This document shows, in pieces, positions 1 to 64,000 of a DNA stretch of 64,000 nt. The stretch spans positions 124,001-188,000 of the forward strand of contig RECD01000135.1 in assembly GCA_007694185.1 (NCBI GenBank). The letters run 5' to 3'. The number at the start of each line of letters is the position of its first letter. The first letter of the stretch is position 1. Origin of the DNA: Planctomycetaceae bacterium. Lineage in GTDB: Bacteria; Planctomycetota; Planctomycetia; Pirellulales; Pirellulaceae. The notes under the pieces were generated by a model. The model made no database searches. It saw only the letters and a list, made by a program, of their open reading frames with translations, and was not told the origin of the DNA. The position numbers were made by a program, and so were the translations under genes.

Positions 1-1
1 A

Positions 2-1831
2 CGATTGGTCGAACGACGCAAACTGATCGGCCGCGGGGATCTCGAGCGTTCCGGAGAAACGCTGGTCGATATGGCCGTCGCCGATCATCGCATCGGACTA
101 GGCGGCCGCTACCTGCTGGCCTTCCGCAAACGCCGCCAAGAATCGATGCTCCCTTGGAACCGCTTGAAAGTCGGTTCGCCTGTGGTGGTTGCGGACCAGA
201 ACGACGAACGAGACTCGGGCCTGGCAGGGGTGATCAGCCGCCGAACCAGCCATCAGATCGAGGTGGCCTTGCAAGCCTGGCCGGAGGGCGAGCGGTTCCG
301 GATCGATCTGTCCCCAGACGAAACGACCCGCCGCCGTCAGCGAACGGCGATCGCCCAAGCTCGTGAACTCCGCGGCTCACAACTCCGATTGCGTGAACGG
401 CTGCTCGGTCTGGAGCCCCCTCGGTTCTCCGAAAAGATCCCGGCCACTCGTTTTTTTGCCGAACTCAACCCGCCCCAACAAGAGGCGGTTCGATTCGCAC
501 TCTCGGCGAAGGATTTCGCGATCATTCACGGACCGCCGGGAACCGGCAAAACGACGACGCTGGCCGAGATGGTCTATCAAGTCGCTCGCACCGGGGAACG
601 GATCCTGGCCTGTGCCTCCAGCAACACCGCAGTCGATAATCTGCTAGAAAAACTGATCCCCAGCACCCCCGGCGTCGTCCGCGTCGGCCATCCGGCTCGC
701 GTCTTCGAATCCTTGCGCGAACACACGCTGGACGAACTCGTTCGCACCCACCCGAGCTCCCGTATCGCAGAGGATTTGATGCGTCAAGCGGAGTCGCTGG
801 TTCGGGCAGCCTCCAAACCCGGACGATCCGGCGAAGCGTGGCGGCGAGCCGGCCAACAGCGCGGCGAAGCTCGGGCCCTACAGAACCAAGCCCGCTCGCT
901 GGAACGCCAGGCGATCCGCTACGTGCTCGATTCCGCCCAAGTCATTTGCACCACGACGACCATCGACGAAGAACTTTTGGAAGGACTCGATTTTGATCTC
1001 GTCGTGATCGACGAAGCCTGTCAAGCGACCGAGGCGAGCGTCTGGCAAGCGGTGCTGCGGGCAGGTCGCCTGGTGCTCGCGGGCGATCACTTTCAACTCC
1101 CCCCCACGGTGCTGTCCGAGGTCGCGACCCGCGAAGGGATGAACCACAGCCTGATGCAACGGCTGGTCGAACGCTTCGGAACCGAGGTCTACCGACGGCT
1201 CACCGTCCAGTACCGCATGAACGAGGAGATCATGCGATTCTCTTCAGACCAGTTTTATGACTCGTCGCTGGTCGCCGATCTGTCGGTGAAAAGTCACCTG
1301 TTGAGCGACCTACCCGCGGTCGCCGCCTGCCAACGGACCACCACGGCCACCACCTTCATCGATACCGCCGGGGCCGGCTACGACGAGGAACTGGAACCGG
1401 ACGGGCTGAGCAAGCGAAACCCCCGCGAAGCCAACGTGGTGCTCTCTCTGGTACAGCGATTGACGGAAGCAGGGGTCGCACCCTCCCAAATCGGCATCAT
1501 CGCGCCCTACGCCGCCCAAGTCCGCCTGCTCCGCAATCGACTCGACCTGGAAGGCCTGGAAGTCGATACCGTCGACGGGTTTCAAGGCCGAGAGAAGGAA
1601 GCGATCATCGTGACGCTCGTTCGCAGCAACGAACGAGGAGAGATCGGCTTCCTGAGCGACATCCGCCGCACGAATGTCGCGCTGACCAGGGCCCGACGTT
1701 GCCTGATCGTGATCGGCGACAGCGCCACCCTGGGCCGGCATCCGTTTTACGCCGAAATGCTCGAATACTTCGAGTCGGTCGACGGATACCGAACCGTGTG
1801 GGACGAATCGCTCTGGCAAACGGGCGAATGA
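2..1831 (+). CDS. Superfamily 1 helicase, IGHMBP2/UPF1-like (5' end cut by window)
   Basis: ATP-dependent nucleic-acid helicase of superfamily 1, closest in layout to the IGHMBP2/UPF1/DNA2 group. About 608 residues are visible. The reading frame is open to the window edge and the first available codon is only a TTG at base 5, so the true N-terminus probably lies upstream. Counting from that TTG, a Q-motif-like LNPPQQEAV sits near 154-162, Walker A GPPGTGKTTT near 176-185, the Walker B box as DEACQATEAS near 336, motif III as LAGDHFQLPP, motif V as GFQGRE near 525 and motif VI with ALTRAR near 561. The 170 residues before the ATPase core match the beta-barrel region of this family. The substrate (DNA or RNA) cannot be decided from sequence. 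It converges on the small basic protein gene with 14 bases between stops. Family assignment is firm, cellular role unknown. Confidence 0.9.
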   Translation, partial: RLVERRKLIGRGDLERSGETLVDMAVADHRIGLGGRYLLAFRKRRQESMLPWNRLKVGSPVVVADQNDERDSGLAGVISRRTSHQIEVALQAWPEGERFRIDLSPDETTRRRQRTAIAQARELRGSQLRLRERLLGLEPPRFSEKIPATRFFAELNPPQQEAVRFALSAKDFAIIHGPPGTGKTTTLAEMVYQVARTGERILACASSNTAVDNLLEKLIPSTPGVVRVGHPARVFESLREHTLDELVRTHPSSRIAEDLMRQAESLVRAASKPGRSGEAWRRAGQQRGEARALQNQARSLERQAIRYVLDSAQVICTTTTIDEELLEGLDFDLVVIDEACQATEASVWQAVLRAGRLVLAGDHFQLPPTVLSEVATREGMNHSLMQRLVERFGTEVYRRLTVQYRMNEEIMRFSSDQFYDSSLVADLSVKSHLLSDLPAVAACQRTTTATTFIDTAGAGYDEELEPDGLSKRNPREANVVLSLVQRLTEAGVAPSQIGIIAPYAAQVRLLRNRLDLEGLEVDTVDGFQGREKEAIIVTLVRSNERGEIGFLSDIRRTNVALTRARRCLIVIGDSATLGRHPFYAEMLEYFESVDGYRTVWDESLWQTGE

Positions 1832-1845
1832 AGTAGCCGCAAAGA

Positions 1846-2070
1846 CTACTTCTTCTTCTTGCCCTTCTTGTCGTCGGTCTCTTCCTTCTTGACCTTCTTT
1901 TTCTTCTTCAAAGAAACTTTCAGGACACGGACCTTCGGCATGCCGACGACGCTCATCTCGTCGTCCCAGCGGTCGAGTTCCTTCAGCCGAGTGATCCGCT
2001 CAGCACGGGTCAACACATTGCGTGACTTGATGGCCCCGGCTTGCACCTTGAGGCTACGATCCATGGTCAT
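1846..2070 (-). CDS. PVC-type small basic protein with long Lys-rich tail
   Basis: A 74-residue, strongly basic protein. The N-terminal 50 residues carry the pattern SLK..A....RNVLTRAERI..L...DRW....SV.GMPKVRVLK, which I recognise as the small basic protein family (TIGR04137) conserved across Planctomycetes, Verrucomicrobia and Chlamydiae and proposed to bind nucleic acid or ribosomes. The C-terminal 22 residues are almost all Lys with a few acidic residues (KKKKKVKKEE..., ending KKGKKKK). I do not know how much of this tail is common in the family. ATG at 2070 is chosen because GGAG lies 11 bases upstream; a second ATG two codons later is also possible. No signal peptide, so cytoplasmic. It is transcribed alone, divergent from the methyltransferase gene. 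Molecular function remains unproven in the family. Confidence 0.85.
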   Translation of the reverse strand: MTMDRSLKVQAGAIKSRNVLTRAERITRLKELDRWDDEMSVVGMPKVRVLKVSLKKKKKVKKEETDDKKGKKKK

Positions 2071-2294
2071 GGTGAGTACGGCTCCAGCTAGGCCACGAAA
2101 ATCGCGTGGATGGTGATTCAGGATCGGTGATTTGACACCGATTTTCGATGTTTTTGTTCGTTCCGAGAGGGTTGACCCACAGCGGCGGCCTTAGAAGATA
2201 GGCTTTTCCGCCGCCGGGGACAACGGGTTTCATCGGTCGAGCGACCGTTTTTCGACCAGTCCCATGTTTTTTCTGGTTCCCGCGCCGAGGTCCA

Positions 2295-3758
2295 GTGACT
2301 TCCGATTTGCCCCTCGCTGCCCCCGCGCGAACACCTGATCGGCCGCACCTTTCCGCGGCTTGGCTGATCGGCCATCAGGCAACGCTCGCCGATTTGGCGA
2401 AGGACGGAATCAACGCCCCGAAACTGAAACGCCTTCGAGAGCATTTTGGGGAAAAGACAGCGACCACATTGGCCGAGATCTCTTCCCAACACGCTCGTGC
2501 CCGACTCAAGTTCGGTCCCGGCGATTGGATGACCACCGCCAAGTCGGTCGCCCAGGCAACCGAACGACACGTCGCCCGATACAAGGCCGGACTGTTCGGC
2601 TCTCAAGCCGTGTTCGATCTGTGTGGCGGCGTTGGGGGGGACGCGATGGAGCTGGCGCGGCGAGGACCGGTGATTTCGATCGACGCCGATCCCCAAATTT
2701 CCGCGTTGGCCACCGCCAACCTGTTGCTGGACCGGATCGCTTGGCTTCACGAAACGGCCGCCGCGACGCCTGCTGACAGCACTGACCCGAGCCCCCCGTT
2801 CACCCCACCCCAAGTGGCGGTGGTGACGGCCGACGTCACTCGCTACCCGATTCCGGCTGGGGTCGCCGTCCACATCGACCCCGACCGACGGCCCGAAGAA
2901 AGCCGCAATCCCGCCACTCCCTCGTGCCGACCTGCGGCCGAATCGGTCCGCGTGGTCGCTCCCGAGCGATACCAACCCAGCCTCGGCGAAGTCCGGCAAC
3001 TGCTGGAAAACCGCCCCGCTTGGATCGTCAAGCTCGCCCCGGCGGCCGACTTGGAGACCGCCCCGGATGCGAACGCGTGGCTGAGCACCAGCCACCGCCA
3101 GTGGATCAGCTTCGATGGCAGCGTTCGCGAACAATGCCTGCTGGGCGGCAGCACCCAAACGCTCGCCGGTGTGACGGCGGGCGGGCGTTCGGCGGTCCGC
3201 TTGGGGCGTGAGGGCATTCGTTATCGATTCGTGATCGACGCGGCGACCGCGGCGGATTTGCCCGCCCTGGACCGATCGGTCGCGATCGCGGCGGCTCCGG
3301 GCAACTTCATTTTTGATCCCGATCCGGCGATCCGAGCCGCCGGCTTGTCAGCTTGCTTCGCCACCCGCCATGGCTGGGCCTGCTTGGGTGGCCCAGCGGG
3401 ATTTCTGTGCGGGGACGAATTGCCGATGCAAACGGGCTGGGGGCAGGCCTTCCGAACGCTGTGGAGCGGCCCGGCGGACCTCCGCCGCATCCGAAAGTTC
3501 CTCCGCTCAGACCAACTCGAGATCGGCACCGTCAAAGTTCGCGGCACATCCCACGACCCGTCGACGCTCCTCCGACAGTTGCGCTCGAAACGGGCCTCCC
3601 AAAAAGTGCGGACGGCGAATTCAGGCCCTCCCCGCGCCGACGCCACGCTCGGCGAGCAACGGCGCCACGAGCACGATCTGACGCTGCTGCTGGGCCGGCA
3701 CTCCCAAGGTGTGTACGCCGTGATCGGCCAACCCGTCCCGGGGCCGGAATCGCGATGA
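2295..3758 (+). CDS. Class I SAM-dependent methyltransferase with THUMP-like C-terminal domain
   Basis: Predicted S-adenosylmethionine-dependent methyltransferase of 487 residues. The SAM-binding loop reads DLCGGVGGDAMELA near residue 108, followed by the ribose-binding acidic strand ISIDADPQ. A second conserved block HIDPDRRPEESR lies near 195, and RYQPSLGEV marks the region shared by this family. The C-terminal 80 residues (IGTVKVRG ... LLRQLRSK) resemble the THUMP-like domain found after this catalytic core, which suggests RNA binding. The substrate is unknown; RNA is a family-based guess. The start is a GTG with GAGG five bases upstream, better supported than any internal ATG. It ends 16 bases from the convergent htrA gene. 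Confidence 0.8.
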   Translation: MTSDLPLAAPARTPDRPHLSAAWLIGHQATLADLAKDGINAPKLKRLREHFGEKTATTLAEISSQHARARLKFGPGDWMTTAKSVAQATERHVARYKAGLFGSQAVFDLCGGVGGDAMELARRGPVISIDADPQISALATANLLLDRIAWLHETAAATPADSTDPSPPFTPPQVAVVTADVTRYPIPAGVAVHIDPDRRPEESRNPATPSCRPAAESVRVVAPERYQPSLGEVRQLLENRPAWIVKLAPAADLETAPDANAWLSTSHRQWISFDGSVREQCLLGGSTQTLAGVTAGGRSAVRLGREGIRYRFVIDAATAADLPALDRSVAIAAAPGNFIFDPDPAIRAAGLSACFATRHGWACLGGPAGFLCGDELPMQTGWGQAFRTLWSGPADLRRIRKFLRSDQLEIGTVKVRGTSHDPSTLLRQLRSKRASQKVRTANSGPPRADATLGEQRRHEHDLTLLLGRHSQGVYAVIGQPVPGPESR

Positions 3759-3774
3759 CGCCTGTCGGCCATGA

Positions 3775-4980
3775 TCAGGACGCGGGCGGCGCTTCCTCTG
3801 TCAGCCGGATCGGCACGCGGAGGGTGTCGTCGCCCCGCCGGAGCGTCACGATCACGCTGTCACCGGCCCGCCGACTTTCGATCGTTGAGAGCAGATCGTC
3901 GACGCTCTTGATCCGCTCCCCGTCGATTTCGGTCAACACGTCCGCGGTGGAATAGTCGGTACGAACCAAATCACCCAAGACGACCCGGTAGCGTACGATC
4001 CGAACGCCACGCAGCCCCGCAAGTTCCGCCGGCCCGCCCGGTTCCAGGCTGACGATCAGCAAGCCGCGGGAGGTTTCCGCGATCGATTCGATCCCGATAC
4101 TCGGTCGGCGAACCTTGCCGTATCGAATCAATTGGGGCACAACCCGCAGGATCGTGGCGGAGGGAATCGCAAAGCCGATCCCGCTGTTCTCCCCCACCCG
4201 ACTGGCGATCGCGGTATTCATCCCGATCAACTCCCCGCGGCTGTTCAACAGCGGCCCCCCCGAGTTGCCCCGGTTCAAGGCGGCGTCTATCTGAATGATC
4301 GATCGCATGGTCCGTTTGGACAAACTGGGAATGGTTCGGTTGACGCTGCTGACGATCCCCGAGGTCATCGTCTGCTCCAATCCCAGCGGACTCCCCATCG
4401 CGAAGACCCGCTGCCCAACCCGCAAACGTTCGCTCTTGCCTGGACGGACCGCAAACAGCGATTCTTCCGCCGGGTCAATTTTTAGGATCGCGATATCGTT
4501 GGAAATATCGTTGCCGACTAATTTGGCTTCAAATTGCTTGCCGTCGTGCAGGGTGACGACCAACTGCGAGGCACCCTTGATCACGTGGTAGTTGGTCAGG
4601 ATGTGCCCCTCTTGATCCCATACCGAACCGCTGCCACTCCCCTCGCTGGACACGACGCGACCGATCAAGGACGTGCTGTCACCACGGGTTTCGATATGCA
4701 CGACGCTGCGATGGCAGTTTTCGTAAACCGCGACGTTGATACGCTCCTCAGGTGTCAGCTCGACCAGATCCTCAGCGCCGGTGAGCGAACTCGACATCGA
4801 ACTCAACCCAGTCGGCGGGTCGAACGACTGAGCCCGAACGGCAGGCAAGGGACGCCCCTGCAATGCGGCGACCATCATTACGAATAAAACCAAACGCCAG
4901 CCGAATTCAAACCCGATCCGAAGCTGTCGCCGGGCGATGCCCAGATCGGCCGTCGTCCCTGATCTCGTGTCCGCTCCCAT
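3775..4980 (-). CDS. htrA: HtrA/DegP-type serine protease with one PDZ domain
   Basis: Envelope quality-control serine endoprotease of the S1C (trypsin-like) family, 401 residues from the chosen start. A single hydrophobic segment near residues 27-42 (WRLVLFVMMVAAL) then AVRAQS gives a signal peptide or anchor. The catalytic triad is visible: His in LTNYHVIKG (about 132), Asp in NDIAILKI (about 162) and Ser in RGNSGGPL (about 240). One PDZ domain follows (roughly 285-395), with the peptide-loop region and DVLTEIDGERIKSVDDLL. Only one PDZ makes it DegS-like in layout rather than DegP-like. The open frame begins 17 codons earlier, at 5031. I chose ATG 4980 because the shorter n-region fits a signal sequence. 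A promoter candidate lies just upstream. Confidence 0.9.
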   Translation of the reverse strand: MGADTRSGTTADLGIARRQLRIGFEFGWRLVLFVMMVAALQGRPLPAVRAQSFDPPTGLSSMSSSLTGAEDLVELTPEERINVAVYENCHRSVVHIETRGDSTSLIGRVVSSEGSGSGSVWDQEGHILTNYHVIKGASQLVVTLHDGKQFEAKLVGNDISNDIAILKIDPAEESLFAVRPGKSERLRVGQRVFAMGSPLGLEQTMTSGIVSSVNRTIPSLSKRTMRSIIQIDAALNRGNSGGPLLNSRGELIGMNTAIASRVGENSGIGFAIPSATILRVVPQLIRYGKVRRPSIGIESIAETSRGLLIVSLEPGGPAELAGLRGVRIVRYRVVLGDLVRTDYSTADVLTEIDGERIKSVDDLLSTIESRRAGDSVIVTLRRGDDTLRVPIRLTEEAPPAS

Positions 4981-5307
4981 GCGTCCTGAACCTTTCAAGC
5001 CCGTAACCTCCTGGTCGAGTCGCTCGGCCACTCGGTCGCACCGCCAATGAACTGGTCGGATTTCCCGCGATCGCGGCCGAGCTTCTCATAAACTCTCAAC
5101 GCCGCAGCAGGCAACCCGAATCCTCGTCCTTTGGAAGTCCCTTCCGAAGCCCATCAGGGGCCATCGGCCAGCCCCAGGGCCGGGCGATCGAAGCTCAACC
5201 TCGCGTCTCCCAACGAACGCCCCCATCGGCCAACTCCCGCCACCCGCCATCGACGATTTGCAAGGCAGGACCTCCAAGGGACACCGCGGCGCGACCGGCC
5301 GCAGAAC
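4981..5307. other. Intergenic spacer between gdhA and htrA
   Basis: A 327-base gap between two minus-strand genes. I find no convincing coding frame in it; short open frames of 60-75 codons on both strands have arginine/proline-rich shadow composition. It holds one promoter candidate for htrA (5085-5114). No terminator-like hairpin with a T-tract is visible after gdhA. Confidence 0.6.
5085..5114 (-). promoter_or_regulatory. Candidate sigma70-type promoter of htrA
   Basis: Read on the minus strand, TTGCCT (5109-5114) and TATGAG (5085-5090) are separated by 18 bases and lie about 105 bases ahead of the htrA ATG. Each hexamer matches the sigma70 consensus at four of six positions. Planctomycete promoters are poorly defined, so this is a weak prediction. 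Confidence 0.3.
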
Positions 5308-6549
5308 TCAGGACCATCCGGCCAGTTCCGCAGCCCGGCGAACCCGCGTGATAGCTAGCGTGTAGGCCGCAGCTCGCAGGGAAAGTTTCTGCTGCTGAGA
5401 CAACTGCCAGACCTGTTCGAAAGCGTCACTCAAGGTCTTTTCGAGTTCCTGTCGCACCCGATCCAAGGTCCACCGGTAGTGCTGCCGATTCTGGACCCAC
5501 TCAAAGTAGCTCACCGTGACCCCGCCCGCGTTGGCCAAAATATCCGGCAGGATGGTGACCCCCCGCTCAGTCAATCGCTGATCCGCCAGTGGCAACAGCG
5601 GCTCATTGGCTGCCTCGATGATCACCGTCGCGGAAACCGCGTCGCAATTCTCACCATTGATCACATGCCCCAAGGCTGCGGGGATCAGGATGTCGATCTC
5701 CTCCAGCCACAACACAGATTCGGCCGGCATCACCTCGCATTTGTCGTACCCCTCCAGCGACCGACGCGGGTGGTTCAAGGTGTGCCGCAGCAAATCGGGA
5801 ATATTGAGCCCATCGGCGTCAAAATACGTACCGGAAACGTCAGCGACAGCAACGATCGGAAACTGAGCCTCATGCAGAAACTTGGCGGCATGAGACCCGA
5901 CATTGCCGAATCCCTGAATCGCCACCTTGGAATCACTTGCCTGACGACCGAGCCGCTTGATCAGCCTGGTGGTCAGCGTCCCCACCCCGCGGCCGGTCGC
6001 CTCTTCCCTACCCCGCGCGCCGTATTCCTCGACAGGCTTGCCGGTGATCACCGAAGGGTTGAAGCCGTGATACTTTTCCCATTGATTCCGGAACCAAGCC
6101 ATCACCCGGTGATCGGTCCCCATGTCCGGCGCCGGGATGTCCGTATCCGGACCGACGATGTCGTGGATCTGGTCGACGAATGCTCTGGTCAAACGTTCCA
6201 ATTCCCTCGTCGAAAGCGTTTTCGGGTCAACCCCGATCCCGCCCTTGGCACCGCCGTACGGAAGATCGACCACAGCCGTTTTCCACGTCATCAGACTGGC
6301 CAACGCCCGGACTTCGTCTAAATCGACATCGGGATGGTAACGCAGGCCCCCTTTCATCGGCCCGCGGCTCTTGTTGTGCTGCACCCGATATCCGACGTAG
6401 GTGGCCCACTCGCCGTTGTCGCGTTCAAAACTGACTTGGACCTGAAGCTCGCGAAGCGGCATCAACAACATTTCACGAACCGACGGCTCCAAATCCAATC
6501 GTTCGGCCGCCGCATCGAAGAAAACTCGGGTCGCATCAAACGCTTTCAT
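5308..6549 (-). CDS. gdhA: Glu/Leu/Phe/Val dehydrogenase (glutamate dehydrogenase)
   Basis: NAD(P)-dependent glutamate dehydrogenase family enzyme of 413 residues, interconverting glutamate and 2-oxoglutarate plus ammonia in the cytoplasm. The substrate-binding block KGGLRYHPDVD and the catalytic-lysine block PYGGAKGGI lie in the first 100 residues, then PAPDMGTD, then the Rossmann dinucleotide fold with VAIQGFGNVGSHAA near 215. The C-terminal NAGGVTVSYFEW block is also present. Length is normal for the hexameric short form. The frame runs 35 codons further upstream to 6654, but MKAFDATRVFF matches the normal family N-terminus, so ATG 6549 is used; no good Shine-Dalgarno sequence precedes either. 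Glutamate is the likely substrate, although leucine or phenylalanine activity cannot be excluded. It lies between a 2-hydroxyacid dehydrogenase and htrA on the same strand, with gaps too wide to assume an operon. Confidence 0.88.
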   Translation of the reverse strand: MKAFDATRVFFDAAAERLDLEPSVREMLLMPLRELQVQVSFERDNGEWATYVGYRVQHNKSRGPMKGGLRYHPDVDLDEVRALASLMTWKTAVVDLPYGGAKGGIGVDPKTLSTRELERLTRAFVDQIHDIVGPDTDIPAPDMGTDHRVMAWFRNQWEKYHGFNPSVITGKPVEEYGARGREEATGRGVGTLTTRLIKRLGRQASDSKVAIQGFGNVGSHAAKFLHEAQFPIVAVADVSGTYFDADGLNIPDLLRHTLNHPRRSLEGYDKCEVMPAESVLWLEEIDILIPAALGHVINGENCDAVSATVIIEAANEPLLPLADQRLTERGVTILPDILANAGGVTVSYFEWVQNRQHYRWTLDRVRQELEKTLSDAFEQVWQLSQQQKLSLRAAAYTLAITRVRRAAELAGWS

Positions 6550-6734
6550 GAAGCCGCCACTGAGAAGGTGAAAGGAAACGAACGACCGGCATCGTCTGCG
6601 GACATCCGGGGCCAACCCGACCGACCCGCTCGCCCGCGACTCGACCCGGGCCACAACGATGCCAATCCTCTAGGATAGCGAGTTCATCACTCGCACGGTC
6701 CTGGCGCCAACGAGCCGACTGGCCCGCGCCCTGA

Positions 6735-7706
6735 CTACTTCACGGCCGCTCGCAGCGGTTCGCCCCGCAAACCGAAGATCAAGTTGTCGACACAGATCTC
6801 CGCCATCGCGTCTCGGGCGGCGACCGTAGCGCTGCCGATATGAGGCAGGATCAGGCAATTGCCCAGACCGACCAGGGGGTGCTCCGGCGGCAACGGTTCG
6901 GGCTCCGTGACGTCCAACCCGGCTGCCATCGGTCGCCCTCGACGCAGCGCCGCCACCAACGCGTCCTGATCGATCACCGCCCCTCGCGAGGTGTTGACGA
7001 GCACCGCGGTCGGCTTCATCAGCCCCAATTGCGCCGCCCCGATCATCCCCCGCGTCTGTTCGCTCAGGTCAGTATGCACCGACACAAAGTCGCTTTCGGT
7101 TAGCAGGCGTTCCAGCGAAACTCGCTCCGCCGCCAGCGGGCTGCCGAGTTCCTTGTCGGTCCGGGAGACGTACAACACCTTCATCCCCCAACCACCCGCC
7201 AAGCGCCTGGCGACCGCCTGGCCGATCCGGCCCATTCCGATGATGCCCACAGTGCGGCCGACCAGATCACATCCCAACCAACCGGTCGGTTCCCACGTCA
7301 GCCACTCGCCAGCCCGAACCGAATCGGCTGCCGGGTGAATCTGCCGCGCGGCCGCCAGCAGGAGCGCCACGGCGATGTCTGCTGTCGCGTCGGTCAAAAC
7401 ATCAGGGGTGTTGCCGACCGCGATCCCACGCCGCGCCGCCTCCACCAAGTCGATGTTGTTAACACCGACCGCAAAATTGCTGACCACCTTCAGGCTAGGC
7501 CCCGCCGCTTCGAACACTTCCGCATCGATCCGGTCGGACAACAGCGACAGCAAACCGTGGCAACCGCGTACCGCGGCCAGCAACTCGTCCCGACCAGGCG
7601 GCAGTCGCTCCGGCCAGACGACACAATCGGCGAACGACTGCAACCGATCCAGCCCCGACGAAGGAATCCGCCTGGTTACAAAAACACGCGGCAATGTCGC
7701 ACTCAT
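6735..7706 (-). CDS. D-2-hydroxyacid dehydrogenase (glyoxylate/hydroxypyruvate reductase type)
   Basis: NAD(P)-dependent D-isomer-specific 2-hydroxyacid dehydrogenase of 323 residues, close in layout to glyoxylate reductase/D-glycerate dehydrogenase. The nucleotide-binding loop is GIIGMGRIGQAVA near residue 150. The catalytic Arg lies in NTSRGAVID, the Glu in DVTEPEPLP and the His in PHIGSATVAAR. The sequence around the substrate-binding Gly (FAVGVNNIDL) is typical. ATG 7706 is preceded by AGGTGATC, a good Shine-Dalgarno sequence, so the 22-codon upstream extension is rejected. No signal peptide. The exact substrate (glyoxylate, hydroxypyruvate or another 2-oxoacid) is not decided by sequence. 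Confidence 0.88.
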   Translation of the reverse strand: MSATLPRVFVTRRIPSSGLDRLQSFADCVVWPERLPPGRDELLAAVRGCHGLLSLLSDRIDAEVFEAAGPSLKVVSNFAVGVNNIDLVEAARRGIAVGNTPDVLTDATADIAVALLLAAARQIHPAADSVRAGEWLTWEPTGWLGCDLVGRTVGIIGMGRIGQAVARRLAGGWGMKVLYVSRTDKELGSPLAAERVSLERLLTESDFVSVHTDLSEQTRGMIGAAQLGLMKPTAVLVNTSRGAVIDQDALVAALRRGRPMAAGLDVTEPEPLPPEHPLVGLGNCLILPHIGSATVAARDAMAEICVDNLIFGLRGEPLRAAVK

Positions 7707-7892
7707 GATCACCTGCAATGAAAAAACCTTGAAAATGCAGGGCTCGTCGGCCGAACCTCCCGCCGTGGTCACCCCAGCCAGGCCTGGAGAGGCTGGCCGC
7801 CAGACGCTATGCTTGTCAAGCGGTGGAAACGGGCAGTTGATCGCGTGAACCGCGTTTCAGCAAATCGATTCAGGAAATCGTTCGAGCGAATC

Positions 7893-7979
7893 GGATGGGT
7901 GGCCGAGTGGTCGAAGGCACCGGTCTTGAAAACCGGCGTACTCGCAAGGGTACCGTGGGTTCGAATCCCACCCCATCCG
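7893..7979 (+). tRNA. tRNA-Ser (anticodon TGA)
   Basis: An 87-base tRNA with acceptor GGATGGG (7893-7899) pairing with CCCATCC (7972-7978), discriminator G at 7979, D-arm GGCCGAGTGG and anticodon arm CCGGTCT-TGA-AAACCGG. A long variable arm carries a GTAC...GTAC stem, and the T-arm is GTGGGTTCGAATCCCAC. The class II variable arm and anticodon TGA identify serine (UCA family). CCA is not encoded. Confidence 0.96.
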
Positions 7980-8093
7980 CTTCAAGCTACGGCTATCCAC
8001 CGGGGAATCGCCCTGCCCTGACCCGGGCTGCGATGCGCCGCCGGCGCTGACCCACCCGGCCGAACGGCTGGCGACAACACGGCGCGATCGGAC

Positions 8094-9521
8094 TCAGGGC
8101 ACCGGCCGTTCGGGACGCACGATTCGTGGCGGTGCCGTCCCCTCTAGCCTCGCCTTCTCCTCGGATTCGCGACGCTTTAAATCTCCAGGATGCTTCGAAA
8201 ACGATTCGAAGACGTCGCCGACAACCCGGTCCGCGAGCCGCCCCAAGGTGGCCAAGATCAAACGTTCGGCTTCCGGCTCCAGCCGCGACCGCGTCGGCTC
8301 ATACCCCCCGACCCCGTACGCCTCCTCGGTGGCGATGTAGCCGATATTGCCGTTCGCATAGCCGAGAATGATCGGGATGGCGCGATCGGCGATCGCCGCT
8401 TCTAATTTGAATCCGTATTCGACCATCGGCTCACCCGGCATCGACAGCAGCAGGTAGGGGCCGATCTTCATCGCCATCAGCTCCGCGTCGATCGGCTGCG
8501 CCTTGCCCGGCAGGGTGATCGTTTCGCTGGCAACTCGGATCGGATAGTAGCTGGCTCGCTTGGCCAACTCCTCGCGAATGACGTTGTGCGACAACGCCCG
8601 CACCACCGCGCCTCCCAAATCCCTGCCGGCCCACTGGATATCCGCCTCATCAGCACAGCGATACGGATACCCCGGCAGATTCGGTCGGATATCGCCGGCA
8701 CAACCTTGCAGGAACAGCACCTGCGTCGAATCCGAGTAACTCCGCTCCACAAACGACTGGGCCTCACCCGGAAAATCGGCGGTCATCAGGGGATAGCCGT
8801 TGGGGTACGGCTGCGATCCCTTGTCACCCCAAGTGAAGAAACAGGGGTGGCAAACGGCGTGCATCAGCACCGCGCGGGGCGTCAACGACCGACCATCGTC
8901 AAACCGCAAGACCTTGACTCGCGGGTCGTTGGGGCCAGCGGGGTTCAATCGAACGACGGCCCGACCGTCGATGACTTCACGACGGTTGATTCCGAAACGG
9001 ATCTCGTCTTCCGCGTAGCCGACGCTGACCGGCACCAAATCCTCGGCCGCCGCCGCCGCGGCATCCGTCAGCTTACGCACCAACTCATCAGCCCAATCCG
9101 GTTGGTCCGACCAGCCGGGGGCGGAATGATTGTGAGAGGCGGCGACAAGCACGTTCGGACCGGGTACCCCTGCGACACGCTCGATCTCGACACGCAGCTT
9201 GCGCACCATCTCCTCCCACGCGCCGATCACATCCAAAGTCACGATCGCGGCTCGCGTCTCGCCGTCGTCCAACACCATCACGCCGGCGCGGATCGGATCA
9301 CGCACGCCAGTGACCACGCGAGGATGCCCCGTGACTTTGATGCCGACAGGATTCTCGGGTGTGATATCGACCTTGGCGACTCCGACACGAAGATTTCCCC
9401 GAACGGCAAAACTGCCGTCCCCAACCTCCTCCGCTTGAGAACCGATCGGCACACACAACCCGACCGAACCGACCAGGCAAATGGCCGCGAACGGCCGGCA
9501 AAAGCGGGTGAAGCAAATCAT
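8094..9521 (-). CDS. Secreted neutral ceramidase-like hydrolase (Ser nucleophile replaced)
   Basis: Exported protein of 475 residues with a signal peptide (hydrophobic 8-25, cleavage likely after SQA), related to the N-terminal domain of neutral/alkaline non-lysosomal ceramidase. The family features visible are VGVAKVDITPENPV near residue 47, the metal-ligand loop AASHNHSAP near 128, HAVCHPCF, and QGCAGDIRPN near 270. In characterised ceramidases the last block is GD.SPN, with Ser as nucleophile; here that position is Arg, so true ceramidase activity is doubtful. Planctomycetes carry many such paralogues of unknown substrate. The C-terminal 45 residues are charged low complexity (KRRESEEKARLE). 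It follows the esterase gene on the same strand after 78 bases and may be co-transcribed. Confidence 0.8.
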   Translation of the reverse strand: MICFTRFCRPFAAICLVGSVGLCVPIGSQAEEVGDGSFAVRGNLRVGVAKVDITPENPVGIKVTGHPRVVTGVRDPIRAGVMVLDDGETRAAIVTLDVIGAWEEMVRKLRVEIERVAGVPGPNVLVAASHNHSAPGWSDQPDWADELVRKLTDAAAAAAEDLVPVSVGYAEDEIRFGINRREVIDGRAVVRLNPAGPNDPRVKVLRFDDGRSLTPRAVLMHAVCHPCFFTWGDKGSQPYPNGYPLMTADFPGEAQSFVERSYSDSTQVLFLQGCAGDIRPNLPGYPYRCADEADIQWAGRDLGGAVVRALSHNVIREELAKRASYYPIRVASETITLPGKAQPIDAELMAMKIGPYLLLSMPGEPMVEYGFKLEAAIADRAIPIILGYANGNIGYIATEEAYGVGGYEPTRSRLEPEAERLILATLGRLADRVVGDVFESFSKHPGDLKRRESEEKARLEGTAPPRIVRPERPVP

Positions 9522-9599
9522 CGACGAAATCTCTCACAAACGGGAAAAAATCGGTTTCACATCGCGAGCAGCCAAATTGACCTCGCTACTCGCGATCGA

Positions 9600-10955
9600 T
9601 CATGGCTTGACGGTGGCGGGCGTGGGCGGGGAAACCATCCCCACGCCGTTGATCGTCCGGACGGCGTAACCGGATTCCGCAGCGGCCGAATCCGGCAGTT
9701 CGAACTGCGGCTCAGCCAACGGCAACGCCGGTGTGTCATGATAGCCCGTCCGCTGGAAAACCGTGCGGCCGATGTTGCCAACAGGCTGACGGGGGATGCG
9801 TGCGAACTCACGGCCATCCCGTTCGATGATGAACCCCGAAATGCCACTCTGCAAATCCGCGATCGGCTCCCAAACCAACCGGCGACCCACCAGCCGAACG
9901 ACGGCGGGGGGCGGAGGTGGACTCGGATCGCCGACTTCGCCGTCGTGAACGTACTCCGCGTAGACCTCAGCGACCCGCTCATTCGGCAACCAAACGGATG
10001 TCGCCAATTCACGCGAGTACTCGCCGGCCGGCACCGCCTCGGGACTCAATAGCGGCGCCAACCACGCGTCGGCAGACGCCAGCGCACGCAGCTCCCCGCT
10101 CGCTTCCGTCGGCAACCGGGCCGCCAAACAGGCATCGAACCAGGGGATCGCCAGGTACCGTGAATTGCCGCAATCGTGACTGCTGTTGGGATCGACAGCG
10201 ACCCCGATCAACCCGCCCTGACCGCGGACGTCTGAAAAGAAGACTCGGTTCTTCTCCCAGACTCCCGAGAACCGGCCGTCGGTAACCGTCACCCCTTCCT
10301 CGGTTCCCAGGTTCAGCATCACGGGAACCGACAAAGCCGCCGCGGGTACGGTCATCGATGGCAAGGACGAGTTCGCTTCGGCTTGCATCCGTGGCGTCCC
10401 AGAACGGAGCCAAACCGCCGCGATCCGCTCAGGATGCAACATCAACATCGTTCCCGCCCAAACGCCGCCTCCCGAATGCCCCCACAAGGCCCAAGGGACA
10501 CTCACCAACTCGGGGTGGCCCGTCGCCTCCGCCAAGTCCTGGAGCGCCTCGCGGAACCGCGCGTCCGATCCGTTTCGTGGGTCACACCACAAACCACAAT
10601 CCGCCCCCTCGGGCTGCTCGTAGGACGGACCCAATAGCGCGCAATCGTGTTCCCGAGCCAAAGCTTGCCAGTGCCAATCGAAGGCTGCCGTCAGGCCGCC
10701 TTGGCAGGCCCCCACACCACAGCCGTGCTGATGGACGATCACCCCTCGCAACCGCCGCACCCCGTGAGGAAGCCAGAGCGTGTAGCTGACGCCATGAACC
10801 AATTCGCCAGGTTGATCAGACGGCTCGTAACGAACCCGATAAAATGGGGGCTCGGCCGTCGGCAGCGGGCTTTGGGCCCCTGCTCGGTCACAGGTCACCC
10901 CCATGACGAGCAACGTCCCCAACAGGAATCGCTTCAAGTGTTGCGGGATCTTCAT
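9600..10955 (-). CDS. Secreted alpha/beta-hydrolase (esterase-like)
   Basis: Exported serine hydrolase of 451 residues. A signal peptide is evident (KRFLLGTLLVMGV, cleavage near AGAQS). An oxyanion-region motif HQHGCGVGACQGG lies near residue 76 and the nucleophile elbow GHSGGG near 158. A candidate catalytic His lies in SSHDCGNSRY near 260. The last 100 residues (PPAVVRLVGRRLVWEP...GFIIERDGREFARI) look like a fibronectin type III-like beta domain. The fold resembles planctomycete secreted esterases/peptidases, and the substrate is unknown. Upstream, the DUF4416 gene ends 54 bases away on the same strand and the ceramidase-like gene follows, so the three may form one transcript. Confidence 0.75.
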   Translation of the reverse strand: MKIPQHLKRFLLGTLLVMGVTCDRAGAQSPLPTAEPPFYRVRYEPSDQPGELVHGVSYTLWLPHGVRRLRGVIVHQHGCGVGACQGGLTAAFDWHWQALAREHDCALLGPSYEQPEGADCGLWCDPRNGSDARFREALQDLAEATGHPELVSVPWALWGHSGGGVWAGTMLMLHPERIAAVWLRSGTPRMQAEANSSLPSMTVPAAALSVPVMLNLGTEEGVTVTDGRFSGVWEKNRVFFSDVRGQGGLIGVAVDPNSSHDCGNSRYLAIPWFDACLAARLPTEASGELRALASADAWLAPLLSPEAVPAGEYSRELATSVWLPNERVAEVYAEYVHDGEVGDPSPPPPPAVVRLVGRRLVWEPIADLQSGISGFIIERDGREFARIPRQPVGNIGRTVFQRTGYHDTPALPLAEPQFELPDSAAAESGYAVRTINGVGMVSPPTPATVKP

Positions 10956-11009
10956 GGCGGGTAGGTTGAAATCGAGGAGTCGGATCTTGCGGTAGGATCC
11001 GCATTATCA

Positions 11010-11648
11010 TCACCCGACCGGCGGATCGCCACCACCATCGCCCCTGCCCCGATCGATCTCACCGCCGTCGGGCCTTAAAAAGGAGTTCTTCTTCGCGACG
11101 CGAAAGCCGCCCGTCCGCCGCAGATGCTGCCGCAACCTGCGGCGACAGGCCGTCGCGAACTCGATCACCTCGGGCGTGCGATAATCGGGATAGGTCCAGC
11201 GATGATCGACCCAACGCCGACCGGTGTAGGTCAACGTGACCTCGGCGAAGATCCCGTCGCCCAAGTAGAGTCGATGGTCTCGATCCTTGACCGTCGCCAA
11301 TACGAGTTTAGCCTGGGTGATGTAACCCGGATCGAGATTGACCGGCCGGGGATGAACGGATCCCAATTCGGCGACGGCCCGCCATTCCCATTCGTTCGTT
11401 TCTCGCTTCCAATCTGCCAGCCCGCCCGGATCACAGGGCCCCTTCAGAGCCACCAAAACCTTTCGCAAATTGGGGCCCATCTCATCCGCGTAGTAGCCAC
11501 CGGCGACAAATGGCATCGGCTCGGTGGCCTCTTCCAACTCACCCCAGGACCGAGCCACCTGAGCCCGCGCCCACCGCTCACCGTCCGGGTCCGAGGTGAT
11601 GATCGCGACAAACCGGATCACCGGTTCGATGGGACGGGTTTTCGCCAA
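11010..11648 (-). CDS. DUF4416 family protein
   Basis: Cytoplasmic 212-residue protein that I recognise as the DUF4416 family by its layout: PFVAGGYYADEMGPNLRKVLVAL near residue 45, the conserved run NLDPGYITQAKLVLAT near 103, and the C-terminal WTYPDYRTPEVIEFA near 160. Function is unknown; the family is widespread in Deltaproteobacteria and Planctomycetes. The start is a TTG, supported by GAGGT seven bases upstream (11655-11659 on the minus strand); no better ATG exists. It is divergent from the aminotransferase gene with only 61 bases between starts, so the two may share a control region. Confidence 0.8.
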   Translation of the reverse strand: MAKTRPIEPVIRFVAIITSDPDGERWARAQVARSWGELEEATEPMPFVAGGYYADEMGPNLRKVLVALKGPCDPGGLADWKRETNEWEWRAVAELGSVHPRPVNLDPGYITQAKLVLATVKDRDHRLYLGDGIFAEVTLTYTGRRWVDHRWTYPDYRTPEVIEFATACRRRLRQHLRRTGGFRVAKKNSFLRPDGGEIDRGRGDGGGDPPVG

Positions 11649-11709
11649 CGGCTTACCTCACAAGAATGACGACGAACCTTCAACCTCACTCAGAACCGAA
11701 CCGAAACCC

Positions 11710-12816
11710 ATGTTCGACCGCTGGTTAGCCGACCGTAACGACTGCTTCGAATCGAGCGGGATCCGCAAGGTCTTCGACCTTGCCGCCGCGATGAAGGATC
11801 CGATCAATCTGTCGATCGGACAACCCCACTTTGACGTCCCGCTCGAAATCCAAGACGCCTGCATCGAGGCGATTCGCGGCGGCAAAAACGCCTACTCCCA
11901 AACCCAAGGGATCGGCCCGCTCCGGCAACGACTGGCGGACCAGATTCGCGATCGCTTCCCCCACCAACAACGCGACGTGTTGATCACGAGCGGGACCAGC
12001 GGCGGCCTGGTGCTGTCGATGCTGGCACTGGTCAACCCGGGCGATGAGGTGATTTTCTTCGATCCTTACTTCGTGATGTATCCCGCGTTGGTCCGCTTGG
12101 CCGGCGGGGTGCCAGTCGTGATCGATACCTATCCCGACTTTCGTATCAACCTCCAGCGGGTCGCTGACACGATCACCAGCCGCACGAAATTGGTGTTGGT
12201 AAACAGCCCGGCCAATCCCACGGGGGTCACCGCCAGCGAACAGGAGTTGCGGGAACTCGCCGAACTCTGCCGGGAACGCGGGGTGGTGCTGGTGTCAGAC
12301 GAAATCTACAGCCATTTTCAATACGACGACCCGTTCGTCTCGCCAGCGAGCTTCAATGACGAAACGGTCGTGATCGACGGTTTCAGTAAAAGTCACGCCA
12401 TGACGGGCTGGCGAGTCGGTTACATCCACGGACCGCCACCGCTGATCGCCGCGATGGCCAAGATGCAACAATTCACCTTCGTCTGCGCCCCGCAGCCCGC
12501 CCAGTGGGGCGCCCTGGCCGCGGTCGACATCGACCTCCAACGCCACGTCGACGACTACCGCCGCAAACGGGATCTCGTCGTCGCAGGCCTCCGCGACCAC
12601 TACGAATTGAGCCGACCAACCGGAGCCTTCTATGCCTTCCCGCAAGTCCCCTGGGGAACCGCAGACAGCTTCGTGCGGCGAGCGATCGAAAACCGATTGT
12701 TGATCATTCCGGGCAATATCTTCAGCGGCCGCGATTCCCATTTCCGGATCAGCTACGCGGCTGACGACGAAACCCTCCACCGCGGACTCGAGGTGCTGCG
12801 GCGACTGGCGCATTGA
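11710..12816 (+). CDS. PLP-dependent class I/II aminotransferase
   Basis: Fold-type I pyridoxal-phosphate aminotransferase of 368 residues, in the aspartate/kynurenine/methionine aminotransferase group. The start of the large domain reads INLSIGQPHFD, the cofactor-phosphate region TSGTSGGLVL, the Asn region NSPANPTGV, the PLP-ring Asp/Tyr region VSDEIYSHF, and the Schiff-base Lys lies in GFSKSHAMTGWRVGY near residue 232. The C-terminal substrate Arg is in SHFRISYA. The frame opens 38 codons earlier but that extension lies over the divergent gene. ATG 11710 matches the family N-terminus although it has no clear Shine-Dalgarno sequence. Amino-acid specificity cannot be read from sequence. Confidence 0.88.
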   Translation: MFDRWLADRNDCFESSGIRKVFDLAAAMKDPINLSIGQPHFDVPLEIQDACIEAIRGGKNAYSQTQGIGPLRQRLADQIRDRFPHQQRDVLITSGTSGGLVLSMLALVNPGDEVIFFDPYFVMYPALVRLAGGVPVVIDTYPDFRINLQRVADTITSRTKLVLVNSPANPTGVTASEQELRELAELCRERGVVLVSDEIYSHFQYDDPFVSPASFNDETVVIDGFSKSHAMTGWRVGYIHGPPPLIAAMAKMQQFTFVCAPQPAQWGALAAVDIDLQRHVDDYRRKRDLVVAGLRDHYELSRPTGAFYAFPQVPWGTADSFVRRAIENRLLIIPGNIFSGRDSHFRISYAADDETLHRGLEVLRRLAH

Positions 12817-12880
12817 AACCGCTTCGGACGCGGCATCCTCGTCTCCTTCACCCCACACCGGAAGACCTTTCGGCTTGCCG

Positions 12881-14215
12881 ATGCCCCAGCGATCCGCCCT
12901 GACGTTTGCCGCCGCCATCGCTGCCCTGTTGTTGGCCGGGATGACCTTCGGCGGGTCGCTGTGGTTGCTGGCGGCCTATGCGGGCGTGTTGATCGTCGCC
13001 AGCGGCTTCTGGCTCACGTCCCAATGGGCGAAAGGCACGACCGCGCGACGCCGGGAAGGGCCTGGCGAGTTCGAGATCGGGGACGAGTTCGAGGTCGTCG
13101 TAGAAATCACCAACCGCTCACGCCTGCCGATCGGTTGGCTCCTGGTGGAAGACCTCATGCCAAGCCGGGCGATCGCGGTCCGCCCCCCGGGGCTAGAAAT
13201 CGTCGGCAGTCGGATGGCGGTCTTCTTGCTGTGGCCCGGCCAGACTCGGTCGCTGAATTACCGTGTGGCCTGCCGCCGACGCGGCTACTTCCAAATCGGG
13301 CCGACGTTGGTCGAAACGGGCGACCTGATGGGGCTCAGCCGCCGCTATCACGTCGCGGCCCCGCCCCAATTCGCTTTGGTCTTTCCCCGCCAGGTTCCCC
13401 TCGCCGGTTACGACATCGGCTCGCCAAGACCGATCGGCGAGATCCGAATTCGCGACGCCATGGTCCAGGACCCGACCCGCATTCGGGGAATCCGGAAATG
13501 GCAGATCGGCGACCCCCTGCGATCCGTGCACTGGGCGGCAACCGCCCGCACCGGAACGCTGCACAGCAAGGTCTATGAGCCGACCTCGATCGCCGGGGCG
13601 ACACTGGTGCTGGACTTCAACTCGCGGACCAATCCCTCGCGAGACGAACCGATTCGCAGCGATTTAGCGGCATCGCTCGCCTGCTCGATCGCCGCCGCGC
13701 TGTACGAATTGAATCAGCCGGTCGGGCTGCTGAGTAATGGGCGAGACGCCGCGGACCGAATCCGTACCGAAGGCATCGACCAAGATTTCCGCACCCGCGG
13801 CGCCGCCCGTGATGGCGCGGCGATGCGAGACGCGGACGACCGCCTACGCCCCGTCATCGCCAACGCCGATCGCGGGCCGGCGCATTTCGAAGAACTTCGC
13901 CGCCTGCTCGCCCGGATCGAACTGTCCGACGGCCTGTCGCTCGGCGAAACCCTCGTCGGCAACCAATCACGGCTGGCGCACGACACCACCTTGATCGTGA
14001 TCCTGCCCCGTTGCGATCATTCGACCTCGGCGATGCTGATCGACATGAAACGCCGCGGCTGGGCGATCAGCGTGGTCATCAACACCCAAGATATCAATGA
14101 CTATGCGGCCAGCTCCGGCGCTTTGATCGCCGCGGGGATCGAGTCGATCCAGTTGCCCGACGAGGCGTCGCTCCCGCTGGTGACCCGCCGCGCTTCGATC
14201 CGTGGGATCGCGTGA
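12881..14215 (+). CDS. DUF58 domain membrane protein
   Basis: A 444-residue protein with two adjacent N-terminal membrane helices (roughly 10-28 and 30-47), then a beta-rich region (FEIGDEFEVVVEITNRSRLP) and the DUF58 signature I.R...GDPLRSVHWAATARTGTLHSKVYE near residues 200-230. DUF58 proteins usually accompany MoxR ATPases and transglutaminase-like proteins and are thought to act in protein-complex assembly or cell-envelope processes. Neither partner is next to it here, although MoxR could lie elsewhere. A TTG two codons upstream is also possible; ATG 12881 is preferred. It follows the aminotransferase after 64 bases on the same strand. Confidence 0.82.
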   Translation: MPQRSALTFAAAIAALLLAGMTFGGSLWLLAAYAGVLIVASGFWLTSQWAKGTTARRREGPGEFEIGDEFEVVVEITNRSRLPIGWLLVEDLMPSRAIAVRPPGLEIVGSRMAVFLLWPGQTRSLNYRVACRRRGYFQIGPTLVETGDLMGLSRRYHVAAPPQFALVFPRQVPLAGYDIGSPRPIGEIRIRDAMVQDPTRIRGIRKWQIGDPLRSVHWAATARTGTLHSKVYEPTSIAGATLVLDFNSRTNPSRDEPIRSDLAASLACSIAAALYELNQPVGLLSNGRDAADRIRTEGIDQDFRTRGAARDGAAMRDADDRLRPVIANADRGPAHFEELRRLLARIELSDGLSLGETLVGNQSRLAHDTTLIVILPRCDHSTSAMLIDMKRRGWAISVVINTQDINDYAASSGALIAAGIESIQLPDEASLPLVTRRASIRGIA

Positions 14216-14364
14216 TGATCGCTCCGAACCGCTGGACGCTCCGCTTACCCCCGAAGCGGACGCGGTTGCGAGCCGCCGCCGGCAGGCACGCCTCTTCGCT
14301 GGCCGGAAAAGCCCCGGCCCGCTTCGACTCAGTCAGCTAGCCGTCACCCACACCTCGGAACACA

Positions 14365-15744
14365 ATGATGACCGACCGAGCAGCCGCCGACACGCTCCCA
14401 CTTTGTTTCTCTTTTCCAGGTCCTTGCAAGATGTGCCTCTCACCCCACCCTGCTGTCGACCCAGCCGCCAACACACCCGCAAATCTCGGCCGATTCCTCG
14501 GCAGGGCGCTCTTGCTCTGGCTGCTAGCCGTATGCTTTGTCGGCAGTTGGCTGGCGTTCGCCACCTGTTCGGCTCGGGCTGAAGAAAAACCGGACGCCGT
14601 GACCGGCTCGCCCGATGCCGTCGTCGGTGGCGGAGGCCGTTTCGCGATCCCGCCCCCCGGCGGATCGGGCCACCGGACCGAAATCGGTGAGGCGGATCAT
14701 CGCTTTCCGGTCGTCGTCGTCCGCGGCACTCCCTACGAGATGGGCTGGCAACTCGGCCGGTTGATCCGAGACGAGATGCACCGCTTCATCCCGCCCACGG
14801 TTGCCGGACTCACAGAGCAACTGGGGCTCGAAAAAGAAACCCTGGTGGAAGCTTGGACACGCTCAGCCGCCTACGCCGATGATCGGGTGGAGCAAGAACT
14901 GCTCGGTCTGGCCGACGCGTCGGGCGTGCCGCTGACCACGCTCCAAGCGATGCATGCCCTGCCGCTGCTGATGCCCTATTCGTGCAGCAGCATCGCCGTC
15001 TGGGGGGACGCGACCGAGGACGGTCACCTCTATCAAACCCGCAACCTCGACTGGAACTTGGCGGTCCGCGCCCATGACTATCCCGTCATCGTCGTCTACA
15101 TTCCGGACGAAGGGATCCCGCATGTCGTGCCGACTTTCGCCGGGATGATCGGTGCCCACACCGGTATGAACCTGCGGGGCATCGCCCTGTCCGAAATGGG
15201 AGACGCCTCCGCAAAAGAAGCCCCCTACCAAGTCCATGCCCCGCACTTCACCGTCTTCTTTCGGACGATGCTGTACGACGCCTCCTCCTTGACCCAAGCG
15301 CTCGATATCTTCCGTGCCCAAGTTCCGACCAAACGGTATCACTACGTCTTCGGCGACGGTGTCGAAGAGTTGCGAGCGGTCAAAGTCCGAGCCCACTCGC
15401 CAGAACCGGCGGACGCTTGGCTCAAGATTTGGAACGACAACGACCCGACGGATGAGTTCGCCCCCAACGTGCTCCGCTGCTTGGTCTACAACGACGAAGG
15501 ACGAGGGGCATTCCCCAGTTTGCAGAAACTGCACGGCAAACTGAACGGACCACGGCTGATCGAACTGGCAAACCAAATCCCGATCCGCGGTGGCAACGTC
15601 GAAAACGTGGTCTACGACGCGACCGCGATGCGGTTGTGGGTCTCCTACGCCCGTGGCGATCAAGAAGCCTACCTGCGCCCCTACGCCTTTTTGGATTTGA
15701 AGGCACTCGATGCCGACGGTGACGGGATTCCGGACCTGCCTTGA
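14365..15744 (+). CDS. Exported C45-family acyltransferase/amidohydrolase-like protein
   Basis: Member of the acyl-CoA:6-aminopenicillanate acyltransferase (C45, Ntn-hydrolase) family, 459 residues. The family start GTPYEMGWQLGRLIRDEM lies near residue 119, and the autocatalytic processing site with nucleophile Cys is in SCSSIAVWG near 208, followed by the conserved QTRNLDWN. The C-terminus ends with a calcium-loop-like DADGDGIPD. A hydrophobic segment at 47-70 ending CSARA is a signal peptide. With ATG 14365 its n-region is long, so the in-frame ATG at 14431 is a real alternative. Such proteins are often peptide or penicillin amidases; the substrate here is unknown. Confidence 0.75.
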   Translation: MMTDRAAADTLPLCFSFPGPCKMCLSPHPAVDPAANTPANLGRFLGRALLLWLLAVCFVGSWLAFATCSARAEEKPDAVTGSPDAVVGGGGRFAIPPPGGSGHRTEIGEADHRFPVVVVRGTPYEMGWQLGRLIRDEMHRFIPPTVAGLTEQLGLEKETLVEAWTRSAAYADDRVEQELLGLADASGVPLTTLQAMHALPLLMPYSCSSIAVWGDATEDGHLYQTRNLDWNLAVRAHDYPVIVVYIPDEGIPHVVPTFAGMIGAHTGMNLRGIALSEMGDASAKEAPYQVHAPHFTVFFRTMLYDASSLTQALDIFRAQVPTKRYHYVFGDGVEELRAVKVRAHSPEPADAWLKIWNDNDPTDEFAPNVLRCLVYNDEGRGAFPSLQKLHGKLNGPRLIELANQIPIRGGNVENVVYDATAMRLWVSYARGDQEAYLRPYAFLDLKALDADGDGIPDLP

Positions 15745-15813
15745 CCCCATCCGACGACAACCTTTCCGTCAGCCGATCCTTCCACAGCCATTTCCCCTTT
15801 GCGTCCCTCCGCC

Positions 15814-16389
15814 ATGCTCACCCTTTCGATCGCCGTCGCTTTCCGTGCCTTCTTCGCAGCCTTGTTCGATGCACGCCGCTCCGAAGTGATTCGTCGAGCA
15901 CTGGACGCGGGCGATGTCACGAACGACGTTGGCGTCCCCGAGTCGGCACGCATCCCGTCATCCGCCACCCCGCAACCGCCGACCACAACGCCGCCACGTA
16001 GCGAAGCACTGACGCTGCTGGCGATGCTCCAGCGAGAAGCCCGGTTGGTCGACCTGATTCAGGAATCGCTCGATCAGTACTCGGACGCCCAAATCGGCGC
16101 CGCAGCTCGCCCCTGCCTGACCCAGTGTCGCGCGACCCTCGCCCGCGCCGTCGACCTGCGGCCGGTCGTCGATCAGGCCGAGGGCGAATCGGCGGAAATC
16201 CCCAACTCCGCCTCGCCGCTCCGATTCCAATGGGTCGGTGATCCGCCAAGCGGTTCCACGCAGGGGGCCGCCAGCCGGACAGGACGCGTCGTGCATCCAG
16301 GTTGGCAAGCCGGTCGCTGCGAATTGGCTCAGTGGACAGGCCCGGCGGAAGACCGAACCGTCATCGCCCCGGCGCAGGTCGAAGGCTGA
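15814..16389 (+). CDS. DUF2760 family protein
   Basis: A 191-residue protein recognised as DUF2760 by the central block LLAMLQREARLVDLIQE...YSDAQIGAAAR...CRATLARAVDL (residues 65-110) and a beta-rich C-terminal half (LRFQWVGDPPSG, RVVHPGWQAGRCELAQWTG). The N-terminus (LTLSIAVAFRAFFAALF) is weakly hydrophobic. Function unknown; elsewhere the family is often found next to Hsp70-like genes, not seen here. ATG 15814 is preferred to a TTG five codons upstream. It ends only 10 bases from the convergent DUF429 gene. Confidence 0.78.
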   Translation: MLTLSIAVAFRAFFAALFDARRSEVIRRALDAGDVTNDVGVPESARIPSSATPQPPTTTPPRSEALTLLAMLQREARLVDLIQESLDQYSDAQIGAAARPCLTQCRATLARAVDLRPVVDQAEGESAEIPNSASPLRFQWVGDPPSGSTQGAASRTGRVVHPGWQAGRCELAQWTGPAEDRTVIAPAQVEG

Positions 16390-16399
16390 CCGCTTCGGC

Positions 16400-17287
16400 T
16401 CACGCGTAGACTCGCCCCTCACGACGGTATCGCGGATGCTTCGCGACACCGGGGTGGTCGTCCGTGAGCCACGCGTCCCAAACCCCCACCGCGGCGATCA
16501 CCGCGTCCAACGCGTCGCCGCCTGGGTTGGCCATGATCAACCGGACCTGTGCCGGCGTCAGCTCGATCCGACGACGAACCCCTGCCAGAATCTGGCGACG
16601 CACGCCCCGCTGGGACTCATCAGGTCGCTTCCGCCCGGTCTGCTTGTAGAGCCGATGTGGCAAGTCGAGTCGTTTCAAGGTCGACGACGGACACGCTTCC
16701 ATCACGACGCGATCCGGAACCGACCCACCCTCCCGCAACCGAGCAAACTGAAACGGCAAGACGCAGGTACGGCGATCCCCCGCGATCGGCCCGAGAACGT
16801 CTCGCATGCCGTGAAATGTCTGGTGAATGATCCGGTAATGATAGCAGTCAAACGGCGTCCGGGTCTCGCGATCGGTCAACCGGCGCAGGTGCATGACGCC
16901 CGCCACCTCACGGGTCAGCCCCACCAAGAATCGTCCATACTCCTGGGCAGTTCCCTCAAATTGACGGACGTGACGGAGTTGGTCGCGCCAGGACCCCAAC
17001 CCCAACTCGATCGGTAATCCGAATGGAAAATCAAATCCCCACAATGCCCGCTGCGATCGCAACACCGCTTCGACCAAATGTCGGTTGACCTGCTCCCGCT
17101 CTTCCCCACCGGCTAGCTCCGCCAACGACCGGATCGATGCCAACCGCAGGCGTGGAAACGGATCGCCCGCAAGCCGCTCGCTCGGCACGACTTCGGCCTG
17201 CGCCATCCAAGCCGTCAAACCGCTCCGAAGCGCCCCGCTAAAATCAACCCCGACGACACGTGTGACCTCGGGCAATCGGATCGTCAT
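16400..17287 (-). CDS. DUF429 family protein (predicted RNase H-like fold)
   Basis: A 295-residue cytoplasmic protein. The opening VVGVDFSGA near residue 12 and the end block GDALDAVIAAVGVWDAWL (near 263) are characteristic of DUF429, a family predicted to adopt an RNase H-like fold with Asp residues in these motifs. An internal ACPSSTLKRLDLP motif (EACPSS) is also typical. The biochemical role is unknown. ATG 17287 has GTGGAT upstream. The gene is divergent from trpB across a 168-base region that holds a promoter candidate for trpB. Confidence 0.75.
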   Translation of the reverse strand: MTIRLPEVTRVVGVDFSGALRSGLTAWMAQAEVVPSERLAGDPFPRLRLASIRSLAELAGGEEREQVNRHLVEAVLRSQRALWGFDFPFGLPIELGLGSWRDQLRHVRQFEGTAQEYGRFLVGLTREVAGVMHLRRLTDRETRTPFDCYHYRIIHQTFHGMRDVLGPIAGDRRTCVLPFQFARLREGGSVPDRVVMEACPSSTLKRLDLPHRLYKQTGRKRPDESQRGVRRQILAGVRRRIELTPAQVRLIMANPGGDALDAVIAAVGVWDAWLTDDHPGVAKHPRYRREGRVYA

Positions 17288-17342
17288 CGGTTATCCACAG
17301 GCGTCTGAGTTCGGTAACAAGTAGTCGGGCATCGTCGCCAAG

Positions 17343-17371
17343 TTGACCCCTTTTCCGTCTGCGGTGACAAT
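17343..17371 (+). promoter_or_regulatory. Candidate promoter of trpB with repeated TTGACC
   Basis: TTGACC (17343-17348) and GACAAT (17366-17371) are spaced by exactly 17 bases, with five and four matches to the sigma70 hexamers. Two further TTGACC copies lie downstream at 17393 and 17413, 20 bases apart and before the trpB ATG; they could be alternative -35 elements or an operator. Prediction from sequence only. Confidence 0.4.
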
Positions 17372-17455
17372 GGGGCCTGCGCCGGGTCTCGTTTGACCAC
17401 CGACATCCCGGTTTGACCGATTCCCCTTCCCCACCGTTCGTTCAAAGCCAAGCTC

Positions 17456-18682
17456 ATGAGCACCGCACCGGCCCCCCCACACGCCTCCGCTTCGGTTCCC
17501 GACAACAAGGGCCGTTTCGGCGACTTTGGTGGCAGGTTCGTTCCGGAAACGCTGACCTACGCGCTCGAACAGTTGGCGGATGAGTACGCTCGGGCCCGAC
17601 GTGACCCCGAGTTCATGCGGGAACTCGACGGACTGCTCAAAACCTTTGTCGGCCGCCCCAGCCCCCTCTACCCGGCTCGACGACTGAGCGAAGCGGTCGG
17701 CGGAGCTCAGATTTGGTTGAAGCGAGAAGACCTGAATCACACCGGCGCCCACAAGATCAACAACACGATCGGCCAGGCGTTGTTGACCCTCCGCATGGGT
17801 AAAACTCGTGTGATCGCCGAAACCGGCGCCGGCCAACACGGTGTCGCCACGGCCACCGCCTGTGCCCATTTCGGACTCCCCTGCACGGTCTACATGGGTT
17901 CCGAGGATATCCGCCGACAAAAACCGAATGTCTTCAGCATGCGACTGCTCGGGGCGACGATTCAGCCGGTCGAAAGCGGATCTCGCACCCTGCGGGATGC
18001 CGTCAACGAGGCGATGCGAGACTGGATGTCGTCGGTTCAGGACACGCATTACATCATCGGCAGCGTGATCGGCCCACACCCCTTCCCGATGATGGTCCGC
18101 GATTTCCAATCGGTGATCGGCACAGAAACCCGCGCTCAGTGCCTGGAATCGTTCGGGAGCCTGCCCGATTGCGTGGTCGCATGCGTCGGTGGCGGCAGCA
18201 ACGCCGCCGGCATGTTCTACCCGTTCGTCGAGGACGAAGGCGTCCGGATGGTCGGTGTCGAAGCCGGCGGACGCGGCAACCGACCCGGCGACCACGCTTC
18301 GCCACTATCCCACGGCAGCCCCGGTGTGCTGCACGGCAGCTTCAGCTACGTGATGCAAGACGAGGATGGCCAAACCTGCGACGTCCACTCGATGAGCGCG
18401 GGACTGGACTACCCAGGCGTCGGCCCGGAACACAGCTACTGGAAGGACACGGGCCGGGTCGACTACGTCGCCTGTGAAGACGAGGACGCCCTCACCGCAT
18501 TCGACAGGCTGGCCCGCAGCGAAGGCATCCTCGCCGCCCTCGAAACGTCTCATGCGATCGCCAAAGCGATCTCGATCGCCGCCGAAATGTCTCGCGACCA
18601 ACACTTGGTGATCTGCTTGTCGGGTCGCGGCGACAAGGACGCGATGGAACTGGCTCGACTTCGTGGACAAGCGTGGGAGTAA
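17456..18682 (+). CDS. trpB: Tryptophan synthase beta subunit
   Basis: Catalyses the PLP-dependent condensation of indole with serine to give tryptophan, 408 residues. The family start [15 protein letters not shown] lies near residue 19, and the PLP Lys is in [14 protein letters not shown] near 101. The catalytic Glu lies in [14 protein letters not shown] near 123, and the phosphate-binding loop is [11 protein letters not shown] near 245. The conserved C-terminal LSGRGDKD is present. It is the classical TrpB1 type. Unusually, trpA is not adjacent: the next gene, 10 bases downstream, is a UPF0173 hydrolase. Start ATG has no obvious Shine-Dalgarno sequence. Confidence 0.96.
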
Positions 18683-18692
18683 CACCAGACCG

Positions 18693-19379
18693 ATGACCAT
18701 TCGCTTGACTTGGCTAGGCCACGGCTCGTGGCTGATCGAAACGCAGGAAAACCGGATCGTGCTCGACCCGTTCCTGACCGACAACCCCGCGGCCAAAGTG
18801 AAACCGGCCGATCTCGGACCGGTTTCCCATATCCTCGTGTCGCACGCCCACTTCGATCACATCGCCGATGTCGCGACCGTCGCTGCAACCGGCGAACCGA
18901 CTTTGATCGCGAACTTCGAGGTCGCACAGTGGTTCCAAAAACACCACGGCGTCCAGAACGCCGTCGGCATGAACACCGGCGGGACGCTCACTCTGCCATG
19001 GGGTAAGGTCACGATGACCCCTGCCCTGCACAGCAGCAGCTTCCCTGACGGAAGCTACGGAGGCTGCCCGGGCGGATTTTTGCTCGACATCGCGGACAAG
19101 CGAATCTACTTCGCTTGCGACACCGCCTTCTTCAGCGACATGGCCCATTACGCTCATGGCGTTGACCTGGCGATCCTGCCGATCGGCGACCTGTTCACCA
19201 TGGGGATCGAGGAGTCGATCCGAGCGATCCGGCTCATCCAACCGCGGAACGTCGCGCCGGCACACTACGACACCTGGCCACCGATCGGGCAAGACGCCTC
19301 CGAGTGGGCGGCTCGCGTCCGGTCCCAGACCGATGCCGAGCCCATCGTGCCCGCCGTCGGCAAACCTTTCGAGGTGTAG
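18693..19379 (+). CDS. UPF0173 metal-dependent hydrolase (metallo-beta-lactamase fold)
   Basis: A 228-residue cytoplasmic protein of the metallo-beta-lactamase fold. It begins TWLGHGSWLIET, and the metal-binding motif HAHFDHIAD lies near residue 51. Later conserved metal positions are FACDTAFF near 150 and PAHYDTW near 193. Family UPF0173 (UlaG/YtkL-like) has no settled substrate. The start at 18693 is 10 bases after the trpB stop, and GGGAG overlaps the trpB end, so it is probably co-transcribed with trpB. It converges on the MMPL transporter gene, 18 bases away. Confidence 0.85.
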   Translation: MTIRLTWLGHGSWLIETQENRIVLDPFLTDNPAAKVKPADLGPVSHILVSHAHFDHIADVATVAATGEPTLIANFEVAQWFQKHHGVQNAVGMNTGGTLTLPWGKVTMTPALHSSSFPDGSYGGCPGGFLLDIADKRIYFACDTAFFSDMAHYAHGVDLAILPIGDLFTMGIEESIRAIRLIQPRNVAPAHYDTWPPIGQDASEWAARVRSQTDAEPIVPAVGKPFEV

Positions 19380-19397
19380 GTCCGGAAGGAATCGGTC

Positions 19398-22300
19398 CTA
19401 ATTTGAACCCTGCCCGTCGAGCGATTCGGACCGATTGGAGACGCGTCGTTTGCCGATCGGATCGGGTGGTGGCCGGTGAGCCGTCGAGGTCGACAAGACA
19501 CTCTCGTCCTCTGGGGACGGAACGACGACCCCCTCGGCGGTACCCAGGGCCCCGACCACACCGCCACCCGAAGCGTGCAGCGGTGTTCGCTCAACCGTCT
19601 GTGCCTCTTCCAGCCCCTCGGGTAACCCCTCGCTCCATGGGTGCGATGACGGTCGCGGTTTGAACCAACGACCCAGTGGCCCCGCCAAGAGCGCCGGCAA
19701 TAAGATCAAGTCGCCGATCAACGCCGTCGCCAACAGCACCAACATCAAGGTCCCGAACCGCTGGGTCGGCGTGAAGGTGCTGAGCGAAAAGACGAACAAC
19801 CCCAAACCGCCGACGATCGTCGTTTGGGTCATCGCAGCGCCCACCCGTCGGTAGGTCTCGATCACAGCCTCGATCCGCGACATCCCCTGATCGATGTGCT
19901 GGCGAAACCAAGTCAAGAAGTGAATCGTGTCGTCGACGGCAACCCCCATCGCTACCGACGCCGTCATCATGGTGCCGATGTCGACCAGCGTGTGGGTATG
20001 GCCCATCAACCCGAAGATCACGACCACGGGAAAGAGGTTCGGTACCATCGCCACCATGCCCGCCACGATGCCGCATCCGATCTGCCGCGGTTGCAGCAGA
20101 AAGCCTGGAAAATGGCCGGGGATCAGCAGCGCGATCATGACGAAGGCGATCAGAAAAAATGCCAGGACGATCGACTCGATCAGACTCGTGAGCAGCGTCC
20201 GCTGGGCCTTGTAGACGACCGGGACAATGCCCGTGTAAACCGCCTGAAGCGGACCGGCGTTTGTCTCCGTCGGCACCCCATCGACCAGAATCGGTTCCGC
20301 TACCGGAAAACGTTCGGGGCGAGCATCGATAAAACGCTTGGCTTCGCCGGCCAAAACTGCCGGGTCCAAACCCTTCTGGTCACTGAGCAAAACGACCACA
20401 TCTGCCCGTTCCAACATCGTTTGCCAACGGGGGTCTCCAAGCTTGATCCGCGACTGTTCGTCATCCAAGTCCAACCAAAAAGCCGGCCTGATCGGTTCAC
20501 CGGCCAGCAATTCGCCCAGCGCCGATGCGTACAAGCGGTCCGGCCGTATCAAATCACTCTGGCGTCCGTCCGCGACCGCCGCCTCCACCTCTCGGTCACG
20601 ATCACCGGAAGCTTCGATCGCCAGGAAGTCCTCGCTATCCATCGCTCGCGGACGAGCATGTCCGAGCAACACCACCTGCAGTTCCGCACGGCGCTTGCCT
20701 GCCACCGAACCGCCGTCGGCCCCCACCCCCAAGACCGCATCATCGCAGGCCGACAGGACCATTTCCCTGGCCCGGTAGGCATCGAGCACAGGTGTGACCG
20801 TCCGTCGGAGGTCACCGACAAACCGGCCATAGTCCACGTCGCTCAGGGCACCCACGCGCAAACTGATTCTCCACAACTCGCTACCGGCAAACGGGCCGGA
20901 CTTTTCGAACCGGAAGAAATCGCTGGTACTCAGCTCCTCGAGCGAATTGGTTAAGTCCGCCTCGAACTTGCTACGAACCGGCGAGAAGGAGTTGCTGGGC
21001 TCCGGCAACGGCGGCATGAAGGTGATCGCACTCATCGTCCGACCGATGACACCCGTCCCAGATTCACCCAAGGTCCTGCGAACCGCCGTGTCGATCCGTC
21101 CGATCGCCTCCGCCCGTTGCAACGTGGTCAGCGTCTGCCGATGCGTCGAAAATTGGCGGTCGGATGCCGACGGCCCCGCCGGTTCCTCCGCCCCGCCTTC
21201 GGCGGGCCTCGAAGCAGCGGGCGCCCCATTGGTGGACCGACGAGAGACCAACTCCTGCGGGACGCGAACCACCAACTCCATCGGCACCAATTTGCCGAAG
21301 TGGCTTTCTAGGTACGCGTAGTCCGAGATGATCCGAGACTCACTATCAAACAGCTTCAGCAATTGGACGGTGGTCCGAATCTTGGGCAAACCCAACAAGC
21401 CCAAGGCGAAAACCGAAAGGCAGACGACCGTCACCAACCTGTTATGAGCCGTGACCCAACCACCGACCGCAGCCCAAAAGTCGGCGATCCGGTTCCGGAT
21501 CACGACCGGTTCGCTGCTGATCGCGTCCGACCCGCTCGCGATTTCCCCCTGGTCTGCCTTGCCCGATTTCCCTAACGCGAAGGCCGGAGGGAACGTTTCC
21601 AAAGCGGCGGGCAAGTACGTGAAGAGGATGGCCAGCGTTGCCATCACGGCCGCCGCCGAATAAAGCCCAAAGTTGTAAATCGGGACGATATTGCTGGTAC
21701 ACAGCGATATCAGCCCCAATGAAGTCGTAATCGCCGCCAACGTGCAGGGGGCGAATGCGTGATGCGTCGCCCGCGCGGTCGCTCCGGCCAAGCCGCGTTT
21801 ACGAACCTCATCACGGTAGTAATTGACGATGTGGATCGCACCCGACAAACCGAGCACGTACACCAAGGACGGCATCGTCATCAAAATCGCGTCGACATGC
21901 CCCCCGGTCCAGTGGCTGATCGCCAAACCCAACACGGCCGCGGTCAAGCCCACCGTGAAAATCATCAAGGTGACGTTGAAACTGCGAAAGCAGAGGAACG
22001 ACAACCCCAGTCCGACCAACCCGCTGTAGCCGACCAGCCTTACCAGCGTGACCGTCCCCTCTTCATCGATCGCGATGTTGTCGACCGGTGGCCCGCCCAA
22101 ACGTAGCAGCGGACGACCGTCGGCATCAAACCGTTCCTCCGGCGCAAGCTCCGCCTTGTCAAACGGGGGCGGTGCCATCGATGGCGACTCCGCGGCCGCC
22201 AATCCCGACTCATCTGCGAGGATCAGCAACCGACCGCGAGGGCCGCCGACCACACCACGACCGACCGACCGACCCAAATGGTCCTTGCCCAATTGGGTCA

Positions 22301-23342
22301 AGGTGACCAACACACACGTCTGCCGGGGCGGCACCGGCACCCCGATTGCCTGACACATTTCGTCCCAGGCCGTTGCTTGCTCGTCGATCGTAGCATCGAG
22401 CAACCCGCTCAACTCTCCGCCAAATCGCTCTTGGATCTGCTTAACCGTCCGCCGAACCAGATAATCAAAATCGTCGGGCAGGTCGGCTCGCGACTCAGGA
22501 GGCAACAGGTCATGAACCGCCGCAGGACTCCAGTCAAACCCAGGTGGCAAAGCGGGGGCGAACATCGTGCCCGTAAGCCTTTCGATCGCTCGCTTGCGCG
22601 CGACCGCACCGCGCTGATCCGCGTCGGTGAAGTCGATCGGCCACAACGGCCCTCCCTCGACCGCCAATCGGTCGACCATCTCCGTGCCCGTCTGGACCGT
22701 TTGGTACAGGGACGCGGCCAGCATCGTCGGATCGTCGTAGAACTCGTTGCTACCGTCTGGCCCCGGTGGGTTGCCGAAGCCCGCCACAAACTGGCCTCGC
22801 AACTCATAACTGCCGGTTAGACGTTGAACGAATCGCAGCAGCCCGCCGACAGCATTGCTGCCCGCCGTCCAACGATGCAACTTGCCGTCCGGGGTCAGGT
22901 AATAGTGATCGCCGGCGGGAGTTGAAAACCATTTCTCTTCGCCCCCACCCCAATTATCCAACTCCGTCGGCTCAAGAAATAGTTGCAAATCCTCCGCCAG
23001 CTGTCGGGCCCGCTCGTGGTCCGCGGTATCGGGTAACGCCCGCTGCGTCGACTCGTGAACCAACTTGGCGGACAACATCCGCAACCGCTGATCCTCGGAG
23101 GTACAGCCCTCCCACGTCGCGACGATGAAGCTCTCGCCCATGAAATAACGGGCGAACCAGTCCAACTCGACCGTCTCGCGAAAATCGCCGGGCAACCAGT
23201 CCTTGATGTTGTTCTTCTTGCCGGCAATCGCCAGCCGCGCGCCTCGGAACACCGAGGGCAACAGGAAGAAAAATACAAGCAGAATCAGCAGCGCGCCGGG
23301 CAGGCCGAAGATCGTGCGGCGAGTTAAAAATGATCGCGACAT
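19398..23342 (-). CDS. Large MMPL/RND-family membrane transporter
   Basis: Inner-membrane transporter of the RND superfamily with MMPL (sterol-sensing-like) domains, about 1314 residues. The layout is an N-terminal membrane helix (12-30), a large exported loop to about 430, a first membrane bundle (about 435-600, with GAIHIVNYYRDE), a second exported loop, and a second bundle (about 1050-1225, with VAVDDTIHFLTWFRQH). The cytoplasmic tail of about 90 residues is polar and disordered. Related proteins export lipids, including hopanoids (HpnN); the cargo here is unknown. The frame opens 43 codons earlier, but MSRSFLTRRTIFG at 23342 gives the normal start before the first helix. Single gene, convergent with UPF0173. 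Confidence 0.85.
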   Translation of the reverse strand: MSRSFLTRRTIFGLPGALLILLVFFFLLPSVFRGARLAIAGKKNNIKDWLPGDFRETVELDWFARYFMGESFIVATWEGCTSEDQRLRMLSAKLVHESTQRALPDTADHERARQLAEDLQLFLEPTELDNWGGGEEKWFSTPAGDHYYLTPDGKLHRWTAGSNAVGGLLRFVQRLTGSYELRGQFVAGFGNPPGPDGSNEFYDDPTMLAASLYQTVQTGTEMVDRLAVEGGPLWPIDFTDADQRGAVARKRAIERLTGTMFAPALPPGFDWSPAAVHDLLPPESRADLPDDFDYLVRRTVKQIQERFGGELSGLLDATIDEQATAWDEMCQAIGVPVPPRQTCVLVTLTQLGKDHLGRSVGRGVVGGPRGRLLILADESGLAAAESPSMAPPPFDKAELAPEERFDADGRPLLRLGGPPVDNIAIDEEGTVTLVRLVGYSGLVGLGLSFLCFRSFNVTLMIFTVGLTAAVLGLAISHWTGGHVDAILMTMPSLVYVLGLSGAIHIVNYYRDEVRKRGLAGATARATHHAFAPCTLAAITTSLGLISLCTSNIVPIYNFGLYSAAAVMATLAILFTYLPAALETFPPAFALGKSGKADQGEIASGSDAISSEPVVIRNRIADFWAAVGGWVTAHNRLVTVVCLSVFALGLLGLPKIRTTVQLLKLFDSESRIISDYAYLESHFGKLVPMELVVRVPQELVSRRSTNGAPAASRPAEGGAEEPAGPSASDRQFSTHRQTLTTLQRAEAIGRIDTAVRRTLGESGTGVIGRTMSAITFMPPLPEPSNSFSPVRSKFEADLTNSLEELSTSDFFRFEKSGPFAGSELWRISLRVGALSDVDYGRFVGDLRRTVTPVLDAYRAREMVLSACDDAVLGVGADGGSVAGKRRAELQVVLLGHARPRAMDSEDFLAIEASGDRDREVEAAVADGRQSDLIRPDRLYASALGELLAGEPIRPAFWLDLDDEQSRIKLGDPRWQTMLERADVVVLLSDQKGLDPAVLAGEAKRFIDARPERFPVAEPILVDGVPTETNAGPLQAVYTGIVPVVYKAQRTLLTSLIESIVLAFFLIAFVMIALLIPGHFPGFLLQPRQIGCGIVAGMVAMVPNLFPVVVIFGLMGHTHTLVDIGTMMTASVAMGVAVDDTIHFLTWFRQHIDQGMSRIEAVIETYRRVGAAMTQTTIVGGLGLFVFSLSTFTPTQRFGTLMLVLLATALIGDLILLPALLAGPLGRWFKPRPSSHPWSEGLPEGLEEAQTVERTPLHASGGGVVGALGTAEGVVVPSPEDESVLSTSTAHRPPPDPIGKRRVSNRSESLDGQGSN

Positions 23343-23577
23343 GCAGCTGATTTTCGGCAAAAAATGCCGTCCTGCCCCCGGGACAATCTCCCGGCCGCAA
23401 GACCCCCCCAACCGGAATGACCACACCAAGGCCGACGCGAAACGGACCAAGGACTTTTTGTCCGCCCCCACGCGACCTTCAGCGCCTTAGCCTAGCGGTC
23501 CCAAGCGAATGGGTCTAGCCAAACCGAGAGCCTCGGCCAAGCAGAATGTCGACGGACATCCCACGAGAACGGCCTGG

Positions 23578-23614
23578 GCAAAACAGGGGGTTTGCATCGA
23601 CTTGCAACACCCCC
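23578..23614 (-). terminator. Rho-independent terminator after the MFS gene
   Basis: On the minus strand a GC-rich stem (GGGGGTGTTGC pairing with GCAAACCCCC, one bulged base, 8-base loop) is followed by TGTTTTGC. It lies 24 bases after the MFS transporter stop and before the MMPL gene, where a terminator is expected. The rest of the 295-base gap (23343-23637) shows no gene. Confidence 0.6.
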
Positions 23615-23637
23615 GATCGACCCGCGCCGCCACCCGA

Positions 23638-25305
23638 TCACTCGTTGGGCCCGACGATCCCGTCCGCAATCGCCTCATCCGCCGTGACATCGCGATCGAT
23701 ACCGGGCCCCTCGCCGAACGAAGGGTGCGTCGGATCACCCACGGCCGCCAAGTGAACCGCGCTGTACCCACCCTGCGACCTGAAGTACAGGATCATCAGC
23801 AAGTAGCAAACGAGCATGATGGCTGGGAAGATCGTCACTTTCGCCAACGCACCTTGTTTGGCCGACCTGACCACATCGCCGGCCTGTTCGGCTTGCTCGG
23901 CTTCGAGCATTCCCAGCTTTTCATCGTCAACCGCGGTGTAATCGCCCAGAAAGTAAGTGCTCTCCTTCTGGATCTGCTCATACACGCCCGGCATCTTTTC
24001 CTTCATCGCGACCCGTGCCGAGTCTTCTTGCATCGCCCCGATCAGCGGCCCGCCAATGATCCCGACGGTCAACATCCCGATCCCGGCGATGGCGTTGAGC
24101 GTTACCGCCCCACCCTTGGGAAACTGCTCAGCAACCACACCCAACATCGTCGGCCAGAAATAGGTCTTGGCGACCCCATACAACGTCGCAGCCGCGAAAA
24201 TCACGACGAAAGTCTGAGCCAACGAGAGCCAATACAAACCGACGATCGCGAGCGCTGCACAACTCGCCAGCAAGCCCAACGGGGTCAAGCAGCGAACGAC
24301 CGGGCCGGCGAAAAATCGCAGCACCATCATGATCGCCGAGGTGTAGATCAAGACCCACAACGGGTCGAAACCAGAAGCCTTCATCGGCTCTTCCATGATT
24401 CCCGTGATCGCCCCGTCCGTCCCCAATTCCGTTGTCGCCAGCGGCATCATGATCAGACAGAGAAAAATCATCATCGGCCGACCGAGCGAACGGCAATAAG
24501 CCCCGTAGGCCACAACGGAAACGATGATCAAGCCCCACACCAAAGCAGCGGGCCAATCGAACACGTTGCCGATTTCACGAAACACCAGAAACGAAGCGAT
24601 CGCGGCACCGACCACACCGAACTCGGCGAGCATGTCGCGATAGGTGGCACCCGAACTGACCCGCTCGGACACCGGAAATTCCAACCGAATCAGGATCACG
24701 AGGTAGACGATCGCCGGGATCGCGATGATGTAGATCAACAACCGCCAGTCGTCCGTCGCGGCCGATCCAAGCCCCAAGGTGATCAACCCGCCCAGCACCA
24801 ACCCGCCGGGCCAACCGGCATGCAAAATATTGAGCCACTGCGTCTTATTGCGACTGAACATCGTGGCCACAACCGGGTTGATGAACGCCTCCACCGTCCC
24901 GTTACCAAGCCCCAAAATGATCGAGCCGGTTTTCAGCAAAAAAAGCCCGCGGGCTTGAGCGGCCAGCAACCCCTCGCCCGTCAACCCCTCCGCCTTGACG
25001 GTCGAATAGGCCAACAGAGCCAGCGCCGCATACACCGCGTAGCAGACGAAACTGAACAACATCGCCACCCGATAACCGATTTTGTCGATCACCAGACTGA
25101 ACAGGATGATGCTGACCGCGAACGGCCAAATCCCCGCCCCGAACAACTCCTGCGCCTGTACCTTGTCCAACCCGAAGTCTCGCGGCCACATCGACGCGTT
25201 GTTGATCATGAAGGCCCGCGTGATGAACGCGAACGCCGTGGTGATCAGGGCGATGAAGCACCCCCAAAACATGAGCAAAGAGGGCTTTTCGGTGGACTCG
25301 GTCAT
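23638..25305 (-). CDS. MFS transporter
   Basis: Major facilitator superfamily membrane protein of 555 residues with about 12-13 hydrophobic helices beginning near residue 10 (LLMFWGCFIALITTAFAF). Visible landmarks are the first-half loop DKIGYRVAML near 75, GLGNGTVEAFINP near 134, and a second half with GVAKTYFWPTMLGVVAE near 380. A soluble insertion of about 80 residues (EDSARVAMKEK...AEQAGDVVRS) lies before the last helix, and the C-terminal tail is acidic. I recognise the type from planctomycetes, where it is annotated as a sugar/nucleoside-like permease, but the substrate is unknown. It stands alone, followed by a terminator. Confidence 0.8.
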   Translation of the reverse strand: MTESTEKPSLLMFWGCFIALITTAFAFITRAFMINNASMWPRDFGLDKVQAQELFGAGIWPFAVSIILFSLVIDKIGYRVAMLFSFVCYAVYAALALLAYSTVKAEGLTGEGLLAAQARGLFLLKTGSIILGLGNGTVEAFINPVVATMFSRNKTQWLNILHAGWPGGLVLGGLITLGLGSAATDDWRLLIYIIAIPAIVYLVILIRLEFPVSERVSSGATYRDMLAEFGVVGAAIASFLVFREIGNVFDWPAALVWGLIIVSVVAYGAYCRSLGRPMMIFLCLIMMPLATTELGTDGAITGIMEEPMKASGFDPLWVLIYTSAIMMVLRFFAGPVVRCLTPLGLLASCAALAIVGLYWLSLAQTFVVIFAAATLYGVAKTYFWPTMLGVVAEQFPKGGAVTLNAIAGIGMLTVGIIGGPLIGAMQEDSARVAMKEKMPGVYEQIQKESTYFLGDYTAVDDEKLGMLEAEQAEQAGDVVRSAKQGALAKVTIFPAIMLVCYLLMILYFRSQGGYSAVHLAAVGDPTHPSFGEGPGIDRDVTADEAIADGIVGPNE

Positions 25306-25517
25306 AGCTGAAGACTCTTCGGATGGCTGGAGTGAATCGCGGGGAAGGCGACGGACTGAACGTCGGGATCGGATCGGAAGAAAAGCCGCGGAGGAAGGAA
25401 CGACCCGAACGAAAGGTCAAGAAAGCGACCGACGAACGGAGGTCAGGCGGAAATGCTGCCATCCCGGCGCGACCAAGTCAAGCGTTTGCCCTGACCATCC
25501 GTCGACTTTTCCGAATC

Positions 25518-25874
25518 TTAGACCCCGGCGTGATCAGCCCATCCCGCAGGAAAACGATGGCAACCGTCCTCGCCCAACGGCAGTTCAACCACCGATTCGA
25601 TCGCCGCCAAGGGAAGCGTCCCGAACAGATGCGGAAACAACTTTCCACCCCGAGACAGTTCCCACTTCAAGCCTTCGGCGATCGCCTCCGCCCCGACCCG
25701 CAGCAACACCAAATCGGTCTGGCCACCGAAATGCAACCGGACCGTCTCCTCGACCTGGTCGGCCGCAGAGAGGTGAATGAAGCCGTCACGCAAATCGACT
25801 GGCGCCCCGGCAAACTCACCAAGTCGCTGCGCCTCCGCCCACATCGCCTGCGTCAATACTTTGTAGACAAACAT
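25518..25874 (-). CDS. DUF952 family protein
   Basis: A 118-residue cytoplasmic protein starting FVYKVLTQAMW, with the family core GAPVDLRDGFIHLSAADQVEETVRLHF (written in two parts: DLRDGFIHLS near residue 30 and QVEETVRLHF near 43) and LKWELSRGGKLFPHLFG near 72. DUF952 belongs to a small alpha/beta fold related to ADP-ribosyltransferase-like or glutathione-transferase-associated proteins; no function is established. The start at 25874 is four bases after the TRAP permease stop, with GGGGAG upstream, so it is the third gene of the TAXI-TRAP operon. The frame extends 20 codons upstream over the permease gene; that extension is rejected. Confidence 0.8.
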   Translation of the reverse strand: MFVYKVLTQAMWAEAQRLGEFAGAPVDLRDGFIHLSAADQVEETVRLHFGGQTDLVLLRVGAEAIAEGLKWELSRGGKLFPHLFGTLPLAAIESVVELPLGEDGCHRFPAGWADHAGV

Positions 25875-25878
25875 CCGC

Positions 25879-28101
25879 TCAGCCCGCTCCCCGCGCCGGT
25901 GATGACTCGGGCGAACCTGTACCGGTCTGCCCACGCCAACTGACGATGGCCACGATCAGCAGTAGCGCCGCACCGAGCAGGTCCACCCAAGACAATCTCG
26001 ACGCACCTACCGCAGAAGAATCGGGGAATAGCGAACAGGATGCCGCCGCGAACAATACGCACCGCCAAAGCCAACTCAACGGGCTGAACAGGTAACCCGC
26101 CATCGCCGCGGCCAACGACAAAACCCCCATGCAGGCGGCAGCGACCGCTAACATCACGGCGAGCGGCTCGGGAGCACCGCCATCGGCCGACATCAGGCAG
26201 AGCTCCGGGCGATAAACGAACATGAACGGCAGGGTGAACCCGACGAGTGAAAAGCGAAAAGCCGCTACGCCTGTCTGCATCACGCCCGATCCGGCGATCG
26301 ACGCCGTCGCGTACGCGGCCAACGCCACCGGCGGCGTGACCATCGCCATCATGCCAAAGTAAAAGATGAACAGGTGAGCGGCCAAAATCGGTACGCCCAA
26401 GGCAGGGTCTGCGAACACGGGACCGATCACGGTGGCGAGCAACAAGTAGGAAACCGCCGAGGGCAAACCCATCCCCAACACGATCGAACAACCCATGATC
26501 GACAACAATGCCAAAAACAGGTTGCTACCGGCGAGCGGGATGATCGCCTGCGGAACACCGGTACCGATACCCGTTCGAGACACCAAGCCGATGATGATCC
26601 CCACACAGGCCGCCGCCACGATCAGCGGGATCCCGCCCCGGCCCGAGGTCAAGAATCCGGACAACACGATCTTCCGCCAACGGCAGGACCCGAGCGCGAC
26701 CAGCAGCGTGATCGCCATCCCCCAAATCAACGCGTCGGTCCAAGTGCCGGCTAGCGGAAGCGCATAGCGAGCCGCCAACACAGCCGCGATCCAAACCGCA
26801 AATCCCGCCAATCGCCCCGACACATCAGCGACGATCCGCGGGTTGGCCAAGATCATCGCCATCACGAACGCCAACGAATATGTGACGGACCGAAACGGCG
26901 AGTTGCCCATGACCAAAAAGACCATCAGGCTGCCCAAGGCGCCAAAGAAAGTCAGTCCCTCGAGGCTGAATATCGATGTCGCCGCCGGCGCGACTCCCAA
27001 ACCGAACTCGTCGTCCGGTGGCTCGCCCGACCGCACATCACCACCCGCCGACCAACCGGTTGAACCGTTCGCTCCGCTCGGCGATGCCGCCTCCTCCGGA
27101 TTCTCATCGATCCGCTTCGCGTAGAAATGGACCAACAGAAAAATCGATAGGTAATACAAGATCGCGGGGATCAGTGCCGCTTTAACGATTTCGAGATAGG
27201 TGACCGGAGGGTTGCGGTTGATGATCTCCAGCATCATGTAAGCCCCCGCCCCCATCACCGGCGGGACCAAGGCACCACCCGAGGAGGCCGCGGCTTCGAT
27301 CCCCCCCGCGATATGCGGCCGAAATCCGATGCTCTTCATCAACGGGATCGTGAACGTGCCGGTCGTCGCGGCGTTGGCAACCGCACTGCCCGACAACGAT
27401 CCCATCAAGCCGCTGGCCAACACCGACACCTTCGCCGGCCCCCCCGCTTTGCTGCCGAACAATCGGGTCGCCAGCGCGATGATGTATCCCGTCGCACCGC
27501 TGGCTTGCAAAAAAGCGCCGAACAACACGAACAGAAAAACGTAACGGAACATCACGCCCAAAGCAGTGCCGAACACCCCCTCGGTCCGCAAATAGGTCTG
27601 GCCGATCAAGTCGCCAAAATCCTGACCGCGATGAGGAAACAGCCAATCGGGCAACTGCCGGGCAACCGCCTCGTGGGCGTAAATAACAAACACGAGGGCC
27701 AAGATCGGCAATGCCAAACCGATCGATCGCCGGGTGGCTTCCAAAACCAGCAGCAACCCGATCGCCCCGACCACCAGGTCCGGCGTTTGATAGATCCCCG
27801 CCCGCTGCCCAAGTGCCGAACCGTAGTACAACAAATAGCCGGTACAAGCCGTCGCGAGACCGACCAGCACCCAGTCCAAGACCATCGCCCACCGGCGATA
27901 CTCCCAGCTCGGATGGATCGGGAAGCTCAGGAAGCACAACACGAGTCCCAACCCGCCAAAGATCGCCAACTCCTTGAGCGGTGACAGGAAGGAAAAGTTG
28001 ACTTCGACCAAGACGTAAAGCGACAACGCCACGGCCAAGGCGGCAACCACCCACCTCCTGCCCGCGGACTGCAACGGCTCCTCGCCGTCCGACTCAGTCA
28101 T
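25879..28101 (-). CDS. TRAP transporter fused 4TM/12TM permease
   Basis: Inner-membrane permease of a tripartite ATP-independent periplasmic transporter, 740 residues, in which the small (DctQ-like) and large (DctM-like) subunits are fused, as is usual in the TAXI class. About 18 hydrophobic segments are visible. The DctM signature includes GLMGSLSGSAVANAATTGTFTIP near 245 (quoted here only in part: SGSAVANAATTG), GGIEAAASSGGALVPPVMGAGA near 275 (AAASSGGALVPP) and the second-half counterpart GLPSAVSYLL near 540. A polar loop of about 50 residues separates the halves. It overlaps the TAXI binding-protein gene by eight bases, so the two are probably coupled. It imports an organic acid or amino acid driven by an ion gradient; the substrate is unknown. 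Confidence 0.9.
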   Translation of the reverse strand: MTESDGEEPLQSAGRRWVVAALAVALSLYVLVEVNFSFLSPLKELAIFGGLGLVLCFLSFPIHPSWEYRRWAMVLDWVLVGLATACTGYLLYYGSALGQRAGIYQTPDLVVGAIGLLLVLEATRRSIGLALPILALVFVIYAHEAVARQLPDWLFPHRGQDFGDLIGQTYLRTEGVFGTALGVMFRYVFLFVLFGAFLQASGATGYIIALATRLFGSKAGGPAKVSVLASGLMGSLSGSAVANAATTGTFTIPLMKSIGFRPHIAGGIEAAASSGGALVPPVMGAGAYMMLEIINRNPPVTYLEIVKAALIPAILYYLSIFLLVHFYAKRIDENPEEAASPSGANGSTGWSAGGDVRSGEPPDDEFGLGVAPAATSIFSLEGLTFFGALGSLMVFLVMGNSPFRSVTYSLAFVMAMILANPRIVADVSGRLAGFAVWIAAVLAARYALPLAGTWTDALIWGMAITLLVALGSCRWRKIVLSGFLTSGRGGIPLIVAAACVGIIIGLVSRTGIGTGVPQAIIPLAGSNLFLALLSIMGCSIVLGMGLPSAVSYLLLATVIGPVFADPALGVPILAAHLFIFYFGMMAMVTPPVALAAYATASIAGSGVMQTGVAAFRFSLVGFTLPFMFVYRPELCLMSADGGAPEPLAVMLAVAAACMGVLSLAAAMAGYLFSPLSWLWRCVLFAAASCSLFPDSSAVGASRLSWVDLLGAALLLIVAIVSWRGQTGTGSPESSPARGAG

Positions 28102-29083
28102 GGTCCACCGTGGTCGAATCGGCACCCATCTCGGCATAAAACCGCAACGCGCCCGGATGAAACTCCGTCCCGTTTGCGACCGAGACCGTTTCCGCCCGGA
28201 TGTCCTTCGCCGCGCGGTGCCGACTCGCGATCTGCTCCCGGTTTTCGAAAATCTTCTTGGTGAACTCGTAGACCAACTGCTCGTCGGTGTCGGCGTGCGT
28301 GATCAGGTGAGCGGAGCCGACATTCAACCCCTGAAAGTCTTCGTCCAATCCGGCATAGGTGCCGCCGGGGATCATCGCGGCTTCGAAGAACGGGTAATCG
28401 GCGATCAACTTTTCTTTGGCGGCTTCGTCGTAGGGGACCATCCGGATCGGGTTGGCTTGAGCCATCTGCGAGAGCGCCGGGTTGGGGACGCCCCCACCGA
28501 TCATCGCTGCCACCACCGCCCCGTCGCCCAACAGATCGACCGCACTCTGTTGACTGCCGTATCGCGGCTCCAGGTCGGCGATGCTCATCCCATGTGCGGC
28601 CAGGATCGGATTGACGAAGTACTCGAACCCCGCCCCCTCGGGACCAAGAAACACCCGTTTACCGCGCAAATCGGCGATCGACTCGATCCCCGAATCGGCT
28701 TGCGTGACAAAGTTCGCCACATTGGGAAACAAGGTCATCACAGCCCGCACGTCATGGGCTTGCTCCCAATCCCCTTCGCCACGAACGGCGAAATAGGTGA
28801 TCGATGAGTTGGACATCGCGAATTGCAATTTGCCTTGGGTCAATAGCCGAATGTTCTCCATCGACCCGCCGGTCGACTCAGCACTGACCCGCCAATTCGA
28901 CTCCCCACGATGCTCATTGACGACCTCGCTGATCGCGCTGCCGACCGTGTAGAAAACACCGCCAACGGGAGCCGTCCCCAAGCTGATGAACTCCCGCTGG
29001 CCGCCACCACAACCGCCGGCAAATGGCAGCCAGGCCAAGGCGGAAAGGGACAAAGTCAAACAGATCAGATGCGCGAAACGCAT
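28094..29083 (-). CDS. TAXI-family TRAP transporter solute-binding protein
   Basis: Periplasmic substrate-binding component of the TRAP transporter, 329 residues. A signal peptide ends in FAGGC, so it is probably a lipoprotein with Cys near residue 25. The TAXI family marks are LGTAPVGGVFYTVGSAIS near 35, a STGGSMENIRLL block near 69, RVFLGPEGAGFEYFVNPIL near 142, and PGGTYAGLDEDF near 240. Its 3' end overlaps the permease start by eight bases. It is the first gene of a three-gene operon with the permease and DUF952. The ligand is unknown; characterised TAXI proteins bind glutamate or 2-oxoglutarate. Confidence 0.9.
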   Translation of the reverse strand: MRFAHLICLTLSLSALAWLPFAGGCGGGQREFISLGTAPVGGVFYTVGSAISEVVNEHRGESNWRVSAESTGGSMENIRLLTQGKLQFAMSNSSITYFAVRGEGDWEQAHDVRAVMTLFPNVANFVTQADSGIESIADLRGKRVFLGPEGAGFEYFVNPILAAHGMSIADLEPRYGSQQSAVDLLGDGAVVAAMIGGGVPNPALSQMAQANPIRMVPYDEAAKEKLIADYPFFEAAMIPGGTYAGLDEDFQGLNVGSAHLITHADTDEQLVYEFTKKIFENREQIASRHRAAKDIRAETVSVANGTEFHPGALRFYAEMGADSTTVDHD

Positions 29084-29129
29084 GGCAGGCTCGGGCGGAG
29101 GGAAGGAGCAGGCAAGTCAAACGGCGGCG

Positions 29130-29161
29130 GTTAGACTAACACGAACCGGATCGCTATCCAA
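29130..29161 (-). promoter_or_regulatory. Candidate promoter/operator of the TAXI-TRAP operon
   Basis: On the minus strand TTGGAT (29156-29161) and TAGTCT (29133-29138) are 17 bases apart, about 50 bases before the binding-protein ATG. The -10 region sits inside an 11-base palindrome, GTTAGACTAAC (29130-29140), a possible repressor site. Hexamer matches are weak, so this is tentative. Confidence 0.25.
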
Positions 29162-29210
29162 GCATCACCGCCCCAGAATCAACCCTGCCGGCGATCACCA
29201 ACGCCAGCGA

Positions 29211-31718
29211 TCACCAGGGGTCTCGCAGCCAACTGCGGATCTCGATCCCGGCCGAAGACAGCCGCGCCCGGATCGCGCCGTCTCGCGCCGTGATGTGCAC
29301 GCCGCTGCCACGCTCCCCCAAGATCTCCGCTACCTCAGGCCGATTCGCCCGTGTCCCGCCACTGACGACGACCTCCCGCGGCCGCGCCCAATCGAGCATC
29401 GCCCGGTTGTCCAGCGTGAGGCTGCCGTGATGCGGCGCCATCAACAGTCCACCCGGCCGCGGTCGCGGCAACTCGACCAACCGCTCTAGCCCGGCGGACT
29501 CGATATCGCCAGGCAGAATCACGACCTGACCGGCGTGCCGCAGGCTGATCACCAGGCTGTTGGCGTTGTCATTCCCCGGTACCCACACGCGCGGCGGATG
29601 CAACACCTCGATCGACCCATCCTCGGCTAAGAAGGGGGCCTCGCTAGAAACCTCCCGCACCCGCACGCCGGCCCTCCGAATCGCCTCGCGAATCGGCACC
29701 AGCCCCTCCTTGGGGACCTCCAGCATGCCGACCGGAACGACGAGCTCCCCGACCTCAAATCGACGCAACAAACCGGGTAAGGCGTTGTAGTGGTCGGCGT
29801 CTGCATGGGACAACAACACCCTGTCGATCCGCGTCAAACCCAAGGCCCACAGCGGCTCCTGAATACCCCGCGCCGAATGATTCACGTTGCCCAGCGAGCC
29901 GCAGTCGTAAAGCATCGTCCGTCCGTCCGGCGACCGGACGATGACCCCCGTCCCATGCCCCACATCCAAAAATGTCACCGTCAAGTCGGGATCGTGCTGC
30001 CGCGCCGGCGATGTCGCCAACCACCAAGCGATCAGGCACCACGCCAGCGACCCGATCACGAACACCCGACCGCGGGATCGCCCCGCCGGCGGAAGCAACG
30101 CTAAACCCAGGATCACCGCGACGTAATAGGCAAGCACCCACCAACCCGGCGGTGCGGGCAACCAAAAATGCCCAAGCGGTAGGTCGGCCGCCCAACCGAT
30201 CACGATCTGCATCAGCCATAGCGAGGCGTGACAGATCCAGCCGATCGGGGTCGCCAACGGCAAGCCTACCCAGCCGACGCAAACGGCTAACAAGCCGCTG
30301 ATCAGTCCGATCGACAACGGGATGCCCAAGATCACGTTCGCGACGACCGCAACGGGCGTGACGACGTGAAAATGCAGCCACACCAACGGCGTGGTCGCGA
30401 GCGTCACACAGAGGCTGAACCACAACGCATCGCCCACCTTTCCGCTCCACCGATCCCAACGCCTGCGAATCGGCCCACGGGTCGACGACAGCAACCGATC
30501 CAACTCGTCCTCGGCTCGTAATTGCTCGGTCAACGGGTCACTGCGTCGCCGACACAGGAACAGGGCCGCGACGGCGACAAAAGACAACTGGACGCCAACC
30601 TGAAACAGATTTGTAGGCCGAATGATCAACAACGCTAGCGCTGCGACCGCGAGTGAATTGAGTGGCGAATCTTGACGCTCGCTGTACCGCGCCAGCAGCA
30701 CGACGCCGACCAGCATCGCCGCTCGGATCACCGGCGGACGCGCCCCCGTGATCGCGACGAATGCTAAGCAACAGACCGCGACGAACCCCAACTGCGCCGG
30801 TCGTGGCAACCCCAATAGGATCGCCACGTAGTGCAACGCCAACGCGACAATCCCCAAATGCAGTCCGCTGACGGACAGCAGGTGGATCGTGCCCGTCTCC
30901 AACAACCGATCCTGAAACTCGTGATCGATCGCCTGGCGGCGACCGACCACCAAGGCCGCGGCCAGCGGACCGGTGTCACCCCCCAAGCTGTCCCGCAACG
31001 TCCGTTCGCCATGTCGCGACAACCGATCGGCAACGCCCGCGACCGACCACCAGGCACGACTCAGCACCTCAACTTGTTGCCGCGAATCAACGACCAATCG
31101 TCCGTGCTCGTGGCGATTTCGCGCCAGCTCCTGCCAGTCGAACACGCCGGGATTGCTCGGTGGTCGGATCGCCGACAACCGACCGGACAGTTGCAACCGG
31201 TCGCCCGCGCGAACCTGTTCCGCGTCGTCCTCGACGATCACCGCCAACCCACCGCTGCACGCGACCCATTCGACGCCGTCACGGGCCTGATCGATCCGAA
31301 CTTCGAAACGTGTCTGCCAAGGGCTATCGGCCGCATCGCGGGGGCCGCCCGGTTTCGCCGTTCGTCGCACCAAACCGCGGACCTGACCACGAAGCACCGC
31401 CGGCCCCGACTCCTCTGCCACCCGGGTTGCCAAGGTCGCACGGCGGTAAGCCGACTCGTCCGCCTGCCAGCGGATCGCCATCGCGACCGCAACCAGCAAC
31501 ATCACGCCGGCCCACCTGCGACCGCCAACCGCCCGAGAACTGAGGATCATCGCCAGCCCTGCGGCCCCGACCCAAGCCCAAGCCGAAAATCCGACCGCCC
31601 GCTGGGCCAGGATGCCCATCGCGCCGGCCGCCGCAAGCGTTATCATCGGTTGCCGCCGCAGACTCAGCGGCCGCGACCGCGCTCGATACCACCGCGGCTC
31701 GCTGGAGGATGGCTTCAT
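29211..31718 (-). CDS. comEC: ComEC/Rec2-type competence membrane protein
   Basis: Polytopic inner-membrane protein of 835 residues that in competent bacteria forms the channel for single-stranded DNA uptake. There are three parts: an N-terminal DUF4131 region with helices and a beta-rich OB-like domain (to about 250), the Competence domain with about eight helices (about 260-560, including LLSVSGLHLGIVALA near 305), and a C-terminal metallo-beta-lactamase-like domain with LLSHADADHYNALPG near 637 and APHHGS near 765. All three parts are intact. The frame continues 129 codons upstream of ATG 31718, but that stretch has shadow composition, runs under the divergent M50 gene and is excluded. No other competence genes are nearby. 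Confidence 0.9.
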   Translation of the reverse strand: MKPSSSEPRWYRARSRPLSLRRQPMITLAAAGAMGILAQRAVGFSAWAWVGAAGLAMILSSRAVGGRRWAGVMLLVAVAMAIRWQADESAYRRATLATRVAEESGPAVLRGQVRGLVRRTAKPGGPRDAADSPWQTRFEVRIDQARDGVEWVACSGGLAVIVEDDAEQVRAGDRLQLSGRLSAIRPPSNPGVFDWQELARNRHEHGRLVVDSRQQVEVLSRAWWSVAGVADRLSRHGERTLRDSLGGDTGPLAAALVVGRRQAIDHEFQDRLLETGTIHLLSVSGLHLGIVALALHYVAILLGLPRPAQLGFVAVCCLAFVAITGARPPVIRAAMLVGVVLLARYSERQDSPLNSLAVAALALLIIRPTNLFQVGVQLSFVAVAALFLCRRRSDPLTEQLRAEDELDRLLSSTRGPIRRRWDRWSGKVGDALWFSLCVTLATTPLVWLHFHVVTPVAVVANVILGIPLSIGLISGLLAVCVGWVGLPLATPIGWICHASLWLMQIVIGWAADLPLGHFWLPAPPGWWVLAYYVAVILGLALLPPAGRSRGRVFVIGSLAWCLIAWWLATSPARQHDPDLTVTFLDVGHGTGVIVRSPDGRTMLYDCGSLGNVNHSARGIQEPLWALGLTRIDRVLLSHADADHYNALPGLLRRFEVGELVVPVGMLEVPKEGLVPIREAIRRAGVRVREVSSEAPFLAEDGSIEVLHPPRVWVPGNDNANSLVISLRHAGQVVILPGDIESAGLERLVELPRPRPGGLLMAPHHGSLTLDNRAMLDWARPREVVVSGGTRANRPEVAEILGERGSGVHITARDGAIRARLSSAGIEIRSWLRDPW

Positions 31719-31936
31719 GCCGCACCCGCCCTGCGGAAGCCCCGGTTCACCCCGACCATAACCGCTGCGACGATTTCCAGTCGGCCACCGACCAAATCGG
31801 GACCAAACAGGATGCCTGCGGTGAAGGCTAGCGTGACCATCGACGACCGTTCGCTCCGAACAACCCCTTGCCCCAATCCCGCCGGACCCCGCCACATGCG
31901 GACGACCGACGTGATGATATCCAAAGCTCCATCCCG

Positions 31937-32725
31937 ATGCTGTTTCAACAACCGGGCGAATCCCCCTACGACCTCCGTTTCTCGATTCTCGGCTTCCAAA
32001 CTCGCATCGCCTGGACCTTTTGGTTGATCGCGATCGTACTGGGGTACAACTGGGCTCGCGGTGTCGACTTCGACTTCGGCGCGGATAGCCCCGGCACCTT
32101 CCCACTTTTGGCGATCTGGGCAGCCTGCATTTTGGCTTCGATCCTGATCCATGAACTGGGGCACGCGATCGCGTTTCGTCGCTACGGGATCGAAGCCTCG
32201 GTGTTGCTCTACCACTTCGGCGGCCTGGCGATCCCGATCGGCTCTCGCGGAGGTTGGGGCATGCGGCTCAGCCCGACACAAAATCTCATCATCGCCGCGG
32301 CAGGCCCCGCGTTCCAAATCGGCGCCGCGGTCTTGCTGGTCCTCGCCGTCTGGTTCGCCGGTTATCGTGTCGCCGCCTTAGAAGCGATGCCCGCACCACT
32401 TGCCGCTTGGGGCGAACGGATGGACGGTGCCGAACTCGAAACCGCAGCCTCCTACGCCTTGGTGAACTTCTTCGTCCTGCCGAGCATCTTCTGGGGCTTG
32501 CTCAACCTGATCCCCGTGCTGCCGATGGACGGCGGACGGATCGCGCAGTCGCTGATTTCGCTGGGCGGCGGGCACCCGTCCCAAGCCCATTGGCTCGGCG
32601 TGATCGCAGCCGCCGCCGTCGCGATCTTTGCCTACCAGTCGGGGCAGACTTTTCTGGCCATCTTCTTCGTCTGGATGGGCATCGACAATTACCAAGCTAC
32701 GCAAGGCGGACACGGCTGGCGGTGA
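31937..32725 (+). CDS. M50 site-2-protease-family membrane metalloprotease
   Basis: Intramembrane zinc metalloprotease of the S2P/SpoIVFB group, 262 residues with about six hydrophobic segments. The zinc-binding HELGH is at residues 72-76, inside a helix, and the second motif NLIPVLPMDGGRI lies near 192. The GGLAIPIG strand after the first motif is typical. No PDZ or CBS domain is present, so it is the short form. Its substrate, perhaps a membrane-bound regulator, is not indicated by the neighbours. The frame opens 23 codons earlier, but MLFQQPGESPYDLRF looks like the family N-terminus; there is no good Shine-Dalgarno sequence at either start. It is divergent from comEC. Confidence 0.82.
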   Translation: MLFQQPGESPYDLRFSILGFQTRIAWTFWLIAIVLGYNWARGVDFDFGADSPGTFPLLAIWAACILASILIHELGHAIAFRRYGIEASVLLYHFGGLAIPIGSRGGWGMRLSPTQNLIIAAAGPAFQIGAAVLLVLAVWFAGYRVAALEAMPAPLAAWGERMDGAELETAASYALVNFFVLPSIFWGLLNLIPVLPMDGGRIAQSLISLGGGHPSQAHWLGVIAAAAVAIFAYQSGQTFLAIFFVWMGIDNYQATQGGHGWR

Positions 32726-32815
32726 CCCTCCGGCCGCATCAAAAACGGCCCAGTCGGCGACGCAAACCGGCTAAAAATAATCCCTTCGGTGCGTCATTTT
32801 TTTGTGGAAATCATG

Positions 32816-32843
32816 TTGCTTAATTATTGCTATCGCGTACAGT
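32816..32843 (+). promoter_or_regulatory. AT-rich upstream region with promoter candidate for the H1-like gene
   Basis: The 287-base gap 32726-33012 contains no other gene. Bases 32770-32850 are strikingly AT-rich for this genome (runs of A and of seven T). Within it TTGCTT (32816-32821) and TACAGT (32838-32843) are 16 bases apart. This would leave a 5' leader of about 160 bases before the GTG start. Hexamers are weak, but the local base composition supports a promoter with an UP-like element. Confidence 0.35.
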
Positions 32844-33001
32844 TATCCGCAGTTTACGGATCGAAATAGATCGACTTTCCGATCACGCGGATGTGCTCGG
32901 CGATCTCCTCCGATCCATTTTTCCGATTGGCGGTTCGTGGCCGGTGATTCTCTCGCGGGAGCGAGCGAATCACTTGAATCCGCCATCCACTTCCTTTTCG
33001 C

Positions 33002-33006
33002 GGAGG
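33002..33006 (+). promoter_or_regulatory. Strong ribosome binding site GGAGG deciding the GTG start
   Basis: GGAGG lies six bases before GTG 33013. It is one of the best Shine-Dalgarno matches in the window and fixes the start of the H1-like gene. The longer open frame beginning at 32827 has no such site. Confidence 0.75.
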
Positions 33007-33012
33007 AACAAC

Positions 33013-33279
33013 GTGGCCAAGAAGAAAGCAGCAGTGAAAAAAGCCGCCACCAAGAAGGCGGCCGCTCCCAAAAAGGCAGCGGTCAAAAAGAAGGCAGCGG
33101 TGAAGAAGGCGTCGGTCAAGAAGGCGGCGCCGAAGAAGGCCGCGACCAAGAAAGCTGCCACCAAAAAGGCAGCTCCCAAGAAAGCGGCTCCCAAAAAGGC
33201 TGCCGTGAAAAAGGCCGCGACTAAAAAAGCTGCGACCAAGAAAGCCGCTCCGAAGAAAAAGAAGAAGGCTTCGTCGTAA
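33013..33279 (+). CDS. Histone H1-like Lys/Ala-rich DNA-binding protein
   Basis: An 88-residue protein made almost wholly of repeats of the form KKAA[TVP] (for example ATKKAAPKKA), with no acidic residue and about 40 percent Lys. It resembles the C-terminal tail of eukaryotic histone H1 and bacterial H1-like proteins such as Chlamydia Hc1/Hc2 and AlgP-type tails, which bind DNA through Lys-rich repeats. A chromatin-compacting role is therefore likely but not shown. The start is GTG with GGAGG six bases upstream; the 62-codon upstream extension of the frame has unrelated composition and is rejected. It is followed by a very strong terminator and is a single-gene unit. Confidence 0.82.
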   Translation: MAKKKAAVKKAATKKAAAPKKAAVKKKAAVKKASVKKAAPKKAATKKAATKKAAPKKAAPKKAAVKKAATKKAATKKAAPKKKKKASS

Positions 33280-33323
33280 CCTCCGACCGATCGCCGTCCT
33301 CGTGACGGCCATTCCGGAAATCG

Positions 33324-33359
33324 AACAGGCCCCGTCGAAGCGATTCGACGGGGCCTGTT
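33324..33359 (+). terminator. Terminator with perfect 16-bp stem and GCGA loop
   Basis: AACAGGCCCCGTCGAA (33324-33339) pairs perfectly with 33344-33359 around a GCGA (GNRA) tetraloop. It lies 44 bases after the H1-like stop, between convergent genes, so it can serve both the H1-like and mrp transcripts. The downstream T content is modest (TTTGCTTG). Confidence 0.8.
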
Positions 33360-33396
33360 TGCTTGATACGGGCCGTTCGTCACCCGCGACGCTCGG

Positions 33397-34476
33397 TCAG
33401 AGCGTTGGCAACTGCGGACGACTCGGTGTCGCTTGCGCCTGTCCGGCCAAGCCCCGTACCAACGCCCGCGCGATCCCATCCAGTGGCGCCCGCGCCCGTT
33501 CATCTTGCTCGATCAATTCCGCCAACCGCCCCTCGTCACCGGCGACCCGCAACGCGATGTCAATCGGCAACGTTCCCAAAAACGGCACCTGCAACTCACC
33601 CGCCTTATCCCGTGTCCCGCCTCGGCCGAAAATGTCGTAGGTCTTGCCCGAATCGGGACAGAGAAAGCCGCTCATGTTTTCGACCATCCCCAGGATCGGG
33701 ATGCCGACCTTGCGAAACATGCTGACCGCCTTGATCGCATCCAACAACGCGACCTCTTGGGGCGTGCAAACGACAATCGCTCCGGCGATCGGAATCGCTT
33801 GCGATAACGTCAACGCCACGTCGCCCGTCCCCGGCGGCATGTCGATGATTAAGTAATCGAGTTCCCCCCACTGCGTGTCCCCGAGGAACTGCGTGATCGA
33901 ACCGTGCAACATCGGGCCACGCCAAATCACCGCTTGGTCCTTCTCGATCAAGAACCCCATCGACATCACCGGGAAGTCATCGCCCAACCGAATCGGTTCG
34001 ATCTTCTTCTGGGCATTGATCTCGGGTCGGCCCTCCAGCCCGAGCAACTGCGGGATGCTGGGGCCGTACACGTCCGCATCCATCAGGCCGACACGCGCAC
34101 CTAACCTGCGCAAACTCAATGCCACACCCGCAGCCACCGTGCTCTTGCCGACCCCTCCCTTGCCGCTGCCGACCAGCACGACACTTTTGATCCGCAGACC
34201 GACCTGACCTAACCTGGCAGGAGGCCGCGGGTGCGGCGCGACGTCGGCGTGAACGACCAACCCCGGATGCGTGGCCGCGATCCGGTCGACGATCGCCTGG
34301 AGAACCTCCTCGGCGATCGGCAAGCTGTGCGTGGTCAAGCCGACGGTGACCCGCGCGTCGTGCTCATCGACCACCGCGTCCAGGATCTGACCCATCGCTT
34401 CCAAACCACGCCCCGTTTCCGGATCGGGAAAATCGGCGATAGCACGGCGAAGCGATTTCGGCGTAGCAACTGTCAT
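33397..34476 (-). CDS. mrp: Mrp/NBP35-family iron-sulfur carrier ATPase
   Basis: Cytoplasmic P-loop ATPase that in characterised relatives (ApbC, Mrp, NBP35) carries and transfers [4Fe-4S] clusters, 359 residues. The N-terminal 90 residues form the MIP18/DUF59-like domain (TVGLTTHSLPIAEEV). The deviant Walker A is GSGKGGVGKST at 103-113, with Walker B-like VGLMDADVYGPS and the family block IIDMPPGTGDVALTL near 207. In most relatives a CxxC pair follows MVENMS; here the sequence is FLCPDSG, so only one Cys remains and cluster binding by the standard dimer-bridging pair is uncertain. Single gene, convergent with the H1-like gene. Confidence 0.9.
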   Translation of the reverse strand: MTVATPKSLRRAIADFPDPETGRGLEAMGQILDAVVDEHDARVTVGLTTHSLPIAEEVLQAIVDRIAATHPGLVVHADVAPHPRPPARLGQVGLRIKSVVLVGSGKGGVGKSTVAAGVALSLRRLGARVGLMDADVYGPSIPQLLGLEGRPEINAQKKIEPIRLGDDFPVMSMGFLIEKDQAVIWRGPMLHGSITQFLGDTQWGELDYLIIDMPPGTGDVALTLSQAIPIAGAIVVCTPQEVALLDAIKAVSMFRKVGIPILGMVENMSGFLCPDSGKTYDIFGRGGTRDKAGELQVPFLGTLPIDIALRVAGDEGRLAELIEQDERARAPLDGIARALVRGLAGQAQATPSRPQLPTL

Positions 34477-34548
34477 GAGGGCGAGTTTCCTATGCTCAAG
34501 GCACGAAGACGAAAAAATGCTCGCCCCATTGGAGACCGCACAACCCTG

Positions 34549-34965
34549 TCAGCCAAGCCGGGTGGCGATCGTTCGTAGTGACCAGAGATCGGCCAGCAGG
34601 ACCGACACGCCGACCTCCTGCAGCACCAGGCCGCCCTGATGCCACTGCCAACGTGTCCAACCTTCCCCCTCCGGATGCGCGACTTGAATCACCCGACCAT
34701 GGCGATCACGGATTCCGGCCACCCCCGCCAAAATTTCGACGAACCGGTCGGGCGCCGCCGGAACTTCCCACACCACGACCTGACGTGTGTTCGCAAACTC
34801 GTCGAGCCGCGCGAGCAGCCCGTCGAGCTGCCCCGGACGCCAATGTTCTGCTCGCGGCGACTTCAGCCAGCCGGCAGCCCCGAGTCCCCGGAGCGTCTGA
34901 TGCCAACGGTCCCCCGACTCGATGACATGCCAAATCACGCCGGTCGCATCCGCCGAACCGTTCAT
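34549..34965 (-). CDS. Hypothetical protein coupled to the PAS/Fis regulator-like gene
   Basis: A 138-residue protein I do not recognise. It has no signal peptide or membrane segment, is rich in Trp and Gly (GDRWHQTLRGLGAAGWLKSP, WTRWQWHQGG) and contains a strand-like VVVWEVPAAPDRFVEIL. The pattern is that of a small alpha/beta domain, possibly receiver-like without the phosphoacceptor set. Its ATG overlaps the stop of the upstream regulator-like gene by four bases (ATGA). Stable co-translation suggests the two products act together. The next gene, mrp, starts 72 bases further on. Confidence 0.7.
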   Translation of the reverse strand: MNGSADATGVIWHVIESGDRWHQTLRGLGAAGWLKSPRAEHWRPGQLDGLLARLDEFANTRQVVVWEVPAAPDRFVEILAGVAGIRDRHGRVIQVAHPEGEGWTRWQWHQGGLVLQEVGVSVLLADLWSLRTIATRLG

Positions 34966-36395
34966 GAGGCTGCCGGCCCCGCTGTCGGCCCACCGTTCGC
35001 CGCCTGACCGGCGGAGGTTTCTCCCAACCTCCGAATCAACCGGGCGCGACTGATTCCTAACCGCCGCGCAGCCTCACTGCGGTTGCCACCACACAACTCG
35101 ACCGCCGCAGAGATGCGTTCGAATTCGAACCGCCGCAACGATTCGTCGAGTCCCTCGGTGATCACCCCCCTCGGTGAGGTCGCGCGAGGTCGGTACGTCC
35201 GAATCGCCAGCGGCAAGTCGTCAGCTCCGATGACCGCCGATCGACTGGCCGCAACGGCCTGGCGCAAAGCCGCATCGAGCTCGTCGAAGTTTTCCGGCCA
35301 CGGATACCCAAGCAACCGATCGGTCGCCGCTCGACCGAGACGCTCGCCGATCCCTTCGCCCGCAGCATGCCGCCGGTCAACGAGCGCCGTGGCGATCAAT
35401 GGCAGGTCCGCGATCCGTGAGGCGAGCGGGTCGATCCGAATTTCGAGCAGGCTCATGGCGAGCCCCATCGCGACCGACACCCGGCCCGCCTTCAGCCCGC
35501 CAGCGACCTCGGTCCGAAACAGACCGACCACTCTGAGAGATTCGCCCCAACGTGCCGCGAATTCGATCACTCCGTCCTGAATCTCGATGGGCGATTCGTC
35601 CACGCCCCGGAGCAACAAAGTGACCGCACCCGGCGGATTGCCGGCCAAATGAGCGGCCGCCGGTGAGAGCGTCGCCGCCAACAGTTCGGCATCCATCAAC
35701 GGCATGTCCACAACCACGAACGGGTCGTCGTTGGCTACCGCGCCCAAACGGGAGCCCCCTTCGGCTCCCGTCGATGAATGAGCATGGATCCGACGGGCGA
35801 TCCGCTCGCCCCCACATCCCGTCGGACCGACGATCGCGAACGGTTGCCGGGTTGTCGCCGCGATCGAGATCTGCCCTCGAAGCCGAACCGCCGATGGCGA
35901 AGCACCGGCCGTGAGTGCGCCGCCCAAGTCGAGTTGGCCTTGCCGCCATGCGGCGAGCCAATCCCGCATCCGAGACGCGTCCCAAGCTTCCACCGATTCG
36001 GACGGTCGATCGGACGCCCCGCCCCAAGCCAAATACATGCCACCCGGCGACTCACCCCAGCGGAGTATCCGAACCCGCTTGGCAACGCCGTCCGGCGGAC
36101 AAACGGTCAACGTCAACGCTTCCCCGACGCCGAGCCCAGCAGGTGGCGACAAGCAGCTGGTCAACGCGTCGACCCTCGAGCCGATCTCGCTGCCCGGATG
36201 GCAAACTCGCCCCAGCAACGAATCATCACCCACGCTCAGCCAAGCCTGAGCGGCCCGGTTGAGATAGATCAACGTTCGCTGGGCATCGAGCGCCCAAGCC
36301 ACCTCGCCGCAGGCATCCAAACCCTTGACCAAGTCCCTTCCCGCCCGGCGGAAGGCGGCTGATCGAACCGGTGGAGGCGATGGATCGTGCGACAT
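34962..36395 (-). CDS. PAS domain / degenerate sigma54-activator-like protein with Fis HTH
   Basis: A 477-residue protein laid out like a bacterial enhancer-binding protein. It has a PAS-like sensor (about 20-120, GEVAWALDAQRTLIYLNRAAQAWL), a AAA+-like centre (about 165-390) and a C-terminal Fis-type helix-turn-helix (ELCGGNRSEAARRLGISRARL near 437). The centre is degenerate: the Walker A position reads GPTGCGGERIA, lacking the Lys of GxTGTGKE, and no GAFTGA loop that contacts sigma54 is visible. It probably binds DNA but cannot act as a normal ATP-driven sigma54 activator. The open frame starts at a GTG six codons earlier; ATG 36395 is preferred. Its stop overlaps the start of the 138-residue gene. 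Confidence 0.75.
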   Translation of the reverse strand: MSHDPSPPPVRSAAFRRAGRDLVKGLDACGEVAWALDAQRTLIYLNRAAQAWLSVGDDSLLGRVCHPGSEIGSRVDALTSCLSPPAGLGVGEALTLTVCPPDGVAKRVRILRWGESPGGMYLAWGGASDRPSESVEAWDASRMRDWLAAWRQGQLDLGGALTAGASPSAVRLRGQISIAATTRQPFAIVGPTGCGGERIARRIHAHSSTGAEGGSRLGAVANDDPFVVVDMPLMDAELLAATLSPAAAHLAGNPPGAVTLLLRGVDESPIEIQDGVIEFAARWGESLRVVGLFRTEVAGGLKAGRVSVAMGLAMSLLEIRIDPLASRIADLPLIATALVDRRHAAGEGIGERLGRAATDRLLGYPWPENFDELDAALRQAVAASRSAVIGADDLPLAIRTYRPRATSPRGVITEGLDESLRRFEFERISAAVELCGGNRSEAARRLGISRARLIRRLGETSAGQAANGGPTAGPAAS

Positions 36396-36435
36396 GGTCG
36401 GTTCGCGTGCCACACGTCAAACCGACCGCAGCCGC

Positions 36436-36756
36436 TCAAAAGACATCCAGGATGAAGTGGTGGCCACTGTGGAACCGTCGGTTGGACGGATACTCGTTGT
36501 GCCACTTCTTATTGTAGACCGGAATCCGCATCTCCGCCGGATAACGGTGATAAAGGCTGTCGGCACTCTTGTAGTACTCCGGCCCGTAAAAGTTCTGCGG
36601 ATAATAGACGTACGGGTAGTGGTAAAAACGGTTCCAGTCGATCGAACCGTTGCCCCCACCCCAGTTGCGGCCATAAGCGTGCTGTTCCGCTGCGGCAGAG
36701 CCGGCCGCGACCGCGGAACCGGTTAGCAGGGCGGCCAGGACAAGGTAACGTACCAT
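36436..36756 (-). CDS. Small secreted Tyr/His-rich protein
   Basis: A 106-residue exported protein. A clear signal peptide (VRYLVLAALLTGSAVAAGSAAA) is followed by a mature chain rich in Tyr, His, Asn and Pro (FYHYPYVYYPQNFYGPEYYK). Similar short tyrosine-rich secreted proteins are common in Rhodopirellula-type genomes, sometimes labelled calmodulin-binding, but no function is known. ATG 36756 has GGGGGG seven bases upstream, which decides the start; longer frame extensions to 37053 are rejected. It precedes the PAS/Fis gene by about 40 bases on the same strand, so co-transcription is possible. Confidence 0.75.
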   Translation of the reverse strand: MVRYLVLAALLTGSAVAAGSAAAEQHAYGRNWGGGNGSIDWNRFYHYPYVYYPQNFYGPEYYKSADSLYHRYPAEMRIPVYNKKWHNEYPSNRRFHSGHHFILDVF

Positions 36757-37154
36757 CGCGTATCCCCCCAGGATGCGTGCGACCATTGCTTCGAAAGATG
36801 GCGGTATGGGATTGGCAGTCGTGACGATCCGAAACCGCCCGACGACCCGCCCGATCCGCGATACCGTTATTTTCGGCAGGACAGGCCGCACCGATGAGCA
36901 AAAAGCCCCAGGCCGCGGCGGAGCGACCGAGAAAACCGCTTCGCCATGCGCCTTCGCCACTCCACGGCCCGGCCGCCATCCGATAACCGTCGACCTGCCG
37001 GTCCACCGGACTTCGCAGGCACCGACACCCAACCGCCACCAGGCGATCCGCACCGGACGATGCGAGCCGGGCTGTGATCGCTAAATGGCGACGGGCCGGT
37101 CGCCGGCAATCGGATCCCGAGCCCAGCGGATCGCACCGCGCTGACGACACCCGG
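36757..37154. other. Intergenic spacer upstream of the small secreted protein
   Basis: A 398-base gap between two minus-strand genes. The open frames in it have the arginine/proline composition of shadows. I see no terminator with a T-tract and no convincing promoter hexamer pair, although an AT-rich stretch at 36866-36875 is a possible -10 region for the downstream gene. Confidence 0.5.
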
Positions 37155-38132
37155 CTAGCGACGCAGCGCCGCCGCGACCGAGTCGATGATCTCGTCCAAA
37201 CCGCGAGTCGTCCGATACCCGATTGCCGAGCGAACCCGCGTCAAATCGGGAACGCGCCGCCGGATGTCTTCGAAAGATTCGTCGTAAGCAGCCGAGTAGG
37301 ATTGAAACTCGATCGTCGCCTGCGGATTGACTCGCGCGATCACCCGCTGCGCCAGTTCCAAAATCGAGACCGGTTGGTCACTGCCGATGTTGTAAACCCT
37401 TCCAGCGGCAGCCGGCGTCTCGATCAAACGGACCACCCCCTCCACCACGTCGTCCACGTGGGCGAAACATCGGACCTGACGGCCGTCGTCATGCACGACC
37501 AACGGACGGCCCGCCAGCGCCGCTTCGACGAACCTGGGCAACACCATCCCGTAAGCACCCGTCTGGCGTGGGCCGACGACGTTGAAAAATCGCCCGATCA
37601 CGACCGGCACGCCGAGCTGTTGATGAAACGCTAAGGCCAAGAACTCATCGATCGCCTTGGAAACGCCGTAACTCCATCGGGGCTTCGTCGTCGCACCGAA
37701 AACCAAATCGTCTTCCTCGCACCAGACCTCTTTCGGATTCTTGCCGTAGACCTCGCTGGTGCTGGCGATGAAGCAGGGAACCGCCTCGCCTCGTGACGCT
37801 CGCAATCCCAACCGCTCCAAAATCAACTTCGTCGGGAAGATGTTTCGCTCGATCGTCTGGATCGGCTGCCGGGCGATCAACGCCACGCCGACCGCGGCCG
37901 CCAGGTGATAGACCACGTCCGCCCGGTCGACCAACTCGGCGACCAGTTGCGGGTCTTCGACAGACCCGCGAACACATTCCAACCCAGGATGATCGCGGAA
38001 CGTCGCCAAGTTATCGTCCCGGCCCGTTGACAAGTCATCGACGATCAGGACGCGGTGCCCCGATCCCAACAACCGCTGGCTCAGGTGGGAGCCGATGAAG
38101 CCCGCACCGCCGGTTACCAAACATGTCGTCAC
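37155..38132 (-). CDS. NAD-dependent sugar-nucleotide epimerase/dehydratase (extended SDR)
   Basis: Extended short-chain dehydrogenase acting on a nucleotide sugar, 325 residues. The NAD-binding motif CLVTGGAGFIGSHL opens the protein, VDDLSTGRDDNL follows, and the catalytic pair is in YGVSKAIDEFLA near 170 with Ser/Thr in ASTSEVYG near 125. These match UDP-glucose 4-epimerase, dTDP-glucose dehydratase and UDP-xylose synthase relatives; the substrate cannot be fixed. The start is GTG 38132, which has TAGGT eight bases upstream, rather than the TTG three codons earlier that lies on the Shine-Dalgarno site itself. No other polysaccharide genes are adjacent. Confidence 0.87.
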   Translation of the reverse strand: MTTCLVTGGAGFIGSHLSQRLLGSGHRVLIVDDLSTGRDDNLATFRDHPGLECVRGSVEDPQLVAELVDRADVVYHLAAAVGVALIARQPIQTIERNIFPTKLILERLGLRASRGEAVPCFIASTSEVYGKNPKEVWCEEDDLVFGATTKPRWSYGVSKAIDEFLALAFHQQLGVPVVIGRFFNVVGPRQTGAYGMVLPRFVEAALAGRPLVVHDDGRQVRCFAHVDDVVEGVVRLIETPAAAGRVYNIGSDQPVSILELAQRVIARVNPQATIEFQSYSAAYDESFEDIRRRVPDLTRVRSAIGYRTTRGLDEIIDSVAAALRR

Positions 38133-38229
38133 GCAACACAACCTAAAGATCAGCGAGGTGGAGCCGCGGTTGGCCCGCGGGTGAGAACCTCGATCTTAAC
38201 CGCTTGCGAACGAACTGCCGATCCGAGTG

Positions 38230-39681
38230 CTATCGAACCCGGCACTTGAATTCGATCGTCGCCCCTTCGCCAACCTTCAACTCACCGGCCAACTTCCAGG
38301 TCAGTCGCAACGATTGGCCTTCGTTTTCGATCACCGAAAACTCTGCCTCCCGAGAACTGACCTGACTGTCTTCCACGTAAGCCAAGCGTGTCGTCAGGCT
38401 GTCGGTGATCACAATGTCTCGCAGTGGCGAATCGCCGACGTTGTCGACCCGCAACATGAAAGTGACCGTGTCCCCTGGCGCCGCGTCGGCCCGGTCCGCG
38501 ACCTTGCAGATCCGCAGCCTACCGTCGGGGAACTCGTAAACCACCAATTCTCGGGCGACCTGATCTCGAATGACCGTCGCGGCCGTCTGACCCGCGACCA
38601 CCGCGGCGACTTCCTCGTCAACCGACCACGTGATAGCCGCCTCGACACAACGTTCCAACAACGGCAAGTCGTCGAGGATCAGCTCGCCGCGTTGAATGAT
38701 CGATAGGTTGGCGAGCAACTCCAAAACCTCGGCCGCCAACAGCGGTTGCAACACGTTCTCCATCGGCACGCCACGATCCCTTGCCCGCAACGCATCCGGA
38801 CCACGCGTCCGATCGTTCCGCCCGGGCCGATCTCGACCGGTGACCGCCAACCCAGGTAGCTCTCGGTCGATCCCGATCGGGCCATCCTGACGAGCTACCC
38901 GACGGGTGCCAACGGCCAGTTCGCCCAGTTCCGCCCCCGTGACACGTCGCACGGTCCCGAAGCGAGGCGCGTAGACGCAGACCCGGTTGCTCGGTTCGAC
39001 ATGGACATCCCCCCGTTCCGTGGTGTACCGAGCGACCGTGTCCTCCAAACCGACCCCGACGATCCGGTCACCGGCAGCCGCCCGTGCCGGTGGCGGCGCG
39101 TCATCGCCGTTGCACAGAAACTCGTTCGGATCGATCCCTTGGGGATTCGGGACCCAGCCCGGCCCTGGGTAGCCTGCTGCTCCCGGAGGACAGAACGAGC
39201 CGGCGGCTGCCATCCCCAGTCCACCCTGACGGGCCGACGCACAGGCCCAGCACGCCCCCCCGCCAGCAACGCAGTGCCCCGACGGGCAACCCGGTGACGC
39301 CACCGCGCCCGCCCGACTGACCGCTTGGCCGCCTTCCATCTCGCCATATCCCGCCTGGCGGATGTCACCGGAATAACCAGCGGCGCCAGCCGACTCGGCG
39401 GCCTGTGCCACGGTCGGACGAGCGGACTCGATCCGCGGAGGCTCAGCCACCACCGAACGGGTTGGGTGCGGTTGCTCGCTACTAAAGGCCGGCGCAGACG
39501 GATTGGCCAGCGGTCCCCGCCCGACAACCTCGGACAAGACCGTCGTGCGATGCCCGCCACCGCAGCCGACCAACGGGACCAACCAGGTGATGCCGACCAA
39601 CGCCAACCCGGTGGACCAACGCGCCGCCGCATTTGCTTGGCCCTGTCGGTCGGCTCGTAGCCAGTTTCGCTCGATGCGCAT
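38230..39681 (-). CDS. Lipoprotein with DUF11 repeat domain
   Basis: An exported lipoprotein of about 483 residues. A hydrophobic segment ends PLVGCGGG, with lipid-anchored Cys near residue 40. The next 150 residues are low complexity rich in Gly, Ala, Pro and Cys (GCPSGHCVAGGGACWAC). A central globular part (RVCVYAPRFGTVRRV, residues 225-330) leads to a C-terminal DUF11-type beta domain near 395-480 (DTVTFMLRVDNVGDSPL, DIVITDSL). DUF11 domains occur in large surface proteins. The start is unsure: GTG 39741 overlaps the previous stop by four bases, ATG 39726 is in frame, and ATG 39681 (used here) gives the best signal sequence and has AGGG upstream. It is the last of three envelope genes in a row. 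Confidence 0.72.
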   Translation of the reverse strand: MRIERNWLRADRQGQANAAARWSTGLALVGITWLVPLVGCGGGHRTTVLSEVVGRGPLANPSAPAFSSEQPHPTRSVVAEPPRIESARPTVAQAAESAGAAGYSGDIRQAGYGEMEGGQAVSRAGAVASPGCPSGHCVAGGGACWACASARQGGLGMAAAGSFCPPGAAGYPGPGWVPNPQGIDPNEFLCNGDDAPPPARAAAGDRIVGVGLEDTVARYTTERGDVHVEPSNRVCVYAPRFGTVRRVTGAELGELAVGTRRVARQDGPIGIDRELPGLAVTGRDRPGRNDRTRGPDALRARDRGVPMENVLQPLLAAEVLELLANLSIIQRGELILDDLPLLERCVEAAITWSVDEEVAAVVAGQTAATVIRDQVARELVVYEFPDGRLRICKVADRADAAPGDTVTFMLRVDNVGDSPLRDIVITDSLTTRLAYVEDSQVSSREAEFSVIENEGQSLRLTWKLAGELKVGEGATIEFKCRVR

Positions 39682-39737
39682 CGGGTTTGGCCCTGTGGCG
39701 TGGTCGGTTGAATTCGTTTTCGACATCAGAATCGCGA

Positions 39738-40559
39738 TCACGGGGCCGCTGGAGCCGCAGACCGCCCCTCCGGCAACGGCGCCCCCGGCGCCGGCTCGAC
39801 AGCCTCAGGCTGAATCGAGACCCAGGCGGGATAACCGAAAAAAAACTGCGGAAGGAGGCTTTCATGGCTCGGCGGCAAAACCGAACCGATTCGCAAGATC
39901 GCGACCGGTCGCCCCAACGTGTCAGCGGTATGGAGCGGGTCTTGGTAAGCAGGCACGTCGAGCGTGATCGGGGAATCCGGACCCGCATCAAACGCCAACG
40001 CCCCCGCCCGGTCCTCCAAATAGATCACCCGAGTGACCATCAAGCCCGACAAGGCGTCTCGCAAATCATCCAAGTCCAACTCGATCGGGATCGGATACCG
40101 CACGGCCAAGTGATGAGGGGGATACGTCCGATCGATCACTTCCAAAGTCGGGAACAACTCTTCCCCTTCAAAGCCTGGGATCGAGGTGACCCGAAAGCGA
40201 TACACCGCGCCGATCAACAATCCCGCGTGCAAGGATTGCTGCGAATCGTTGGGCGGCTGAAAAACGCCGTCCACCGCCAACGCAAAGGCCGTCTCCCCCG
40301 GCCCGCGGAACGATACCGGCTGAAAGTAGCCGGCGACCGCCCCGCCTCGCTGCAAACGAGCCCCGCCGATATCCCCCGGCGGACTGTCGACCGAAAGGAT
40401 GCGGTGGATCCCCCCGCCGGCACCTCCGGGCGAGGGCAAACCGCCTCCCACTTGGCACCAGGCCGAACCGGCCTGCGACATCCCGATGAATGTTAACGCC
40501 AAACCGACCCAGAACATCCCACCGGTTCGCGATCGCGGTCCGCTGCGTCGTGCTCGCAT
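39738..40559 (-). CDS. Secreted protein, paralogue of the adjacent lipoprotein
   Basis: A 273-residue exported protein of unknown function. The signal peptide is MFWVGLALTFIGMSQAGSAWC. The core (VYRFRVTSIPGFEGEELFPT, then YPIPIELDLDDLRDALSG and VTRVIYLED) aligns clearly with the core of the lipoprotein encoded upstream at 40755-42143. The two look like an old tandem duplication. The last 40 residues are Pro/Ala-rich. ATG 40559 is chosen; the frame opens at a TTG 34 codons earlier. The 3' end meets the DUF11 lipoprotein gene with a possible four-base overlap, so the two are probably one transcript. Confidence 0.7.
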   Translation of the reverse strand: MRARRSGPRSRTGGMFWVGLALTFIGMSQAGSAWCQVGGGLPSPGGAGGGIHRILSVDSPPGDIGGARLQRGGAVAGYFQPVSFRGPGETAFALAVDGVFQPPNDSQQSLHAGLLIGAVYRFRVTSIPGFEGEELFPTLEVIDRTYPPHHLAVRYPIPIELDLDDLRDALSGLMVTRVIYLEDRAGALAFDAGPDSPITLDVPAYQDPLHTADTLGRPVAILRIGSVLPPSHESLLPQFFFGYPAWVSIQPEAVEPAPGAPLPEGRSAAPAAP

Positions 40560-40701
40560 CGATTCTGCCTGCCGTTGGGGTGACTCGTGATCCGTCACGA
40601 GCGTTCGAGTCAGCGATGATTCGCCGGGGGTAAACCGAAAAAGGTCGCGTCCTCGCCGCAACCCTGAAAACCGATCCGACTTGAGTTCATCGGTTGGCCC
40701 C

Positions 40702-40731
40702 GCGGGGCGATCCTCAGTCGGATCGCCCCGC
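40702..40731 (-). terminator. Strong hairpin between the two paralogous envelope genes
   Basis: GCGGGGCGATCC (40702-40713) pairs perfectly with 40720-40731 around a six-base loop. The flanking GGTTGGCC and GGCCGAACC extend the stem with a bulge. It sits 24 bases after the 40755-42143 gene. There is no T-tract on either strand, so it may be an attenuator, an mRNA-stabilising hairpin or a Rho-assisted terminator. Confidence 0.5.
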
Positions 40732-40754
40732 TGGCCGAACCCATCAGCCGGTGA

Positions 40755-42143
40755 TCAGTGGACCCGCTGGCTGGCGTGGTCCGCATGCGGCCGGGTGTGC
40801 GGAATGCCCGGGTGAACATTCTGCTCGGTCATGTGAATCCGGCTGACCGGGTTCGGATAGCTCATGCCCGGGGCTTGACGCACATCCATCCGAATGTCGT
40901 TGACCGGCTGAGGCATGTGCATCGGCGTGTGATTCTTGATCACGTGCCGCTTCAAGCCGGCCGGTCCACCCAACGGGATGTGCGGCGGTCCGGGCAACCC
41001 GATCGGTGTTCCCGACATCGGCATGCCCCACTGCGGAGCCGTCACACCGGCAACCATACCCGGCAAACCTGGCAGGTTCGGATTTCCGTTACCGTTGCCG
41101 CTGCGCGGAGCCATCCCGTCCGGGGCACACCCCTGACTCATCGCCGGTGCAAACGGCAGCGGCATTCCGGCATAGGCTGCGGCGTTCGGGAACATCCCGC
41201 CACCGATACCGCCCTCGCCCGCACCGGCCATCTCGATATCCTTGTCACCCAACCGGATGATCGCCAGGATCGATCCCCGACGGTCGGCTTCGACGATCGG
41301 ATCGACGCCCGGGTCCAACCGTGTGCTGACGATCGTGTCGATGCCGGCCAGCGCAGGACCTTGGAAGTCCGGATCCGGCAGGTAGATCACCTTGGTCACA
41401 AAATTGCCGGACAACACCTGGTCGAAATCTTCCTGCGTGAACTGGATCGGAATCGAGTTGTGCGCCAGGTAAGCTCCGGTCCGCGGGTTGGCGTGGGCCA
41501 ATTCGATGGTCGGGTACAATTCCACGCCCTCACGGCCGCGGATGTTCGTGATTTTGACCCGATACAAGCCTCCCTGCGGGAAGTTCTGACGAGCCGGCAC
41601 GATCAACGGTTCGCTATCGAAACCGCCACTGCCGGTCGCGTCGTAGCGAACTTGCATCGACTCGGGCATCCCGAACGTGACTTGCACGGCAGGCGGAACC
41701 GCCGGCATCATCATGCCGCCGGGCAACACGCCACCGCCAGGAGGAATGCTGCCGCCGTTGACCAGGCCGTGCATCCCCATCAGCCCGCCGGGGCCGCAAT
41801 CGCCGTTGGGACAGTTGCCGTCAGCCGTCATCAGTCCGCCGGGGTGACCACGGAAACCGGCTTGGGCGATCTCGCCACCGCGAGGACCGCCGGCAACCGA
41901 CCCTTCCGGTCCGTCGCCGGACAACATGCCCATCGGATATCCACCGGGCATCATTCCAGGCATCATTCCGGGACCGGGCTGGACGGGAACCGGACCAAGA
42001 ACACCAGGTCCAGGACCGCCGACCCCCGGGCCGGGTTCCATCAACCGCTGCTCGGGCGGCAGGTTGTGTCGTACTGGCACACAGCCAGTGGCCATGGTGG
42101 CCGCCGCGACCAGCAGCGGCAAGTGGGTGACAGGGCGTCTCAT
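40755..42143 (-). CDS. Gly/Pro/Met-rich lipoprotein
   Basis: An exported lipoprotein of 462 residues; signal sequence LLVAAATMATGC puts the lipidated Cys at 21. Residues 30-160 are low complexity rich in Gly, Pro and Met (PGPGMMPGMMPGGYPMGM). A globular domain near 180-320 (LYRVKITNIRGREGVELYPT, IPIQFTQEDFDQVLSGNF, VTKVIYLPD) is shared with the next gene downstream. The last 100 residues are again Pro/Gly/Met/His-rich. ATG 42143 has GGGGGAAA just upstream, which decides the start over the 32-codon extension. An outer-membrane or surface location is likely. Function unknown. Confidence 0.75.
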   Translation of the reverse strand: MRRPVTHLPLLVAAATMATGCVPVRHNLPPEQRLMEPGPGVGGPGPGVLGPVPVQPGPGMMPGMMPGGYPMGMLSGDGPEGSVAGGPRGGEIAQAGFRGHPGGLMTADGNCPNGDCGPGGLMGMHGLVNGGSIPPGGGVLPGGMMMPAVPPAVQVTFGMPESMQVRYDATGSGGFDSEPLIVPARQNFPQGGLYRVKITNIRGREGVELYPTIELAHANPRTGAYLAHNSIPIQFTQEDFDQVLSGNFVTKVIYLPDPDFQGPALAGIDTIVSTRLDPGVDPIVEADRRGSILAIIRLGDKDIEMAGAGEGGIGGGMFPNAAAYAGMPLPFAPAMSQGCAPDGMAPRSGNGNGNPNLPGLPGMVAGVTAPQWGMPMSGTPIGLPGPPHIPLGGPAGLKRHVIKNHTPMHMPQPVNDIRMDVRQAPGMSYPNPVSRIHMTEQNVHPGIPHTRPHADHASQRVH

Positions 42144-42413
42144 TGATTTCCCCCGGCCTCGGTTGGCCATCCTTGGTGATGCTCGGCCGTCGCCGTAATC
42201 GTGTCTGCGAATAAAATGGTTTTCGCTCAACGGATCCATTCGCGTTTCACCGTCTTGCGCTGCGGGTTCATATTTGCCTGGACTCGCCTTCGCTCAACGG
42301 CCTAACATGCGCTGCCGTCAAGGAAAGCCGGACAAGCCCGGCACACCTGCTCCCGACATCCTCCATCGGTTCAACAGAATCGGATTCTTTGACAAAATCG
42401 GCACAACCGATCC

Positions 42414-43658
42414 ATGAAACTGATCCGACACACCCCACACATCTTCAACCGGGCACTTGAGGCACCGCAGATCGCCCAGTCCCCCGCCGCCACCGATCGC
42501 GTTGCGGGGGAACGGTCGCCGATACCCCGACTGACGCGCCGCCGCAAACCGTGGTGGCAACCCGGCACGCTAGGCCTGCTCACCTGCTTGCTAACCAGCC
42601 TGCTCGTACTGACAACCCTGCCGCTCGGTCTCGCCCAACCGGTCGCTGCCACCACTTCCACCAGCCCTTCGAGCAACAACCAACCGACGCTGCTGGTCGC
42701 GCGAACCCTCGAACGATTGGCGATGGGAGACGCTTTCGACGCCAAACTGCGACAGCGAATTTGGGTCGGAGGACGCGAGGTGGTCGGGATCGGTCGTTAC
42801 GAACAGAGTGGTGAGGGGAGCGGGCGACTGAGCCTCGAAATGACCATCCACGATGGCGATTCTCGACACGAACTGCGACAGATTTCAGACGGAAAACTCG
42901 CCTGGTTCCGCTCCCAAGTCGGTGAGGAGATTACCCTCCGACGCGTGGACGTCGGACGGATCAAGGAGATCCATCAAGAACTGACCCGACCGATCGATCC
43001 CCTGCTGGGAAAGCGTCAGGTGCCTGCAACCCTGACATCGACCGGAACCACACCAAACGCCCGCCAGCCAGCCCAGACCGTGCCACCCTGGTTGCGCGTG
43101 GGTGGCCTGGCCGAATTGCTCGACACCGTCGCCCAGGACTACGACCTGCGTCTTACCCATGGCAAAGTCGATGACGCGCCGGTCTGGATCCTCCGTGGTG
43201 TGCTCCGCGCCGACGCCCGAACCCGCATCTTGCAAGATCGTGACCCGGACGATTGGCCGACGCTCGGCCCCCACGAAGTACGGCTCGCGATCGCCGCTTC
43301 CGGCGACGAATCAGGTTTTGGCATCGGCCTGCCCGTGCGCATCGAATTCTGGAGCGAACCGCCTCGTGAACCGCCGGTTGAAGCGGATGGCTCCCCAAAG
43401 TCCGACCCAGACTCGCCCGCTTCGTCGGACAACCGGACAGATGAGACCTCCCAAGCCCCCGCGAATCGACCGCGAGTGACTCCCGACACCCCTTCCGGAC
43501 GGCTGATCAGCTTATTGGAGATCTACGCGGTCCGCAAAATCCGACCGTCTCCCGAACAACGGTTTCGCTTCGAACGCGAAGAACGGGACGTGTCGTTTTC
43601 GAACGATACCCGGCGCTACCTCGATCGATTGGAAAGCTCATCCAGATCGATCCGATAG
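42414..43658 (+). CDS. Secreted protein of unknown function, possibly LolA-like fold
   Basis: A 414-residue exported protein. A basic, 47-residue n-region precedes the hydrophobic segment (LGLLTCLLTSLLVLTTLPLGLA), so the actual start may be internal, although no better one is evident. Residues 95-175 (FDAKLRQRIWVGGREVVGIGRY, GRLSLEM, LRQISDGKLAWF) have the alternating strand pattern of LolA-like lipoprotein carriers; this is a guess from pattern only. A disordered Pro/Ser/Asp stretch lies near 325-360. Its 3' end overlaps the convergent next gene by 43 bases. Confidence 0.65.
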   Translation: MKLIRHTPHIFNRALEAPQIAQSPAATDRVAGERSPIPRLTRRRKPWWQPGTLGLLTCLLTSLLVLTTLPLGLAQPVAATTSTSPSSNNQPTLLVARTLERLAMGDAFDAKLRQRIWVGGREVVGIGRYEQSGEGSGRLSLEMTIHDGDSRHELRQISDGKLAWFRSQVGEEITLRRVDVGRIKEIHQELTRPIDPLLGKRQVPATLTSTGTTPNARQPAQTVPPWLRVGGLAELLDTVAQDYDLRLTHGKVDDAPVWILRGVLRADARTRILQDRDPDDWPTLGPHEVRLAIAASGDESGFGIGLPVRIEFWSEPPREPPVEADGSPKSDPDSPASSDNRTDETSQAPANRPRVTPDTPSGRLISLLEIYAVRKIRPSPEQRFRFEREERDVSFSNDTRRYLDRLESSSRSIR

Positions 43659-45172
43659 AGAATCTGGTTGTAGTCGTACCTCGGGGTGGGCTGAGAATTA
43701 CCCGAGAATTGCTGCGTGTAGGTCCCCTCGAACAACAACACCGATGAGCCCGAACTGCCCCAATCGGGATGCAGCCTCGGGTTGTAGAAGGTGTAATCCT
43801 CATGGGTGACCACCCGGATCGCCGATCCCCAAGGCCCCGTCGGTCGATCCGCTTCCGCGTACCAGATCTCGCCCAAGTGACTTCCCTCGCCTCCCAGCTC
43901 GGTGAAGACACCGACCCAGCAGCCTCGGTATGCGTTCCACGCGATCGAACCGCGATGCGGCCGGATCAACCGCCCCGACTCGCTGGGGACCAATTCCTGT
44001 GGCTCCAGATCCTCCCAGGCAGCGGGATCAGACCAAGCCTCCCAAGTCGCCGCCATCCGCAACCGCGGAAACGGGTCGCCAAACCAAACCGTTGGACGCC
44101 CCTGACCATCGGGCCAGATCAACGCGTGGCCGTCCGGCATCCGCGGTGGCTCCGGATCCGCCTCGGTGGCGGTCCAAAGCACCCGTTGCCGCTCAAACCG
44201 CTGCTGCTCGTCATCCCAAACGCAAAGCCCCGCTTCATAAGCGGTCAGCGGCGGTTTGACTTTGATATAGGTGCCGACCAATCGCTCTCGTCCGGACGCG
44301 TCCGGCAGACTGACCAGCCCGCTGATCCACGTCGGCCCGGGCCCCGACATCTCACCGATGTTCCGCGGCAATCCGTCCTGATCGCGAAAAAATTGGTAAT
44401 TCGGCCGGATCGGAGGTTCCGGTGACGACCACGGGGCGGATTTCGTGGTCGCCCCGATCATGTGAAACCGACCCAGCGGATATCGGCCCAACGTCGTGTC
44501 TCCCCACGCCCAATGCGCCCGCCCCCGATGGATCGCCAATTGAACGCTGTCACAACCGAAGACCCGCGATTCTTGCCAGTCGGCTTGCTCTCCCAACTTC
44601 TGGCTCTCGCCGAACAACCCCGCTCCGGTCAGCCTCCCCAAGCGTTTCGCCGGCAGTCGACGCGAAACCTTCACGACCAGCCGCTCACCTGCCCGAGGAA
44701 CCAACCGCACGCCGCGATACCCGAACCCATCTGGGGCAACCTCGTAACCGTGGCCGATGACCGAAAACCAAGTCTCAACCCCCATCAACTCGGGCTGATC
44801 CAAGGCGATCAATCCCGCATTGTCGGTGACCAACCGGACGTGATGCGTCGTTCTCAACTCAACCAACGGCACCGGCCAGCCGTTCGCCTCGTCGATCACC
44901 TCGATTCGGCAGATCGGCCGATCCTCGGGAACGCCGCCCGCCGCATCGCCATCAGACGCTTGGTCCGAACCGACTTCGGCAACCGGTAGCAAAACCACAG
45001 TCGGTTCATCAGCGCCGACCACAACCGGTTCGGCGACTGCACCGCCGACCAACAGGGCCGCCACCCAAATCCCAGCCCATGCCCGCGGAAAAATCGCAGA
45101 AAACCTCCCGGCCGACGCAACGATCGCATCGCCACGCCCCGATCTTCGCTGACTGAATCGCATGCTTTCCAT
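43616..45172 (-). CDS. Secreted beta-propeller-like protein of unknown function
   Basis: A 518-residue exported protein with signal peptide (FPRAWAGIWVAALLVGGAVA). The C-terminal 350 residues contain repeated blade-like units with Trp-rich strands (VQLAIHRGRAHWAWGDTTLG, AGLCVWDDEQQRFERQRVLW, GEIWYAEADRPTGPWGSAI), a pattern seen in five-bladed propellers of glycosidases and in DUF4185-like proteins. No catalytic residues are certain. ATG 45172 has GGGGGT/AAAGG upstream. It ends inside the 3' end of the convergent gene (43-base overlap) and is divergent from the terpene-cyclase gene. Confidence 0.68.
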   Translation of the reverse strand: MESMRFSQRRSGRGDAIVASAGRFSAIFPRAWAGIWVAALLVGGAVAEPVVVGADEPTVVLLPVAEVGSDQASDGDAAGGVPEDRPICRIEVIDEANGWPVPLVELRTTHHVRLVTDNAGLIALDQPELMGVETWFSVIGHGYEVAPDGFGYRGVRLVPRAGERLVVKVSRRLPAKRLGRLTGAGLFGESQKLGEQADWQESRVFGCDSVQLAIHRGRAHWAWGDTTLGRYPLGRFHMIGATTKSAPWSSPEPPIRPNYQFFRDQDGLPRNIGEMSGPGPTWISGLVSLPDASGRERLVGTYIKVKPPLTAYEAGLCVWDDEQQRFERQRVLWTATEADPEPPRMPDGHALIWPDGQGRPTVWFGDPFPRLRMAATWEAWSDPAAWEDLEPQELVPSESGRLIRPHRGSIAWNAYRGCWVGVFTELGGEGSHLGEIWYAEADRPTGPWGSAIRVVTHEDYTFYNPRLHPDWGSSGSSVLLFEGTYTQQFSGNSQPTPRYDYNQILYRIDLDELSNRSR

Positions 45173-45295
45173 CCGCCTTTACCCCCAAACACTCGTCAGA
45201 TAAAGCGGACCGACAGCCCATCCGGATCCCACTCGCCGCCAGCAGCATTCTACCTCACAACAACGCCGGCCGATCATCCTCGACGGACGCTCGCC

Positions 45296-45324
45296 TTGTC
45301 GAACCGATCGGGCTGTGTTGTGAT
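45296..45324 (+). promoter_or_regulatory. Candidate promoter of the terpene-cyclase operon
   Basis: TTGTCG (45296-45301) and TGTGAT (45319-45324) are 17 bases apart and about 25 bases before the TTG start of the cyclase gene. Each hexamer has four consensus matches. Tentative. Confidence 0.3.
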
Positions 45325-45348
45325 GAAACGTTCTGGAAACCTCACCTC

Positions 45349-47406
45349 TTGAATGCCTCGCACGTGTACCGTTCGCCCCCGCCACCCCTCCCCACCACGG
45401 CCGATCTCCGCGATTGCCTCGATCGCCTTCGTGGGGAACTGCTGACGTTTCGCACCCCCGACGGCCACTGGGAGGGGGAACTCTCGGCTTCAGCCCTCAG
45501 CACCGCGACGGCGATCAGCGCCTTGTCAGCGATGGTTTTGGCCGGCGTCGTCGAATCGCCCCAACCGGCAGTGATGATCCGTCAGGGACTGCGTTACCTC
45601 GACTCCCAACAGAACGCCGACGGCGGTTACGGCGATACCGACCGCAGCCACAGCAACATCGCGACTTCGTACCTGGTGCTGGCCGCACGCACATTGGCCG
45701 CACGCACATTGGCCGAAAGCGGTGATGCCGCGATCGCCGAACCCGACGCGACCGATCCGCTGGTCGAATCGATGTCGCGTTTGAACGGCTACCTCGATCG
45801 CGCCGGCCGTCTGGATGGCCTCCGCCGGCGCTACGGCCGTGACAAAACGTTCGTCGTCCCGATCCTGACGAACCTGGCAATCGCCGGTCTGGTCGACTGG
45901 AAACAAATCCCCCGACTGCCGTTTGAAGCCGCGATCTTCCCGGGTGCGATGTATCGGTTCCTCCGCATGCCGGTGGTCAGCTACGCGATTCCGGCGCTCG
46001 TGGCGATCGGCCAAGCCCACCACTTTTGTGGACCGCCCGCCCCCTGGCCGCTCCGAACGATCCGCTCGGCTGCCGTCGGTCCGACGATGCGGGTCCTGCA
46101 ACGGATGCAACCCGACAGCGGCGGCTACCTCGAAGCCACGCCGCTGACGTCCTTCGTGCTGATGAGCCTCGCGGCCAGCGGCCGCGGCTCTCACCCTGTC
46201 TCCCTCCGTTGCCTCGAGTTTCTCCAAACGTCGATCCGACCGGATGGGTCCTGGCCGATCGACACGAACCTGGCGACCTGGGTCACCTCGCTGGCGATTC
46301 ACGCCCTGGCTCAAGACCCGCAGGATGATGGCCGCTGGGCGACCGCGCCACTGATCGATTGGCACCTGGGCTGCCAACACCAGACCCGACACCCCTTCAC
46401 CGGCGCCGACCCGGGCGGATGGGGCTGGACCGACCTCTCCGGGGCAGTCCCCGACGGTGACGATACCCCCGCCGCCGTGTTGGCGATCGCCGATTACCTG
46501 ACGCAACTCGAATCGCTGGCCCACGCCCACAGGGCTCGAGAAGCCGCGAGCCGCGGTATCCGTTGGCTGCTGAAGCTCCAAAACCGTGACGGCGGCCTGC
46601 CGACCTTCTGCCGCGGCTGGGGCAAGCTGCCCTTCGACCGCAGCAGCACCGACCTGACCGCCCACCTGATCCGCGCCCTGGATGCCGTGCCGCGATCCGG
46701 GCTCATGGGCCTCACCGCTTCGCAATTCGCCCGATCCCGTCGCCAGGCGATCCGCTTTCTGCTGCGAAACCAACAGCCCGATGGCCATTGGAAACCGCTC
46801 TGGTTCGGCAACCAAGATCACCCAGACGAGGAAAATCCGGTCTACGGCACGTCCCGCGTCCTCTTGGCGATCGCCGACGACACCGCCATGACGGATTCCG
46901 CCGCCAGGGCAACCGAGTTCCTGCTCCAGCACCAAAACGCCGATGGTGGCTGGGGCGGAGGCCCCTCGGTGATGACGCAGCGCGGAGGCCCCTCCACAGC
47001 GACACAGCGCGGAGGCCCTTCAATGGCGGATCAAACCGAAGACGGGCCGATCACCGACGCAATCGCCGGAGCCCAACTCGGCCCTCGATCGAGCCTTGAG
47101 GAGACAGCCGTTGCGGTCGAGGCCCTCGTCGCCGCCTTTCGGGCGACACCGCACCAGCCCTCGGGGCACGCAGACCGCTGTGAAGCGGCTATACTGGCGG
47201 GCTGTGGGTTCCTGACCAACTCGGTAGCCTCGGGACTTCATCGAGAACCGTGGCCGATCGGGTTTTATTTTGCGAAACTTTGGTACCACGAGAGGCTTTA
47301 TCCGATCGTGTTCACGATGGCCGCACTCGGCGCCGCGTTGCGGTGGCTGCCACGAACAGATCCGAATCAGCTACCGGCAAACCCATCGTCCAAGCCGATC
47401 CCCTGA
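45349..47406 (+). CDS. Squalene/hopene cyclase-like class II terpene cyclase
   Basis: Predicted class II (protonation-initiated) triterpene cyclase of 685 residues, related to squalene-hopene cyclase. The general-acid motif DGDD is intact at 369-372 within VPDGDDTPAAVLA, where SHC has DVDDTAVV. QW-type repeats include QNADGGYG (88-95), GSWPIDTNLATW (300-311), NRDGGLPTF, QPDGHWKPLWFG and QNADGGWGGG, and the end block GFYFAKLWYHERLYP matches the SHC C-terminus. Divergence from true SHC is clear (for example SLEETAVAVEAL for the usual PSQTAWALMAL), so the substrate may not be squalene. An in-frame 27-base repeat inserts a GGPS..TQR run before the last QW motif. The start is a TTG (45349); GTG 45364 is an alternative. 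It is the first gene of a probable three-gene operon. Confidence 0.82.
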   Translation: MNASHVYRSPPPPLPTTADLRDCLDRLRGELLTFRTPDGHWEGELSASALSTATAISALSAMVLAGVVESPQPAVMIRQGLRYLDSQQNADGGYGDTDRSHSNIATSYLVLAARTLAARTLAESGDAAIAEPDATDPLVESMSRLNGYLDRAGRLDGLRRRYGRDKTFVVPILTNLAIAGLVDWKQIPRLPFEAAIFPGAMYRFLRMPVVSYAIPALVAIGQAHHFCGPPAPWPLRTIRSAAVGPTMRVLQRMQPDSGGYLEATPLTSFVLMSLAASGRGSHPVSLRCLEFLQTSIRPDGSWPIDTNLATWVTSLAIHALAQDPQDDGRWATAPLIDWHLGCQHQTRHPFTGADPGGWGWTDLSGAVPDGDDTPAAVLAIADYLTQLESLAHAHRAREAASRGIRWLLKLQNRDGGLPTFCRGWGKLPFDRSSTDLTAHLIRALDAVPRSGLMGLTASQFARSRRQAIRFLLRNQQPDGHWKPLWFGNQDHPDEENPVYGTSRVLLAIADDTAMTDSAARATEFLLQHQNADGGWGGGPSVMTQRGGPSTATQRGGPSMADQTEDGPITDAIAGAQLGPRSSLEETAVAVEALVAAFRATPHQPSGHADRCEAAILAGCGFLTNSVASGLHREPWPIGFYFAKLWYHERLYPIVFTMAALGAALRWLPRTDPNQLPANPSSKPIP
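45681..45710 (+). repeat. Perfect 15-bp tandem duplication inside the cyclase gene
   Basis: GGCCGCACGCACATT occurs twice in direct succession (45681-45695 and 45696-45710), giving the peptide repeat AARTL-AARTL. It keeps the frame and is probably a recent slippage event in a helix. Confidence 0.9.
46957..47037 (+). repeat. In-frame 27-bp tandem repeats in the cyclase gene
   Basis: Units at 46957-46983 and 46984-47010 begin GGAGGCCCCTC and end CAGCGC; a third, diverged unit starts at 47011. They encode GGPSVMTQR, GGPSTATQR and GGPSMADQT, a flexible insertion between two conserved QW blocks. Confidence 0.88.
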
Positions 47407-47544
47407 TCGACGTTCCCACACAGCCGCCGACATTTGTCGTCGCCGACCGTCGTTCTCGTAGCGTGGCAAACAGCCCCACGAAACTTTCACCCACCTTGCC
47501 GTTACCCCAACCGAGAAACAGCTTTGTCGATCGCGCCCTCCGCC

Positions 47545-49416
47545 ATGGCGGTTTCGGATACCGGCCAGTCTCCCGAAGCTTCCCCACCTCGCCGACGTCG
47601 ACGCGCCACCAGCCACCTCAAGCTGGTCCCGCCGACCTTGGAACTCCGTGAACAGATGCGCCAACGGTGCGCCGAGGTCGCCGCCGGCTTGGACCGCTCC
47701 AAGCCGATGACCAAAGACGAACTGGAACAGGTATCGCGTGACCTGCTGACCTCAATGGAACTCCCCGAAGGCTACCTCGGCTGGGTGATGGTGGTCCTCA
47801 GCGGCGAGTTCTGGCGGGACGCGGTAGCCGCCGTCCCCCCACAACGACGACTGTTCTTGCTACCGCATTGCCTGAAACATGCCGAGGGATGCCCCGCCGA
47901 CTACGACCAGTTCGGGATGAATTGCAAGCAATGCGGCGCATGCAGCATCGCCGATTTCCGAGGCACGGCCGAGGACATGGGGTACCGCGTCCTGGTCGCC
48001 GAAGGTTCTCCCGTGGTGATGAAGATCATCATCGGGGGCTATGTCGATGCCGTCGTCGGTGTCGCCTGCCTGAACGTGCTGGAAAAGGCGATCGACAAAA
48101 TCCTGCTGGCGGGCATCCCCTGCATGGCCGTCCCGCTGCTGAGCGACGATTGCCGCAACACGAAGGTCGATGAAGCTTGGGTCGACCAAATGGTCCGTAC
48201 CCCGCACGTGGCGGCTCGCCAAGAAACGCGATCCTACGTCCACCTGATGCGGACCGCCGCCGATCTGTTTGCCCCCGAAGGGATCGATCGCTTCGCCCCA
48301 CGACTCCGCGGTAAACAGCCGTTGACCGACAACGCGGTCGACCAGGAATCGATCGCCACGCTCGACCCGATCGCGGCGACCGAACACATCGCTTACGACT
48401 TTTTAGCCCGGGGCGGCAAACACTCACGTCCCTTCATCACCTTGGCCGCCTACGACGCCCTCACCGGAGACCAAGGGACGACCGCCGACGGTGCGGACGC
48501 CTGCTCCAAAATCCCTCCTACCGTCCGCCGCGCCGCCATCAGCATCGAAACGTTTCACAAGGCCAGCCTCGTCCATGATGACATCGAGGATGACGACGCC
48601 TTCCGCTACGGCCAACCGTCCGTCCACCGCCGATTCGGCAACGCCACCGCGATCAATGTCGGCGACTATTTGATCGGTCTGGGCTATCGCCTGCTGAGCG
48701 GACGGATCGACGACGACCGCCGCTTCGACCCCCAGATGCGCAACGACGTGCTCGATTGCCTCGCCAACGCCCACCTCCGCCTGGCCGAGGGACAGGGTGC
48801 CGAATTGCTGTGGCGGGATGCTCTGAACAAGTCGCTCAAGCCGCTCGATGCCCTCAAGATTTACGCGCTGAAAACCGCGCCGGCTTTCGAGGCCGCCCTA
48901 TTCAGCGGCATCCGCCTGGCCGCCGACGCCGCCTCCTACATCGAGCCGGTGCGGGCCTTCAGCCGCAATTTGGGGGTCGCCTTCCAAATCCTGAACGACC
49001 TGGATGATTGGAGCCCCAACTCTGGGAACAAGGTCGCCGCAGCCGGCGATGTGCTGGGAGGCCGCCCCACCCTGTTGCTCGCCCTCGCCTTGGAAACGCT
49101 CCCCGCCGGACAACGCGACGAACTGCTGGCCCTGCTCGCCGCCGACTGCCCGCTGCCCGACGGCCCCAGGATAGCAGCGGTGCGTCGCCTCTACGAAGCG
49201 GCGAACGTCTTCGATACCGCCCGCCGCCTCGTCGACAAACACCAGGACCGCGCGGAAGCCGTTGCCGACGAGATCTCCCCCGAACCGCTCCGACGCCTCT
49301 TTTACTTCTTGATCGATACGGTGCTGCAACGAAGCGACGAAGGGACCTCCGGCCCACCACCCCAGGTCGTCAAGCTCGGGTTGCCGATTACCCAGGCGGC
49401 GGAGTTAACCGACTGA
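47545..49416 (+). CDS. DUF116-polyprenyl diphosphate synthase fusion
   Basis: A 623-residue two-domain protein. The N-terminal half (about 60-220) is DUF116, with a dense Cys set at 109, 116, 127, 130, 133, 175, 193 and 203 (LPHCLKHAEGCPA, NCKQCGACSI, GVACLNVLEKA, DDCRNTKVDE) that looks suited to an iron-sulfur cluster or zinc. The C-terminal half (about 265-610) is a trans-isoprenyl diphosphate synthase: GGKHSRP at 290-296, the first Asp-rich motif LVHDDIEDD at 342-350 and the second as LNDLDDW at 483-489. It should condense isopentenyl diphosphate units onto an allylic primer; chain length cannot be predicted safely. The fusion is unusual. ATG 47545 is used, 138 bases after the cyclase stop; its stop overlaps the next ATG by one base. 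Confidence 0.85.
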   Translation: MAVSDTGQSPEASPPRRRRRATSHLKLVPPTLELREQMRQRCAEVAAGLDRSKPMTKDELEQVSRDLLTSMELPEGYLGWVMVVLSGEFWRDAVAAVPPQRRLFLLPHCLKHAEGCPADYDQFGMNCKQCGACSIADFRGTAEDMGYRVLVAEGSPVVMKIIIGGYVDAVVGVACLNVLEKAIDKILLAGIPCMAVPLLSDDCRNTKVDEAWVDQMVRTPHVAARQETRSYVHLMRTAADLFAPEGIDRFAPRLRGKQPLTDNAVDQESIATLDPIAATEHIAYDFLARGGKHSRPFITLAAYDALTGDQGTTADGADACSKIPPTVRRAAISIETFHKASLVHDDIEDDDAFRYGQPSVHRRFGNATAINVGDYLIGLGYRLLSGRIDDDRRFDPQMRNDVLDCLANAHLRLAEGQGAELLWRDALNKSLKPLDALKIYALKTAPAFEAALFSGIRLAADAASYIEPVRAFSRNLGVAFQILNDLDDWSPNSGNKVAAAGDVLGGRPTLLLALALETLPAGQRDELLALLAADCPLPDGPRIAAVRRLYEAANVFDTARRLVDKHQDRAEAVADEISPEPLRRLFYFLIDTVLQRSDEGTSGPPPQVVKLGLPITQAAELTD

Positions 49417-49997
49417 TGTCATCCCACGTCGAGCCAACCCTGCCGACCGAAAAGGTCGATCTGAACGCCCTGTTGAGGCTGTTCTACCCAGCAGACTCCG
49501 AAACGTTGGCGGTGTTTGAACGTGCCGAACCGGGCTCCTTACCCGAAACGCCCCACCAACTGCTGGATCACGATGCCCACATGACGATCACCGTCGAGGC
49601 CTTTCACGGCTCGCCGGTCAACGTCCGGGTATTGCAGACCCGAGAATCCCCTCCGCAGGATTCGCCCCCCTGGTACGCCCGCGAAATCCTGCTCACCCGC
49701 GAGGACAACGGATCGGTCGTCCAGTACGGGATCGTCCGACTTTGGCCCGATCGGTTCCAACCCCAAACCTGGGACGAAATCCGAGCGGGCCTTCTGCCGC
49801 TGGGCCGCATCCTGATCCAACACGAGGTCTTTCGGAAAGTCGAACGGATCGGCCTCTGGAAAGTCATCGCCGGCCCTCGACTTGCCGAGTTCCTGCGGGT
49901 CGCCCCAGGGACCATCACCTACGGCCGTACCGCCCGGATCCTCTGCGATCATGTCCCGGCGATCGAGTTGCTCGAGATCGTCGCCCCGGCGGATTGA
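49416..49997 (+). CDS. Chorismate pyruvate-lyase-like protein (DUF98/UbiC superfamily)
   Basis: A 193-residue cytoplasmic protein. The pattern HDAHMTITVEAFHGSPV (52-68), WYAREILL (86-93, Arg 89), VVQYGIVRL (101-109), LLPLGRIL (126-133) and FRKVERI (139-145) follows the order of motifs in chorismate lyases of the UbiC and DUF98/Rv2949c type, including the Arg that binds chorismate, the PLG turn and a late Glu. Such enzymes cleave chorismate to 4-hydroxybenzoate and pyruvate. Assignment is by pattern only; UTRA-type ligand-binding domains share the fold. ATG overlaps the synthase stop (TGATG), so it is translationally coupled and likely works in the same pathway. Confidence 0.65.
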   Translation: MSSHVEPTLPTEKVDLNALLRLFYPADSETLAVFERAEPGSLPETPHQLLDHDAHMTITVEAFHGSPVNVRVLQTRESPPQDSPPWYAREILLTREDNGSVVQYGIVRLWPDRFQPQTWDEIRAGLLPLGRILIQHEVFRKVERIGLWKVIAGPRLAEFLRVAPGTITYGRTARILCDHVPAIELLEIVAPAD

Positions 49998-50058
49998 ACG
50001 ACCGGCATTCGCGAGCCCCAACTCGCCACATGCCTCGAAGTAGCCGGACGCTCGACAC

Positions 50059-51807
50059 TCAGCCCGCCGGTTCGACAGTCAATGGCCAGCCGAGTGCCCA
50101 CTGCATCTCCAACTGCGACTGGTTGTGATCGACCACCGCCCGCAAGTACGCCCGTTGCGATTGTTCCAAGGCCTGCACCGACTGCAAGACCTCCAACGGC
50201 AACCCCTCTCCGTCGCGGATTCGGGCGACGTTCAACTGATGCGACGATTCCGCGAACTCGATCGCTCGCTGCGTGATCGCGACCCGCTCGACCCGATGAC
50301 GCACCCGAGCGTGAGACTCCATCACCTCCCGCGCGACCTGATCCAGCACTCGCAACTTTTCGAATCGGGCCTGCTGAACCCGCGCCGAACTCTCCCGCCT
50401 CGCCGCCCGCTCCCCGAAACCCAACTGCCGAACCTCCCAAGCCATCAGGGCATCGAGGTCATACCGGCCCTCGACATCCGCCAACCGACCGCCCATTCCG
50501 CCACCGAAACGACCCGTGCTGAACCCCAGCATCACGCTCGGTACCATCGGGGCGAACTTCTGCCGCCGGTACTCCTCACAGGCCGCGGCGACCAACGCCT
50601 GCGACTCCCGCAACTCGGGACGCCCGGCTAGCGCCATGCTGATCAACTGGCCGTCACCGCTCGTCCGATCGATCCACTCCAACGGCAACAAAGTCCGATC
50701 ACCCGGTTCGATGGAAGTTCCCGGCGGCAGACTGAGCGTTTGCACCATCCGAGCCTCGGCGACCTCCATCCGCTCGCGCCCCTCCTGCAACCGACCCTCC
50801 AACAGAATCAATTCGGTGCGGAGCCGATCCGCGTCCGCCCGCAAACCTTGCCCCGTCGCGGCAAAGTCTTCGGTCAATTTCACGAGCTCCGCCATCCGCT
50901 CCTGAGTCACTTCCAAGATCCGCAAGTCTTGATGCGACTCCAGCCATTCGAAGTAAGCGATCGCGACATCCAACAGTTGGCGGTTCAGGACCGCACTGGC
51001 CCCTTGCTCGGCCGCCCCGGCCCGGTTTCGAGCGATCTGAGGCTGAAAGATCGCGTCCGCCAAATGGAATTCCGCGACCACCCCCGGCCGAAAGATCTGG
51101 CTCGCCCCAACCGCCCCAACTCCCAAACCGTATTGAACGGACGACCGGTCCAGATCGATGATCGCCCCGTTGCTCGCCTGAATGTTGCCATCGTGACGAT
51201 GGATGTGAAACCCGCTCTGCAAGGATGGCAACCACAGCACCCGAGCCTGCTCCCAGCGGGCATAGGCCTCTTGAACCCGCCACCTCGCCACACCAACAAC
51301 CGGGTGCTCACCACCGATGATCGCCAAGGCCGTCGGCAGGTTCAGCGGCATCGTCTCGTCCCCTGAAACGTCTGCCCCTGCCGTCCGCTCCTCGTCCGCC
51401 TCCTTTCGCTCGGCGTCCGATGCGCCCCGATCCGATTCCGATTCCTTTTGATCGGATGCCGAGGGAACCGAGGGATCCACCGGCGGACGAATCGCCAGCT
51501 CCCACCCGTCTTCGCTCGGTTCGTCCGTAGCCGGAAAAGCGAGTTGCGGCTCCCGAACAGACTCCGCGACCCTCGTGGCCACAGCAGGTACCACCACGCC
51601 AGCCTCCCTGTCCACGCCCTTTTCGGAGCCCGCGTCCGTCGCCGAAACGACCATGACCTCCGGTCGCAACGGGCGTTGGGTCGTATCGGGGGTCGTCACG
51701 TTTCCGGCTGGCCGAGACCGCGTTGCCCAAGGCGCCAAGTTCCCCGATTGCCCCTGGCATCCGGCGCACACGACCAGCAGCAACGTCGATCCCCAATTGC
51801 GAATCAT
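50059..51807 (-). CDS. TolC-family outer-membrane efflux lipoprotein
   Basis: Outer-membrane channel component of a tripartite efflux pump, 582 residues. A lipobox VVCAGC places the lipidated Cys at 17. Residues 20-150 are polar and disordered; the TolC fold follows (about 160-580) with two long alpha-helical hairpin repeats. Landmarks include LNLPTALAIIGGEHPVVGVA near 155, SLPPGTSIEP near 350 and MALAGRPELRESQALV near 390. It is divergent from the adaptor gene across a 289-base gap and presumably pairs with that adaptor and pump. ATG 51807 is preferred to the start six codons earlier, because it gives a normal lipoprotein signal. Confidence 0.82.
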   Translation of the reverse strand: MIRNWGSTLLLVVCAGCQGQSGNLAPWATRSRPAGNVTTPDTTQRPLRPEVMVVSATDAGSEKGVDREAGVVVPAVATRVAESVREPQLAFPATDEPSEDGWELAIRPPVDPSVPSASDQKESESDRGASDAERKEADEERTAGADVSGDETMPLNLPTALAIIGGEHPVVGVARWRVQEAYARWEQARVLWLPSLQSGFHIHRHDGNIQASNGAIIDLDRSSVQYGLGVGAVGASQIFRPGVVAEFHLADAIFQPQIARNRAGAAEQGASAVLNRQLLDVAIAYFEWLESHQDLRILEVTQERMAELVKLTEDFAATGQGLRADADRLRTELILLEGRLQEGRERMEVAEARMVQTLSLPPGTSIEPGDRTLLPLEWIDRTSGDGQLISMALAGRPELRESQALVAAACEEYRRQKFAPMVPSVMLGFSTGRFGGGMGGRLADVEGRYDLDALMAWEVRQLGFGERAARRESSARVQQARFEKLRVLDQVAREVMESHARVRHRVERVAITQRAIEFAESSHQLNVARIRDGEGLPLEVLQSVQALEQSQRAYLRAVVDHNQSQLEMQWALGWPLTVEPAG

Positions 51808-52096
51808 CGAAAATTCTATTCCCAATTACGAGTTCTCGTCTCCCGGGCCACCCCGGTCCGCTCAAGACGGTCACAACGATTTCACCGGTTGTTATTCGGC
51901 ACCCACGCCCAACCGTCACAATCCACAGCTTCGGAAGCCTCGGTTTTCGCTCGAATGACACCCGAAGCTTGCGAGTCGTAGCGACTAAGATGGATGCGTC
52001 ACCTCGGGCAAACGGCGATTCCTGGCTGACTTTGCGGCCCGAATTCTGGTAGGCGATGGCCAGCCGAATCGCTCCTCCCGTCAAACACATTTGCGA
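51808..52096. promoter_or_regulatory. Divergent control region between TolC-like and adaptor genes
   Basis: A 289-base gap that must hold the promoters of both efflux transcripts. An inverted repeat AGCTTCGG (51927-51934) and CCGAAGCT (51962-51969), 27 bases apart, is a possible regulator site. No regulator gene is adjacent and no clear hexamer pair stands out. Confidence 0.3.
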
Positions 52097-53461
52097 ATGC
52101 TCCGCTCCGCTCCACCCCCCGCCGGTTCGACATCGCCCCGGTTCTCAACCCCGGCGATCGGCTGGCTGGCTGGCCTTTTCTTCCTTCTCTGCGTCGGCTG
52201 CGGCCGAGCCGATCAGGCCGCGACGAAACAGGCGATTCCGAACCTGACTCCGGTCCGCGCGGTCGTCGTGACCGAAACAGACCTCGAACGGACGACGACG
52301 CAACCTGCCACCTTGCACGCCTACCAGCGGGCCGAAATCCGAGCGATGGTGACCGGCTACGTCACGGAACAACTAGCCGAAATCGGCGATTTGGTCGAAG
52401 CAGGAACCACGCTGGCGATCATCGCGGTTCCCGAATGGGAGAAACGACGCGCGACCCGCGAATCGCAAATTCTTCGTCGACAAGCCGAACAGCGAAGGGC
52501 GGAGGCCGGCATCGCCCTGGCGGATGCCGAGCTTCAGTCCGCCCGTGCGAAGCTAAATCAAGCGGAATCGCAACTCGGCCGTTCCGAAGCGGCCTTGGCG
52601 GCCGCCCAAGCCGAATTCGAACGGACGTCCGACTTGGTCCAACGGCAATCGCTGCAAAGTCGCGTGCTGGATGAAGTCCGTATGCGACGGGACGGAGAAC
52701 AAGCCCAACTCGAAGCGCTGACCTCCGCCATTCGGGCCGCCGAAGCCGAGGTGGGTGTCGCCGAAGCCAAACGGAAGGCGGCCACGGCCGACGTCGAAAC
52801 GGCGGCGGCCGACACCGAAATCGCCACAAACGAACTGGCCGAACTCGACGCCATGCTCGCCTACACAAACCTCCGTGCGCCGTTTCGCGGCATGGTGACC
52901 GCCCGCAACCTCGAACCGGGCGACTTGGTCCGAGCCTCCGGGGACGGCACCTCGCAGCCGCCCCTGTTCGTGGTCAGCCAAACCGATCGCCTCCGGGCCC
53001 GAATCGCCATCCCCGAGCCGGACGCGGCGTACCTGGGACGCGGCGACACCGTGACCCTGTCCTTCCCTTTCTTCGCAGACGCCACACCGCTTACCGCGAC
53101 CGTCTCCCGAGACACCGGCAGCCTCGACCCCAGCACCCGCTCCCTGCTGGTCGAGGTCGATCTCGACAACCCCGACCAAAAACTCCTCCCCGGGATGTTC
53201 GGCCAAGCGACGATCCGGTTCGGTACCCCCACCGCCGCCGGTACCCTGCCGGCTCGCGCCGTCCGATTTTCCGATGCCGGCGACGCCTACGTTTACCTGA
53301 TCGACAACGACTCGACGATTTCCGTAACCGACGTCGAAATCGGCTTGGACGATGGTAAAAACCTACAAGTTTTGACCGGCCTCACCCCCGGCCAACGCGT
53401 GGTGGACGCTCACCTGCGCCGCTTCCGCGACGGCGAACGGGTGGAGGTGCTGGACCGATGA
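52097..53461 (+). CDS. RND efflux periplasmic adaptor lipoprotein (membrane fusion protein)
   Basis: Periplasmic adaptor that links the inner-membrane pump to the outer-membrane channel, 454 residues. Signal sequence WLAGLFFLLCVGC with lipidated Cys at 35. The lipoyl-like halves flank a long alpha-helical hairpin (about 110-230, rich in Ala, Glu, Gln, Arg: QAEQRRAEAGIALADAEL). The second lipoyl half reads LRAPFRGMVTARNLEPGDLV, followed by beta-barrel (DTVTLSFPFF) and membrane-proximal domains (GLTPGQRVVDAHL). ATG 52097 is used rather than a TTG two codons earlier. Its stop overlaps the pump start by four bases (ATGA). Confidence 0.88.
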   Translation: MLRSAPPPAGSTSPRFSTPAIGWLAGLFFLLCVGCGRADQAATKQAIPNLTPVRAVVVTETDLERTTTQPATLHAYQRAEIRAMVTGYVTEQLAEIGDLVEAGTTLAIIAVPEWEKRRATRESQILRRQAEQRRAEAGIALADAELQSARAKLNQAESQLGRSEAALAAAQAEFERTSDLVQRQSLQSRVLDEVRMRRDGEQAQLEALTSAIRAAEAEVGVAEAKRKAATADVETAAADTEIATNELAELDAMLAYTNLRAPFRGMVTARNLEPGDLVRASGDGTSQPPLFVVSQTDRLRARIAIPEPDAAYLGRGDTVTLSFPFFADATPLTATVSRDTGSLDPSTRSLLVEVDLDNPDQKLLPGMFGQATIRFGTPTAAGTLPARAVRFSDAGDAYVYLIDNDSTISVTDVEIGLDDGKNLQVLTGLTPGQRVVDAHLRRFRDGERVEVLDR

Positions 53462-56400
53462 GCCTGATCCGATTTTCGCTGCACAACCGATTTACCGTCC
53501 TCGCCGGCGCCCTCGCGCTCTGCCTGCTCGGGGCGACCGTCATCCCCCGAATCACGATCGACATCCTGCCGGACTTCAACGAACCGGTCGTGGTCAGCTT
53601 CTTTTCCTACCCCGGCCTGCCGACGCTCGACATGGAGATGTCCGTCACCTCGCGGGTCGAGCGGGCCCTCACGTTGGCGGGCAAGATCGAACACCAGGAA
53701 TCCCGTACCGTCCCCGGGGCTGCCGTCATCAAGGTCTTCTTCCAACCCGGCGCCGATCCCAGCTCCGCGATGAACGACATCGTCAACCTGGAAGCCAGCG
53801 ACATGTTTCACCTGCCACCGGGGATCGAGTGGCCGTTCACCCTGCGGAGCGAACCGGCGAACCAGCCAGTCGTTTTGGCGGCGATTTCTGGCGAGGGGAT
53901 GACCGAATCCCAACTCTACCAAATCGGCTACTACGCCGTCCGAAACAAGTTGGGAGGACTCAAAGGGGTCCAAATCCCTCACCCTTTTGGCGGCAAGTTC
54001 CGCCAAATGATGATCTACGTCGACCCGTCCAAACTCCAAGCCTTTCACCTCAGCCCCACGGATGTCGTCGAGGCGCTCCAGCGATCCAATTTGGTCCTCG
54101 CCTCCGGTACCGCCAAAATCGCCGGGACCGATTACCAGATCCACTCGCGGAACACCTTGCCCGACACGGAACAGCTCGGCGAAATCCCGATCACCATTCG
54201 CGACGGACAACCGATCTTCATCCGCGATGTGGCGGAGGTCGTGGATGATGCGGCGATCCAATACAACATCGTGCGGGTCAACGGCAGCCGCAGCGTCTAT
54301 TGTCCCCTGCTCCGAGAACCCGGCGAGAACACGATCGCCGTCGTCGACCGGATCTACGAAGGGATCGGTCGCGAAATCCCCCGGATGAAGGAGCGGGGCG
54401 AGATCCCGGAAGAGACCGAAGTGACCCTCGTCTCGGATCAATCCCAATACATCCGGGACGCGATGCGCAACCTCGTGAACCAGGTCGGCTTGGGGGCCCT
54501 CCTGGTGGCGATCGTCGTCGCCTCCTTCCTCCGACGGTTGCTGCCGACCGTGGTGATCGTCGCCACCATCCTGCTGGCGATCCTGATCGGTGGGCTCGGC
54601 TTCGCCTTCACCGGCCAAACGATCAACGTGATGACGCTGGGCGGCATCGCCTTGGCGATCGGGACCGTCGTCGATGCCGGGATCGTGGTGGTCGAAAACA
54701 TCATCCGTCATCAACGGATGGGGAAACCGGCGATGGAAGCCGCACTCGACGGCACCACCGAGGTCTCCGGCGCCATCCTGGCCGGCACCCTCACCACGCT
54801 CGCCGTCTTCCTGCCCGCCGTCTTCCTCACCGGCATGATCCAGTACCTGTTCACCCCCTTGTCCCTGGCCGCGACCTTCACGATCGGTGCCTCCTACGTG
54901 CTGGCGTTGACCGTCGTCCCCGCGTTCTGCGCGACGTTTCTGCGTCCCGAGACCCCCACATCCGCAACCCCATCGCCCCCGGTCCCGTCCGGCGACGAGG
55001 CTCAGCCCACCTCCCCGGCACCTACCCCTCCCACCAAACGCCGCGGCCCGGGTCCCTATCGCCGCATTTTGTTGACTGTGCTGCGTTTCCCCTTGCCAGC
55101 CGCCGTGGCGATCGTGCTGCTCACCGCCACCTCCGCATTGCTGTGGCCCTGGGTCGGGACGGAACTCTTCCCAGACGTCGACGCCGGCACCTTCGAGATC
55201 CGCCTCAAGACCCTGCCGGGTACCGAACTGGAACAGACCGAGGCGTTGGTCGAACGGCTCGAAGCGACCATCGCCGAGGTGATCCCGCCGGCGGAAATCG
55301 ACGCGATCATCGCGAACATCGGCCTACCCGTCGGCAAAGGGGCCGGCTTTTCGACGATCCTCAGCTCCAACTCGGGACCGGACACCGCCTACCTGATCGT
55401 GAACCTGAAGGCCAACGGCCGCCGGACCAGCACCCGCGATTACATCGATCGCCTCAGGCAGCGGCTGGCCCAGGACTACCCGATGGAACAATTCCTGTTC
55501 GTTTCCGGGGGGATCGTGAACCTGGCACTCAACAAAGGTGTCCCCACCCCGATCGACATCCAAGTATCGGCAGGCAGTCTCGAAAAGTGCCGCGCCGCAG
55601 CCGAGCGGATTGTCGAGGCCGTTCGCCCGATCCCCGGCGCCGCCGATGTGCAGATCGCCCAATCGTTGGAGTACCCCCAATTCGACGTCGAAGTCGATCG
55701 CACCCGCGCGAAATTCCTCGGCCTGGACCAAGAGGAGATCGCCAAGACGATCCTGACCGCGCTGGGATCGAGCGTCGGCTACTCGCCGACGATCTGGATC
55801 GATCCCAAGTCGGGGATCGACTTCTTCATGGGGGTTCAATACCGCTCGAATGACTTCCGATCGCTCGATGACGTTCGCAACATCCCGCTGTCGCTAACCA
55901 CCGCGAACGGCCCGGTGACGATCCCGCTGGCCAACGTCGCCAGCGTCAAACGCAAGACGATCCCGGCGGAAATCGCCCGCTACGACATCGCTCGCGTGAA
56001 CGACGTTTACGTGAATGTTCACGGCCGCGATCTCGGCTCGGTCGCCCGTGACGTGGAACGGACCATCGACGCGATGGAGTTCGAAAGCGGGACCACCATC
56101 ACGCTCCGCGGACCGGTCGCGACGATGCGCTCCGGCATGCAACTGCTGGGCGTCGGCTTGCTGGTCGCCACGCTCCTGGTCTACCTGGTTCTGATGGCCC
56201 AATTCCGCTCGTTCATCGATCCCCTGATCATCATGCTCGCCGTCCCCTTGGGACTCGGCGGGGTCATCGCCGTCCTCGCGCTGACCAACACCTACCTGAA
56301 TATCCAATCGCTGATGGGAACGCTGATGATGATCGGCGTCGTCGTGAACAACTCGATCTTGCTGGTCGAATTCGCGAATCGCCGTCGTGAAGCTGGTGCC

Positions 56401-56640
56401 GCCCCCACCGATGCGATCTTGGAAGCTGCCGAAGTTCGCCTCCGCCCGATCCTGATGACGTCGCTGACCCTGGTCGCCTCGATGCTCCCCCTGTCCTTTC
56501 CGCTCTTCCCCGGAAACGAGGCGATGATCCCGCTAGCCCGCGCGCTGCTCGGTGGCCTGATCGTTTCGACGATGTTGACGCTGTTGTTGGTCCCCTGCGT
56601 TTATTCGCTGATCCACAACCGCCCCGCCTCCATCCGGTAG
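53458..56640 (+). CDS. RND-family inner-membrane efflux pump (AcrB/CusA type)
   Basis: Proton-driven resistance-nodulation-division pump of 1060 residues with about 12 helices: one at 13-30, a cluster near 340-490, one near 545, and a cluster near 890-1050. Two large exported loops (about 35-335 and 560-885) form porter and docking domains. The TM4 proton-relay motif reads GTVVDAGIVVVENI, that is D-A where multidrug AcrB has D-D, a pattern shared with heavy-metal exporters of the CusA/CzcA class. No methionine metal-relay could be confirmed, so the substrate is open. It is coupled to the adaptor by a four-base overlap. Its 3' end overlaps the convergent ABC ATPase gene by 40 bases. Confidence 0.9.
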   Translation: MSLIRFSLHNRFTVLAGALALCLLGATVIPRITIDILPDFNEPVVVSFFSYPGLPTLDMEMSVTSRVERALTLAGKIEHQESRTVPGAAVIKVFFQPGADPSSAMNDIVNLEASDMFHLPPGIEWPFTLRSEPANQPVVLAAISGEGMTESQLYQIGYYAVRNKLGGLKGVQIPHPFGGKFRQMMIYVDPSKLQAFHLSPTDVVEALQRSNLVLASGTAKIAGTDYQIHSRNTLPDTEQLGEIPITIRDGQPIFIRDVAEVVDDAAIQYNIVRVNGSRSVYCPLLREPGENTIAVVDRIYEGIGREIPRMKERGEIPEETEVTLVSDQSQYIRDAMRNLVNQVGLGALLVAIVVASFLRRLLPTVVIVATILLAILIGGLGFAFTGQTINVMTLGGIALAIGTVVDAGIVVVENIIRHQRMGKPAMEAALDGTTEVSGAILAGTLTTLAVFLPAVFLTGMIQYLFTPLSLAATFTIGASYVLALTVVPAFCATFLRPETPTSATPSPPVPSGDEAQPTSPAPTPPTKRRGPGPYRRILLTVLRFPLPAAVAIVLLTATSALLWPWVGTELFPDVDAGTFEIRLKTLPGTELEQTEALVERLEATIAEVIPPAEIDAIIANIGLPVGKGAGFSTILSSNSGPDTAYLIVNLKANGRRTSTRDYIDRLRQRLAQDYPMEQFLFVSGGIVNLALNKGVPTPIDIQVSAGSLEKCRAAAERIVEAVRPIPGAADVQIAQSLEYPQFDVEVDRTRAKFLGLDQEEIAKTILTALGSSVGYSPTIWIDPKSGIDFFMGVQYRSNDFRSLDDVRNIPLSLTTANGPVTIPLANVASVKRKTIPAEIARYDIARVNDVYVNVHGRDLGSVARDVERTIDAMEFESGTTITLRGPVATMRSGMQLLGVGLLVATLLVYLVLMAQFRSFIDPLIIMLAVPLGLGGVIAVLALTNTYLNIQSLMGTLMMIGVVVNNSILLVEFANRRREAGAAPTDAILEAAEVRLRPILMTSLTLVASMLPLSFPLFPGNEAMIPLARALLGGLIVSTMLTLLLVPCVYSLIHNRPASIR

Positions 56641-57311
56641 ACGCGATCGGCGCCAAACAGTTGCGGCGGCTCGTGGGTAATGACCAGCACCCCCGCACCC
56701 CCTTGGCACGCCGCCCGCAACCGTCGTATCACCTGCTCGGCACTCTCCCGATCGAGGTTGGCCGTCGGCTCGTCCGCCAAAACCAAGGACGGCCGATGGA
56801 CGAGCCCCCGCGCGACCAACAACCGACGCCGCTCCCCAGCACTCATTCGCCCCGGCAACTGACCTGCCCGCCCCGCCAACCCGATCTGCTCCAACAACTC
56901 GGTCGCCACCCCCCGCCCGCCACGGCCGCGATAACCGATCGCCACGTTGTCGGCGGCGTCGAGGTAGGGCAGCAGCTCGAACGTCGGCAAGATCAACCCG
57001 ATCACGCTCGCTCGCAACGCCGCCCGCCGATCGGCGGATATCGCGTAGGGGTCCTCGCCGCAAACCCGGACCGATCCCGAATCGGGACGCAACATCCCGC
57101 CGGCCATCATCATCAACGTCGTCTTGCCACTGCCACTCGGCCCACCAAGAACGACCAACTCTCCCGGCTCAACGCTCAGACCGACCCCGTCGACGACCCT
57201 CACGTCGACGCCACCAATCGAAAAGGAACGCACCAGGTCGTGGCAATCGAGCAAAGCGGACTCCCGCGACGGCGAGCCCGAGTTCTCCCGATCCGATCCC
57301 GCCGTTGCCAT
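56601..57311 (-). CDS. ABC transporter ATP-binding protein (LolD/MacB type)
   Basis: Cytoplasmic ATPase of an ABC transporter, 236 residues. Walker A is GGPSGSGKTTLMMM near 53, the signature is RMSAGERRRLLVARGL near 155 (MSAGE in place of LSGGQ) and Walker B is LVLADEPTANLD near 175, with the switch His in ITHEPPQ near 210. The short size and the partner FtsX-type permease match the LolCDE/MacB/FtsE class that moves lipoproteins or acts mechanically on the envelope. ATG 57311 lies five bases after the permease stop, with GGGAGTGA upstream; the 69-codon longer frame runs under the permease gene and is rejected. Confidence 0.88.
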   Translation of the reverse strand: MATAGSDRENSGSPSRESALLDCHDLVRSFSIGGVDVRVVDGVGLSVEPGELVVLGGPSGSGKTTLMMMAGGMLRPDSGSVRVCGEDPYAISADRRAALRASVIGLILPTFELLPYLDAADNVAIGYRGRGGRGVATELLEQIGLAGRAGQLPGRMSAGERRRLLVARGLVHRPSLVLADEPTANLDRESAEQVIRRLRAACQGGAGVLVITHEPPQLFGADRVYRMEAGRLWISE

Positions 57312-57316
57312 CCGAA

Positions 57317-58474
57317 TCACTCCCCCCTGAGCGTCGTGGACGGGTCGGTCCGCGCGGCGATGATCGCAGGCACCCACGCGCCGCAAGCGGCGATCACCCC
57401 GCCGACCAAACCGCCAAGGAGGATTTCCGACCCATGAACGCCCGCCCCCGCCGCCATGCCGGCACCTGAGCCGACCAGCCGCTCGCCGATCATCACCACC
57501 AACCCCCAACCGATCCACACGCCACCGATCCCGCCGACGACGCCCAACACCGCCGCCCGCCAGGTGATGATCGCCCCGATCCGCGCCGCACTCATCCCGA
57601 CGGCAACGAACAGCCCGATCTCCGCGCGGCGCTGCCGACCGTTGATGAACGCCAACCCCGACACCGCCAAAGCCGCCAACAACACCAGCGCCGGCGCGGC
57701 GACCGTCGCCACCCGCTCCGCCAAAATCCGTTGCCGGCGCCGCGCATCGGCCAACCGATCCTGTCGGATGATCTGTGTCCCCGGCAACAAAGGCTCCAAT
57801 ACCGACCGAACCCAGGCTTCGGGATCCTCCACCTCCTCACCACACTCGCATTCCAATGCCCGGATCTCATTGAGCTGACCCGGCATCCCCAACAATCGCT
57901 GGACCGCGACCAAGCTCCCATAAACCCGGATGTCATCCACACTGCCGGTTCGCGACAACACCCGCTTGATACCGAACTCGTGCCCCAACAACGACACCCG
58001 ATCCCCCTCAACCAGCCCCCGCTTCTCCGCCGCGATCGCCCCCAAAGTCAGTTCGTCATCTTGGTCCTCAAAGCCACCAAAGACGGGCTTCAACACCTCG
58101 CCCCGCGCGAACAACTCCTGGCCAATCCCCGTCAGGATCGCTTCGCCTTCACCCCACGGCACCGTCCGCTGCAACATCGGCACCAACCGATTGGCGACGT
58201 CTTGCTCATGTACCGTCTGCAACAACCCCTCCTCGATGACACCATCGGCGTACCCCTTCATCCAGTAAGCTTCCAGATCCGCCTCAGCGGGCAAAATCCG
58301 CAGATTCAATCCGATGTCTCGCTGGATGATCCGGGTCCGATCCGCCGCCAAATCGGCGATCCGCAAAAACAACAGCACGGTCGCGACCGCAACCGCGACC
58401 ACACCCGCCATGGCGATCGAAGTGACCCAGCGATGACGGATCTCGGCAACGACGATCGATCGGATTGATGTCAC
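57317..58474 (-). CDS. FtsX/MacB-like ABC transporter permease
   Basis: Inner-membrane permease of 385 residues with the four-helix FtsX layout: one helix near 17-36 (SIAMAGVVAVAVATVLLFL), a large exported domain to about 255, then three helices near 265, 305 and 350. The C-terminal end PAIIAARTDPSTTLRGE is typical of this class. The exported domain has a CEC pair (ALECECGEEVEDPE). The start is GTG 58474, which overlaps the previous gene's TGA by four bases and has GGCGGA upstream; the open frame beyond it is a shadow of the upstream gene. With the ATPase it forms a probable mechanotransmission or lipoprotein-export ABC system. Confidence 0.85.
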   Translation of the reverse strand: MTSIRSIVVAEIRHRWVTSIAMAGVVAVAVATVLLFLRIADLAADRTRIIQRDIGLNLRILPAEADLEAYWMKGYADGVIEEGLLQTVHEQDVANRLVPMLQRTVPWGEGEAILTGIGQELFARGEVLKPVFGGFEDQDDELTLGAIAAEKRGLVEGDRVSLLGHEFGIKRVLSRTGSVDDIRVYGSLVAVQRLLGMPGQLNEIRALECECGEEVEDPEAWVRSVLEPLLPGTQIIRQDRLADARRRQRILAERVATVAAPALVLLAALAVSGLAFINGRQRRAEIGLFVAVGMSAARIGAIITWRAAVLGVVGGIGGVWIGWGLVVMIGERLVGSGAGMAAGAGVHGSEILLGGLVGGVIAACGAWVPAIIAARTDPSTTLRGE

Positions 58475-60030
58475 GATTCCGCCCGCCTGCCGACCCAACG
58501 GGCAACCAACCCCGTGACCAAAACCACAGCCACCAGCGCTCCGCCGACCGACAACCTGATCGGCGTGGCCCAACTCCCGACCAACCGCGAAGCCTCACCA
58601 CCCGAATCAGGACGGACGCGTTTCAATTCCTCCGGAGTCCCTTCTCCACTCGGCATCGCTTTCATCCCGCCGCGATCGACCATCTCCCCTGCCGATTCGC
58701 CACTCGCGGTGACGCTCCCACGACCCGATTCCGAACCCCCATCCCCCGTCGCTGCAAGCGTCCCCGGCTCGGCTTGCTCATCAAAGTCCCAGCCATCTCC
58801 TTGAATCACCCGCGCCTTCACCGGAGAGAGCGGCCCCGGTGCGACTTCCCCTTGTCCCGTTCCGTCAGGCTCCGTTCTCTCAGCCCCGACGATCGTCGGA
58901 GCCCCCCCGGCCGCTGCCGATTCAGCCCCATAGGCCCGCAATTCCGACTCGCCGTATCCGAGCAACCAACGCTCGATCGCGCCGGCCGCCGTCCCCGCAG
59001 GTCGTTCCGAGGTCGCCGCATCGCGAGCAGCACGCTCCGCCGCATCACGCACCCCCTGCGACACGATCCGAATCATTTCCGCCCTCACCAACGGACTCTC
59101 CGGATCAAACCCGAGCGATGCCGCCGCCCGCTGCCGATCACCAGCCGTCCAACGATGCGGCAGGATCCGCTCCTCCACCCAGCGGCGGTCCGTCTCACAT
59201 TCACACGACTCGCCGACCAAAGCCAATTGTGCGAGCGTCTCATGGATTCCGATCGCGTCGCCGACCATCACCGGCCCCGCCAATCGCCCCCGCCCGTAAA
59301 CAACGGCCACCATCGGTTCCCGCGGTGAACCCGCCGCATCCGCCTTGGCCGGGTCGGCCGGGTCGCCGCCGAGCGACCATTCGAGCACGGGATCTCGCAA
59401 CCTTTGATCCAACCCGATCCGCTCCACCCGAACCGGGAAGGCGATCGGACGGGGCAACATCGGCTCGACCTTGCGGATCGCGGCACCCGCCTCCTGAGCG
59501 ATCGCCCAAGCCCGCTCATTCAGCTCTCGATCGGTCCCCTCAACGACGACCAAGTGGGCGAATGCCCCGATGCCCTCGCGGGCCATCCGCTCGCGGCCCG
59601 GCGAAAAAACCAGACGTACCAACTGCTCCAGATCGTCCGCCCCTGCCGCCGTTTCGGCTCCGCCACGACTTTTCCAAAGTCCCAACTCCAACGATCGCCC
59701 CTGCCGATCGACGAGAGTCGCGACTACCGACCGAGCCCGATTCATCTCCGGCGGCACTCGCGAACCCGCTTCTTGCCCCCCACCCCACTGCCATCGCAGG
59801 TTGGATCCACCGAGTTCCCGAGCGAGCGATTCCGCCCATCCTTCAGGCAACCGAAAACTTCCACCCGCCGGCGCGGCGTCATCGACCTCCGACAAAACCA
59901 ACGAATACTCCGCCCCCCGCAATTCAACGAAGCCGATGTCGCGGACCGTGTACCGACAAGCCCAGGCGATCCCGGTCGGCAACAGCCACAACCCGATCCA
60001 AGCGACCCAGAAAGACTTCCACCCACGCAT
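58471..60030 (-). CDS. Membrane-anchored exported protein of unknown function
   Basis: A 519-residue protein with signal peptide (FWVAWIGLWLLPTGIAWA) followed at once by CRYTVRDIGFVEL, and a C-terminal membrane helix (IRLSVGGALVAVVLVTGLVARW) ending in Arg residues. The bulk is therefore outside the cytoplasm with a single C-terminal anchor. Residues 30-340 alternate strands and helices and include a CECE pair (GESCECETDRRW). Residues 380-480 are low complexity (Gly, Ser, Glu, Pro). I recognise the type from planctomycetes beside ABC transporters but no function is known. It lies 25 bases after the propeller gene and overlaps the permease GTG by four bases. Probably a periplasmic partner of the ABC system. 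Confidence 0.72.
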   Translation of the reverse strand: MRGWKSFWVAWIGLWLLPTGIAWACRYTVRDIGFVELRGAEYSLVLSEVDDAAPAGGSFRLPEGWAESLARELGGSNLRWQWGGGQEAGSRVPPEMNRARSVVATLVDRQGRSLELGLWKSRGGAETAAGADDLEQLVRLVFSPGRERMAREGIGAFAHLVVVEGTDRELNERAWAIAQEAGAAIRKVEPMLPRPIAFPVRVERIGLDQRLRDPVLEWSLGGDPADPAKADAAGSPREPMVAVVYGRGRLAGPVMVGDAIGIHETLAQLALVGESCECETDRRWVEERILPHRWTAGDRQRAAASLGFDPESPLVRAEMIRIVSQGVRDAAERAARDAATSERPAGTAAGAIERWLLGYGESELRAYGAESAAAGGAPTIVGAERTEPDGTGQGEVAPGPLSPVKARVIQGDGWDFDEQAEPGTLAATGDGGSESGRGSVTASGESAGEMVDRGGMKAMPSGEGTPEELKRVRPDSGGEASRLVGSWATPIRLSVGGALVAVVLVTGLVARWVGRRAES

Positions 60031-60055
60031 GCCCGACTCCGCTGATTTCTCGGTC

Positions 60056-63000
60056 TCACCTGGCGACGCTGATCGGGGCGAATCCCATCGAGGTCTCGAT
60101 CCAGCCGCCACACGAACAGCCGCCACCACCTTCGGGCGACAACAACATGCCGAGCGCAGGAATGGTCGAGATCCAACAGTCGGGCCGCGCCCGATCCCAG
60201 CGTGTCGCTTCGCCGGAATCCCGATCCCAAATCGCCAATTCGCCTGCCCGCAAAAACAACGCGTCACGACTGGCGCTGTAGGTCCCACATTGATGCCCAC
60301 CGGGAAACGCCTCGGACAACACCGCGCCGCTGGCCAAGTCCAACGTCAACGGCCGCAAATAGATCTTCCCCTCGACGATCGCGGGGCGTGACAGGTGCTT
60401 GCCGTGGTGGTCAACCTCCCAGTCGAACTTGCCACGCCAAATCGGTTTGCCATCTGCCATGTCGAGCGCATAGACGCCGAACGCGCCGTCCTTGCTGGTG
60501 GTCAACACCAACTTGCCCTCTGCCGCAGCCAAATAAACGGCCGACTTGCCTTCCATCGGCCGAGCCGGCACGTCCCATAACTTCTCACCCGTCGCCGCGT
60601 CCAAGGCGACCAGGTGCATGTTCCCCCAAAACGCCTCGCCGCCGAGCCGCCGAGACTCACCCGCCCGCAAACCCTCATCCCGCGACACCAAAAAGAATAT
60701 CTTGCCGTCCGAGATCGTGATCGTCGGGTTGACGATCAACCCATCCTCAAACCGCCAAACCGGATCGCCGGTCTCCCGATAAGTCCCAAACAGGAAGTCG
60801 GAACAGAGCTTCTTGGCATGCTCACCGTCCTGCGAATCGTACCAATGCTCCGCCCCCCAAAACTCCGTAAACGTGTTCCCCTTGGCCACCCCGCTCCCGA
60901 TCACCCGATCATCCTCGTGAGCCAAAAATCCCCAATCCCAACTCCCCCGCCGCTCGTCCGGGATCTCCCGCTGCTCGACGACTTCGCCGGTCACCCCATC
61001 GATGACCAACAACCTGCCACGGGCGGCGACGTACAGCCGTTCGTCATCCGCACACCAATTCGCACAATCCCGCGGCACGTTGAACCGCAGCGCCTCGGGT
61101 AGCTCCAGCCCCCACAACACCGTCCCGTTGTAGGCGTCCAAACAGATGACCCGCCGCAACCCCTGCATGTACAACCGGCCGCCCGCCGCCAACGGCGCGG
61201 GCTTGCGATTCCCCCGATCCGATTGATATCGCGGCCCCGGCCGCCCCGCCCAAACGACCCGAAAATCCTCCTGCCGCTTGGCCCCCGACAAGGTCTCGCC
61301 CGCATAAGCCGCATTCGACCCGTCACCGTACATGTGCGTCCAAGGCGCCGAACCGTCAGGCGACGGCGCGACGAACCGCCACCCGCTACCGCCTTCGGCC
61401 CGCGTCATTCCCGCCGCCTGCAACGCGCCCACGTCCCACGCCGACTCGGTCAGCAAACCCGTCCCGCCCGGCTGCAACTTGGCCAACCAAACGCCCAAGG
61501 GAATCGCCCGCATCCCTTCCAAAACACTCGCGTCCGCGGCCGGATCAACGAACAGGAAGTCGGCCGTGCCATCCGGCAAACCGATGTCAGCCGCCTCATT
61601 AACCAACCGCACCGACACGGGGCGGCCATAAACCCCCACATCAAGCAGCCGCCGCCGAGCTGCCATTACCCGCCCGGGATCGCTGTCGACCAAAACCACG
61701 TCGACATCACCCGCCCGAGCAAGGGCCTCGGCGAATCGTCCCCCGTCCGCCGCCCCCCAGACCAACCCCAACCCACGCGGCTCCCGATGTCCGCTCGCCG
61801 CCAACGCCGCCCGTCCCCGCTCCAACAGATCCTCAGTCAACTCGCTGGCCGCCAACGGCGGGCGATTGAAATCGAAATGCCCGTCGCATTCGATCCAACC
61901 CGTCTCGAACTCCTCCCCACCCCGTTGGTGCAAAATCCGAAACTTCAACACCTCATGCGGCCGGATCGGCTCCAAAATCGCGACGTGTTCGGTCGTCGCC
62001 TCCCCATCCCCAACCGAACGCAATTCCGCGGCGCTCGTGGGATGTTCCTGAAGCTCGATCCGCGACGCTTGGGGCGTTTCGGTCCACCAGCGAATCCGGG
62101 CCTGCCGCGACCTTGGAAAATCGATGAACGGCCCCCGATCGATCTCGGACCGAATCGCCCCCTGATACTGCGACCGAGCGGACAACTCCAACTCCGTGGC
62201 CGGCCCCGGAAAACGGTCCGCCTTCTCAACCTGCCACTGACGAACCTCGGCCGCGGTCACCGCCCGGTCGTAAACGCGAACCTCATTCAATTGCCCTTCC
62301 GCAAAAAAATGCTCGTCATCGTCCTTGTAGGCCCCGACGTGATAGGGCGCCGCAGGGGGATATTGCAACTCTCCCCGCTGGTCACGCGAAACCGCGACCT
62401 GCTCCCCGTCCACATACAACTTCGCTTCCATCCCGTCGTAGGTGCCGACGACCAAATGCCAACTCCCCGGCCTGAACCGCGACCGGTCCGACATCACCCA
62501 AGTCAACCGGTCAGGCCCCTCAACACCGTTGACGGCAAACCCGAAGCGGTCATCGCGATAACCGAGGATCCAACCCTTTTCGAAGTCACCGTTGTCTTGC
62601 ATCGCACCGACGATCCCGCCCCACGGGATCGGCCGGTCGATCCGTACCCACGCCATCGCGGTCATCGCCCCGGTCGGTCGCAACACCGCCTTGAAATCAT
62701 CCGCGATCGCCGCTTCGGTAACGCCGTCCAACAACAACGCCTGCTCCGTCCCGGCTTGGACGATCTTCGCACCACGAGTCAACGGCGCGGGATTCCCCCG
62801 TTCCCCTCCCGCGACAAGCGTCCGCACTTCGTATCGGTCTCGCTTCGGCCCCACGCCGACCAACCGATCGGCGTGAAAGACCCAGCGGTCGAGCAAATGC
62901 TCGTCGTCATCCGCAACCGGTTCGGGTGCCGGTGCCAACTCGCCCCAAGCCGCCGGAGCCCCCGCGATCGATTCCTCCACCCCATGCGACTGCGGCTCAC

Positions 63001-64000
63001 CGATCGGCCGAAAGGCCTGCAATACCCCCTCATCCGTCGACACCAACAACCAGCCGTTGGCGACGACCAATCCCATCGCCCGCCCCACGACCGCATGAAC
63101 CCAGATCAATTCACCCGTCTCCGCCGAATAGGCCCGCACCTCGTCGTTGCCTCCGGCATACAAAACGCCGCCCGCCTTGATCAGCTCATGAGGACAACCA
63201 CAATCGACCGCCCAAACGATCCGCCCTTCGCCCCGATCCATCGCGGCCAACTTCTCACCGTCCAACAGGTAGGCCATCCCACCGTCGACGACCACCGCGG
63301 TCCCTCGCTCAAAACTGGCGACCTTCTCCCGTGTCGAAGTCCGCGACTGCGTGATCCAGCCCCCTTTGTTTCCCGGCCCGTGAAAGATCTCGTCGGTATC
63401 CGTCAACAGGACGAACGAGCCGCCACCCCCCTCCATCAGCGGCCCGATCGGCTCACCATCCGCCCGCGCGAACAGTTGCGGGGCCGCCCTCCCCTGCGGC
63501 GCGATCAAATGGCTCGCAGACAAGAGCATCGCCCCCTCGAGCGTCCAACCGCGTCCCAAGTCGCGTCGCCATGCGACTTCGCCATCGTCGAGCCGCAGCG
63601 CGACCAAGTCGGTCCCCAACCAGGGAAACATCCCCGCCGCGACGATGCCCACACCCCGTTCCTCATCGACCAACACCCCCGTTCGCACCGGCCACAAGGA
63701 ACAGATCCGGTTGTCGTTCAGGAACGCGTCCGGAGCGTCGTGTACCCGCACCCGCCAACGCAGTTCCCCCGCCAAATCGAGGGCGTACACGCAGCCGTCG
63801 TCGCTGCCAAAGTAAAGCGTTTCGCCGTGAACCGTCGGCGCGATCCGAATCGGACCATCCGCGGTGAACCGCCATCGCTCGGCGCCGTCCGCCAACCCGA
63901 GGCACCGCAACGTGTCGTCTTGCGTCGACGGCAGCAACACCGCGTCGCCCCAGACGATCGGATGATTGACCGGGTCGTAATTCCGCATCGACCGCAAGCC
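60056..64000 (-). CDS. Giant PQQ-like propeller/LamG/methyltransferase-fold protein (5' end cut)
   Basis: At least 1313 residues are visible and the N-terminus, presumably with a signal peptide, lies beyond the window. Four regions follow. The first is a PQQ-type beta-propeller (1-330, repeats such as GCVYALDLAGELRWRVRV). The second is a LamG/concanavalin-like domain (about 410-590, TAMAWVRIDRP, GSWHLVVGTYDGMEAKLYVDG, LNEVRVYDRAVTAAEV). The third is a fibronectin-like stretch (about 620-710, IRWWTETPQASRIEL). The fourth is a Rossmann SAM-methyltransferase-like segment (about 735-865, GLVWGAADGGRFAEAL, DVVLVDSDPGRV) whose SAM loop is atypical. A second propeller (about 880-1280) closes the protein, with CSCGGW near the end. 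Planctomycetes carry similar secreted proteins; role unknown. It is the first visible gene of the ABC operon. Confidence 0.82.
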   Translation of the reverse strand, partial: GLRSMRNYDPVNHPIVWGDAVLLPSTQDDTLRCLGLADGAERWRFTADGPIRIAPTVHGETLYFGSDDGCVYALDLAGELRWRVRVHDAPDAFLNDNRICSLWPVRTGVLVDEERGVGIVAAGMFPWLGTDLVALRLDDGEVAWRRDLGRGWTLEGAMLLSASHLIAPQGRAAPQLFARADGEPIGPLMEGGGGSFVLLTDTDEIFHGPGNKGGWITQSRTSTREKVASFERGTAVVVDGGMAYLLDGEKLAAMDRGEGRIVWAVDCGCPHELIKAGGVLYAGGNDEVRAYSAETGELIWVHAVVGRAMGLVVANGWLLVSTDEGVLQAFRPIGEPQSHGVEESIAGAPAAWGELAPAPEPVADDDEHLLDRWVFHADRLVGVGPKRDRYEVRTLVAGGERGNPAPLTRGAKIVQAGTEQALLLDGVTEAAIADDFKAVLRPTGAMTAMAWVRIDRPIPWGGIVGAMQDNGDFEKGWILGYRDDRFGFAVNGVEGPDRLTWVMSDRSRFRPGSWHLVVGTYDGMEAKLYVDGEQVAVSRDQRGELQYPPAAPYHVGAYKDDDEHFFAEGQLNEVRVYDRAVTAAEVRQWQVEKADRFPGPATELELSARSQYQGAIRSEIDRGPFIDFPRSRQARIRWWTETPQASRIELQEHPTSAAELRSVGDGEATTEHVAILEPIRPHEVLKFRILHQRGGEEFETGWIECDGHFDFNRPPLAASELTEDLLERGRAALAASGHREPRGLGLVWGAADGGRFAEALARAGDVDVVLVDSDPGRVMAARRRLLDVGVYGRPVSVRLVNEAADIGLPDGTADFLFVDPAADASVLEGMRAIPLGVWLAKLQPGGTGLLTESAWDVGALQAAGMTRAEGGSGWRFVAPSPDGSAPWTHMYGDGSNAAYAGETLSGAKRQEDFRVVWAGRPGPRYQSDRGNRKPAPLAAGGRLYMQGLRRVICLDAYNGTVLWGLELPEALRFNVPRDCANWCADDERLYVAARGRLLVIDGVTGEVVEQREIPDERRGSWDWGFLAHEDDRVIGSGVAKGNTFTEFWGAEHWYDSQDGEHAKKLCSDFLFGTYRETGDPVWRFEDGLIVNPTITISDGKIFFLVSRDEGLRAGESRRLGGEAFWGNMHLVALDAATGEKLWDVPARPMEGKSAVYLAAAEGKLVLTTSKDGAFGVYALDMADGKPIWRGKFDWEVDHHGKHLSRPAIVEGKIYLRPLTLDLASGAVLSEAFPGGHQCGTYSASRDALFLRAGELAIWDRDSGEATRWDRARPDCWISTIPALGMLLSPEGGGGCSCGGWIETSMGFAPISVAR

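What the first reader, a model, noticed from the sequence alone, without database searches (positions are those of the whole stretch)
38230..42143. Tandem envelope paralogues plus a DUF11 lipoprotein
The proteins at 39738-40559 and 40755-42143 share a core (YR.....I.G.EG.EL.PT...; IPI.......D.L.G..VT.VIYL.D) but differ in anchoring: one is a lipoprotein with Gly/Pro/Met-rich arms, the other a plain secreted protein. A third lipoprotein with a DUF11 domain follows. This may be a surface-layer or cell-wall-substitute module.
Basis: partly seen in the sequence, partly recalled or inferred. Interest (0 to 1): 0.5.

Follow-up and report, generated by a model that had tools for sequence, protein, structure and literature searches.

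The report
Planctomycetia-only envelope protein gene cluster
Neighbouring genes for secreted and membrane-anchored envelope proteins turn up in almost every sampled genome of one class of planctomycete bacteria and in no sampled planctomycete outside it, so they may help build that class's unusual cell surface; what they do is not yet known.

Summary
P1 (40755-42143) and P2 (39738-40559) share a ~155-residue domain (BLASTP E 6e-13; profile-profile probability 99.7%). P3 carries DUF11. P1 and P3 have lipoprotein signals, P2 an ordinary signal peptide. The shared domain has no credible match in Pfam, NCBIfam or the PDB.

P1, P2 and P3 profiles hit 194, 195 and 195 of 198 class genomes (P1/P2 cross-hit; some P3 hits are DUF11 only). 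P1 and P2 profiles hit none of the 273 other phylum genomes sampled, where the control Omp85 is found in 98 of 103. P1 and P2 fall on two sides of a fully supported branch: one duplication before the class radiated. P2 and P3 are fused in several families. A strong, sequence-variable hairpin follows P1 in 81 of 94 loci (59 of 312 after other long ORFs). A fourth gene, divergent from P1, is conserved beside it.

Best reading: a class-specific periplasmic or outer-membrane scaffold complex (inferred). The surface-layer or wall-substitute idea has no support beyond envelope location. The distribution resembles that reported for budding and crateriform structures: testable, unproven.

The parts
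40755..42143 (-). P1: lipoprotein with disordered Gly/Pro/Met-rich arms around the shared core
41229..41699 (-). P1 core domain, residues 149-305 (shared with P2)
40809..41066 (-). P1 conserved C-terminal stretch, about residues 360-445, no confident fold predicted
40692..40741 (-). RNA hairpin between P1 and P2 (inner stem 40702-40731)
   Evidence: fold -42.8 kcal/mol, z -4.75; hairpin at this position in 81 of 94 loci, control 59 of 312
39738..40559 (-). P2: secreted paralogue of the P1 core, ordinary signal peptide
39873..40337 (-). P2 core domain, residues 75-229
38230..39741 (-). P3: DUF11 lipoprotein; start uncertain (39741 GTG overlapping the P2 stop, 39726 ATG or 39681 ATG)
38944..39129 (-). 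P3 conserved small beta domain, residues 199-260 of P0003
38236..38517 (-). P3 DUF11 (Ig-like) domain, residues 403-496 of P0003
42414..43658 (+). Q4: divergent gene with an N-terminal hydrophobic stretch (by eye), no known domain, conserved next to P1

Best explanation
An ancient, vertically inherited envelope locus of the class Planctomycetia that encodes parts of one periplasmic or outer-membrane scaffold complex. SHOWN: P1 and P2 are duplicates of one unnamed domain; P3 carries DUF11; the genes are near-universal in the sampled class, collinear, and (P1, P2) not found in the sampled rest of the phylum; P2 and P3 are fused in several families; a hairpin follows P1; Q4 lies divergent beside P1. 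INFERRED: P1 is lipid-anchored, probably in the outer membrane, and displays its core on flexible arms. P2 pairs with P1's core or competes for the same partner. P2 and P3 act together, hence the fusions, with P3's Ig-like DUF11 domain as spacer or binding module. The hairpin ends, attenuates or protects P1 mRNA so that P1 is made in excess over P2-P3.
For: Class sample: P1 194, P2 195, P3 195 of 198; rest of phylum: P1 and P2 in 0 of 273, control Omp85 in 98 of 103. Same strand and order in 76 of 76 judgeable named loci and 20 of 20 others. P2-P3 in one ORF in 11 of 20 other loci (10, plus L185), in L154, and in one open frame in 7 of 100 family genomes. P1 and P2 separate with 100/100 support. 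Lipoboxes on P1 and P3, not P2. Hairpin after P1 in 81 of 94 loci against 8 of 79 after P2 and 27 of 85 after P3 and 59 of 312 after other ORFs.
Against: No complex, localisation or abundance was measured. The core has no clear structural relative, so the scaffold role rests on anatomy alone. In 14 of 75 named loci P1 has an ordinary signal peptide instead of a lipobox, and in the fusions read through P3 has no lipobox, so lipid anchoring is not essential. Two high-quality class genomes (G213, G247) lack P1 and P2. P1's C-terminal stretch is only partly matched in families f12 and f14. Q4 was found in only 57 of 98 class genomes. Only 14 of 94 hairpins have 5 or more T in the next 8 bases.
Confidence: 0.5

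Rival explanations
1. Surface-layer or disulfide-linked cell-wall-substitute module: the proteins form an abundant cross-linked shell.
For: Secreted or lipidated Gly/Pro-rich proteins; P3 has conserved cysteines and DUF11, a domain recalled from chlamydial OmcB.
Against: Low cysteine in P1 and P2 (medians 3 and 0.5); no S-layer domain; other proteins top a T. immobilis wall preparation (PMC8567305).
Confidence: 0.12
2. Outer-membrane biogenesis or transport accessory: P1, P2 and P3 are periplasmic helpers, not structural parts.
For: Near-universality in the class; a lipid-anchored and a soluble paralogue of one domain suits a carrier and acceptor pair (inference); Q4 lies beside P1.
Against: No similarity to known carriers or chaperones in Pfam, NCBIfam or PDB; long low-complexity arms are unusual for carriers (inference).
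Confidence: 0.13
3. Surface adhesion or fibre module: DUF11 and CnaB-like sandwiches build an appendage.
For: P3's C-terminal domain resembles adhesin and pilin domains (9ifr CLIPPER Z 7.3, rmsd 2.2, 91 aligned; CppA pilin Z 7.3) and matches 9ifr by sequence at E 0.014. P1's core aligns with CnaB2 8bdw (Z 5.5, rmsd 3.3, 80 aligned).
Against: All these Z values are in the range the tool calls common arrangements; adaptor and integrin domains score as high (AP-4 mu4 Z 7.7). One DUF11 domain only. Near-universality argues against a niche adhesin (inference).
Confidence: 0.1

Closest known systems
DUF11 proteins (PF01345 / TIGR01451)
   Same: P3 has one DUF11 domain above both curated cut-offs.
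   Different: P3 also has a conserved beta domain, a cysteine-bearing disordered arm and a lipobox; the tie to P1 and P2 is not part of the DUF11 family.
CLIPPER domain of a Gram-negative fibrillar adhesin (PDB 9ifr)
   Same: Weak sequence match to P3's DUF11 part (E 0.014) and a similar predicted fold (Z 7.3).
   Different: Domain level only; unrelated domains score as high.
Cysteine-rich YTV wall proteins and GMBLW1_25620 of Tuwongella immobilis (PMC8567305)
   Same: Envelope proteins reported as confined to a planctomycete group (section 21).
   Different: Described as cysteine-rich, or mostly 93-158 kDa; not compared by sequence here.
Chlamydial OmcA/OmcB (recalled, no call)
   Same: Recalled: a lipoprotein next to a DUF11-type protein in a PVC-group envelope.
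   Different: Not compared here; P1 and P2 are cysteine-poor.

Membership tests
DUF11 domain family (P3) | Score above the curated cut-off | tested here: met
   33.5 bits against 24.6; TIGR01451 40.7 against 24; DUF11 in 64 of 66 rows of A5 at E <= 0.01
Bacterial lipoproteins (P1, P3) | Signal peptide ending in a lipobox cysteine | tested here: met
   Window P1 and P3 by sequence; relatives by a home-made rule
Bacterial lipoproteins (P1, P3) | Lipid attached, sorted to the outer membrane | not testable with these tools
   Needs experiment
One paralogous family (P1 and P2) | Shared domain by sequence and profile | tested here: met
S-layer or wall proteins | A recognised S-layer or wall domain in P1 or P2 | tested here: not met
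   only one weak, implausible match
Cysteine-rich cross-linked wall proteins | High cysteine content | tested here: inconclusive
CnaB / pilin-like sandwich (P1 core) | Same fold | tested here: inconclusive
   Z 5.5, rmsd 3.3, 80 aligned with 8bdw; Foldseek none at E <= 0.001
Crateriform-structure component | Protein located in the structure | not testable with these tools
   Needs labelling and electron microscopy

The most novel reading that the evidence does not exclude
P1, P2, P3 (and Q4) are core parts of a class-defining cell-surface machine: the crateriform outer-membrane complexes that fasten the outer to the inner membrane, or the budding site. Both traits are reported for Planctomycetia and as lacking in described Phycisphaeraceae (one strain's division mode being unclear), much the same split as the genes. 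Lipidated P1 would sit in the outer membrane while P2-P3 bridge inward.
Probability: 0.12. Interest if true: 0.88.

Novelty: new variant of a known kind. Interest (0 to 1): 0.55.

Why it matters
[quoted passage not shown] A near-universal, class-restricted envelope locus with an unnamed domain gives a short candidate list of three or four genes for such class-specific traits. It can be tested in Planctopirus limnophila, for which transposon data are published (PMC10632474). It also adds an unannotated protein family found in almost every sampled genome of a whole class.

Tried and rejected
Triple fusion P1-P2-P3: L181 (G134) shows one 1192-aa frame, but a P2-type signal peptide is still inside it, so a lost stop or frame error is likelier; not claimed.

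'P1 and P2 in one ORF' for L125, L147, L160, L162 and L185 is an artefact: the P2 profile hit P1's own core, in four because the contig ends, in L185 because the real P2 lies in the next ORF, fused to P3.

Cross-hits: the P1 and P2 profiles hit each other's core, so one match per genome does not tell them apart. In one search, 187 of 198 genomes have two or more matches and 8 have one (G172, G218, G239, G245, G260, G264, G273, G279). In one search, G052's only match lies in the frame that P1 hit. P3's profile also hits other DUF11 proteins; many best stretches in f12 and f14 cover the DUF11 part only, and G041 is a DUF11-only match.

Fold-based function: no clear relative of P1; P3's Ig-like domain matches many unrelated chains. 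Adhesin, integrin and adaptor labels were not taken as function. P3's beta domain and P1's C-terminal stretch were not folded alone. The best row for P1, 2zyr (a lipase, Z 5.8), was not followed.

Q4 as a LolA-like carrier: suggested by eye, unsupported.

Terminator after P1: the consensus scan lists two weak minus-strand sites in the P1-P2 gap but not the large hairpin, which lacks a T-run, and no sigma-70-type promoter. Terminator, attenuator or stabiliser stays open.

Papers: passages only of PMC5394234, PMC10632474, PMC8882080, PMC7783415, PMC10945688 (85, a reference entry only) and PMC11131199; outline, abstract, section 21 and passages of PMC8567305; all others as search listings. No description of this locus was seen (open-licence papers; no search by locus tag).
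Full report
WHAT WAS CHECKED. Three genes lie on the minus strand in the order P1 (40755-42143, 462 aa), P2 (39738-40559, 273 aa), P3 (38230-39741, 483-503 aa depending on the start). P1 and P2 share a domain: 35% identity over 110 aa, E 6e-13. A search of the own genome with P1 finds P1 and P2 only. Profiles of relatives align over about 150 columns with 99.7% probability. P3 has one DUF11 domain above curated cut-offs.

HOW WIDESPREAD. In 100 genomes of the family, single-sequence searches matched P1 in 97, P2 in 97 and P3 in 96, and 72 of 72 high-quality genomes each; one P2 match (G052) is P1's core and one P3 match (G041) is DUF11 only. In 198 genomes drawn from the class, profiles matched P1 in 194, P2 in 195 and P3 in 195 (175, 175 and 176 of 177 high-quality ones). 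Because P1 and P2 profiles cross-hit, the firmer figure is that 187 of 198 genomes hold at least two matches to the P2 profile. In 294 genomes drawn from the phylum, P1 and P2 profiles each matched 21, all of them class members; the other 273 had neither, among them 134 of high quality (each call lists 20 of those 273 by name of handle, all marked 'same phylum'). P3's profile matched 19 genomes outside the class, always from model position 221 on, that is in or near the DUF11 part. As a control, Omp85 was found in 104 of 109 phylum genomes, 98 of the 103 outside the class. Named relatives (the best 80 of 473 confirmed loci: Rhodopirellula, Rubripirellula, Pirellula, Stieleria and others) place the window in the Pirellulaceae; Rhodopirellula belongs to class Planctomycetia. 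No other phylum was searched with these profiles.

GENE ORDER AND FUSION. In the 80 named loci and 20 loci taken from six other families (L174-L193), P1 precedes P2 on the same strand wherever P2 can be judged: 76 of 76 and 20 of 20 (four named contigs end too early). P3 follows in 69 of 80 named loci, the other 11 running out of contig, and in all 20 others. P2 and P3 form one ORF in 11 of the 20 (10; L185) and in L154. Two of these read through (L182, L186) show one N-terminal signal peptide, the P2 core, then P3 with no second signal. In seven of 100 family genomes (G012, G047, G049, G051, G076, G093, G096) P2 and P3 also lie in one open frame. Fusion or fission probably happened more than once, which suggests that the two products act together (inference).

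ORIGIN. In a tree of 71 core domains (36 P1, 35 P2) the two lie on either side of one branch with 100/100 support, in all bootstrap trees; within each side the genome families mostly group. One duplication before the class radiated and vertical descent since is the simplest reading. P1's branches are much shorter than P2's.

ANATOMY. P1's core is predicted with confidence over residues 151-250 (pLDDT blocks 86-94), less so to 305; the arms are disordered. A C-terminal stretch (about 360-445) is strongly conserved in near relatives although no fold is predicted. No solved structure matches clearly: Foldseek none at E <= 0.001, best VIA-align Z 5.8, CnaB2 and pilin sandwiches at 5.3-5.5. The window's P1 and P2 match nothing in Pfam or NCBIfam; against Pfam, 76 P1 rows gave nothing and 69 P2 rows one weak, implausible match. 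P3 has a disordered N-terminal arm, a small beta domain (199-260), helices and the DUF11 Ig-like domain (pLDDT 91-98). P1 and P3 have lipobox-like signals in most relatives, P2 seldom; in the fusions read through, P3 has none.

First, a strong RNA hairpin follows P1's stop: in the window -42.8 kcal/mol, z -4.75. The best 45-nt fold within 130 nt of P1's stop beats shuffles by 5 kcal/mol or more in 81 of 94 usable loci, against 8 of 79 after P2, 27 of 85 after P3, and 59 of 312 after other long ORFs of the named loci. Its letters differ between genera. Only 14 of 94 have 5 or more T in the next 8 bases. Second, Q4 (42414-43658, +), divergent from P1: a relative is found in 68 of 68 named loci with enough upstream sequence (67 by a strict adjacency rule) and in 15 of 20 others (13 strict); it was missed in L186-L189 and L192. 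The Q4 profile was built from such named loci, so the first figure is not independent. In the class it matched 57 of 98 genomes. It matches no known domain credibly.

MECHANISM. The best-supported reading is a class-specific envelope scaffold complex: lipid-anchored P1 with flexible arms, its soluble paralogue P2, and partner P3 with an Ig-like spacer. Signals, fusion, co-occurrence and hairpin are shown; complex formation, outer-membrane location and dosage control are inferred.

WHY IT COULD BE MORE. Passages state that Planctomycetia bud while Phycisphaerae and Brocadiae divide by binary fission, and that described Phycisphaeraceae lack crateriform structures (PMC8882080; its table has 'n.d.' for one species). 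Against a clean split, images of Poriferisphaera corsica suggested budding and its division is listed as inconclusive (PMC7783415). Crateriform structures are described as outer-membrane complexes, at least some connected to the cell membrane (PMC5394234). The gene distribution has much the same split, but any class-specific gene would; hence a lead at 12%.

LIMITS. Genomes were drawn by the tool and are unnamed. The lipobox rule, hairpin test and adjacency rule are home-made. Two high-quality class genomes lack P1 and P2 (G213, G247). There is no laboratory evidence.

Noticed in passing
window 42414-43658 (+): Q4, a gene without known domain, divergent from P1 and conserved beside it (68 of 68 named loci, 15 of 20 others; 57 of 98 class genomes).
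   Followed up: partly
window 40692-40741 (-): Strong hairpin between P1 and P2, kept in place but not in letters across genera.
   Followed up: partly
L181 (G134), ORF 6224-9799 (-): P1, P2 and P3 in one 1192-aa frame with a P2-type signal peptide still inside; probably a lost stop or frame error.
   Followed up: partly
G147:C178:76729-77427: A further copy of the core inside a 1709-aa open frame, away from the locus.
   Followed up: no
G075:C2:26425-27084, G011:C1:5927138-5927869, G045:C2:2327338-2327979; G101:C1:79049-79657: P2 matches with one or two in-frame stops inside the aligned stretch; may be read-past ends or broken copies.
   Followed up: no
window 45349-47406 (+): Squalene-hopene cyclase-like protein (PF13243 E 1.3e-30) near the locus.
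   Followed up: no
window 34962-36413 (-): Regulator-like protein with a Fis-type HTH (PF02954) and remnants of a sigma-54 activator domain below or near cut-off.
   Followed up: no
named loci L138, L142, L144, L146, L149, L151, L155, L157, L158, L160, L161, L163, L169, L170: P1 has an ordinary signal peptide instead of a lipobox by the home-made rule, so the lipid anchor can be lost.
   Followed up: no
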